Below are positions 1-64,000 of a stretch of 64,000 nucleotides of DNA, one piece after another. The translations under genes were made by a program, and so were the position numbers. Source of the stretch: Branchiostoma floridae. Lineage: Eukaryota; Chordata; Leptocardii; Amphioxiformes; Branchiostomatidae. Numbering within the stretch: the stretch's first letter is position 1; every line of letters starts with the position of its first letter. The DNA is taken from contig NC_049986.1 of NCBI RefSeq assembly GCF_000003815.2, positions 11,858,706-11,922,705 on the forward strand, in the 5' to 3' direction. Under the pieces are notes generated by a model. It saw nothing but the letters and a program-made list of their open reading frames with translations. It was not told where the DNA came from and did not search any database.

Positions 1-353
1 TTGCTGGTTACGCATAAAAATAGTAATTTAGGCCACCCATGGGCACATATTGATCACATTATTCACGGTTACCCCCCTCCCTCCCCCTCACCAGTACAAG
101 ATCAGATATTTGTGATCATATAACGTTACCCATACTATAAATCTGCTATCTTGGAGTTTGTTGATCTGGCAGAGTTGTGTTTATAAGGTTGTGTTTATCT
201 GGTTAACGACGTGTTTTGTCCAAACTTGTGCAACTAAGTTTGGTTCTGCTTGAGTTGACATGGAAGGGATGTAAATAAATGGCAGAGCAATCAGCCAAAA
301 CAAGTTATGAAAGTGACACGCGGAGACGGACAGACACGAGCACACAACCTCAC

Positions 354-420
354 CTCAAACAACTGCGGGATCTCCTTCTTGGAGAGGTACTTCTTGGCGT
401 CTGTTGACGTGGTCTCCATG
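354..420 (-). CDS. AK5: Adenylate kinase 5, first coding exon (partial gene)
   Basis: AK5 is a cytosolic nucleoside monophosphate kinase that interconverts AMP and ATP with ADP. Only its first coding exon is visible. It encodes 22 residues plus one base, starting at the ATG at 420-418. The peptide contains DAKKYLSKKEIPQLFE, which aligns closely with the human AK5 start (DAKEYLARREIPQLFES). The exon ends at 354 before a GTGAGG donor, in phase 1, as expected after the LFE of the human protein. The kinase domains would lie beyond the left edge of the window. The frame stays open upstream of this ATG, so a longer N-terminus is possible, but the homology begins here. The identification rests on a short but distinctive N-terminal dimerisation-like motif. 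Confidence 0.8.
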
Positions 421-700
421 TTCGTTTTTCGCGGGGTTGTACCGGGCGCCCGCTTCCGACTGCTCGCGTGTAGCCAGGCTGCCCCCGCCGATATCGAGTT
501 GCCCTCCTGGCGGCCCGAGTCGCCTTGCCGACCGCGGGGTCGGGTTGCCACGGTGCGCCCAAACAAATGCGTACGGTCGGACATTTGCATGACAAAAGGC
601 GAGTAAACCCGCTGGGAACAAGTGGGCGGGGCTGGGGCGTTGGCCAATAGAAGTTCCTGGCGGCGTTCCGCCTGCTGCTATTGGTGGCTAGCTACCTGCA
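421..700 (-). promoter_or_regulatory. AK5 promoter region with GC box and inverted CCAAT boxes
   Basis: This GC-rich, TATA-less stretch lies directly upstream of the AK5 start. A GC box (GGGCGGGGC) lies near 624-632. Two CCAAT boxes lie in opposite orientation, GGCCAATAG near 642-650 and CTATTGG near 678-684. This is a typical NF-Y/Sp1 housekeeping layout. The assignment is inferred from motifs and position; the transcription start is not determined. Confidence 0.5.
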
Positions 701-2790
701 CGCTGTTTTTACGCGCCAAATTTGATACATGTATCATAAGTGTACTACAAGACTACATGTATATTATTTTGCTGAGATACGAGCGACTGTAACATATCAC
801 TTGCCATCTCTAATGTCTTGCTGACCTCCAATGAAAAAATGCATACCAACGTTTTGCACATGACGTCAAAATGTAGTAAAATTGCCTTCAGTGTGACGTA
901 GAATCGTCCGTTGTTCCCGAGCTGTCTCACGAAGGTCGGCTGTGTTAGCAAAAGTCTTGAAAGTCGTCTATGATCTTGGTGTATTAATGTTACTGTGCTG
1001 GGTGATGGCGGTAGATGTTTATGTGCCAAAGTGCCTGACTTTCTAGTTTTGGGGCAAACATAGGCTAGCCGCGGCGCGCGGGCGACAGTTACAGTTTTGC
1101 ATGCAGTCTTACGAAAGACACTGGACTGAGTCTCAACTGTATGTGCGGAAACAAGTGCAAAGGACTGTTCAACCTGGAGAGTTCTGACGGAGAGGAACAA
1201 GGGGCAAGTGTCTAGCATAAGCACTTAGGCAGGTAGACTTTTACATGTAAAATGCTAATGTAAAAGACTGCATGCATGCAAAAGACTAGCGCTAGCCCTG
1301 CAACTGTCGCCCGCGGCTGAACATAATCGTGATATAATACACAGTCACAAGTCAGTCACGCAAAATGTGACTCGCTAATAATTTCTGAAATAACAAGAAA
1401 TGCTTTCATTGTATGTGACTTGCAGTGGGGAGTTTTAAATTTAAACAAGCAGTAACTTTTAAGAACCTTGTGCTATTTTCCTTTCCCGGCATAAATTCTT
1501 TTCCTGGCATTAGGACCTTCCCGGTTGAAAATCGCAAATTCACCCTCCACCCAACAACCTACATCAATGCCCACAGAGAGGCCAGTGAAAGCGGCTAATG
1601 TACCCCATACTATCAAATATTGATATCATGACTACCTGTTGAGTGGCTCTTTTACACATATACATGTGTACATCACACATGGCAAATAAAAGACTTCATC
1701 TACTCAAACATACTGTACAGCATATATTTACAATGTCTACAGCACATTTGAACAGGAATGCAACATCATCTGTTACAAAAATACATTCACATAGCTACAA
1801 TGACAAAAGCCTATACAAGAAAATCTCATAATAGAGTATTTTGATTTGACATGATTATGGACGAGATGACTTCCATAAAATCAGAAAAGAAACAAAAATG
1901 CCAACTACAGTGGCTGGCCTGCCCAAGCGCAAGCTTTGCATACTCAGTGTAATAATATGAATACTGCAATCTGATTTGCTAGTTGCTCTTGACAATCATA
2001 TCTGCTATCAACTGAAATGTTAAACATTATAATTGGACAATAGAGGTTGGAAGTTAGAAAACTGGCATTGCTATCTAAGATATACAATTTTTCTTCTTAT
2101 GGCACATGAGCACAATCATGTACATAATAAATTGCTTCATTATAGGTACAAAGAAAAAGTCCATTACACTGATTACATCAAGACATTTTTGCACAATTTT
2201 GGAGATACAGTAACTGCTATATTTAATAGTCCTACTCATTGTGAACAACAGTGTAGTACAGAGTGCACTATAAAAGGGGTCTTTATCAAGGATACCCTTG
2301 CTGGCAATGTTTTGCATAAACCTCTTGATTCAATGACAAAGAAAAAAAATCATCCAAAGAACAAACTGCACAACGAAAAGGGTATGCAAATCATATTTTA
2401 CACATTCTTCTGCTAGCCCTTAAAACAAGGAAACTCTAGAACCAAGCTACAATGTATGTGTGCCTACATGAGAAACTTCTGAATAGTTCATACTCTTCTT
2501 CAGTGAACAAAACTCATAAGAAAGCAGGGCATTTAAATAAAGGTATGGTGCTCCAGATGTCAAGGCTGAACCAGGGGAAACTATTTTGATGCTGTTGTTT
2601 TTTTTCTCAAAAAAAGGAAAGGCAGTGGTCACTAACTGATCATTTCATGCAAACATATTCTTCATCACAATCTGCTAGTGATAAACTTCTAACACTGTTA
2701 TTTAGATTTGTTATGCGTTTCAATATCCCTTTGCTACGTTGCCCTCCTTTCAGTCTACTCATAGGACAATGGGACCAACATTTGTCATAA
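692..2790 (+). repeat. Spacer duplication, copy 1
   Basis: Most of this gene-free stretch matches 8118-9825 in the same orientation. The match covers 692-960 (against 8118-8370) and 1645-2790 (against 8535-9825), with many substitutions and small indels. The block 961-1644 has no partner in copy 2. The long open frames here (for example 745-1224 minus and 2033-2416 plus) are interrupted in the other copy and do not resemble a known protein, so I treat the region as non-coding. A (TA)n run lies near 2813-2830. Confidence 0.75.
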
Positions 2791-2899
2791 ACTATTACAA
2801 ATGTTTATGTATGTATATATATATATATATTAAAGGTTGGTACTTGGACAAATGTTAAGGCTATCATTCACAAAGTGTTCTTGTCGAATTTTCCCTTAT

Positions 2900-3270
2900 G
2901 GTACAATTACTTACACAACATATTGATTCATATCATATTTCACACCTTTGGAGATACAGTTACATGTATATTTGCCTTACCTTCACTGTGAACATAAGTC
3001 AATGCACCAAAGGATAGACAAAAAAGTCTACGAATACCCTTGCTGGCTACACGTTGCATAGATTCCTTGAATCAATATTAAAGGCAGAAACAAAAGCACA
3101 AAGTTGACAGGATATGCAAATCAATTTTGACACATCCCTTTACTGTACATAAACCCTTAAACGAGGATTTAGAGCTAATGGACATACTAGAACATTTTCG
3201 TACTCTTTGCAAAGTTCTTTTGTAAATAGGATTTCTAAGAAAGCAGTTCTAGAAACATTAATAATTGCTG
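2900..3270 (+). repeat. Third, partial copy of the spacer repeat
   Basis: This stretch realigns to about 2170-2550 of copy 1 and to the matching part of copy 2. Shared marks are a run reading TTTGGAGATACAGT, an 'aatacccttgctggc'-like run, a 'ttgattcaat'-like run and 'atatgcaaatca'. It is more diverged than copies 1 and 2 are from each other, which suggests an older local duplication. Confidence 0.6.
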
Positions 3271-3397
3271 TGACCAAGACTCTACTCCACAAAAGATGGT
3301 GTTCGTCAGGAGCTGTCTAGCTCATGCTATTTCTTGCTCTAAGAATCAGAAACTCTCTTTACCCTGGTCTTGGCATTTTGTATCATGACCACTTGAG

Positions 3398-6300
3398 TTA
3401 TTCTGCAACAAATAAGTAACGAATACAGAGGATGACTTCTTCTTCTAATCTGCAAGTTTCTGCAAGTTTCTTCTGCGGTTCCTTTACTCTCTCGTCACAG
3501 TTGATCATTCGTTGCGTCTTCAATGCTAGCCGGGACATGGTGCGCTCTCTCTTTGTTGGACCTCCTTGTCGCGGAGTGTCCTGCCGATTGATGGACTGAT
3601 TACTCGACCGTCCAACTGATTCGGCTTCTGCCATAGCCAAGTCATTAAAGAGTCGTCGTTTAGCTTCACGGTCTGCTGTCTTCATCATCTTCTTGGCGTC
3701 ATACCTTTTCTCTAACTCCGCCTTGTACAGCTTTGTCCGCCTTGCATGTCGCAACCGCGAACACTCCTCTGCATGGTGTGCTCGGAGATTTGGTCGCGAT
3801 TTCTTAATCTTCTTCTTATTGCGAATCTTGGTACGCTGTCGCGACAGGTGTTCCTCATCCAAGTCCAATGTTATGTCATCCTCGTCCCCACTGTCTGAAT
3901 CCATGGGGACAAAATAAGTGTTAGCAAGGAGGTTGCAACCTGTTAGCGAACGGTAGAGACAAAGTGCATCATGTGTCATAGAAAGTAGAAATTTCTCATT
4001 TAAAGTAGTGATGCTACATCTCGTACACTAGCCAATGTTTTACACTTAATTTGTGTATCATAAAAATCCTTTCTTGTGAGTAAATTTAAAGAAGAATCAC
4101 ACAAAGTATGATCGCAAGCCAATGTCTGTCTCGAAATAAGTTTGCGTCCAGGGATAGAAGAAAATAAACATACAGAACTGGAGCAGCAAATTTCTGTGTA
4201 CATCACGGCCTGATATATATGTAATTTGACGTTGCGTAGTTTGCTCCAAACCAAATATAAGAACTCGGGCAATTAAAGCCCCCATGCAACGGCCTATGCG
4301 ACTTTTGAGAAATAAATGAGGCTAACCATGTGTAACACGGAAATAAAGTCCTTTTTGACGAAGCGCCACCTATTTTGCACGCACAAAGCAAAAACTGCAC
4401 CTCCGGCTCACATTTACCGGAAGTGACGTCACACGGGGCATTCCCGGGATGGGATGGAACAACATTTTGCAGACAATATTTGTCACTGCGCTACCTTTTA
4501 CTTTCTCCCCGTCGGTAAATTCCGTCATGATGTAATTTTGACCGTAACGGTGAAACGTAGTGTAACTTTTGGTCTTAGTACGTCTGCCTGAGACTGTAAA
4601 AGGCGACTGAGACCTCGCTTTTTTTTTAATATTGAAGTTCGGCAGAGGTCAAACACAAAGTTTGAGCGCAGCGTTGTAGGTACCTATTCATGCCTCTGTG
4701 GGGAGCATTTTTCGGAAAACCTGTTTTATGGTGGCCGCAACGGTCAGTAAGGAGATGGCAGGTGGGCTCAGCTACAGCCGACGACCCTCCCAGATAATTT
4801 TGAGGCCAGGCCGAGCTCGGCGGTGGATGTTTGTGGAAGCTTGTGGAAGCGGAAAGCTGGCGTCGTCTGCTAACCCGAACAAGTTCAGTCGCTGTTCAGA
4901 AACTGAACAAGCAACGGGTAGGTGAAATCTTCCGACAAAATAATTCAGGGCTTTGGGAAAATCTAAGAATATATGAAATAAGATATGGAAGTGTGTTGTT
5001 CGTTTTGACGAACGTGTTACTTTTATAAGCCTTTTATGTTTACGTAATTAAGGGGAGGGGGGCACCGGCAAAAGACATAAATTTTGTTGCGTTAGATCTA
5101 AGTGCGGACTTAGATTAATTACTAATTAATAAGGAATGGCTTCTATTGTCATCATATTTTCTGTTTTTCCAACTGTTACATATGGACTTAAGCTATGACC
5201 TGTTGCCTGTCAATTTTGTTCTCGTAGCTGCAAGTACACAGGTGTAACGTTACTTTCCCAAGTTACAGAATATAAATTACATTGCAATATATGAGTTGAA
5301 GAGGTCATCAAGTTACGATTAAGTATTATTTGTTTTGTTTTATGTGACAAAGTGATTTTGTAACCGCAATATAACAAAATATAAAATTGCAATAAAATGA
5401 CTATCACCAACTTATTCTTCAGGGGAATGAATCACAAATAGGGGCAGGGGACACTGGTGAAATGTTTGTGAACTTCACACATCAACATCTACATTTTCTA
5501 GTAAAATTGTTATCTTTTTGTTAGCCAACATAATTCATTTATTTATTCTTTATTTCTGGCACTAATAGGCCAATAGCGAGAGCAGAATGAACAATAAACA
5601 ACAGATACATAAAAAAATATGCATGATATTCATGTTATTAATTTTGTAAGGTCAGATGTATAATTGATCATCATTTTGCATCAAGGTATTTCAAAGTAGT
5701 ACTGCACTGTAAGAAGTATGATATACAGTGAACTCTAAGATTACATACCATTCTTTCCTCTTGATGACTTTGTGACAAATGTTTGTTTCATAACACTGTT
5801 AAAATTCCCTAGTACCTTTGCCTCAAACATTTCTAAAGGCAGCAGTTTAAAAAGCCTCACCAACAAATTGTACTGTTATACTAAATGATAAGTATTTTGC
5901 TTATCTTTTCACTTCTGTACTACAGGAACTCAGACTGCCCTTGTGATAATGAACATGGGGGTTTACTGTAAATGTTTTTAAGTTCGCGGGGATTTAATTT
6001 CGCCCATCAGGCGTCGCCAAAATGAAGAATCTATTGTACGGCATAATATATTCTGTGTTTTCTTCAGTCATTTCTTCAACCTTCCTGACCACTTACATGT
6101 AGATTTCAGAATAAAGGCAACTCTTTTTGGTCAAACTTTTTTTCATTCGCACGCTCGCATCAGTTTTTGGATTCCCAGAGGATGTCATCCATATAATCAA
6201 ATCAACATGGCCTTAGTTCAAAAAAGTTTTTCAGTCCATTTAGACCAAATGTTTTCCTCTTACTAGTGAATCAATGTGATAGAGGGGTGCCATGACATTT

Positions 6301-7354
6301 GTTCACTAGTTGACATAAATTTATTCCTCTTAATTACTAGTGAATTAATGTGGTGCTATCACATTTTTTCACTAGTAGACACATACTTCATACTATAGTG
6401 AAGTAATGTGATAACCCTGACGCTCCTCCTAGTGAAAATGTGATATCACCCATATCACATTATTCACTAGTAAGAGGAATGCTTTATGTCTACTAGTGAA
6501 TGAATGAGATAGCACCCCTCTATCACATTTGTCACTAGTAAAATAGACTATGAATAAGTTATCACAACTTTTCCAACTATCACTTTTTCTGTCCTGAACT
6601 ACTATTCATAACTGAATAAATGTGATGAATACTCAGGCCATTAGTAGCATCATGTCTCATTGAAAGTGAAAGTAAAGTGTCTCATTTAAAGTAGTGATGC
6701 TACAGTCGTGCGCTAGCCAACGTTTTCCACTTACTAAGTAATTTGTGCATCATAAAAATCCTTTCTCGTGAGTAAATTTAAAGAAAAAGAATCACTAACG
6801 TTATTGGAACTTTACCATAGTAACCGACGGCCGTGTTTCTATTACAGCAACTACATACATGTATTGTGCATATCATACACCATTTGCCACAGTGACTTAC
6901 CAGATGCAGTACTAGGACCATAACCGTATCGTCGTAGTACTGCTTCCTGCCTCCTTAAGAAATAATGGCTGTCTCTCACACGCACTTGAACTGTTTCCCC
7001 CTCACTCGTTGTTGTAAACTTCATACTCAGCCAATCCATGTGAAATAGCTCTAGAGGGTAAAGTGTGACCTTGACAGAAGAGAGAAATCCGACCTTTTGC
7101 AATGTCCTGTAAATGTAGAGACGCCTATTTCCCGAAAGTGCAAAGAACTTGCCCTCCACACGCACCACATCGAACGTTACTATTCTCTCCACATCGATGA
7201 CACCACGCAAAATTCCCTCGAGCGCCTTCAGGATAGGTATCTTACCGCCCCCATGAGGACTAACATGAACAAGGCTGCTGATGCTGTCCTGGCTGAAATA
7301 TATCTCACTGGGAGCAAGTCTTATGCTCTGCGGAAGTAAGTCAGATTCAGGCAT
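3398..7354 (-). CDS. ParB/sulfiredoxin-fold-like protein, two exons
   Basis: Exon 1 is 6901-7354 and exon 2 is 3398-3939; both are phase 1 at the junction (GCATCTG/GTAAGT to CTAACAG/GTTGC), giving 331 residues. Residues 1-150 carry SQDSI at 21-25 and NRRLY at 76-80, with a strand-helix pattern between them. This resembles the ParB/Srx-like fold (ParB nuclease or CTPase, sulfiredoxin) seen in scattered eukaryotic uncharacterised proteins. Exon 2 adds an acidic stretch (SDSGDEDD), then a long, highly basic, helical tail rich in K and R (for example RNKKKIKKSR) that could bind nucleic acid or enter the nucleus. I do not recognise a named orthologue. The gene lies between two copies of the spacer repeat. 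Gene structure is well supported by phase; the fold call is by motif only, and the function is unknown. Confidence 0.6.
3963..4100 (+). repeat. Direct intronic repeat, copy 1 (partner 6646-6795)
   Basis: This segment, just upstream of the ParB-like exon 2 acceptor, matches 6646-6795 near the start of the same intron. Shared runs include CTCATTTAAAGTAGTGATGC and a stretch ending TGTGAGTAAATTTAAAGAA. The two copies bracket about 2.5 kb of the intron, which suggests an internal duplication. Confidence 0.75.
4390..4920 (+). other. CRE-containing GC-rich patch with a possible orphan first exon
   Basis: Inside the intron of the ParB-like gene, a GC-rich patch starts with GTGACGTCAC (a full CRE, near 4422-4431). 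A plus-strand open frame from the ATG at 4755 reads to a good donor (GCAACGG/GTAGGTG, about 4918). No homology is recognisable and no following exon is apparent. It could be an intronic promoter, a non-coding RNA start or chance. Confidence 0.25.
6040..6215 (+). repeat. Interspersed repeat, copy 1 (partner 31430-31610)
   Basis: The end of this segment (ATATAATCAAATCAACATGG followed by CCTTAG) recurs at 31570-31600. The preceding 130 bases also align, including runs like TTCAACCTTCCTGAC and AAAGGCAACT. This is a dispersed element of unknown class present twice, once in the ParB-like intron and once in an intron of the GST-fold gene. Confidence 0.65.
6253..6545. repeat. Composite palindromic repeat built on CACTAGTGAAT / TGTGATA
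   Basis: About nine copies of a CTAGTGAA core, in both orientations, alternate with ATGTGATA or TATCACAT. The left part (TCCTCTTACTAGTGAATC at about 6255) returns inverted near 6462-6480. A second, shifted copy of the same arms follows to 6545. It could fold into long nested hairpins. It looks like a MITE inserted into or duplicated within itself, or a hairpin satellite; no ORF is present. Confidence 0.7.
6646..6795 (+). repeat. Direct intronic repeat, copy 2
   Basis: Partner of 3963-4100. It begins about 105 bases inside the intron from the ParB-like exon 1 donor (6900). Confidence 0.75.
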
Positions 7355-8117
7355 ATTTCAGATTTGGGGCAGCGGTTGTTGATGACATTCAGCGTAGTGA
7401 TTTTCAATAAAATCAGCAAAAAAGAGTCGCTTTTCTCAATCCAGTAAGGACGTGCGTACGTACATGTACATGTACATGAAATGGGGCCAGAAGGGTTGGT
7501 CTTGCGACGACTGCATGCCCGATTTCATTTTCACAAAGACAAAAAAACCGGTTTTAACAACCTCAGCCTTTAATAGTTTCGGCACGGTATCATTGACACA
7601 AAGCGTGATTATATATACAAAGGTCACATTGTTTAACTTGGGAGAGATATTAGTCTCATTCGCAGACTTCTGGAGCGGCGGTGTTTATTTTTTGGGGGAG
7701 CACTGATCCGCGATTTTCAACATGGGCTAAGATTCTCTATCCTGGGGAGTTTTACGTTGCGGTAAAACTCCCTTTCCCAGCATAGAGAACCTTGTGTCAA
7801 TGTCTAAAATTGTTAGGGAAATTGTATCCGGGCAGAAATCACACACACAGAAAAAAACGCACCCTAAACGTATTTGATTGTGTAGATGTTTTGCCAGCTG
7901 TGATATGAATATAGTTCAGCTTATGCCTAATGATTTATTTAACAACTGCACGAGCTAAAGTAATAATCTTGAGCTTCCTGTACAATGTCATGACTATAAC
8001 AAGTCGCTAAAAACAGTACTGCTGGTTTTACAATTTACAGGCACACTTCCAACTTTAATGACCAACCACCAAGTCCTAAGTATATCACTTATACTATCAC
8101 CTCTGTCCATTGTGTCT
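7355..8117. other. Upstream flank of the ParB-like gene
   Basis: This region holds no supported gene. It should contain the promoter of the ParB-like gene but shows no clear TATA box. It contains a short alternating ACATGTACATG run (7461-7477) and the hairpin at 7733-7789. The short open frames on both strands here have no recognisable domain. Confidence 0.4.
7733..7789. repeat. 57-base near-perfect hairpin
   Basis: Left arm TTCTCTATcCTGGGgAGTTT and right arm AAACTccctttCCCAGcATA (then GAGAA) pair around the loop GTTGCG, with the inner stem AGTTTTAC/GTAAAACT perfect. No long terminal repeats or flanking duplication are seen. It may be a tiny MITE or a structured regulatory element upstream of the ParB-like gene. 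Confidence 0.65.
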
Positions 8118-9825
8118 CCACATTGTGCACGCTGCTGTTTTTGCATGCCAAATGTAATATTTGTATCAGAAGTTTTCTACAGGACTGTAATGTTTTGCTA
8201 CAATATCAACTGCCATCTCTAATTTGTTGCTGGCCGCACTAATGAAAAATTACACACAAAGTAACAAACGGCGAGCACGTGACGTCACAATGTGGTAAAA
8301 ATCGAATTGACTTCAGCGTGACGTAGTAATGGTCCACTGTTCCCTGTCTCACGACGGTCTGACGTTATGGCAAATGTTTGATACACTGGTTATGTTTAGA
8401 GTGTTGTACAATAATGACATAAACAGTTCATCTTCTTTAACTTTGAAGACCACCTCAGGGTAGTCTTAAAAATCTTTACGTCTCTGTTCCCATTCGGCTA
8501 TCCTCTTCATATAACGCTCTCTTTTTGTGGGGCCTTTTACACATGACATCACACATGGCAAATAAAAGACTTCATTACTCAAACATATGTACTGTACAGC
8601 ATATATTTACAATGTCTACAGCACATTTGCACAGGAATGAATGCAACATCATCTGCTAGAAAAATACATTCACATAACTACAATGACAAAAGCCTATACA
8701 AGAGGGTAAGTTGATTTGATATTAAGCTTATAAGGACGAGCTGACTTCTATAAAACCAGAAAAGTACATTCAAGACGGAGGCTCTGATTGGAACTCAGTG
8801 ATTCAATCGGAACAAAAAGGCCAATTACACTGCTTGGCCTGCCCAAGTGCAGACTTTGCATACTCTTATGCTATATTACATTATGAAAGCGTAATTATAC
8901 AAACATTGCAATCTGATTTGCTAGTTGCTCTTGACAAGCATATCTGCTATCAACTGAAATGTGTTTTTTGTTTACTTTTATTCAACCTTGATACATTTTC
9001 GGCCTAAGCCGTTTTTCCAAATTTCAAGGATGTTTAACAATATAACTGGACAGTAGAGGTTGTAAGTTAGAAAACTGGCATTGCTATCTAAGATATACAT
9101 TTTTTCTTATGGCACATGAGCACAATCATGTACATAATAAATTGCTTCCTTGTAGGTACAAAGTCAGAAAAAGTCCATCACATCAAGAATTTTTGCACAA
9201 TTTTGGAGAAACAGTAACTGCTACTCATTGCAAACATCATTGTAGTACAGAGTGCTACCCTTGTAACCTTGATACCCTTGTTAGCAATGTTTTGCATAAA
9301 GCTCTTGATTCAATGACAAAGAAAGAAACAAAAACACTCAAAGAACAAACTGTACAATAAGGAGGGTATGCAAATCAAATTTGACAGAGTCTTCTGCTAT
9401 ACTTAAGCCCTTAAAAAAAGGAAACTCTAGAACTAAGCTACACATGCCTTCATGAGGAACTTCTAAATATTTCATACTCTTCTTCAGTCAACAAAACTAC
9501 TAAGAAAGCAGTTCCAACACCCCTGATAAGTTTGCAGTGACAGGGCATTTAAATAAATGTATTTTGCTCCGGATGTCAAGGTGGACCCAGGGCAAAGTAT
9601 TGTAATGCTACTCTTTTTTCTTAAAATAAAAGGAAGGCAGCTCCTATGGTGGTCACTAACTGATCCTTTCATACAAACATATTCTTCTTAATCATTATGT
9701 GCTAGATCTGCCAGTGACAAACTTATAACACTGTTATTTGTTATATGTTTCAATATCCCTTTGCGATGTTGCCCTCCCTTCAGTCTACTCATAGGGCAAT
9801 GGGACCAACACTTGGCATAAACTAT
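8118..9825 (+). repeat. Spacer duplication, copy 2
   Basis: Direct repeat of 692-2790 (see copy 1). It lies between the ParB-like gene and the 3' end of MAN1B1, whereas copy 1 lies between AK5 and the ParB-like gene. The region 9826-10761 beyond it is AT-rich 3' flank of MAN1B1 with no recognisable gene. Confidence 0.75.
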
Positions 9826-10761
9826 ATACATACAAATACATGCTATAGGACACACATATATATTTATATCATACTATCATATTGTAAATACTGTTGTGTT
9901 GAATTGAGATAGAGACAAGGTCCGTGTGCAGGTAAATATTGGTATAAAACATTTGGTTTTTATACCATCAGTTCCCTTTTTCACATACATGGTAATTTAC
10001 TTTTTGTTTGCACATTCATTTTTGTCAATCTCAGACACAAATTTCTTCCCATTCCCTCCACGATTCTTTGCACCCCTTCCCTATATTAGTGCAGAAGTAT
10101 GCCATAAAGATACTTTCTGAAATATTGCATTTGTTCATTGCCTCATAACTTTGGATTATGTTTTTATGAGATACAAGTCATGATGAATAGACCAAAACCA
10201 GGATCCTAAACATCATGCACCAACATCCTACATGGTCCAAAAATGACAACATTCACATTTAACTAAAAAGAATCAATTGACAACATCTACAACTGGGGAA
10301 ATCAAAGCTAAGGAAATTCTGTCTTGCAGACAAACAGTATAGCAGCATACCTTGACACCAGCCTCACAAGACTCTTAACACATGTAACAACACACTGTAG
10401 AGAAGCATATCTTAACTCATGATACTCTGTATAACACTTATTTGTACCTGAGCTTTTTCTCTTCTATCATTTCCTCAAAAATGTTATCACACATTGTGGA
10501 CAACAAATGTATGCCATTTTCTAGAAGCACACAGGTGCTTTGGATGCATCATGTATATAAAAGTGGACGGGCAAAAACGACAGCTGGACAATACAAAATG
10601 TTTCTGAATTAACTGGTCCACTGGATGCCACAATGGTGACCTAATAATCTGAGATGGCAAAAAGCTGAAGGTTCATCCATAAAATCCCAGGTGGGTAGGA
10701 CATAATCATATCCGTGTATCAGTGGGAAATGAAAAGAAAGTAGCTTGCACTTCAGCCTTCC

Positions 10762-17160
<6,399 letters not shown>

Positions 17161-18271
17161 CTTCACTTCCGCAGACTTTCACGCGCACAAAAACGTTCTA
17201 AATCCTATTGACTTTCGAAGCGAACTGAAATAATATCATCTTTTTCACTAACTTAACGTTTGCATAATATTTTTGAACGAGAAGTTGACACTGTCATGCA
17301 GTAGACTTGCTTGAGATCACCTAGCTTCGCAACTGTAAACATTTTGCCAGATGTACACCAAACATAGTCACGATTTACGAAGAAAACGCCCTGACAAGCC
17401 TATGAGCTCCAACTGACAGCGTTGTAGAGATGCAGCCACGACTTCGGTGGCACTGAACTCCACTCTGTCATTGATAATATCCCGGAAAATAGTACAATCT
17501 TGATATTTTCCGCATCAGCTGATTGTACCAGGTGGCGATATTCGACTTAGCCGAACAACAGCCTCTGACCTTAGTATATAAGAGCGGTCATGGGAGGTCA
17601 GCAAAATAGTGCGACCTGTAGAACAACATCATATCACAACGATACAGTTGCAATACTTTTATAACTGTCATATCTACTGTACAAATGTATTATTATCGAA
17701 AAAAATATGATATTGGGCATGAATAACAGTATTTATTTTATACACAAAGCGCATTATTTTACAAAGGTCATAGTAAAACGGTTAGTAGATCTGTTGCATT
17801 GTGGGATACACCGGAAATGACGCACCATCGCACAGATTCTCCCAGGAAGTGAACTTCAGACTCCGTGCGAAACGTTTTGCTTCGCTTCAACTTCTCGCGC
17901 AACTATTCTTCACTTCTACTCTTGAATATCAGCCCGTTTGTAAGTTCCTTTTGTATGTTTGATGCCTTTCACAGCAGAGAAAGTCTGAGGTGAATAGTAG
18001 AAACGTTATGTAAAGTTTACCGGAGATATAACGGTCCCTTCAAGCTCAAGCTTGGTTTGCTCCCAGCAAAGCAAACAAATTTCTTACTAGTCCTTTAAAA
18101 AAGACTTATTTTGGTGACGTGGAGAATTCCAACAACACAGCAGATTGGATTTACTCTATCCTGGGCCACAGAGTGCTAGGCTGTTGTCGGTGACTTCTGT
18201 TGTTTAGCCCGGGGCCACGCCAACTGTACCAGCCGGCGTGTGGTGAAGAGGACCCGCTGTCTTTGTTCTCG
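17161..18271. promoter_or_regulatory. Divergent promoter region between MAN1B1 and the ST6GALNAC gene
   Basis: The two genes start head to head about 1.1 kb apart. A plus-strand TATA-like box (GTATATAAGAG, about 17574-17584) lies near the middle. Around 17795-17860 there is a cluster reading GCATTGTGGGAT, CCGGAAATGACG and CCAGGAAGTG (ETS-like sites). A donor-like TTTGTAAGT occurs near 17937, so a 5' untranslated exon is possible. Transcription starts are not determined. Confidence 0.45.
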
Positions 18272-21200
18272 ATGTTCTCTGAAGACGGATCCGGGCTCAT
18301 GCCGGTAAATACTGCCTAGCTACTTAAATATCCCCAAGCAGATATAGCAAGGCAAGATCGTAGGCATTGCTCTCAAAGCAGGAGCCTTAGAAACATTACG
18401 ATTTTGCTTTTCTACATCTCCTAGGAAATTACCATAAAAATTAACTGCCAAAATTATGAAAATATGAAACCAGTTATGAGTGTCATAATATGCTCCATAT
18501 GGTTACACTACAGGTTTGTAGATGTAAGGCTTTGAGTACGTAAGTTCGTAACATAGTTTTCTTTACATTTTCATGTGCATTGATGTAATAGTAAAGTATT
18601 TGTAGAATTCCTTGAAGTTTTTGTACCTCGCTGCCAACAAGCTGAAAACATTTAACTAATTATGTAAATTGTTATCAAATAAAAGATTTATTGTCATCAT
18701 CAGGTAAGTACTAGTAGCTCTTTAACACCCATAACCCGTCCTCTTGTGACCAGATTTCTAAGGACTAACATTTTAAAGGTTCCTAATCTTGTCCATTGTA
18801 TGGAGACTTCAGGTTTTTATTGTCTGGGCTTTTGACACTGATTTACTGTCCCAGAAAGCAAAAGTAGGTCAACCTTTACAAATAACTAGGCAGTGTGCGG
18901 CTGTGTGCCTGTGGATGTCTACATTTTTGTGAACATAAAACCCTTGTGTTATATCCTCTCAGTTTCAAAAGTGTCACGTCGGTCAGCAAAGGCTTCAAGC
19001 TTCTGTACTGTTGTTTCTCACCATATGTTTTTCAATGATATCCTGTATGCGAGTTTGAACCTCAGGCTTCAGGAGGGAGAAGCGCCTTATGCTTTGATTG
19101 TGGTACTGATAGTAAAGCATCTTTATGTGATTCCCATTGTTTGTTCACACCTGAGTAGATAGATCCAAGCTGACTCGATCAGGCGATTGTGCAGATCACA
19201 CTGGAACAGCACTTTTTGGATTGTGCTTATGGAAGGGTGTAGTCCGTTGCTGTAGGACTTGCTTCGACACAAATAATGAAGACAAGTCTGCGCCCGGTTG
19301 TTTACCGTGGAGTAGCCCCTGTGCCGGGGTTTAATCTTAGTATTACCCGGTATATGATAAAAGAATAAAGACAGCTATCCAAGTGGCCTGTCAAAAACAG
19401 GATGACTTTAGTTCGCTGCAGTGGATATATAGCCATTAATGTATATTGACTCAGTTTGCTGTGAACTTTGAAGGTTACAGAAGGGTAATACTTTGTACTA
19501 GTACATCTACTTGGGTGTCCACTCCTAGTCCTATAGACAGATTTGCTGTAAAATAAATAAAATGACAATTGTTCGAACTACGTACTACTAATATCAGTCT
19601 CTGGATCAGTGTTGGCAACAGATTATGTCAGGTTGTGTACATCTGGTAAAACTACCAATACCAGGATGTAGTGCAGGATGTAGGACTTACAGTTTTAGTG
19701 TGTAGTGCCAAGTCTATATTGACAAATTTGAAAACTGCGCATGCACGTGTACCTGCCCTTTGACGCAGGAACTAATTCCAGCAAGCCACATTGTGCCATG
19801 GGCTAATGCCATGAATAATTTAGTCTTCTGTCTGCACAAAGGGAACACGTCTAGATTGGAAGAGCAAATTGATGCTCAAAAATATGGCTGTTAGTTGCTT
19901 AAAATGTCTGATGTTGCAACATTACTCTAAGGTAAGTGCCCAAATGATGGTCATGTGTACAGTTATGTCTTCAAGTTAGGTAACCTCATATTCCTAACAT
20001 AAAGTCGCTAGGATTGTATTGATAAAGATGATAACTACACTAGGTCTGGTCTGGTAGAGCTTCGTCTGGCATCATTATCTAATATGATCCATACTAGTAC
20101 TTGGAGTACCAGAAGTAAATCTACTTTTTGGGAAGTGTATTTATTCATTGTGTTGTTTGCTGTGAAAGGTAATGGTGATCTTTATATGTTGTGCTCTCTA
20201 AGTGGGACATGTGCAATCCTCTTATACTCTACAAATAGTAGCTACCATAGATTAGTATCTAACTGCTAGAGGGAGCATCAAATATTCAACAAGGAATTCT
20301 AATTAAACATTAATATCAAACATTTTGAAATCCAGTGATTGAAATTTGCATTGTAGACTGAGTAGTGAAACAGGTGAGAAATAACATTAGAAATGGGACT
20401 CATTGTGTGCAATGAAAGTTGTAATATTTGACTGTTGATGATACCATCATCAAATATTAATATTTCATGATGATTCTACCTTTGTTCAACATAAGGGTTG
20501 CATATGGGATAGAAATTTCATGTCCTGGCCATCTGACAACTATAGGATAGTTTACATCAGGTTACAATGTATGTAATGAGACATGCTATTTCAGGAATGC
20601 CTGTCTGCTATGCCTGCCAGGCAAAGCCTCTTTTCATCTGGTTCGTATTGAGAAATGGAAATGTGCTTTGAAAGTTTGTGGATACATGTATATATACATT
20701 GTTGAAGCTAGGCTGGTAACCTTTAATGTTTTAGGGGTGTTTAACGTTTCCCAGTCCTACTAAACAATCGTAGGGCTTTTTCTGACATCCAATCTTTGCA
20801 GCCAGTCTTTCTCATTATTGCTTTACCTTTGTCATCTTTGTTTGTGAGCAAAGGAATTCAACCAAACTCTGTAAAAAAAATACCCTGCCTGTGCTAAGGC
20901 CACACTCACTTTATTTCATTGATGACATCCTCTGGAGATCCAAAAAATGCATGAGGAGAAAAAATCTAGCTAAAAGTAAAAAATGCTGTTTAACTGTTCC
21001 AGAATCATCCATATCAGTGTCAGTATGTACATGCAAGCAATCTCTGATGTCTGAATTTCTGTTAACATGTCTTTGTCACCACAGCATGTTTAGGCCTTGT
21101 GATTGTACTGATATCATCCCCTCTTAACCAACCAATCATAACTCATGTCTCACACCATTTGCAGGCCAGAAGACTCCTTTTGATTGGACTGGTGGCGGGA

Positions 21201-24200
21201 TTTGCGCTGTTTGTGTCCTTTGCCGTGTACGTGTACCAGGGAGAACTCACGACGCAGTTGTGGAAGCCTGCGCTGGATGCTGCATTAGAAAAAGTCCACT
21301 TGAGAAGGCTCTCCAACCAGAATAGTAGCTCTACTTCAGAAGATGATTCCCCCCATCCCATGCCATTTAATGTCACTGATCCTCTCAGCGGCTATGTCAA
21401 TGTCATTAAAGATAGAGAGGTGAGTGTTTCTTACTTTCTATACTAGGGGTGGGTACCGGTGTGGTGTACCGGTACAAAACCGTTTTTTTCTTATTGGACC
21501 TGTCTAGAAAAACTGGACCTGAAAAAATTTTGTGTACCGGATGTTGGACCTATTGGAAAATTAACAAGTAAACACAAATAGAGCGAAGTAGAGTAGAGTC
21601 TATAGTCATTTCTACCAAGTTTTACAGTCAATCGCACAGAGGCAGTTAGCCTTTTACTTTATAGGACTTTAAAACGCCAGTGGGAGACTGGGAATGGATT
21701 ACTCCACAAAACAGATTTCTTTATAGCAAAATGAACCATTGTTTCCATTCACAAGTTTTCACATACTGAACCTGATCCTCTGGACCTGAACCGAGCCTGG
21801 ACCTGAATTTTCTGTACGATTGATTGGTTTAGCACAGTTTAACATCAAACCTATATTCTTTTTTGTTTGTTTAGAAAGAGCCATATTTTTGGTTCAACAA
21901 CTCTCTGTCCTCAAATATTTTATCTGTTACAGGTCTACAAATGTTCTACATATAGTTACTCTGTGCTAAATGTTCCGTTTTACTGCTGACCAAAATCCAG
22001 GGATAAGAGAAAGTTTAAAGTTGACAGTGTCTTCAATGGACTTTATTACAACCAATTGAGGTTCGTTTGTGGTGAAAGCAGGTGTATTTAGGTGTATGGG
22101 TATAAATAGGGTAGTTTCATCCTCTAGAACTGGTGCTTAGGAGAGTGAAGGTTTGCTTGGGATTTGGTTTCAGTACTGTCTTCACTGTGGTTTTGATAAT
22201 CCTGCTTTTCTTTCAGTATCAAATTGCTAATAGTAATATGTTTGACCCTGATACTAGTGACAGTATAGCATACCAGGTTAGGATAGTCACTTTGATTTAA
22301 CAACTGGTGAATCTTGGAGCTACATGGTATCTGCTTGCCTTGATGGCCTATATCACATCTAAGTTTGGATTATGGTGCTAGAAGAGAACTGCATGCTTAA
22401 TGTAATCCTTTCTACCTAGAAAATATAGAAGAGATAAGTGTCTGTAGAGAATACTTTCAGTTGTCAATAAAATCTTTGTTTCGTCTATTCAACATGTTTG
22501 TCCCTTCACTAATAGATATGCATTGTTTTCTTTTCAGCCCTTGAAAATGCATTGCAATGTCTGTGCCATGGTATCCAGTTCAGGACAGGTGCTGAATCAC
22601 GAAGCAGGGGCGGAAATCGACAAAGCTGAGTGCGTCATACGTATGAACGATGCTCCCGTTACGGGATTCGAGAAGCACGTTGGAACGAGGACTACCATTC
22701 GTGTAGCATCGCACACTAGCTTCCAGTTTGTAAACAAGAAGAAAGCAGACCTCCTTGTAAAAAACAAGGGTTTAACGTTGGTAGCATGGGGACCAGACCA
22801 TAGCATGAAAACAGATGGGAAGGGGAGGATATTCAATGGTTTATCCAAGTTAGCAAAGGAACTTGGGGACGATATCGATGTGTACATGCTGACTCCACAG
22901 AGGATGGCGTATGCTGACAAAGTGTTTGAGAAGGAAACAGGGAAACCAAGGTGGGTGCACTTTTCACTGAACTATTCCATTGTGATAGTCTTTATTTTAT
23001 CCGGTATATACATGTACTCTTGACTCTTAGAGACTTGAAGATAAATGTGAAAGAGTTTTGAACGAATTCTGTCATACGTCAAAGCCTGTGTGAGAAACAC
23101 TCGCAAATATATCCAGCACAGTGATACTACACAATGCACCCGTAACATATACAGTGTACCAATTTGCTTTAGATTTTTAGAACTACTGAGTAAAATTATA
23201 ATGATCAATCTCCAAATCTCCACCTAAGGCTGAATAGCATTTTCCATGTTTCTCGAGGCTGGTTTCTCAGTGTGTACAATGAACATTTTTTTTTAAGTTT
23301 CTTTTTACTTAGCGCATGTGTTATCATCAGTGCCTTTACATTCTAGTTGAATAATTAATTGACTCCCACAGTTTCTATATCAGGAGTGAATTTTCTCATC
23401 CTGTGGTTCTAAGTCTGTCCTTTTCCTCTGTGCTGACTGCAGGCAGTCCTCCGGGTCGTTTCTCAGTACGGGATGGTTCACCATGATCCTGGCTACAGAG
23501 ATGTGTGATCAGATCAAGGTCTACGGCATGATCAGTGATGAGTACTGCAAGTAAGACACCTTCCTTTCTGTGATCTCATAAGTTTGTATCTCAATATTTG
23601 CATCTATCAGTCAAGAAATTGGTTGATAACAATATTTAATAATTTTTGATGTGTCAGTGTTTATGTTCTTGCTACATGTACATGTTGCTGTATTGCTGTA
23701 TGTAGTGTTTGAAAATTCTTGTATAGCCTTTTCGTAAAAGTATTTAGCTTGGATTTGATAATGACTTGATGAATATTAACTTGTTACAAATCCCTCGTGG
23801 CTGAGCCTTTCACCAAAGCTTAGCAAGACTGCATTATGTGTTATGTGTGCTTATAGCTGTCAAAGTTTAAAATTTCTTTGTGATTGTAAAAGGATGCAAC
23901 TCATGATCATGTGTCCAAGTCTGCAGAAAATTCCCTCTTTTGTACAATGGCATTTTTGAATTTCATCTTCATGTCTTCTTGCCTCAAGTACAGGTGTCTC
24001 TTCATTCAGTATTGAGCCACATTTGTTAGCAAGAAACCTGACATGGAATTTTTAGTATTTTTAGTCTACAGCAATGAAATAAAACAGTAGCATTGCATCA
24101 ATCTTTCTGTACTACAACATCCATAAGAATTATTTGTGAATTCATGGCTGTTTAGGGTACAGCCGTCTGTGGGAAGCCATCTTCTAGGGTAGAACCCAAA

Positions 24201-24417
24201 TCTTCATCCTTTACTTTATGTTACATGTAGAAAGTACCCACAGGATGAGACTCGGTACCACTACTATGCCAGCGCAGGCAATGGCCATGAATGTGACCTG
24301 TACAAAAGGCATGAGAACGGCAGGAAGAACTCTCACCGATTTATCACAGAGAAAACCGTTTTCTCTCGCTGGGCGGCCTTCCACAACGTGTCATTCCACT
24401 CCCCCTCATGGCATTAA
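18272..24417 (+). CDS. ST6GALNAC3-like: GalNAc alpha-2,6-sialyltransferase (ST6GALNAC3/5-like), proximal last-exon isoform
   Basis: A Golgi type II sialyltransferase (GT29) that adds sialic acid alpha-2,6 to GalNAc on glycoproteins or gangliosides. Exons: 18272-18304, 21165-21419, 22538-22950, 23443-23550, 24231-24417 (331 residues). The short first exon (MFSEDGSGLMP) is the least certain part; it has an in-phase donor and supplies the only nearby start codon. A membrane helix lies at about residues 14-34, then a stem. Sialylmotif L starts at about residue 102 (C..CAMVSSSGQV...ECVIRMNDAP). Sialylmotif S is SGSFLSTGWF...VYGM in exon 4. Motif III (RYHYY) and motif VS (HRFITEK) lie in the last exon. 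Sequence such as YGM.SDEYCK and SGYVNV favours the ST6GALNAC3 branch. A second, in-phase last exon lies at 27154-27346. Confidence 0.9.
21446..21840. repeat. Probable decayed DNA-transposon fragment
   Basis: This intronic segment starts GGGGTGGGTACCGGTGTGG and holds repeated GTACCGGT and TTGGACCT or CTGGACCTGAA phrases in both halves. Such GGGTGGGTACCGGT-type ends are common on interspersed DNA elements in invertebrate genomes. Boundaries and class are uncertain. Confidence 0.35.
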
Positions 24418-24717
24418 CACAGACACTAACCAGGGATTTGGTGTGTAACGATCATTGTGGTGCTATCAGTGTCACTATGTGTGTCCAAAAGTAGCACAAA
24501 ATGATGCACAATTCTCTTGCTACACTGTCTAACTATATCCTACCTCTCTAAACTTATGTCAACTGGATATTCTTTCTTTGTGGTCCAAAAATGACTGTAA
24601 TTTCTTCTCTCCTTTAAAAGTATGTTTCTTGCCCAGCAGGAAAAATATGTCTTTGCACTTTTTCCTGAATCTTGGCTCTTCTGACTCTTGTGTTTGTTTG
24701 CAATTTGTGACCATCAG

Positions 24718-24990
24718 CTGTTTAGAGAGGATTCTTGATTTTAGAATCTAAAGGTTCTGCATTTGAATCCCTAGCAGGCTGCAACGTTGTGCCCATGGGA
24801 AATGCTCTTTACATCTATTTCCTCATCAAAAACCTCATCAAAATCAGCTTTGCTTAGGTACATCCTCTCTCATGAGCTAGAAGTCCTATATTCAAGGAGA
24901 GTGACACACCAAGAATGTTAAAGATCCCACTGCACTCATAGAAATAAAAGGGGCCCTTCCTGGTGTGGGTGAATCAAACCTTACAATCTG
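24718..24990 (+). mobile_element. Degraded tRNA-derived SINE
   Basis: A B-box-like run (GGTTCTGCATTTGAATCCC, about 24749-24767) is followed by GTGCCCATGGGAAATGCTCT, 'catcctctc' and AATGTTAAAGATCCCACT. This order matches the intact SINE at 45586-46078 (GTTCGAATCC, GTGCCCTTGGGAAAGGCAC, CACGTTAAAGAACCC). It lies just after the proximal last exon of the sialyltransferase and is heavily mutated. Confidence 0.6.
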
Positions 24991-25289
24991 GTCATATGCT
25001 TTTTGTACATACTGTGCAAAGCTGATGTGTTAATGCTAATGGAATTTACTGGTTATGATAAACAAACACATCTTTATTTTGGACAAATGCTGTGAAAAAC
25101 GGCTATTTAGGGAACATATGATTATTATCTAGATATGTCTTCTTTTTTTTGATCAAGTCATTTTCGTTAGTCCTATTAGCCAGGCAGGAGATACCTATGT
25201 GGGAGTCAAACAGTGTTTGGAGCAGCCTGCCCAGTGCATGTTTGTATATGGCTGTTTCATTTTACTCCCTCTGGTAAATATTTTCTCTT

Positions 25290-25660
25290 CTGAAGCACAC
25301 CAGTATCAGTGTACAAAATACTTTTCTGAGCCAGGTTGCACAGTGTGCAACCTGGGGCAAAAACTAGGTTGCACAACTGAATTTCAAGTTGCACCACCTA
25401 CAATTCTTTCATTTCTGAAAAAAAAGGTACAATACATGTATACATAATAACCTTTTACTATCATATTCGGCAATTACTGATATGTTTGGCTGATATAAAA
25501 TGGAGCTGCCTTGGTCCATTATTTCTTCCAAGTAAATTGACAACAAAATCAAGTTCTGAGGCACAAAATCTAAGTTACGCCCTGTGCAACTTGAGTTAAG
25601 AAGTAAGTTGCACCAAGCAAAAAGTGGTTGCAATGTGCAAGTGTGCAAGTGGGTATTTTG
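25290..25660. repeat. TTGCAC-rich segment between the alternative last exons
   Basis: The motif GGTTGCAC/AGTTGCAC and its complement GTGCAACCT/GTGCAACTT recur about ten times in both orientations across this segment (for example at about 25333-25352, 25371-25395, 25585-25650). It looks like a decayed inverted element or a local repeat expansion. No coding potential is supported. Confidence 0.45.
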
Positions 25661-25959
25661 CACACTGAGTATTATTTGGGATAAAACTTTTGAGACAGGG
25701 ATCTGAATCACTTTGCTTTCTCTAGAAGCAACTGATTTCTATTTAAATGTTGGATTTCTAGAAGCTTCTAATTTGATGTACATTTTGGGATTACATGAAG
25801 TACTTCCATCTTTGACTTGCTTCTCTGCTCCTGCTTCTCTTCATTTCCTCTCCTTGTAGAATCAGTCCTTTGCTGAGCATTCATACTTTAACCTCCACTA
25901 GTGCACATTTATGTCTGTGGTAGTGATAGTGTTTTTGTCTGTGTAGATGTTTTGTGTCT

Positions 25960-26070
25960 TAGCCCGGAGTCCAGCCTTGTTCACTTTAGTCCGCTTTAAC
26001 TGTGGGATTCGATGGGTCACTACTGTTGGCTGGGAGCAGACTAAAGTGAACCATGCTGGGCTCCAGGCTA
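25960..26070. mobile_element. 111-base fold-back MITE with 6-base target-site duplication
   Basis: The left arm begins TAGCCCGGAGTCCAGCCTTG and continues TTCACTTTAGTC; the right arm begins GACTAAAGTGAACCATGCTG and continues GGCTCCAGGCTA. They pair over about 32 bases. The sequence GTGTCT flanks both sides (25954-25959 and 26071-26076), a clean insertion mark. It lies between the two alternative last exons of the sialyltransferase and shares TAGCC/GGCTA ends with 16179-16273. Confidence 0.8.
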
Positions 26071-27153
26071 GTGTCTGTATGTTTGTCTTATGTTACCACT
26101 AGTCACAGTAGTGTAATCATTACATGCACCCATTTTGCACTCCTTTTGTAACAAATTCGTCTGAAAATCAATATTTTCCTACGCTTGTGGATGCTTTGCT
26201 GCTATACTCATGCTGCTCGAAATTGTAAAAGTGGGCTTTAGATGATTTGAAATTGCAAAATGATAATTCAATATTGATAATCTACATTCTTTATCTTATT
26301 TATTTCTTATCTGTAGCTTGCTTATTATCCATAATCATTTGATTCTTGCAGATGATAATAAGCAACTTTTGGATGATTTTCTTTGTAGAAAAATATCTTA
26401 AACATATTCTTGAATGATTAAGGCTACTTCACTAATTACTATATTTTCTAATGAAGCAATCTACTTCTGTTCCATTAACTTGTGATTTACCTCATTAATC
26501 ATTTAGCACTGCATTTATCTTTCAGCACTCCATTGCGTGTGACTCTCGTTTTATTTAATAACAACATAATCCATATTATGTTTGTGTTGCAAGTACATGT
26601 ACATGTAAATAGGGTTGTTTCATAGTCCAAATGGGATGATATATAGTTTCATTGTTTTCTTTCCTATTACATCTTGCTAACACAATAATTAACAGAAAAC
26701 ACACCCAAAAAAAACGAGTACAAAAAAACACCTGACAGTGTGTACATGCAGAGTACATTTTTGTATCTGCACTGCATGCACTGCATGTTTTTATTTCTGA
26801 TTAAACTGGCTTAAGTTAACATTTGGGCCTTGTCTCTTATGAAGGCATCATTCATATGCCAGTGAGTCTCAAATGCATATCATAAACAGGGCTGTCTCCA
26901 GGACCAGTCCCTCTGTCCTTGGACAGAAATTTACTTGTAGGGAAAAGGAATAAAATCATCCTGTCTGTTAAAAAAATGTTCATGACATGAAATTTATAGA
27001 AATGCAAAATTTTGTTTTGGCCTGTCAATAGGATATGACTATATTTGACTTGGAAAGGTAACATTGATGGGAGTTTACGATCTGGTGAGAGTCAAAGTTC
27101 ACCCCAGTTCTTGATGTGTTTTACTGACCCATACTGTTTGTGGTACTTTCCAG

Positions 27154-27346
27154 AGCACCCAATGCCAAGCCTGTTTTGTACCACTACTACGGTACCAGTA
27201 AGCTACAAGAGTGCCACATGTACAGAGCTATGGAGAAACAGAAGAAGGGGGGACATCGCTTCATCACGGAGAAGAAGGTCTTCGAAAGATGGACAAAAAA
27301 ACATGAGATCACATTCCACTCCCCCACATGGGAACCTAAAGTGTGA
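27154..27346 (+). CDS. ST6GALNAC3-like: Alternative (distal) last exon of the ST6GALNAC gene
   Basis: This exon follows a TTTCCAG acceptor and starts in the same phase as the proximal last exon at 24231. Joined to exon 4 (23550), it gives a 333-residue enzyme. It encodes an equivalent C-terminal part: VLYHYY (motif III), an EC dipeptide, GGHRFITEKKVFERW (motif VS and beyond) and FHSPTWEP before the stop. The two last exons align along their length but differ at many positions (for example ENGRKNSHRF against KQKKGGHRF). This copy is closer to human ST6GALNAC3, which also has GGHRFITEKKVFAKW. Both keep intact acceptors and frames, so the gene probably makes two C-terminal isoforms by alternative terminal exon choice. 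Confidence 0.85.
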
Positions 27347-28724
27347 TTAAGGTAGCGCTTCAGCAATTCAGTAATTCTTATCTCTAGAAAAATGGCTTTT
27401 TATTTACTTAATGGTAGATTTTGATGGTCGATAGGCACAAGGTGAATTTTAGATGCACAATATTGGAATATTTCACTCTAGTGCCATTTATTGACTTATA
27501 GGCAGGTTTTCACTTGATGTTAAACAGCCTAGATTTGCAATGAATTTTAGATCTATTTTTCACAGGAAAATGGCAAAATCAATGACAATGTCTAATAATT
27601 ATGGTAAATATAAAAATCTACATGTTGTTTCTTCTTTTGATAAAGATTATGTAATGCTAAAAATGTAGGAATAACGAGCTTTTTTGTTATGAAATCTGTA
27701 CCAATGACTACCAGAAACCAACTTTACAAATCATGTTCTTTTAGTTTCTTAGAATATCAGGAACCATGTACAATGTATTGTTCTAATTATTTCCAAGTTA
27801 TAGTGTATAAAGTTTAATATGAGACCTGACAGCCATAAAAAGTATATTGATAGCAGTGATATTAGAGGTATGTATGTCTGATTTTAGGTTGATGAGTTTA
27901 AGTTAAAGATGGAAAGAATTCATGTAGGTATTTGCACCGTATGTTATCAGGTCCCACTAATAAGCAAGCTTGAACATGACTTGATGATGAAAACAACTAA
28001 TTTTAACAATTAAGTCAATTGTAACAAGCTTTCTCATTTGCTGGAATGTTCTTCAAGCACAAGAAAGTTTTAGAATAGCTAAGTAAATTTCACACAAGAA
28101 ATGCTCTTTATTTGGCAAGAACAGAGATAGAACAGAGGAAGTGCTGACCAATAATTATAACCCTTTGGTGATACAAGTTTCATGTTGTTGCACTGATCCC
28201 AGTTTTAATGGTCGTTGACTATCAGTTGAACTAACAGATTTAGAATGTTTTTAGCATCTTTTTGCTTTATTTTGGTATCAGTTTGCAATCTACTATAATT
28301 TGTTTCAGTTTTAGGGCTTTAGACTGTGTTGCTTTATAGGAGAGAGAGAATCCACATCTCGACTATGTTTTGCCAATAATACTTCACCTTTTACCATCAC
28401 ATGTTCTTCTGGAATTCATCAGCATACAATGTGTGGTAGGTGTAGTAGTAACTAAGAAAGCTAATATGTAGGAGTTCTACCTCATACTTTTCTTATGTGA
28501 TGATTCTGTTGTGATGTAGATATGGTATAATCAACGATTATCAAACATTTATTTTTGTTGGTAGAGTCCTTTAAACTTAAGAAGTCATTTGCGTAATGGT
28601 TTAGTAAACATATCTGTACAGTATTGATAGAAGCATTCCTCATCTGTTACCCTGATGCATAGTATAAATGTGTAACTTTGCTTTTCAAACATTGAAAGTA
28701 AATTTTAAATCCCTTGTCCTAATA
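27347..28724. other. AT-rich 3' flank of the sialyltransferase gene
   Basis: No exon-like pattern, repeat or RNA gene could be supported here. Part of it is presumably 3' untranslated sequence of the distal isoform, but no polyadenylation signal stands out clearly. Confidence 0.3.
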
Positions 28725-29567
28725 GGACAGCGCCTTGTTGAAAGCTTAATTTTAACGGAATATGCAGTTTATGACGTATCCATGATCAACTACCGAGAAT
28801 ACGGCAACGAGCAGTTACTCAAGCAACCGGATATGATTTTGGAAACAGGTCAGAGACCGTCAGGCGTTTCATATAGCATCCACTTTCTTTCGTCAATGCA
28901 TATGGCACTGAGCAAGTTTTTAGCCAAAAAGTATAAACTCCTATGCAATAGAGGTGAAGAGAAATTTGAACAATAAGAGAATTGACAAAGGTCATTTTAA
29001 CCTCTCCTACAAAAGTCTGTAGGAATGTAGAATGAATGAATTAATGAATAAACTTTATTGCTCAAGAATCGCACAAGGTACAATGTATGGCAACCATTAA
29101 CAACTACTAGCTAGAACGTTATATAAACAATAGTACTACGAGGCTACATACAGAACAGCAAAATTTTATCGATAACAATACAGTCATGTATGAGTGATCT
29201 GGTCCCGCATTTGGAATAAATTGACCGGTAACTACGTAGACAGATATATGAGTTGAACATGATACCAGTATATGGAAAATATCGTTCTGTGCACCAGTAA
29301 GGGAGATGCGCGTTTTGGTTCTCTCTCAATGCTTCTCTCTCTCAAGTTACTGTAGGTAGGGTGGAATCAGGCGGATCATAACAAAGTGGTATTCTAGGTC
29401 ATTTAGTAGCGAGTCATCTGTGCCTGACGATCGACAGGTGCACGTGCTTTACACTAGTCCATAGTCCAGACTGTTTACACATAGGTACAAACGCTAAATC
29501 ATGAACCAATAGGCCGTCGACCTTTGCTCCATCTACGGTTCATGCTGATGACGTCGGTAGTCAGAAA
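28725..29567 (+). repeat. Segmental duplication, copy 1 (partner 36741-37888)
   Basis: Two blocks match the later copy in the same direction. 28725-28982 matches 36741-36808 plus 37260-37480 and holds CATGATCAACTACCGAGAA. 29383-29567 matches 37728-37888 and holds GCGAGTCATCT and TTCATGCTGATGACGTC. Between the blocks (about 29005-29350) sits a dispersed-repeat tail (CTTTATTGCTCAAGAATCGC...). An open frame at 28668-28976 covers the first block but is broken in the other copy. The remainder to 30699 shows nothing recognisable. Confidence 0.75.
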
Positions 29568-30699
29568 TGGTTAGTCCTACTCTAATTGATATATTGCTTA
29601 AATTTGTCACATATACTGAACATGTTCCAACATTTTCATAATGTCTGTAAACTTAACATGTCACGTCGATGAAGTTCAGACATGTCAGCTTCTGTAGAAA
29701 TGGATGGTAACAATAAGAAATATGTTGCATTATATAGTTTAAAAATTAGCATCAGTTTGATAACTGTAATATCTTAATCAGCGCACAGTATGAAGATAAA
29801 ATCGTTGAAGTCTAAACATATGTTAAGTTACTTGAAAGAAATACTCCACAATACTATGAATTCTAGAGAAATCAAATGGAATAAGTGTACTTTTGTAATG
29901 ATCACAATGTTTGAAAAAAGACCAATAAACATGTGAATGTTATATTGTCAATTTTGTATTGTCAATTTTGGTTTTAACATTATGTTTCATTTTAACTTTG
30001 TATGTTTCTCGGCATTTTCCTCATACATACTGTCAGGTAAATTTTATCATTATAAATTGTGAAACAATTGTTAACAGTCATCATTGGTTTCAGTGCATAT
30101 GCGTTTATTGCATGTTACCTTGAATCAGCACAGCATTTGACTTAGAAATGCTTTGGCTTTTCATGCAAGACAGCATTGAGAAATTACTAAGTAAGTAAAA
30201 ACATTCGTAGTATCTGTTGCTTACTCTGTCCGGTTTAGAACATATGGAACACTTCAGTTTGCTGTATGTCTTGTCATAAAGACACTGAAATAATTTTTAC
30301 ATTTTGAGTCAATAGGTCCAGTTATTTAAAAAGACCATTGTTATTATAGCACACAGTTCTTTCTGTGAAAGCACTGATGATCAATAATTATTAGCAAAAA
30401 CATTTCAAATTACATACGAAATGTGTTGAAGAAGGTTAGACATCCAGGTCGTAACATTCGTGAGATACATGTCACAGTATACACTCAGATAACTCAAGCA
30501 AATAGATTTGTTAGCTAACAGCCCTGCCTAACTGCCTGAGTGCTAAGTAGACCAGGGACTGGCCCATTGCTCCTCTCCATTTGTAAACAGATATCATTAT
30601 ATGAAATTTGCACTGATAGCAAAATATAGTATTGAAATTTGTATTTCTGAATAATACATTGTTCAGAATTACTCTGTTCTAAATCCATGTGTGAACAGT

Positions 30700-33600
30700 T
30701 TATAGTTTTGACTTTGCAGGCTCTGCCCTTCTCACCCTAACATCCATCCTCTCCACCCTACACCCTGTCAGGTCTGCCTGTACCAGCTCCTGTCCCCCAG
30801 GATATTCCTCCAAGAATCTGTCAATCATCCTCTGTTGCCCTGGTGACAGGCTGTGGTAGTAGTCTGTGATTCGCTGCAGCATCCAGATCGGGTAGGTGTA
30901 GACACCTCGCTGACTGGTGACGTCACCCAGTCTGAAGTCATGGAGACCAATGATGCGCGGGAGAACGTCGACGTCTGGATTATCCTGCATTAGAATTGGG
31001 TACAATGTGTGTCACATCATGAATCACATTTCCTAGCTATCCCATCAAATCTTTTCATACAACACAATGACACAGTCATATCATAAATAGTGCCACCCTT
31101 CCCGTCATACACCGCAAAACAAAATGGCGGCGCCTATACATGCCAGTGAAAGCAGTACAGGTTTTGCTATTGCAAGCCTGTAATCAAAACTTCACCAATG
31201 AAATATTTTGGAGCCAATGTTATTCTCACATTTGAAAAGTAAGGCCAATTTTTGTTACTGCACTAATTTTCGGCCATTTTTATAAAGAAAAAAAGTTTTC
31301 AACCACGCATGCGCGTACAAAGCAGCTGCAAATTCAGCTGTAGATTGCAAATGATATCAGAAAACGCATACTAATGTCATAGAATTCAAACTAAAGGTAA
31401 ATTCCAAAGAAGTAGATGTGAAAGAAAAAAGAAGAATCTATTGTTCAGTGTACCATACTCAGTGTGTTCAGTCATTTGTTCGACCTTCCTGACTAATTGG
31501 ATTTCATAATGAAGGCAACTTCTTTTTTATTTGCATGCTCGCACCAGTTTTTTGATTCACAGTGGATGCCATCCATATTATCAAATCAACATGGCCTTAG
31601 AGCTAATGGAAAGGCAAAGATTCACAGCACAATTATTACAGCTTGATTTTACATAGGGGACTCGGCTATATATGTGCAAACTGTTGTTTACCATGAAAGG
31701 CAATAAAATTACGCACCTTCATGTACTGGCTGACTCTCTTAACAGTGTCCAGTAGAACAGGCACCTGCTCTCGGAAAACCCTGTGCAATATTGGCTGGAG
31801 GGTCTCTGGGATTTCATCCCCCGGTAGGAGTCCCTGTTTGTCAGGAGGTACAGACTTCTTCACAGCCTTTCCGTCTATCACATCATGGGAAGGGCTGAGG
31901 ACAGCACCATTCATCCTCTCTATGTAGCTGGCTACCAGGGGAGCCTGGCACTTCATCAGGTAACCTGGCAGTGAACAAAATGATGGATCAAAACAGGTCA
32001 ATGGGACACTTGAGACTCAGTAAGGAGTACTGTCTTATAACACAGAAAAAGCACTCAACATTCATGTACTACTCACCTGTACAGGTATGTCAATACTTGG
32101 GACACCTGGGACAGAGTTGCCTTTAATACAGGTGTGTCAACATTACCTGGAACAGAGTTGCCTTACAAGTGTGTCAACACTACTCACCTGGGACAGGGTC
32201 CCTGTACAAGTGTGTTGACACTACTCACCTGGAAAAGAATTGCCTTACAGGTGTGTCAACATTACTCTACCTGGAACAGAGTTGCCTTACATGTGTGTCA
32301 CACTGCTCACCTGGGACAGGGTCCCTGTACAAGTGTGTCACAACACTACTCACCTGGGACAGGGTCCCTGTACAAGTATGTTAACACTACTCACCTGGAA
32401 CAGAGTTGCATTTAACAAGTGTGTCAACATTACTCACCTGGGACAGGGTCCCTGTACAAGTGTGTCAACATCACTCATATGGCACAGGGTCACTGTACAA
32501 GTGTGTCAACATCACTCATATGGGACAGGGTTCCTGTACAAGTGTGTCAACATCTGACTCATATGGGACACTCATTTGGTCCCTGTACAAGTGTGTCAAC
32601 ACTACTCACCTGGGACAGGGTCCCTGTACAGGTGTGTCAACACTTCTCATATGGAACAGGGTCCCTGTACAAGTGTGTCAACATTACTCACCTGGGACAG
32701 GGTCCTTGTACATATGTGCGTCAACACTACTCACCTGGGACAGGGTCCCTGTACAGCATTGCATACAGAAGCCCAAAGAAAGCGAAGTCTGCCACACATG
32801 GCTGGTACCCCAGCAGGTAGGGGTACTTGTTCAGGTGCTGCTGGAAATCTTCTAGAAACTCTTGGTAAGACCGCTCCACTTCTCCGATGGTGTTTTCATT
32901 GATGCCCTGGAAGGGGAAGGAGTTCTACACAAACAAAGTCACAGGGTCAGTATTATGTGTAAGAAAAATAAACCCAGTGGTTGGTACAAATCTGATAGAG
33001 AATCACTTGCTACATTTGTGGAAGTGTCATTCATAAATGGCAGGAATTACTATTGGAATGTGTGTGTGTTTTGACAGATAATTATGATGCAAAAATGGTA
33101 ATTTAACTGACTGGTCAGATTAGAAAACCTTTGACATTGTATTCTTCAAGATCTATAAGATTATGTATCATGTCCTTATATAGTATAATCACTAAGCAAG
33201 CAAAATAAATGTATATGAAGCTAAATAACTTACATGTTTAAATATGTTACATTTTTTACAATGAAATAAAATAACTTCACCTTGATCGAACTGTAAAATT
33301 TAAAGTCCTCCAAGTTTTCCATCTGCTCCAGGGGTGAGGTGTGTTCCTTCATAACAAATCCAAAATTCAAGGCTATATACTTCTTGTGCTCGGGTTTTGA
33401 CCACCTAGTAGGGAAATCATTACAGAGTCCAATCAATTTTCGAAATCAAATTCATAAGTATACACAAAGGACTAATAGAAGAAAATGGGGATTCAAAAAT
33501 CAATTTGAAACCATACAAGATGCAGCTTAAAACAGCAACCAGAGAAGCCCTACCAGTTTTAGGTACTGTATCCATGTTAACTGTGTAAAATCTGTTTGAA

Positions 33601-35703
33601 CAAAAGCTATGGAGCTAGAGTTTGGCGACCTCATACCTCCATGAAATATTTAGAGCAAAATGTAAATTTTATGCAAATGACTTACATATTTACATGATTT
33701 ATGCATGGTGATGTTCATAATTGACTATTAATTATTTCCTCATTAATTATGTAAATCAAGTCCTCTTTTGCATAACATGTATATCATTATAAACATCTTT
33801 GCCTAAGCTATCTGCATGCCTAAAATGATGGCATTCTGTCATTCCTTTCTGTAGTTATCCTCTTTGGAATGTCTTGACAAAAATACCCCTGCAGTTCTTA
33901 AAACAAATGTTAGGGAGCTGAAACGCTAAAAGCTATTTGACATTCAAATGTCAAGACCATAGCATGTCCGGGACAAGAGATACATTGAAAAAACTGCTAT
34001 GATAGAATAGTCTCATCAATTTTATGCAAATGAACTCCTATTTTGCGTAGTTAGTATTATATTTAGTGCAACATTGTCTAAGGTACCTACATACCAAAAC
34101 TCATGAAAATCCATTGTTTTCTTCTTGAGTTATCCTCTTCAAAATTCTTTTGGCAAAATGCCCCTGCTATCCCAAAACTAGCCGCTAGGAGGCCCAAACT
34201 TATGTCACTTCTTCCCAAGCACAAGAGCTAGCAAGACTGGAAGTTGCGCTGTAGTACCAAGGGAAGTGGCTAGGGGGCCCAAAATCTAAGCTTTTGTCAT
34301 ACCCTGCCTACCAACATATAAATCAATCCACCTAGCCACTCTTCAGTTATCTTGTTCAAAGACAGACAGAGACACACAGACACACTGGTGAAACAAGAAA
34401 TCTTTTAAGAAAAGCTGTGCATTGCCGCGTATTTTATGACTGAACTGCTGAGAGCGACACCTACAACTTCAGTAGGAAATGCAGCAAAAGGGGATATTGG
34501 AAATTTACCTCATTATCATAATTTATGTCACATGAATTATTGGCACATTAAACAGGTTTTGTAAAACTTTTTGACCAACAATGAATATGCATTATTTTTC
34601 ATTACAAAATAAGTTCCTTCTGATGCAATTTGTGATATATCTTTATATAAACATGGTGAGTTAAAGCGTAGATTTATTACGCTGGACCACATACAGTAAC
34701 ATGCGTCTAGAAGAGAGTTTTAATACTCGCCTGGAATGTACCATTGTCTAACTAAGCAATGAAACTCGGCAAGGAAAGAAGGGCCTTTGGAAGGGGCTTT
34801 GGAAGGGCTGGGTTAAAAGGGAAAAGGAAGGGCTGGGTTAAAAGGTCCGTCCATGGATCCATGGAAGAAAGCTGGCATAAGGCATTGCCGCTGGCGCGGC
34901 AATGCAAAAATAACCTCCATGAAATTTCATGGAGGTAACAATCACATCAAGTGAGGAGACGAACAAGAAACACTGTTGAAAACATAACCATTGGCAAAAT
35001 AATGTTCACGAACAGGACTGTTTACCTGTAGTGCATGGCAGGTATCGTCAACCACTCATCCGCAAACAACTCCAACAGTAGAGACACCAGCGTCTGCTTG
35101 GGTGTGGGAGGTACCACTGGGGGATAGGGGTGTTCCTGTTCCAGGTACTCTATGATGGCGGTAGAGTCTTGAACCACCTTGTCCTCAGGGGTGATGATCA
35201 CAGGAACCACACTCAAACCAACCCGGGGGATTATAATTTCCCTGTGGACCTATGACATCACTTTATGATTATTAAAAGAATATTGAGGAAATATGGAAAT
35301 GTTGTTTGATGTTAGAACAATGATTTACTATTATGATATCTTTTGAATGCAATAAATCTAGTCTTCAGATTACAATGGATTAACTTATTGCTATAAAATG
35401 TATCTTATGAACAATACAATATAAACTGGGCAAAACAATTAACGTTAACATCAAATATTTACGAAATTGAACATACTGTATATCGTTGTATGTATCATAA
35501 TATAATAATGTTTTGGCGGAATGTAAGTATCACACGACGCTATGTCGTCTTAAAATCTCTAATAATTGATCTTGCAGTACCTGAAATGATGGTATAACCG
35601 TCTCATATGGGATGTTTTTGTAGCGTAAGTAGGGCCGGATTTTCATAGAATAGGGGGAAATCTCTTGTGCAAAAAACTGGTACACCTTCTTCCGGGACGC
35701 CAT
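30700..35703 (-). CDS. Glutathione-S-transferase-fold protein, six coding exons
   Basis: Coding exons: 35581-35703, 35026-35249, 33281-33404, 32735-32924, 31717-31964, 30700-30984; all junctions are in phase, giving 397 residues. The N-terminal half is a thioredoxin-like GST-N domain: SPYSMKIRPYL at 16-26 (serine where a redox cysteine can lie), cis-Pro loop VVPVII at 55-60 and QDSTAIIEYLE at 68-78. A helical GST-C-like part follows, with YPYLLGYQPCVADFAFFGLL as its core motif. The extended C-terminus (LPRIIGLHDF, YPIWMLQRI) is typical of long, uncharacterised GST-like proteins; I do not assign a named gene. The start ATG lies 21 bases after an acceptor (TTTTTCAG at 35732-35725), so an upstream non-coding exon is likely. 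Intron 4 contains the 32070-32735 minisatellite. Glutathione conjugation is plausible from the fold but not shown. Confidence 0.88.
31430..31610 (+). repeat. Interspersed repeat, copy 2
   Basis: Partner of 6040-6215, lying in the last intron of the GST-fold gene. It ends with CAAATCAACATGGCCTTAG like the first copy. Confidence 0.65.
32070..32735 (-). repeat. Minisatellite derived from an exon-intron junction
   Basis: About 16 tandem units of 39-47 bases, mostly about 42. On the minus strand each resembles the last bases of GST-fold exon 4, its donor and early intron: TGTACAGGGACCCTGTCCCA, then G/GTGAGTAGTGTTGACAC. The terminal unit runs into the real exon end at 32735. Around half the units keep CAG/GTGAG; others carry CATATGAG and have lost the GT. 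Unit length near a multiple of three explains the long repetitive plus-strand frames here, which I do not regard as genes. Confidence 0.9.
33595..34945. mobile_element. Long interspersed repeat with CCTCCATGAAAT ends
   Basis: This segment in the second intron of the GST-fold gene starts near GGCGACCTCATACCTCCATG and ends with CCTCCATGAAATTTCATGGA followed by GG. Inside it has repeated ATTTATGCAAATGA phrases and a GACAGACAGAGACACACAGA run. A shorter relative lies at 60865-61085 in CCDC180. No transposase or reverse transcriptase frame is visible, so it is probably a non-autonomous element of unknown class. Confidence 0.55.
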
Positions 35704-36011
35704 TCCTGAACCTGGTGTAGGTACCTGAAAAATTGTGAATGTAGCAGACAATAATAATTATCGAAAATGATCGAAAATGTAATGTATACATTGAGCGGAG
35801 TAGAGAGGCAAGAAATTCTTAGTACAAAGATCAAGTCGTTCTCTCTGTCTGTAACGTTAACGTTACACTTACAGCTGTATTTGTTGTTCTAGTGGGCAGT
35901 TTTGTCAGTGCCCAAATAAATCAATGTAGACTTAACGACAGTTACGTACGTACGTGTACGACGACCAACCTTCTGGGCAGTACGGTGGTAATAAGACGTA
36001 AATAAGGTCGG

Positions 36012-36360
36012 GAGAGCTCCGTATAGCTTGACAGGTTGGAGAAGGGTAGTAACAAGCTGAAAGTTTGCTTCCGCACATGACAGGTAAGAAGGGTCAGTGA
36101 CCGCTCGGGCAGCTGGAAATGCACATGGTTGTTTCTTAGTTTAATAACAAGTGTGTGGTTGCCAGAGTCTACATCTGATCATACAAGGACGCTCCGTGTA
36201 GATTGATAGGGTGGAGAATGAAGGTTTGCTTCCGCACCGTCAGTATGAGAAGGGTCAGTGACCGCTCGGGCAGCTGGATCATACCGAGAGAGTTGATCAT
36301 TACATGCGCGTGGTTGTTCCTTTATTAACAAGTGCATGGTTGCCAGAGTCTACCTCTGAC
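36012..36360. repeat. Tandem duplication of about 170 bases upstream of the GST-fold gene
   Basis: 36012-36178 and 36187-36360 align, sharing AAGGGTCAGTGACCGCTCGG followed by GCAGCTGGA, and later GGTTGCCAGAGTCTAC. The pair lies 300-650 bases upstream of the coding start and may hold duplicated promoter or first-exon sequence of the GST-fold gene. A donor-like AGAAG/GTTGG occurs near 35970 on the minus strand. Confidence 0.7.
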
Positions 36361-36825
36361 AAAGGACACTACAATAATGTCCTTGCTCTGACTCAGTGAA
36401 CCTTTGTGCCATTGTATCTTATAGATGATTAGCTGGTAGTATGCTTACGAACACTGGTGTGCAGACAGGTGCAACTACTAGTATACTGTAGGACATGCTC
36501 CTGTAGATCACGAATTGATGCACTGGTGTAGTAAATCTGGAGCAGCATTTTCAGCACGAAGGACAGGGAAACTCTTCTACATTTCTTATGTCTGATGACT
36601 GTAACAATTTACCATACTTAACAAGCATTTGAGATGAGAAATGTTCATCGGTTGAAGATTTATCACATCAATGTTGTCATGTCTTAAAAAGCTCATCATA
36701 TGGTCTCAATGGAATGTCAGCTTATGTTTTGTACCACGGGGCCGCAGAGCATTGCCTAAAGCTTAAATTTAACGGAATAGGAAATGCAGTTTATAACGTA
36801 TCATCACATAGCCAGGCGGCGCGGA

Positions 36826-36920
36826 CCAATCAGAAGGCCCCGTTCCACGTTGGTTATGACGCCGAAACACAAAGATTCCGGCCAGGCCGGTGTGTATCCC
36901 CCTTCTGATTGGTCAGAATG
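36826..36920. repeat. Inverted pair of CCAAT-bearing arms
   Basis: GGACCAATCAGAAGG (about 36835) is mirrored by CCTTCTGATTGGTC (about 36901). This places two CCAAT boxes head to head around a loop of roughly 50 bases. It may be a small palindromic element; a regulatory role is speculative. Confidence 0.55.
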
Positions 36921-37124
36921 AACCGGCACCGGCAATATGTTTTGAATATTTTCTGTGGAAATTTTGGTTTCAAAATGCAATCTGTTATCTCCTCACAAAT
37001 GTGTGTACCATAGAATAAATATGAATTTTCAGAAATTCGACAAAGGCATTCACACGTATAGTGCCAAGGGATCTATGCGTCATACAGGAGTTTGCAAGTT
37101 TGGGTAGGCTATATGATAAAAACG

Positions 37125-37259
37125 TTAATGACCCGCCTGTTCCTCGGTGTACATGTTGTCATAACGCCTGGTCCTTCGCTCACTCGGTGGTTTTAGTCGG
37201 TGGTTATAGCCAAGGACCAGGCGTTATGACACCATATACACCTCGGGGCGGGTCATTAA
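37125..37259. mobile_element. piggyBac-type MITE with TTAA ends
   Basis: The element is bounded by TTAA at both ends (37125-37128 and 37256-37259). The termini TGACCCGCC and GGCGGGTCA are inverted, and there is a second inner inverted pair, GTCATAACGCCTGGTCCTT with AAGGACCAGGCGTTATGAC. TTAA target duplication is the hallmark of piggyBac transposons. The 135-base length and lack of an ORF mark it as non-autonomous. Confidence 0.75.
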
Positions 37260-38183
37260 CCCTTAATTCATGATCAACTACCGAGAACAATACGGCAAGG
37301 AGCAGTCACTCAACCAGCTGGATGTGATTTTGGAAACGGTTCAGAGACCTTCAGACGTTTCGGATAGCTTTCACTTTCCTTTTGTCAATGACACCGAGCA
37401 ATATCAGTTAAAGGGCGGCTCTTTAAACAAAATGACTGATATGAAATTGAGGTAAAGAGAGATTTGAACAATGACTTGACTTGACTATTGACAATGAAAC
37501 AAATCATTACATGGGTCTGCCTAGGCAGCTTTGGGCTGGTAGCGACAGACCCTACAAGAATGACGTCAACAATAATAGATTTGAGTACAATATTTGATAA
37601 GAAAATAAAACTAAAAAAATAAGCAAAGACGTCACGCCAAATAAGGGTACCCGGATACTACGATGGTCATGTTATCCTCTCCTCAAAACGACAAGTACCG
37701 TTTGGTATACCTAAAGTCTGTAGGAATATATAGTAGGTAATTCCGCAGCGAGTCATCTATCTCTGGCGACCGACATGTGCTTCACGCCTGTACATACTTT
37801 TCACACACCGGTACAAATGCTAAACGACCAATGGGGCGTCGGACTTTGCTCCATTTACGGCTCATGCTGATGACGTCAGCAGTTGGGCAGTTCTGCCCTG
37901 TCCATACACTGCAGCGTATATGGGGTTTATAAGTCAAAACCTATACCATTTTGTCACTGGTATAATACGCTATCTTTTCAATCAATCCAGTACATTCACT
38001 GCATACAAATGATAAGTTGCTTTTGCAACAAGCTGACAGTCCATTACTTGAGTAGAAAAACGAAAAATCCAAACAATTTGCCTCTTAAGACGTCACGAAA
38101 TGCCTTTCTCATCCCCTTAATCAAACAACTTTTCCAGCCTACAGGTCTCTAACCTCACGCTTTATTTGATTGTTTGCGTAACT

Positions 38184-38302
38184 ACGTCACCCATACTGTT
38201 TTCCGTCTGGCTTATATAAGAGTTGCTCCAACCGTAAATCATACAGAGTCTAGCTCTGGTGAAGCAGTGTCGTTGACGGGAACTCTGTGTACGAAAAAGA
38301 AC
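38184..38302 (+). promoter_or_regulatory. TATA-box promoter of the NRF-like gene
   Basis: A consensus TATATAAG lies at 38213-38220, with a CRE-like half site TACGTCAC at about 38183-38190 and another GATGACGTCAG near 37868-37878. The coding ATG at 38303 is about 60 bases past the expected start site. This is the only classic TATA promoter in the window directly before a well-supported start codon. Confidence 0.65.
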
Positions 38303-41300
38303 ATGCGGCTGTTGCTGTACATTTGTCTTTGTTCGGCTGTAGTTAGCTTAGTCAGGTCACAGGTAATATGGGGCCAAGCCGTCCCCGAGGCGACAGCACA
38401 GCTAAATGTGCTGGCTTCCTTATTCAGATCCAGGGGACTTCTTCAGCAGAAAATTAGCGACATCGTCCTCGATTTTAGCACCGTGAACTGGACAGATATA
38501 ACCATTCCGGCCCAACCTACCGGCAACATCAGCCAACAGTGTCAGAAGGATGTCGCACAGTACGAAGCAGACCTGTTCCAAGGAAAGACGTACGCCATGC
38601 AAAGTAAGTGAACCCCACATCTATGCACCACAGTACTTCTGTCTCGTCAAGCTTATGACTGCTCCTCAAAAGCTAGGAAGGTAATACAGACATATTTCAA
38701 GGCCCGAAGTGTTCCAGTGTCATTACAAAACGCTTAGGCCGGTAATTTTTGAATGATTCTATGCTGCACTATTACTAGTTTGAGTGCTTGGCACCGACCT
38801 GCTTATAGTGAAGCCATATTGACATTATTGTGGCCATAAATTCCTAACGAAGTTAAGGGTAGGTTGACTACATTTGATGTAGACTCAACTATTGAGGACC
38901 GCCTGGTTAGCGTTCGTTACATCCATTTTGGACATGGTTGTCATAATTCATAACTCAAGGGTGTAAGCACGTTGTAGCGGTGAGGTAAAACATAGGATAA
39001 CGGTATAGCCCGAAAGTTGTGTGGTTGTGTCGTTTGACTGAAAGTCGCTACTTGTTCTATGGCGTGCGGAATTGCTTTGAGAAATAACGTGATAACTTGG
39101 TTGAAATATCCATAGGTAAAATCACCTATGCATGACGCAATCCGACACATATTGTCACATGCCAGTGACTTCACTGAAGTTGGGAGGTCACATAGGTATG
39201 ACGTCACACCCATAGATCACGTTAATGAAACAAAGGCAAAGTAAACATACTACATGATCTTTGCCCATTCGGTCCCTTACCTCGATAATATTTCATCAGA
39301 ATGCGGTCACCCTGTTTTGAAGTTGTTTATTGTGCGTGCAGTAATTTCGCAACGTCGAATGACAAAACCCCTCTTTTTCACAGTCTTAGATGCAGCTGGA
39401 AAACCCCCAAGTGGAATCTTGAACGGAAACCTGTTTTGGGTCGGTAGCTACTCGCAGTGCGTGAACATCACTAGGAAAGGCTACAACATCACCTTCGATG
39501 GGAAGTTTTACCTGGCTACGCTGGTACCTGTAGCCCGGGCACAACAATCCGAACAACTAACACAAGTGAGTCGTTACAATAACAACATTCCACATAACGT
39601 TATATATGCTCATTCCAAACAATGAACTCACACTTTGTAAGGTACAGTCAAGCCTGTATCAGCGGCCACCTTTGCACTTTTTGTCGGTCCCTTTAATTTT
39701 CCCCATTGACCTAAGATTTAAGAAATAGTCTATAGCGGTCACCTGCCCAACGCGGCCGCGGCCACACGATTATCGGTTCCGTAGATAGGCAAACACTGCC
39801 AATCACGGCCAAGAGGACGGACGGCCTCCTGTCACGTCACGCTTTAGTGGCCACCTGTTAATAGTGGCCACATTCAGCCAGTCCCTTGAGTGGCCGCTAT
39901 AGAAAGGTTTGAGTGTAGTTAGCCCTACTGTCCTTGTTTTTCTGATTAACCTGAATGCATTGAAAATGACTCTTAAGAACCAAGCCGATGAGGTCAATAC
40001 ATGTACTATGAGAACCGAAAATTGCATCTGATATTGAAGACAAAAGTACTGTAGACTACGCCTTTGTTCTAGCTGCCACCGGTTTTAAACTGTGACCATT
40101 TCATTCCACCTAATACTTAATGTTACTTGTGGCCATTATTATTTGAACGTATTTACGCTTGTTCACTGTTGTACAACATGTATATGGATGTGGTCACGAT
40201 ATCAGCTGGGTAGCTGCCTGGTGTCCACATTGTATTGTACGTGTTGCAACTTAAATAAAGTCAAATACTACGCCTTTGACAATGTCCGGATAAAGCAATC
40301 AAACCATTGTGACTCATTTCTGCAGGACGGAGGCGCTGGGATACCCGGTATGGGTCTTAAACTAACGCTCGGTGTCTGTGTGCCCAACTCCTGCAGTCAA
40401 CATGACGTCATTCAAAGACTAGATGGGAGTAAGTAGGCCAAGTCATTCGTATATACATAAGGCAGTATGTACGGAAAGATCATCACATAGGGTACATGTA
40501 CATGCAATCTTACCGTATGACTACCCTTCAGATCATTTACCTTGACGTAGTTAGTGATTAGTAACACAATTCTGATAAATGTGTTTGTATGAGTCAATAA
40601 ATTGATTGTAGCTGTAGTAACTTCTTAATTACTTTTAAACAAAGACAAATCTATATGTTGTTTCAGGTATCTACTGGCGTTTCCTTGTTCAACAAGGAAT
40701 ATTGCAAGTGACGTCAGCCTATTCACAGGAATCCCCACCAATCCAGAATGTCACTATTGCTGCGATGTGAGCATACCTCAAATCATTTTTTCTGCTTGTG
40801 TCTGTCTGTAGACTTGCTTAAGGCATTGACATATTTCGAATATGTACTCACTCTTCTGAAGATAGACTTATTTGTTCCTCCTTTCTTTCCACAGTTGTAT
40901 CTGCAGTGTCCTTATCATCCTTCTCGCAATCGGTACCATCTATGACGTCATGATCCACCAACCCCGACTGTTGGCTGTTAAAAAACATAAGGTCAGAAAC
41001 ATCAAGTCTATAGTACCTTGTGATTATGGTTATGTGATGCTTAATACACATTTCCTGATGTACTGAGTAAATTCATTTGGTTCTATCTCATGCCGACAGT
41101 AGCATCTTACTACTGAGTGCGATAGAAGAAGAACTTTGCGCGACAATTGTAACAGGTACAGTGCATGGCAATCTGTATCAACATGGTTGTTGACCTATGT
41201 ACTAAGAAGATAGATAACCACATGTCGGTATTGCTGTAAGATCTTGTAACTGGTGCTCTGGATGTGATGACTGTTTATGTGATTTTGCAGGAGAATGAAG

Positions 41301-43042
41301 TGCGAGAACCTGACATCACCGTTACTGTACCTGACGAAAAGACGCCGCTGGTGAATAGAGTTCCACGCGAGGAAACTTCAGCGCCTAAAGAAGGTCAAAA
41401 TCAACTTTATTTGACTGTTTCAATCATTTATTTAGCGATCGTGTAAATAAAGCAAGTCGAAATCATGTCCAAAGGTATAAAATACTTTGAGCAAATAGCA
41501 GCAGCCGTAATTTTGTGACAAGAAATGCATCGAGCACGAAAAAGAACCCAACGCACTTATCGAAACTGAGAGTAGCTCTAAGTCTTTCCCGAGTGAGTGA
41601 GTGGTTCAAAACCTACTTTCCGTTGGCCACAATTGGGACAATTACTGTCGTATTGAGGCCACTAGGCGCTGTATACAGGCTGCCATTTCAGACCCTTGCG
41701 ATTTAGCCCCTGGCTGCGAAGAGAGGGTCGTCCGTCCTACCAATGACCAATACCTAATATCTTCCATAGGTATAACTGGCCGTGTCCTCCTGTGCTTCTC
41801 CCTCTACACCAACATCGGGAAGCTCCTCAGCACCAAACAGGCGCCCGGCAGCATCAAGTGTCTGCACGGCATCCGCTTCATCAGTATGACCTGGGTCATT
41901 CTGGGGCACACATACATTTTTGGTATTCAGCAATTCGGTAGGTGGATTGTGCATATCCAATTCAAAACTCAACAGTTATATTGTCCAACAATGTAATTTA
42001 CAAAGCAAGTTAGTTTGAGAATGAATTGCCGTCATTTGTGCACCGATGTTCACCTATCGTTGGTGAACGTTAAGGCTTTTTTTAATCACATGAGGTGGTA
42101 AACAAGTAACATGATGATATTACCCAATAAAAGTACACGAATTGTTTTTGCGCACGCAGGTGGTGTGTTTGACAATGTGTGATGTTGAACTTACCACAAC
42201 AAAACCTAACGTTACCTATTTAGAACGCATGGTTATGTATTCTTTCAGAAAACTTGCTGGAGGCCTTTGAGACCGTGCAAACATTTACATTTCAAGCCAT
42301 CATGAATGCCACCGTTTCTGTGGACACCTTCTTCTTCCTCAGGTAAGGTAACAGTTCTTCGTAACATGCACACATGTATACCATACCGGTGGACACTTAA
42401 GTGGACACACGGTCTAAAGATTGCATTGAAACGCCATGATTTTGTATTGATGATAGCCATTCCGATTGATGCAAACGTTACCTACTCCAGAATAAATGTA
42501 AAAAGGTGGGGCTGTAAAAAGCTTGAATGAATTGTGTCTTATCTATGGTTAATAGGTGCCCTACAGCTAAAATTGTTAGTTTCCGAAATTGTTAGCTTTT
42601 CCAAAACACGCCTTGGATAGCAGCTTCAGTTCTGCAATCATTGGCAATAGAATTCTGCTTGCTTTGGACCTCGAGTAATATATACCAGTCAAACCAATGC
42701 ATCTAAGGTTTTTAACGACCTAATCAGGGGGCTGTTATAAACGTGTAAAACTACTGTGGGGCATTGACCTTCTTGATGGCAACCTCATAACACGACAAAG
42801 GTAAAACCTCACCTTTTGAAACCTTCCCTTCCAGCGGACTCCTGATGTCATATCTTCTGCTAAAGCAGATTGGGAAGAGAAAAGAAAACGGGAAGTCTGT
42901 TCCGTACGGGATGTTGTATTTCCACAGATATTGGAGGTGAGTAAGGGTGTTCTTTTTAAGTATTACCGTGTGATCCCTATTTTAGTCTGTTAAAAGTTCA
43001 CGTCTCTTTAAAACCTATACCTATATCTATCTATATAGGTAA

Positions 43043-43107
<65 letters not shown>

Positions 43108-43704
43108 ACTATGTCATTCTGAAGAACAGTGCTGGATGTCACTCGAAACGCCCGGAAGTAAATCTCCGTTTTTATCCAGTTGTAGAGATTGTATCTGAAT
43201 ATAATAACCATGTTACAACAAAGCAGACTGTGACGGAATCGTGGTCAGTGCCCAACGAATAATAAGATTATGTCGGCAGCACATTTAGAACTTAGTATGT
43301 CATGAAACACATTTAGAAATGTGTCCTGAAGTACTTCTAGAAACGTCCCCAATCTGCCACCCTCAGGTTAACACCTACGTACATGTTCGTCTTGATGCTG
43401 TACATGTGGGTGCTTCCCTACATGTTCTCTGGACCCTTCTGGCCGCCAGCTCCTCTAGATCCATACTGTGGGGAAAACTGGTGGACAAACCTGCTGTACG
43501 TCAACAACGTGGTCAACGATGATAGGATGGTAGGCATAGATTAGTATCCGAGAGAAACTCTATTGCACTGACAATTGTAATAGGTACAATATATGGCAAC
43601 TTACATATACTACTATAGAACTTTATGGGTTCAAGGACTCGCTTTTCCGCGAACCACATTGCTTTGTATAGATTTATGCAATTTTTATGTGTCTTATTTA
43701 AAGT

Positions 43705-43740
<36 letters not shown>

Positions 43741-46700
43741 GTGTATGGGCTGGACCTGGTACCTGGCCAATGATATGCAATTCTTCGTCATTGGAGTTCC
43801 TCTCGTCTACATACTGTACAGGTGTGTGGCATGTTTTACCTGGCGTTGTGTAACTATAAACCCGTGTAGCGGCGTGCTGTCGTTCATAGAGGAATATATA
43901 TATAAGTTTTCTATGGAGTTACTCCATCGTAAATCGACATGTTGCTAATCTATCGTCTTTTAACTAGAATTACGAACTAAAAACAAGTATGATGTCATTT
44001 TGTTTTAAATCTGTTCCATCAGAAAGATAAATGAGTCTTGCGGCTAGGTTAACGTTTTACTTATGATACATCTGCTTACTCCTAGATGGCAGATCCTGGG
44101 GATTGTTGTGAAGCTGGTTCTCCTGTTGGCAAGCTTTATCACCACTGCAGTGATTAGTTGGCACTTTGACCTGAAAGCATCTCTCACGTAAGGATACCGT
44201 CTGATATTCCTAAAAATACAGTAAAGGCAACGACATATATAGCGATTTGAATGACTGTATTGTGTCTTTAAATCCTGACTTTCATGATGCACCTGTATAT
44301 AGGTCATGTAATGAACAAAGCTGGCAAAAGCCTGCAAGTTCAAATGATTCAAAATCATATTTTTTACTTCTTCAAAGCTTTGACCTTACAGTATAAATTG
44401 CTTCGAAGTGACGTACTCCAAATGGCACTGGATCTGTAATGTGAAGGTTTTGTAGTAATAGCACAAACATGACTATAATGTATTATCATAAATATATGCA
44501 TTTCTGTTCCAGGGACATGGTCCATTACTATGATAAACCGTACTGTCGTATCGGACCGTACCTGGTAGGAGTTGCTGTTGGCTGGCTGTTGGTTAAGATA
44601 AAAAAGAAACAGACAAAGAGCAGGGTGAGTCAAACGCATGCAAGATTCGTCAACAATTTTTAGAGCACAAACCCAATGTTCTATTTGACGACCTTTGGTT
44701 AAGAAAATTATAAAGACACGAATGATGACATTTTAATCGCAAATTTGATATCTGCCTGTTTCAGACCTTGAGTGTGCTGATGCTTGTCGGCTGGCTCATT
44801 GCTGCCACCGCTGCCATGGCTGTGTTGTATTCAGTATACGGCCAGTACCACGGCACTACTCTCCAGACGCAAGGCGAGAACGTCCTGTACCTGACTGTCC
44901 ACCGTACCGTCTGGGCCATGGCGATTGGTTGGGTGGTTATCGCATGTTATTATGGATACGGAGGTACACAATAGTTCAATTTCCTGCTTGCGTTAGCCAT
45001 GCACCGATTTCTGTTTTGTTGAATTACAAAACACAGTAATGTGTGATTGTTTTAACAGACACTTGAATTATTATCTGTTCATACAAGTTCACATATACGG
45101 ACCTATGAACGAGTCATATCTCGCATGAACGCCGTTGCCGCTTCTGCCTGTACTTTTGAATCAGTTTCTGTACTTCTGTACTTAATTCTTTTTCAGGTAA
45201 TAGTACTTCATAAGTCTAAAATTCACGAGGCGTTCTAAATTACTAATGCATAGATCACGATGACAAAAAGAAATGGGGATTTTGAGATATAGAAAGTCAC
45301 GATCCCTGAAGGTACAATGCTACAACTATTGTAATTAAGAAGACAAGTACAGGTTGTCCGGCGTTGGACTGGATCACTATTTTCATTAACCATTACGGTG
45401 TACTTTTTACGGTGTTCACTACAGGGGTGGTGGACATCATCCTCTCCTGGGACGCCTGGGTGCCCCTGAGCCGACTGACCTACTGTGCCTACCTGATACA
45501 TATCCTAGTGATGTATGCGGTATACTTCACCAGGGAAGTGCCCATCCACTACTCAACATTCACTATGGTAAGTTGACGTACAATTTTGGGGCCGCGTAGC
45601 ACAGTGGTAGTGTATTCGGCCCGTGACCGAGAGGTCGCCGGTTCGAATCCGCCTGCCGTGTTGCCGGTCTTGTGCCCTTGGGAAAGGCACTTTACACGAC
45701 TTTCCTCACTTTACTCAAGTGAAAAATGAGTCGTCCCTCGGATAGGACGTTAAATGGAGGTCCCGTGTATGGGGAGAGTCACACCCCATGCACGTTAAAG
45801 AACCCCCATACGTGCGATGGTGCGGTGTGGTTGGAGCAAACCCTTCTGTCTGGAGTTGGTGATTCACTTCAAATCACCCGGTTGTAGGCCTGGCGAACCT
45901 CCATACCGTATCAGCCACACGGTGATTTACATCATTCACCCGGACGGGAGACCTGGCGCATCCCCGTCTTGTAATTAGCCAGCGAAAGGGTATGTCACCC
46001 CGTAAGGGGCGGTATCACCCCGTCGTGTGTAAACATGTGCGAACATGTGTGATCACGTCGACCGATGATGATGATGATGTACAATTATGTAAAAATGACA
46101 AAGTTGATTAATAGGATGTACATGCATTAGTCTTCCTGATAGTTACCTTTGTCACGAGGATATGTTGGGGGTCTGAAGCAAAGGTCTGTGTACCAAAGGT
46201 CTGTTTTCCTCTGAGGAAGAGATTTAGGTCATTTCAACATTGAGTCACCAATCTCCAACTTATGATACAGGTGATTTTCACAAAACATAGGCGGGTACAC
46301 ATACTAACTAACTGAATAGGATGTACATACATGCATCATATACTTACCTTCGGCAGAAGGTATGTCTGGAGGTCAAGTTGAATTGGTGTTTTGATTGTCT
46401 GAGAAGAGGATAACTGGCAAATCTTTCAGTGAATTGTATTGATATTCAGTATGTATCTCCAAGCAGATCTTGCAGTGGCATAAGATAGTATCATAAGCTG
46501 GGGGAGGAGGCCAATGAAACTCTTCTGCCGCTAAACTCCTTCCCAAGCTTATGATGCTATCTTAAGCCAATGATATTGAATTGGACGAGAGAACGAGTAA
46601 ACAATTTTAGGTTTTCATTGTTTCCATAAAACAGGTCTACAATTATCTATAACACAGACTGAAGTAGGTTTTGGATATCACAGAACATGTCTTGGGCTAA

Positions 46701-46877
46701 AATTAATTTTCTAGTCTCACGTTAATCAATTGGCTGACTTTCAACGCCCGTTTGACTTTTTTCCAGATCTATTTCTTCTTGGGGCACGTGACTCTATCCT
46801 ATGGTTTGGCCTTCCTGGTGTCTGTGGCAGTGGAAGCACCATTGATGGGACTGGAGAAAATCCTCTTCAATAAATAA
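38303..46877 (+). CDS. nrf-6-like: Nose resistant to fluoxetine (nrf-6)-like membrane acyltransferase
   Basis: Sixteen exons, all in phase: 38303-38603, 39384-39565, 40326-40428, 40667-40766, 40895-40991, 41291-41393, 41770-41937, 42249-42342, 42835-42936, 43367-43529, 43742-43821, 44086-44187, 44513-44624, 44765-44963, 45425-45567, 46767-46877; 719 residues. A signal peptide (MRLLLYICLCSAVV...) leads into a cysteine-bearing NRF domain (about 30-200; GKPPSGILNGN, LGVCVPNSC). Then come a membrane helix (about 250-275), a short acidic linker and a multi-pass acyltransferase-3 domain from about 300: LHGIRFISMTWVILGHTY, VSVDTFFFLSG, FHRYWRLTPTYM, LSRLTYCAYLIH. In worms, nrf-6/ndg-4 relatives affect uptake of drugs and lipids; the exact substrate is unknown. 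A polyadenylation signal follows at 47085. The gene converges on PSMD5. Confidence 0.93.
39643..39917. mobile_element. Tc1/mariner-type MITE with TA target duplication
   Basis: In intron 2 of the NRF-like gene, TA-CAGTCAAGCCTGTATCAG followed by CGGCCACC is mirrored by GAGTGGCCGCTATAGAAAGG followed by TTTGAGTG-TA. The inverted ends span about 28 bases with a few mismatches, and TA flanks both sides (39643-39644, 39916-39917). The body has further GTGGCCAC-type repeats but no ORF. Confidence 0.78.
43045..43104. repeat. (TA)n microsatellite
   Basis: About 30 TA units in intron 9 of the NRF-like gene, following short CTATATC repeats. Confidence 0.95.
43708..43737 (+). repeat. (CT)15 microsatellite forming a splice-site pyrimidine tract
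   Basis: Fifteen CT units end 2 bases before the AG (43740-43741) of the exon 11 acceptor in the NRF-like gene, so the simple repeat itself is the polypyrimidine tract. It also explains a minus-strand frame with an alternating Arg-Glu run, which is not a gene. Confidence 0.92.
45586..46078 (+). mobile_element. Intact tRNA-derived SINE
   Basis: The head has an A box (TAGCACAGTGG at 45597) and a B box (GGTTCGAATCC at 45640-45650), the RNA polymerase III promoter of a tRNA. A long body follows with GGATAGGACGTTAAATGGAG and CACGTTAAAGAACCC, a central part of the kind shared by many marine invertebrate SINEs. The tail is (GAT)n. A perfect 8-base duplication, GTACAATT, flanks it (45578-45585 and 46079-46086), so the insertion is young. 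It sits 18 bases after the exon 15 donor of the NRF-like gene. Confidence 0.92.
46100..46420 (+). repeat. Degenerate tandem repeat
   Basis: AATAGGATGTACAT with CTTACCTT/AGTTACCTT and GTCTGGAGGTC/GGGGGTCTGAAG occurs at about 46108-46230 and again at about 46314-46420, with intervening similar phrases. These are roughly 200-base diverged units in the last intron of the NRF-like gene. Confidence 0.4.
46477..46568. mobile_element. 92-base fold-back MITE
   Basis: GGCATAAGATAGTATCATAA followed by GCTGGGGGAGGAG is mirrored by CTCCTTCCCAAGCTTATGAT followed by GCTATCTTAAGCC. The arms pair over about 33 bases. No clear target duplication is seen. It lies in the last intron of the NRF-like gene. Confidence 0.7.
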
Positions 46878-47084
46878 GATGGAAATTAGACATTTTTTAA
46901 TATGCTACTTTAAACTGAAAGGGATTCATCATCTGCAATGGAGAAGTGCTGGTACTTTGACTCAAGCTTCCTGCAGAATCTCTTGATATTAAAGGATGTT
47001 GTCTTTGACAAATGAAACACTATAATAGTACTGTGAATCAACATTTGCCAACATGATCATTTACATACAGCTTAATCAAATATA

Positions 47085-47090
47085 AATAAA
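47085..47090 (+). terminator. Polyadenylation signal of the NRF-like gene
   Basis: AATAAA about 210 bases after the stop codon. The 450 bases between here and the PSMD5 stop at 47540 are AT-rich and hold both 3' untranslated regions. Confidence 0.6.
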
Positions 47091-47539
47091 GATATGACAA
47101 CCAAGATTCCCTTCCTTGTATTACTAAATGAATGGATTAAAGACCTCTATAAGTATGTGTGCTCTCAAGCAAAGTCAAAAGGTTCTATTTGCAATGTTTG
47201 AACAGAGATCAGCAACACAATATACTATTAGGAACATTCATGCCACATGAAAATTTAACAGTCTTTACTGAAAATGAATATGTTCAACACTTTTCAAGGT
47301 ATATATGCACCATACATTTTCCACTAAAGAATACATCTCTTACAAATACACATCTCTATTACAACCTAGTAGCATGGAACCAGACCATTTGAAGTATAAC
47401 CTCTTAACCTCAACATTTTGAGGAACTTTGCACCTATACTGTACAGAATATGGAAAGGTTCCACTAGAATCTATGGTTTTTCAAACTATGTTTTCTCAAA
47501 CAACAAATTCAAATAGACGTAACAACTTCGTAGCAAACA

Positions 47540-50500
47540 CTAGTTTGAACCCTCCATTGCAACTTCTGCCTGTACTCGGACATAGAAAGGCCCTTGTCGG
47601 TAATACTCCTTCAACTTCAGATAAAATGGAGATCCAAATGTTTCCAAAGCTGTGGAGGATTCTACCAAAGCCTTGATGACTTCATAACGAGCCTCTTTAC
47701 CCATCTTGTCCTTCTCTGTGGATCTATCCACAAGGTACTCCACAAAGCCTGGGAAGTTAGCCATGGCCCGCTGAGCCCATGGCTGGTTACCGAGAGCCTG
47801 TAGGACGGCTAAACCAGCACAATGTAAGTTTTGGAATGGTTGCTGGACTATAGACATGAGAGTGTCCATGGGTTTTGGACTGAAGGTATTGAACCAGCCT
47901 TCTAACATGGACAGCTGGTCTTCTGTGTGATCTGTAACCTGCAAAATAGCCAAGAGAAAATTAATTAGTCATAGATGTGGTGCTCACTAGAACAAACAAA
48001 CAGTATAACTCATAAATGGAGAAACTTTAACACAGACAAATCTTGAAAACCATAGGTGCCTTAACCTCTTCTCTGATGACTTGTGCTAATGCCAATAAAA
48101 GATGAAGCATATACAAACACACATCAAAGGATGGGTAAATCTTGTATTGTGAATTCACATTAAAAGAGTCTGAAAGCTATTATCATTGTCATCAGTACTC
48201 TTCTTGCAAGATGCACCAAGCAAAGCTATAGCTATAAAATGTAGCTACAGCACAGTGGTTGTCAATTATACTGTCATGTGCATTGTCTGACCTGAAGAGA
48301 GAAGAGGGAAGCCAGGGTTGTCAGCCCATACATCCTCATCTCAGTAGGAGGGTTCAGAACAATCCTACCAAACTGTTTTAAACAGTCTGTCCATGCATTC
48401 CCTGTAAAACAAAACAAGGTCTGTTAAAAACTTGCAACTTTAAAACTATTAGTATGCAGTATATGTCAGGTAGGTGTTTTCCTGATTTATCATGTGAAAA
48501 ATTCAAACATGGACAGCTGGTCATGTTTGCTATAATCCAAACCATGTAACAATGTTATCAAGAACCTTTAGCTATTCTTTATGCTGTCTCCAGGATATAA
48601 CTTAAAATGTTTTTGTGATATCTCACATCAAATCCAATAGAAAATTTCCACTTTTTTTACTTAAACTAATGTTTCGTGGGCAAGTACAGAAATATTTCGT
48701 CTATGGAAATTTTGTCATTTGCCTTAAGATATTTCATTACAAGCAACATCCCAAGTGTGCTACTTACTACTACTAGATACCAGTCGAAAAAACGGACCAA
48801 GACCAATATCCTACCTTGTTTTTCAAGGGCCATTTTCCCATCTGGCCTTGATCCTACCATCCCTACTGTTTCTACAGCGATCTTCACCATGGTAGGGTCC
48901 CTGCTGTCCAGAGACTCAAACACTATCTTCATAAACGCCCCATGGTGTTCCATGGTCTCATCCGGCCGTATAGATGCCATGGTCCCAAAGAACTTTATCA
49001 CTCCTACAATGGAAGGAAAAGATCAAGACATTTTAAAGAAAGGATGTAATCTTAACATCAAAATAAGGACAGAACCATACATCTATGCAACGAGTGGATA
49101 GGCAAGCAAACACGAGACCAAGGTTTGACTTCTGGCTAGACATAGAAATATGCACTAAACACAACTGTCTTTACCAATGTTAGGTGAATTTGATAGGGGA
49201 GGTAAAAGGTGGTGAAGGAGAGGGATGGGCTCCACCCTGTGGATAACAAGCTACTGCCCCTATGGTTGCAAAGAAGCTAAAGAACTACCTTTTCTACGTG
49301 TTAAATTTGAGTGTTCTAAGTGTGACATAGGACTGTGACCTTTACCAGGTATGTAAAAACTTGACATTGGGTCACTGTCTGCTGCGGTGAGCATGGTCTC
49401 CAATTTACCCACAACCCCCTGCTGCTCCAGCCAGTTCAGTCCGTGTGTACTCTGGGCCAAGCTGCTCAGCATGTCGATGCAGTTGACCTTAAAAAACACA
49501 TAACGATAGATAAAAATGACAACAAGAGGATGATCACATTGTAGTTCCATGGTATCTTGAATCCCTTGCTTTAAGGCCGTCATCAATTATACTTATATAG
49601 GCTACCGATAATACACCCAGCATTTGTGCATCTTTGCGCACCATAACTTTGTTTCTAGCTCTGAATGCACCAGAAGTCACTATATTCATAAGCCTATAGC
49701 GTATGCAGTCTCTGCAATGTTGAACCTCCCCATTGAAGAAATATAACTATGATATATTTTAGTTTCCTTTATTGGTGCTCCATGCATGATATTGCTGACA
49801 ACATAGAAAAAAAGTGGGGTGTGTCTGATTAGATTTAAACAGGAAACTCTGATGCATCTCTTGCCAAGGCACACAAGTAACCAGTGTCCAAGATCAAGAT
49901 CAGGTACCTGAACAAGAACGTCTCCACCGCTGAGTTCTCCTGTGAGTTGAGTCAACAGACCAGAATCACTGCAGTACTGAAGCGCCAGGGGTGAGATGGC
50001 CTGGAGATTCACCAGCACCTGCAGACATGGACCAGGATATGAATCAGAGAGAGAAAACTATTCTTAAGTGACTAATTCAAACTTGAACTTTATAATACAG
50101 TGATCTCAATATCTTCAGCCTCTTAGCCATTCAGGGTTATTGCAGCAGACGTGCCGCACATTTCCAACGGAGAAAGAACAATTTTGCCAAACGTCAAACC
50201 ATATCAACGAACCCCACAACACACCATATGCACCATCACAAAACAAAATATTTCATGCAGGTTTGAGTTTTCAAACTCTTGTTGCCATTGGTAATGACCT
50301 AATGAAATGGTGTGACATCATACAAACCTCGTACACCCTGTACCGAATGACATCACTCTCCTTCATCACTCTTTGTAACTCCTCCAGCAGGTTTCCCGTG
50401 AAGAGAACCCTTAGCCCGGCCTCGCAGGCTCCCAGGCGAGTGATGACATTCCCAGCCATGGTGGCCACAGACAGCTCTGTGTCTGCCAGACTCTGTACTG

Positions 50501-51873
50501 TGTGTAACAGTAGGTCATGGCAGGTCACGAGTTCCTGAATGTGGACAATAGTATCCGTGCATCTGTAGATCTGTAAAATAAGACAAAATACGTTTTACAG
50601 TTTCACTATTTGATAACATATGATATTGCCATTTCAGCTAAGAACAATAACACTACAGATTGACAATTTGATGGTATGCATTGATAACAGTTAGACATCC
50701 AGGTAAATTCTTCCAAAATCATATCCTGCTACTTGAGTACCTGCTATTTTTCATAATTTATGGTATGATTGTCAATTAGGAAAAGTTGCCTGTAACTTAC
50801 TTTAAAAATCCTAATAGATAAGTTTTGCCTAGGGGTAAAAATAACTTGTTCATCTTGATGTTTCTAACTTCTGATCAAGAGATAATGTTATTAAACTGCT
50901 GACACACAATCATCTTTTTTGTTAGCCGTGAAATGACACATTATAGACATAGATAGAGATATAGTATAGCTTGAGGAGTTGTGTCTCACTGCTACTTTTT
51001 GGTAATAAATCAAGTTGTATGAGTAGCTCTGTTCTGTACCTCCGTCAGACAGAGTTCTCTGACGTCTGCCCGCGGGTGCACCACTCCTCTCTGCAGGGGT
51101 TCTCGGAACTGTTGGAGGACGATGGAAGGGCTGTGGGCATCCAGCAACTTCTTCAGCACATACGAACACTCCGCAATCTGTTCCCTGTTATATAAACATT
51201 GGCAAGAACACCATTCACTTTATTCAATATTCACATGAATCTCAGAAATACTGTAAAATTAATTCATTTAATTCATCTAACATTTCAAGCTCATGAGTAT
51301 GCAAACTTTCTTGCACTTAAAACAACCTTTCTACTTCCAAAGACGTCCTTGCTACTTCGTGGCAATAGATTTCGCAGTCAGGCATACAAAGAAACCACGA
51401 CGTGACCGCGACAATTTCACGTTTTTACAGTATAAGCAAGCTAGCAGGTGAACCAACTCGATGCTACCTAGTCAACAACAACAACTACCTAGTCGTGGCC
51501 ATCCTTGGTTTAAACAGAAGGCTCCTTTTACTAGTGATACCATATAATTGACCCCCTGAGTCTTAGGATATGTCTACAATCAAATGTTTTCTTTCGGAGC
51601 ACAGTACAGCATAATTATGTCGTCTGCTAGAAACACATGCATGAAGCAGCCAAAGTGACTTGCAGGTTTGAACCGCCGAAGTTGAGGGAAGATAACGCAC
51701 CCATTAGATGAGTTCAGGCAGTCAAATAAGGCATTCAGCGGCACGTTAGTGACCAGATCTTCCAGCGCTGATGGATGCACAGCATTGACAGCAACTTTCA
51801 GCTCTGTTAACGTCTCCAAAGGGTCATCTTCTGTTGATAAACTTTCCAACAAACGTGTTATCGAGTCGGCCAT
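47540..51873 (-). CDS. PSMD5: 26S proteasome assembly chaperone PSMD5 (S5b)
   Basis: PSMD5 binds the base ATPases PSMC2/PSMC1 and guides assembly of the 19S regulatory particle. Eight exons, all in phase: 51701-51873, 51040-51184, 50328-50570, 49908-50018, 49346-49487, 48815-49003, 48292-48401, 47540-47938; 503 residues against 504 in human. The protein is an all-helical ARM/HEAT-like solenoid. Diagnostic matches to human include DVIRYRVYE, SGLLTQLTGELSGGDVLV, ADSDPMSSFYIPG, KFFGTMA, DPTMVKIAVETVGMVGS, NQPWAQRAM, PGFVEYLVDRS and the C-terminal QGPFYVRV. The start ATG at 51873 begins MADSITRLLESLS; nothing upstream in frame is a better start. It shares a short divergent promoter with CCDC180 and converges on the NRF-like gene. 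Confidence 0.96.
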
Positions 51874-52583
51874 TTTGGACACTGAAATCTCGCGAAGTCT
51901 CGCACAGCGCGAGACTTGGGTAGGCGAGAGTTGGTGAAGAAAATGGCGACGAACTTGTTTACGGTTGTTACCAATGAACTAAAGTTTGTCAAAATACAAG
52001 AAAACTAGGACAACAGGTGGGTCGATATTGGCTTGTCGTACTGCTACACCCTACTGTTAACGCAAGAAACGGCATTGGTGTCGTCTGTGTTGTCCTGTTG
52101 CGAAGTGTTCCGTTATAAATCGGTTGCCTAGGAGCCAGAATCTCGAGGGGGGGGGGGTACTGTGATTTTGTTTTTTGTGATGTCAAACTTTACCTTACTA
52201 CGGTAAGTGAGAAAAGAAAATTGTACCAGATGTTAGGTAGCCATATACTTATCAACAGCTGTTGTTATTCGCCACAGTCGACTGTAATACCGCCATAGCT
52301 AGGGTTCCAACTAAGCTCCTTGCAAACGAATAATTTCTGACAGTTTTTCAAATCATGAGTAATTTGCGGCACTTTTCGTATAAATTTCAATGACAAATCT
52401 TTATCCCAGGTCTCAGGGTAAGTAAACACTATTAAATTTATACAAGGACATTATATATAATCAAATCATAATACATGTAACGGTTATATGAATTAAATAT
52501 TCATATGAAGACCTTGTAATTATCGTTTTTTACACTTCAGGTGTTTGAACTCTGTGACAGTTATTAATAAGCAACAACAGATC
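51874..52583. promoter_or_regulatory. Bidirectional promoter of PSMD5 and CCDC180
   Basis: The two start codons are 710 bases apart, head to head. A TCTCGCGA element (51888-51895), a known core-promoter motif of housekeeping and bidirectional promoters, lies just above the PSMD5 ATG, followed by inverted repeats of GCGAGAC/GTCTCGC. On the CCDC180 side, a donor (TCAGG/GTAAGT at 52417) and an acceptor (CACTTCAG at 52540) indicate a 5' untranslated exon ending at 52417. A run of ten G lies at about 52148-52157. Confidence 0.55.
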
Positions 52584-55500
52584 ATGGCAGAAACGCAGGC
52601 AGCACCACCTGTCAGAGTGGCTCCCAGTGGCAAGGTCTACAGGCAGATCTTTGATGCTGAGGTATGTGCAGTAGTTTGGGTGGTCAATACACTTGAAAGG
52701 GTTTCTGGAAAAGTTGGGCTAGGCTAGTGGGGTGGACTACTTCAGTGGGCTACCCTTCCTGGGCCCCAAGGATATGCCTTAGGTTTTGGCATGTAAATTG
52801 TAATGGAGTTTCCTTGAGAAAAAAATAAGTCAATAACAATAACAGAACTAAGCCATATAAGACATATTCCAATTCACATGATTCATGTGTCACAAGACCC
52901 AACTGTATAGACATATGGATCAAATTCTGGAGGTTTGGACCCCACATGGGTGTTTGGTGGCGACTTGAAGCATTTTGGGGGCAGCTTCAGGTGCTGTCTT
53001 CTGGCATCAAAGCTCTGGATGTAAAAGAACCCAACACACTTGTAGAGATGACCAGCGTGACCCGGTATGCATGGCTGAAAATGTGAGCTATAGCAAAGGC
53101 ATATTGCACTATCACCAGTTTTCTTGGACTCATTTATACAAATGTCCTTCCAGGTTCAGCTAGTCAAGTCCTATGACAAAGCCAAGGAGAAGCCCCGAGC
53201 CACGCCCACCTCTGGTCTCCTCCCCCTGGTACATGAGGGCAGGGCCACCACTGGGACCGGCATCCTTACCTCCAGGCAAAAGACATGGATAGAAGGCATG
53301 CCCAATGACTCCACCATAGAAAATCCAGTATTGTACAGGTAAGAGAAGTCTCTAGCAATTGGGTGTCACGAACATAAGTGGTAGAAACACACCTTGTCCA
53401 ACTGCTGAATGCGTGGAGGATATTTACATTGTATGATAGCTGGTCCTTATGCAAGTTTTCAGCAATCATAACTGTATTTTTCTTATCATTAAAAACATGA
53501 CTTATGTGAAGTTTGTTATAGTAAATACTAATAAACGTACTGGCATCCTGAAAACTTTTTTTCAGTTTTTTTGTTAGCCTACAAGATTCTATATACATGT
53601 GTACATTTAAATTGCTTTTTTTTTTATTTTACACAATTTCCACTGCAGTTGTCTGTACCCTAGTTTTTACATGTTGTTGTACATTTTTTTATGTTTTCTG
53701 TTCTGTATTCATCTACAGGAAAGCTGTGAACTTGATAAGTGATAGGTCAAAGGAACCTGAGTCTTTAACAGCTGCCAGGGAGGTTAGGGGCCTGGAGGAT
53801 GTTGTTGGTAAGTAAAAGTTACTTTAATAAATTCAGAAGTCATTAACTTGTGCATGTGTCTTGTCATTAACTTCTAGTCTACTTGGTCAAAGAAGGAAAT
53901 TGTGCGAAGGTAACAAACTGTGTTTCCATCCTTCACAGTTGCTGAGAAAACTGGCTCCGACATCATAGAGAGAATAGCAGAGAGCAGAAGACAAAGGTGA
54001 GAAACCTTAATTGGTCCAAGAGGAAAAATATTTGAAAGAGATTTGTCTGTTGTTCACTTAAACAAATGAACTTAATCTAAATAAACCAAGAAGTTACGAA
54101 GCATGCTTTGCTTAGTTGACGGGTTCGCGAAACTGCTTAACATCATTTTGATTAAAGATTTCGTTTCTGATGCACTAAATTAGATGTACATAGCTGTTGG
54201 TTTCTTGTACAAACAAGATAATCCATTAAGTGGCCCTAAACATGTCCATGGGTGTTCTTAGCTTGAATTGTTTGTAATCTTCCCTGTTGTCAGACATGAG
54301 AGTACTCTGGAGGACATGCATCAGGAGTTGGGAGTCATAAGTACAGTAAGTATTCCTCATATTCATCCATTAAGTATACCTCATATACATCTATACAAAG
54401 AGGTCCCAGTTATTGTGACCAGTTATACCGTACCTTTCTTCTTTTGATCTAGGACTAATGCAAAATATTTGGTAAATGTGGAATGACTGTTGCGATTGTA
54501 GGTCTCAAACCATGTAAATCTTTCTTTCCCTAGGATACAGAGCCAAAGATAGCCAACCTTGGGGAGACACTGATGGGTTATCTGGAGGAGAATGACCAAG
54601 GTGGGGTTGATAAGAAATTGTCATGGCATGAAAAAAAATGCACCTTATATACATTGTATTAGATATAACACATTGAATACTGGAGGTGGCATTGAGTTTT
54701 GGGTAGTGCAATCATTATTTGGAAGGAAATTCCAAAACACCTTGGGTAGAATATCTAGACTAACACTTACAGCAGACCTCCAATTTCAAGACCTACCATT
54801 ACTGAAACTACAACAGACAAACTTCTGTACCAGCACTACTGACAAGTGTAACATCAACAAGATGATGGTGGCCACCTAACATGAAGAAGAAGAACTTCAA
54901 ATGCCCTCAATATCTAATGTAACAGTTGTAACTTTTATTCTATGAATTTACTGTTAATTGTTACAAGTACATGTATAGCATACATTTTCCTTGCCTCTAT
55001 TCCTCAGAAATTGACCAACTGCTGTCCAGGATAGCAGATGACAGTGAGCTGATAGACTACAGTCTACAGCAGCTGAGGGATCTCTGGGTTATGGTGGCCT
55101 CACAGTCGTCTGTCCGCAGGGAAAAAATACATGAGCTTGACTCAGAGCTCCAGAAGGTAGAGGATAGCAGAATGGACCAGGTAATTACACATGATTGTAT
55201 ATTGTTTTCATTGTTTCATTTAGTATATCTCATTGTTGCCACACTTTTCATATACATGTATGTAACTGTAAGTGCAAATATCAAATACTATCCCATTGAG
55301 AAATATTGACTCTCAATATAACAATACTTTTATGTCATTTACACTTTTGATGTCAGAAATCAGTTTGTTAAATCAGAAGCATTTGGCGATAAAATAGGTC
55401 ATACATGTACATTTGTACTTGTATTTACATTGATAATCTGGATCAAATGAAATGTGTTATTCCAGATTTCTGAAGTGTTGCAGAGTTATGCCAAGACTCT

Positions 55501-58500
55501 GGAGCAGATAGCACACATGATGGCCCCAGACGTACAGAGACGCATGGAGAAGGAGGCCATGGAAATAAACCAGTCTGTACTGGCCAACAAACGTGCGTAC
55601 GCTGACCTGTTTGCTCGGTTGATGACGGCTGATGTAGAGCGAGAGAAGAAACAACACCTGCAGTGGCTGGACAGGGTAGGCGACTGGAGGGAGCTGAACA
55701 CAAAGAGAACCATTGAACAGTTCAGGTAACAAAATATTGCTACTTCTTAGAATGTTTTTAATTTTGCCCTGAATGAAACTAGGTCATGGTCATGCTATGC
55801 ACTCTACTCGAAAAATTGAAGAATGATTACTCAGGCAAATCACATCTTATCAGGATGATGAGATTTAAAAAATCTCAATATCTTGCTGTAAAATTGCTGC
55901 TACAGTACTATATGAGGGTTTGATTTGTACCAGTACATAGTGTATACATTTGATGTCATACCTTAAGCAGACAAATAAGAGGAAATTGTTCAAAATCAGA
56001 TTCATTCCAAATAAAGGAAGATATATATATATATATATATATATATACACCACTACTGTCATATGCTAAATAGCAATTACTCATGATATGATTTTCCAGT
56101 TGCTTGAGTACTTGATGTTTGGCATATCTTGTTCATTGACGCACTACTGTCATATCATTACACTGTGTATGATTTGTATCTTCAAAAGATTGGTAATCTT
56201 AAAGCTGAAAAGATTATCTGAAACGATTGCATTAACATGACCGTTATCTTGCTGTTGACCTGTAATAGGGAGTTCATGCAGAGTGCACCTGTAGTGCAGC
56301 CACCTGGAGCAGACCAGGTGTTAGAGCACCTGCTGACGGAGCAGAAGGCACAGGCACAGAAGAGAATGGACCTGCTCAACTCCATCAAGTAAGGAAATGT
56401 CTCAAATGATTCTTAGTTACGTAACATACCCTGTTTAGCCATTACCTAAGTTTCATTAGGCTAGTATGTCACTGGATAACAACAAGTATTTTCTACACAT
56501 GTTACACAACCAAGTTTGTTTAAGTTCTGTCTTGGGACACTGTATTGCTAGATGTAAGAAAATGTCATTTGAATGTGAATAATTCTCTGAGAACAAAGTC
56601 TTTTTCAATGCAAAAAAATTGAACTACAGTTTATTTAATACATGTGGAGAGAAATGATACTGCTACCAAGTATTTTCAAAAGATGGATCATGATCATCCC
56701 ATGACATGTTATTAGTGCAGCATTGTAGTAATAATGAAAATTTGATTTTCACTACCTATAGAGACATGAAGCCTCCAAGTTCCACCAAAACGTCAGTGTA
56801 CGAGTGGTACAATGCTTTGTCTACAGTTAATGAACAGATAGGTAAGTCAAGCTGGCTACTCTATTGCAACCGTTATCTATTTCTCCTTATTATTTTGAGG
56901 GAGAAATCATCCCCAGTGTTTTTAATTCTAATTTAGAATTTCTTCAAGATGATTCTTTGGTTCTCATTTTTTTTCTTTGGAAAAGGTGTTGCAGATAAAC
57001 AGACCAAAGGAAGACATCAGCATGTAGACTTGCGTATAGCGTTGTCACTGGATATGGCTGTGAAGGTTATTCTATTTCCCAACCAATCTTATGAAGTTTT
57101 CTTGTATGTTCTCTTTTAGACCAGCTGCATGTGCAGTACATGGGAAAGCTGCATGGGGAGTATGAAAAGGTTTGCCAGGAGTGCCTGACGGAGATAGAGA
57201 AATACAGGGTGAGTTTATTAGTCCTGGCAGTTACAACAACTAATAGCATGTCAGTTGAATGTCAAGTGTAGAGCCATACATTTTTGTACTTGCGATATTG
57301 TACTTAACTGTTATGGAATATGTTATCTTGGTCAAATGAATGAAAATCTTATAAGATTGGATCCAACCCAATTTTCTTCCAATTCCTAACACCTCACCCA
57401 ATAGTTTTTTGTTCTGCTCATAGGATATCCAGGTACTTGAATATAATCTATTGGTAGCCAGAGAAAAATGAAAGATGTTAGTTTTCGTGGCATGATCCAA
57501 TTGTCTTGTACACAGGAATCGCTGCTTACCAGGGGGATCTGTAGCCAAGAAAGGTCACTTCAGGTCATCAATGAACACTTCCTGCCCCTGGTTGGGGAGA
57601 GACAGAGGGCATTTGAGGACAAGTTGGAAGCCATGGATGTAAGTTGTGCTTTATTTACAAAATATACCAGATAATCTGTAACCTAATCTTCAGACTATCC
57701 TTTTTTTGTATTCTAGAGGATCTATTGCCTGTATTTCATAGAGCTGTATTTCGTCTAACTTGCTGGAACATTCTTGGTCCACAGAAAGCACTGGAGGAAC
57801 TTTCAGAGGAGTCAGCCAACCAGCTCAAGTCGCTCTTCAAGTTTGCGCAGGGCGGCGCTCACATCTGGGACGTGCACGAGATCGGGCTGGCCAAACAGGA
57901 ACGGGCACTGCAAGAAAAACTGGAGGCCTGCAGACATAGTCATGATGCTACCAACCAGGTCTGTATGCTCAAAAAGCTTTCATTCTGTTACAGTGTCTTT
58001 TTTGTATGTAATTAGCATTTTTTTGTATGAACATTCAATAAATGATGTAAGATACTTCTAGATCTTTAGCATTTTTTCCCTCTTGTATTGATTGTCATAA
58101 TGTTTCAATGGGCAAAATTAAGACTGAAGGAACTGTGGCTTTCTATAATCAAGAAGCAAGAAGAAACCTTGGTTACTAGTATATGACAGACTACGATACT
58201 TGTGTGTTTTGTCTTTATTGTGACCTGTACACGGCAAAAATCTACAAGAAATTGTTTCATTTATTCATTCAGTCTTTCATTTATAAAATAATGCTTGCAG
58301 GACAGAGAGGCTAACCTGGACATAGTGATGGACCACATGCGGCAGGACAGTACAGAGGAAGCCTTACAGAACAGTCTACAACAGGCACTGACTATGCTGA
58401 ACATCATCAAGGAAGGGTGAGTATTGGTCTGAGTGTCTTTGTCTTCTTTTCATAAATCATTTTGGGAAATTGCCTCTACCTTGACTGGAAAAGTCGACAA

Positions 58501-61500
58501 TAATCATAAAACACGGTCAAATAGAATAGAAAGTTCTTTGTACACAACCAAGTGCTTGCAAAGCCAACTATTGCCTGGCTGTACTTCACACTGCAGTTAG
58601 GTGTAGCTGCTAGCTTGTAAAGAATGCAGTCCCAATTGTGATTGTGTTTGTATCCCCCCTCATCTTAGCTCATGACTGGAGTAGGTCTTATGGTCCTTAC
58701 ACTGTTACAGCCTCTTTTGTTCAAGCTCCTCATTCCAAACAGTTGAATATTTTCACCGATGATTGTTTTCACTGATTATCATTATCAGATAAGGGTACAT
58801 AAAAACTTTGGTTGATATACATTTAAAAATCTTAAATGTTATTTTTGTTTCACCTTATCAGGTATGAGCTGTTCCATGGCCAGCAGGTGGATATTGTGAA
58901 GGGTTATCCCTCCATGGTGACGGAAGAGCTGACAAATTACGATGCTGGGCTCTGCCGATTCTTTGGTGTGGACCGGAATCCCACTGGTCCCAGCAAAACT
59001 ACAACTGTAAGAAAGCGTTTTTTCGTTTGATATAAGCAAAACGAAGATTGTAAAATCTTTCATATACGTTAAGAATGAAATTTCTGATAATAAGTTAAAC
59101 TCTGTCCATTCCATTATCCTCACTGCAGAAGTCCCCCAGGAAGAAGAAAGGAGACACCACCGCCCGCAGTGTTTCGTCAATGTCAACATCATCGTTTGTG
59201 TCCACTAAAGTGGTGAGTTCTGTTTGCCACACGCAAGATGTATGTCACAAACGTTTTAGTAATAGAAGTCTTATTCAGAAAACTTTTCATACATTCATAC
59301 ATAGCTTTTCAGTTTTTGATACAACATTTGAGTTTAAGAATTCAGAAAAGAAAAGAAATCCTAAATGTTGTGTTTCCTTCTGTGTTGACAGTCCTCTCTC
59401 AGCTATTCAGAAAACTTAGTGTTTTTAAATCATATATTTTCTATACATTTTGAGGTTTACAGTTTTCGATACAACTTTTGAGTTCAGGAACATAGAAAAG
59501 GAAAGAGGGCCTAAATGTTGTGTTTCCTCCTGTGTTAACAGTCCAGTACCAGTCCTCTGCCAGCTGTCATCCACGAGGTGCTGACCACCAAGAAGGGAAC
59601 GAGTTTCTACGTCCTGACAGAGGCAGGGGAGCATGGGATACCTCCCGAGGCGGACTCCACGTCAGAGCCCGTGTTCCTGACCGAGTCGGAGACTAAAGAA
59701 GACCTGCCCGCGTACATAGAGAACGTCAAGCTCTTCAAGTCTCTTTTTGTGGAACTCAAGAAACAGTGAGTATTTATTGCTTTGGTTGTTCAGCACGCAC
59801 AGCCAGGGCTGCCCAGCTAGCTTGTGGCTATTACAAAGGGATAGCCCTGCTGACAGAGAAAATGCAAATGGAATTTGACAATGACAGGATACTTGTTGAT
59901 AACAATATTCTAAGTACATTGTATATAAATAGTGAGTAGTTCAGTAATATTGGACTTAATATTATTGACTTTCTTTAGTCTTTACAAGTCATGTATGTTT
60001 GTAGTGTTATGTGCAGTGCAAAGAAATAGCTTCTGTAAGGCCCTTGGCCTGTTTGATGAACACATGTTTAGAAACAAAATTGATCCTGACAGTGTGCAAT
60101 GCAGTAGGTGATGACATTTGTTTGTTACTTGTGTCCAGCATGCGGATGGAGTTCCTGAACCACCTGGAGGAGTGGACCGGGCAGGCTGTGGAGAGGGCCA
60201 AGAGTGTTGTGGCTGCTAAGGTAAACAAACCAACAAACAAACAGATAAACATGATAAACATAAAACGAATATGGTAAACTTGTTTGTTTTCTATTCTGTT
60301 TGTTATGTCTTTTAAGTCCTTCAAAAAAGAAGCTCCAGAATGTTTTTCAATACATTATGACTATCAATGAATACAGCTAATTTTATGCAAAATTTCACTT
60401 GTGGTGCATTGTGTGATGTGTGTTTTGTTAAGAGTGTTAAAAAAAACCTGAATGCTTTTGTATTCACTTTATCATATTTTGTGGAGTAGTATGCATTTTT
60501 CTTACTTCCAAGATCATTATCTATTGTAAAATAGCACCCCCTTCTGGACTTTAAAGTGATCTGAAAATATATCTCCATCACAAGGCATGGCAGCTTGTAA
60601 AATCACAAAACCTATCAGATGGTTCTTCATGCTTGATGTGGATATAAGTCTCTTCAGACATTGACCCTTAAGTATGGTTTGCATTGCCAGTGTGAGGAGT
60701 TGAACAGTGAGCTGGACTTGCGGCTCCACCTCCACTCACCCAGGGCCAAGAGAATAGAGATGGATGTCCACAATGTCAGAGCAGGTACATGTAATGTAGT
60801 GTCCTGTGCATGATGTGCATGATAATGATTTATTCAATATCTGAGAAAACAAGACTTCAGTGACCTCATACCTCTTTGAAGTAGTAGTAGAGCATTTGTA
60901 AATTTCTTGTATCTGCTTGTGTGTCAGTAATTATGCAAATCGGACTGTAATACTATTTTTGATGATGGTCCTCTGTACCAAAATTATCCATGCATTTAAG
61001 TCCTTCCTGCTTGTGTAATTTCATTATCATATTTCATCATGAATTTTGCAAATGACTTCCTATTTAGTGATTTACTTGATCTTTACTGACACGTAAAAAC
61101 ATTACACAGCAGTAGGAACTTCAATTTCTACACCAACAGCTCTCTGTAAGATCACGTTATCCCAGACCATGACTAGAGATGTTGTTGTTCCCCAGCTGAG
61201 CTGGTGATGCACCAGGAGAGAGTGTCCCGCCACTGTAAGGGTATCACCACCGCGCTGAACGAGCTCAAGTCTCGCTTCACCGACCTCAACACAGAACACA
61301 ACCGGATGTTTGAACAGTTCCGGGAACACATCGAGAACATGGAACACATCTTCATCAACGCAACCAAGTCTGCCAAGTAAGTCTGAATCTGACTCAATAG
61401 TTTAGGACAGACTGGATGTAATGAAAAGTACTCACCGTAAAATTCCAGTCTATGCCTTGTTACTGGCTTGTAATCCTAACCAAGGAACCCTCTTGCCTTA

Positions 61501-63824
61501 ACTTATTGGTTGAGATACATTGTATTTACTTTGTAGATAAAAGGCTTAGCATTAATCACACATTTAATTGTTAATTGTTAATTGTTAATGTCATGTGAAT
61601 TCCATTTTCAGACTGGTGTCCCTGACAAATTCTTTGCAGACAGAGCTGGAAAAGGTAGGTTGCTATGAAAAGCAAACTCTTGTTTTATCTCACTACAGAA
61701 TGTCTTATGTCTCATCATAAAGTTGTAATCATTCTTGAATGCACCATCCAAAGGTGTTGAAAATATGAAAGTTTCACATCAGGATCTAAAACTGTTCAAA
61801 CAAAAGCTTTAAGTATTTCTGTAAATAAGAAAGATGCTGAAATAAAATAATACCAGAAATATTTCTAGTTCTTTCAGGACCTAATACACAGTGCTAAAAC
61901 ATACTATTAGTCATAAAGGTAACAGCTTGCAATGGATACTGCATGTGAATTGTAATATTGCCTCTGAATTTTTATTTTCAGTTCATGGACACCATCAGGA
62001 TCTCCCTGCGACAGTTCAGGGGTTTCCTTGATGACACCCTGGCAACACTGAGGGAGTCCAACGCTCGGTTTAGGATGTCCTTCAAGTGAGCTCTCATTAC
62101 AGTAACATCAACAGTTATATTGTGCATAACTCAATTTTGAATTCAAATACTTCCTCATTGATAGAGTTACATATTGTGGTGGATGGAAGTGGTATGCTGT
62201 GAATGATTTAACGCTGGTCACTTAACTTTTGGAAAAATGCTGAAAATCCGAAAACCTCAGGCTTTGTAATTTGTTTTTGTTATGCACAGTAATATATGCC
62301 AATTGCAAGTGCTTTCCTGTATATCATGCTAGTGCCATTTATGTCATGACTTTCATTTTTGTGGCCATGATTTACACTGAAAAATTAGACATCCAAATGA
62401 AAGGGAGTAGTCCTGTGATGTCTTTTTTTCTTAGCACAAAATGCTAGCAATTAGTAGTAGTGGTAGTAGTATCCAGTATCTAAATATACTGCTAGCTGCG
62501 TGGGTCCCTGACACGGGTGGGTAGCAGTCTACAGGAAGCCTTCATACTGCACTTCCAAGTGGCTCTGTCTAGTGGTGTCACACTGGCAAGGCTGCACACA
62601 TTGATGTGCTTCTTCAAAGATTTCCTTGGTCTACCACGACCTCTGTTGCATGGTAACTGCAATTTGGTCTTGTGGTTCTTATTTCTTAACCATCCCATCA
62701 CCACAGGCTGTTCTCAGACGGAGGGAACTTCTCCCCTGAGGAGATTGAGGAGTACCGTAAGAAGCTGGAGAGGATGGCCAATAAGATTGACTCTGCGGAG
62801 GGGTTCGTGATGGCCGACCTGGAGGGGATGGAGGCCAGGAGGCTGGAACAGGCCACCGAGGTCGTCAACAAGTTTGAGGACAGGTGGGACTGATGTCAAC
62901 GCCCTGACAGTCTAGTTAACTGCCAGCATTGCTTCAGATGTTAACAGGGTTCTAGCCAGGATTTTATTTTAGCGTAGTGGGAATGGCATGGTAGCAAAGC
63001 GACCAATCAGGAGATTGGTGTGGAAGGGGGTCATTTTGAAAATGTAGAGTTAAAAGTTGTCACTCTGTTAACATCACATGTAATTTGAAGGATTTGGGGG
63101 TCAGTTTTGAGTGGCATATCATCATTTTTCATTGTTCAGACATTGATTAGACATTGTTGAACAAGCAAATGATAGCCAAGCACCACTACACTAGTTAAAA
63201 ATTAGCTACGCTAAAATGCACTAGCTAGAACCCTGGTTAACCTGTAAGGGTCTATGAATTAAGGGTCTACCCCAACTGCAAACTATGTAATGTTTTGAAA
63301 ATTACTCTTTTTAGTTAGTGCAATTTAGAACCACCAAATATTGACTTGACATTCCTAAAAACCTGTTTAAAAAACAATGGATATAAGTTACCCCACGGAA
63401 GAAGGTAAACGAGTATTATGATCAGATATCAGGTCATTGTACATAAAAAAAGCAACACTAATCTTGTTTTGACTGGCCATGTAGTCAAGCTGTGGTCTTG
63501 CTTCCTACTATAAAGATGGATGGATGAGCTCTGTAGTTAGCATAGTAGAAGACTCTTTCCCTATGATGGTTGCTCTCCTTGGTGCTGAAACTGAGTCTGT
63601 CTGTAGCTGTGCACTGGTAAACATGAAGTGAAAAGTGCTGTTTGTATCTGATTACCAGTTAGTATTGCTCCCTTCCGCAGGTAAAAGTATGTTGATTATG
63701 ATAAGATGGTAGCAAAAACAGTCTTGTTTGTATCCCCAGGTTTAAGAACCATCTGATGGACCTGATCTTCATTGAGAAGGTCACTCGCTGGTTCACCAAC
63801 ACACAAGTAAAGATCAAGAGTGAG
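52584..63824 (+). CDS. CCDC180: Coiled-coil domain-containing protein 180, 5' part (24 coding exons)
   Basis: Exons in phase: 52584-52661, 53154-53338, 53719-53807, 53939-53996, 54294-54345, 54534-54600, 55008-55180, 55466-55725, 56269-56388, 56762-56841, 57120-57208, 57516-57638, 57785-57958, 58301-58416, 58862-59006, 59129-59212, 59542-59765, 60139-60220, 60691-60784, 61196-61376, 61612-61654, 61982-62085, 62707-62883, 63740-63824. They give 961 residues and the last donor leads out of the window. The N-terminus has APSGKVYRQIFDAEVQLV, like vertebrate CCDC180. The rest is long charged helix (DUF4455/DUF4456 type) with heptads throughout. A Lys/Ser-rich break (SPRKKKGDTTARSVSS) near residues 605-630 separates two coiled-coil blocks. 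Function is poorly known; it is associated with ciliated tissues. The human protein is about 1,700 residues, so 700 or more are missing here. Confidence 0.92.
56021..56047. repeat. (AT)n microsatellite
   Basis: About 13 AT units in intron 8 of CCDC180. Confidence 0.95.
59240..59541 (+). repeat. 150-base tandem duplication with a duplicated splice acceptor
   Basis: In CCDC180 intron 16, the block ending at 59391 and the block ending at 59541 align. Both contain a GATACAAC..TTTGAGTT run, then CCTAAATGTTGTGTTTCC, then TCTGTGTTGACAG or CCTGTGTTAACAG. The second is the true acceptor of exon 17. The first is a copy lying 150 bases upstream; a message using it would meet a stop after about 29 codons. 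Confidence 0.75.
60865..61085. repeat. Relative of the 33595-34945 repeat
   Basis: Shared phrases include GTGACCTCATACCTCTTTGA against GCGACCTCATACCTCCATGA, then GAGCATTTGTAAATTTCTTG against GAGCAAAATGTAAATTTTAT, ATTATGCAAAT and TTTTGCAAATGACTTCC. It lies in CCDC180 intron 19 and is diverged. Confidence 0.5.
62489..62705 (-). mobile_element. Fragment of a non-LTR (LINE) reverse-transcriptase C-terminus
   Basis: The minus-strand frame reads RGRGRPRKSLKKHI...LDRATWKCSMK, the shape of the C-terminal tail of many LINE ORF2 proteins (G/RGRP.K.W....D...A.DR..WR). It is about 70 residues long, without the polymerase domain. It lies in CCDC180 intron 22 and abuts the exon 23 acceptor (AG at 62705-62706), so the acceptor's pyrimidine tract lies inside or beside the fragment. 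Confidence 0.55.
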
Positions 63825-64000
63825 GTGAGTTTGCACAACAATGTAGTCTATCCTTATCTATTCTTTTTTTCAGGTCAATACATTTTAAACCTCAGTGTTA
63901 TGAAAACAGCATTTGAAACAGCCAACATCCATGTATGGTTGTCGTTTGTAACCCTCTCTGGAAAACATGATTTTGTGCACTGATGTTATATTTTGGACAA

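Follow-up and report, generated by a model that had tools for sequence, protein, structure and literature searches.

The intron analysed here opens with a row of near copies of the end of its own preceding exon together with the 5' splice site, which raises the questions of which donor is the true one, where the row came from, and how long it has persisted. The window, by which we mean the whole stretch of DNA that was analysed, comprises 64,000 nucleotides of the Branchiostoma floridae genome (C8:11858706-11922705). This species is given 19 chromosomes in the accessible text of PMC12373286, and the genome that we searched consisted of 513,431,437 bases in 431 contigs. The host gene is GST-like. 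Two of its exons at the N-terminal end match the Pfam family GST_N_3 (E 5.6e-5 and 8.5e-7), and a match to GST_C_3 was obtained when the exons flanking the array were joined (E 3.9e-5). One exon, 33255-33406, was recognised only by blastn against a paralog on C8, and is open in both genes in one frame. The other Pfam families in the window (GH47, GT29, proteasome PSMB and DUF4455) fit an animal. A perfect TA dinucleotide run of 30 copies is also present in the window at 43045-43104.

A sequence-only reading of this DNA had described the start of the intron as about 16 tandem units, each consisting of the exon end and the donor. This was borne out by two procedures. TRF identified the array at 32127-32755 with a period of 41, 15.1 copies and 81% matches, and wrap-around alignment resolved 16 full units (39-49 nt, ~41), followed by a truncated 17th ending near 32066. 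The first unit, half of which is exon, reads TGTACAGGGACCCTGTCCCAG and then GTGAGTAGTGTTGACGCACA; the last 21 nt of the exon (32735-32755), which encode part of YRDPVPG, are the start of this unit. The test set beforehand was whether the units match the final bases of the exon beyond chance. The 21-nt exon end recurs nine times downstream in the array with five or fewer mismatches, five of the nine being perfect, and neither 300 mononucleotide shuffles of the array nor the remainder of the window, searched on both strands, gave a match. Windows of 21 nt taken deeper inside the exon did not recur in the array. This supports derivation of the array from the exon end and the donor. The description needs correcting for w09, w12, w13, w15 and w16, a diverged subfamily with approximately TGTAAGGCAACTCTGTTCCAG as its exon part; these five are copies by descent, not close copies. 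Near-identical units sit beside diverged ones, which suggests turnover of the array.

The exon end is partly palindromic, and TGTAC is found at both ends of the unit. DNA hairpins in the unit were rejected, as three of the 16 units were folded as DNA and none of the three folded better than shuffles. To look for other exon-edge arrays in the window, we listed its 243 donor-like sites (at least seven of nine positions). A near copy within 1 kb was present for 22 of them, and 21 of these lie inside the array. The one pair outside, at 36151 on the plus strand, is a donor-like site with 30 bases recopied 181 bases away at 5 mismatches, and it was the only such pair that the 243 sites gave outside the array.

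We then considered which donor is authentic. The sequence-only reading had placed it in the exon-side terminal unit. In intron-less bacterial relatives (one plasmid match and seven genome loci), the junction LYRDPVPG/YLMK is gapless in 8/8, and RDP is kept in 7/8. Two paralogs carry an intron at the same position. As the junction is gapless in all eight relatives, use of the exon-side donor yields the protein that is expected, and the repeats derive from the exon end, an old piece of coding sequence, and not the reverse. The exon-proximal donor, predicted from protein colinearity, is supported as the true donor. Beyond it stand 16 copies (w02-w17), among which nine retain CAG/GTGAG, in agreement with the earlier estimate of roughly half, three have a weaker CAG/GT, and four read CATATG and have lost the GT, a loss that had likewise been noticed. 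The decoy at 32310 reads CAGGTGAGC, and the other eight of the nine are CAGGTGAGT, identical to the true 9-mer. Donor strength was taken as the duplex energy with the 5' end of U1. By this measure, the true donor was equalled by 8 of the 94 further GT sites that were scored within the intron and by none of the 7865 GT sites elsewhere in the window (both strands). The line of decoys said to stand behind a real donor is therefore present, as eight 9-mers equal in strength to the true site. As also predicted, a TAG follows soon after the junction on read-through, as the third codon in frame (G/GT GAG TAG; first base 32729). The features are collected in Table 1.

Table 1. Positions of the host gene, its exons and the elements of the array in the window. 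Exon ends of the host gene are approximate except for the two flanking the array.
Feature	Position	Strand	Basis or remark
Host gene, GST-like	30699..35691	-	Pfam on exon translations and blocks aligning with the C8 paralog; span approximate
Recognised exons of the host gene	35578-35691, 35024-35241, 33255-33406, 32735-32924, 31719-31964, 30699-30987	-	
Exon before the array	32735..32924	-	Sequence; tail matches array; junction gapless against bacterial relatives
Intron with the array	31965..32734	-	770 nt, phase 1, GTGAGT...CAG
Intronic part of the minisatellite	32066..32734	-	Rest of unit 1, units 2-16 and truncated unit 17; TRF and wrap-around alignment
Predicted true 5' splice site, CAG/GTGAGT	32729..32737	-	First intron base 32734; protein colinearity; U1 duplex -11.7 kcal/mol
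Nine decoy donors, CAG/GTGAG	32071..32694	-	First intron bases 32691, 32609, 32437, 32394, 32353, 32310, 32228, 32187, 32076
GT-less units (CATATG) w03, w05, w06, w07	32459..32671	-	w04 among them intact

Concerning the history of the array, we searched the genome for further copies. Matches elsewhere were found only at C8 18.538-18.540 Mb and number at least four, a lower bound because only the best candidates were scored. A protein search identified paralogs in that same region of C8 (L014, 6.6 Mb from the window gene) and at C4 5.985-5.992 Mb. In L014, the intron is at the same position and the exon end is identical to that of the window gene over 22 nt. The gene carries degenerate copies of the unit, two of them at the exon edge beyond the first. 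Within its intron, near 6325-6472, two units form an inverted pair with arms of about 68 bp and hardly any spacer, and an almost perfect copy lies at 6027-6068. This last copy holds CAGGTGAGT (-11.7 kcal/mol), which is stronger than the true donor of L014, CAGGTGAGA (-11.1). The C4 paralog is more distant. Its intron agrees in place and phase, and no array was detected there, the best score past the exon being 22 and shuffles reaching 26. This indicates that the intron predates the array, which arose on the C8 side.

Two other features of L014 were observed. At ~5531-5049 (minus strand), one exon is split by an additional phase-0 intron of about 480 nt; the window gene and the C4 paralog have this exon in one piece. 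AAACAG is read at both edges of the intron, which looks like a gain accompanied by a short duplication; loss from the other two genes would be a less simple alternative. In addition, a second exon-edge repeat is present in L014 at 3760-4211, where a 155-bp segment with the final coding bases of the last exon, the stop codon and the following sequence is repeated in tandem about 2.9 times.

When positions 29500-36500 of the window were compared with L014-L016 by blastn, the exons aligned, and outside the exons the array and one 33-bp match (36247-36278, E 3e-4) did so. Ks between the C8 pair, computed without the exon tail, was 0.53 for the exon before the array and 0.91 for the compared part of the next exon, or about 0.67 together. 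At this Ks, the array is nearly the sole intron sequence that aligns between the two C8 paralogs. The two genes agree in the junction between the intron part and the exon part of the unit, and they have two unit variants in common, a truncated unit and an extra TG. The shared junction and variants favour an array older than the C8 duplication, in a comparison that sees only units that still align, in which both shared variants are simple changes and the unit tree has weak support. Judging from the three genes, the array would have arisen in the C8 lineage once the C4 paralog had split off, at a time that probably predates the C8 duplication.

This comparison raised the possibility that the array is a long-lived, self-renewing minisatellite, which would have been re-seeded repeatedly from the protein-constrained exon-side unit and would have outlasted the rest of the intron. 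Such minisatellite arrays are commonly viewed as appearing and vanishing quickly. We put this reading forward tentatively, as one that is possible rather than probable. If true, coding exon edges would be permanent founders of minisatellites. The persistence of the array deserves a check in sister species.

Two other histories were weighed against common descent of the C8 arrays. The arrays may have grown independently at a slippage-prone exon edge, with the partly palindromic exon end and the TGTAC at the unit ends as the predisposing features. The exon end is identical in both C8 genes, so that the event could recur, and a truncated unit and an extra TG, being simple changes, could also recur. 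Nevertheless, the same junction between intron and exon parts and both variants are found in the two genes, and the folded units did no better than shuffles. We regard independent growth as unlikely. The other history is that the arrays became common through gene conversion or copying between the genes after the duplication, and not through descent. Unit identity between the genes reaches 98% over 42 nt, against a Ks of about 0.67 beside the array. The high identity is, however, in part ascertainment, because only still-aligning units are seen. Conversion of the exon end itself was rejected, as the 22-nt identity is unremarkable in an exon that contains three other identical runs of 22 nt. We consider exchange between the genes quite improbable as the source of the likeness.

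Taking the anatomy and the paralogs together, it is very probable that we are dealing with an intronic minisatellite of the mirage kind, for which we propose an origin by tandem duplication and splicing by exon definition. A 41-nt stretch, consisting of the last 21 nt of the exon and the first 20 nt of the intron, would have been duplicated in tandem, and slippage or unequal exchange would then have led to expansion and partial homogenisation. The first unit is presumably held fixed by the conserved residues that it encodes and the real donor that it contains, and the remaining units, being intron, would be free to drift. Exon definition most likely keeps splicing correct by pairing the short exon with the donor nearest its acceptor. 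Transcripts spliced at a later donor would meet the TAG within three codons, and nonsense-mediated decay or a truncated protein may be the outcome. Exon definition and nonsense-mediated decay are established processes; what is observed here is the stop codon alone.

The sequence-only reading had also raised selection against the decoys, which did not survive the comparison of columns. Among the 15 downstream full units, 17 of the 135 donor-column cells depart from the reference unit (0.126), the corresponding value for the other columns being 0.138, and variation equal to or above that of the donor columns is seen in 24 of the 41 circular nine-column blocks. In the ten type-A units alone, the donor columns do vary more (0.111 versus 0.062), and 8 of the 10 differing donor cells in these units come from the CATATG of four units. 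Three of the four group together in the unit tree, which is weakly supported, and CATATG is read as a single variant spread by turnover of the array. We rejected selection against decoys, as there is no donor-column excess over all 15 units and the type-A contrast is mostly this one shared variant. CATATG had been tentatively attributed to drift or selection; selection is not retained, and spread of one variant by turnover is the reading that we prefer.

A functional role for the decoys was also considered, in which the line would buffer loss of the true donor or would tune output through alternative donors and nonsense-mediated decay. Eight decoys equal the true donor in strength, the stop codon comes at once after the junction, and an array is retained in some form in two paralogs. 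On the other hand, the donor columns display no sign of constraint (0.126 versus 0.138), a decoy cannot rescue the protein because the TAG precedes all of them, the C4 paralog manages without an array, and published mirages are described, in the accessible portions of PMC3087553 and PMC3902484, as not interfering with splicing. We consider such a role very improbable. Hiding of the decoys from U1 by RNA structure is hardly credible and was given no weight: the array with the exon end does fold better than 20/20 dinucleotide shuffles (z -3.29), and the true donor is 0.40 unpaired against 0.11-0.41 for 12 other sites, but 44 of 200 arrays made by shuffling the unit and re-tiling it fold as well as the real one, which attributes the strong fold to repetition itself, and openness equal to that of the true donor is seen at two decoy-type sites.

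Arrays of this class are known from amphioxus. According to the accessible text of PMC3087553, tandem repeats over exon/intron boundaries, termed "mirages", are present in Adh3 and in the globins BflGb6 and BflGb9. Many of their units keep AG/GT, and RT-PCR suggests regular splicing for the globins. Their length is described there as unstable, somatically so at Adh3, and it is proposed that mirages may give rise to new introns. In the portion available of PMC3902484, lancelet PGBD5 is reported to contain imperfect repeats, 60 and 108 bp long, with splice sites inside them. The window gene was not found in what these two accounts make accessible, and we do not claim that the array is unreported. 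In terms of anatomy, the array is a mirage, as judged from its sequence. Tandem units span the exon/intron boundary, the authentic boundary, placed by protein colinearity, is one of the units, and many but not all units keep splice signals (CAG/GTGAG in 9/16, a weaker GT in 3/16, none in 4/16). The class itself is known, and the new part is the paralog comparison and the dating of a mirage.

The locus offers a natural test of splice-site choice, as eight identical 9-mers follow the true donor within about 660 nt and the stop codon after that donor makes each splicing error visible. Intron gain by tandem duplication of segments bearing AG/GT, the Rogers model as described in the accessible part of PMC3087553, for which potato RdRp is a case (PMC4974935, as far as its available text goes), resembles the present array in that splice signals are copied along. 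It differs in that the present intron is older than the array; creation of the intron by duplication was rejected, as an array-free intron of matching place and phase is present in the C4 paralog. The PGBD5 repeats are alike in having imperfect units that include splice sites, and, as far as that account is accessible, their units are far fewer and longer. The closest likeness is to the mirages of Adh3, BflGb6 and BflGb9, which, in the text available, are tandem copies over an exon/intron boundary with splice signals kept in many but not all units; the 41-nt unit also falls within the 10-72 bp quoted there for Adh3. The present array differs from them in lying in another gene and in having a 41-nt unit present about 16 times at a 5' splice site. 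It also adds one paralog with a decayed array and one without any. Three paralogs with a long array, a decayed array and none provide a way to date a mirage that is lacking in the earlier cases as far as their accessible accounts extend, and they make it possible to examine whether a minisatellite can be founded again and again from the edge of a coding exon.
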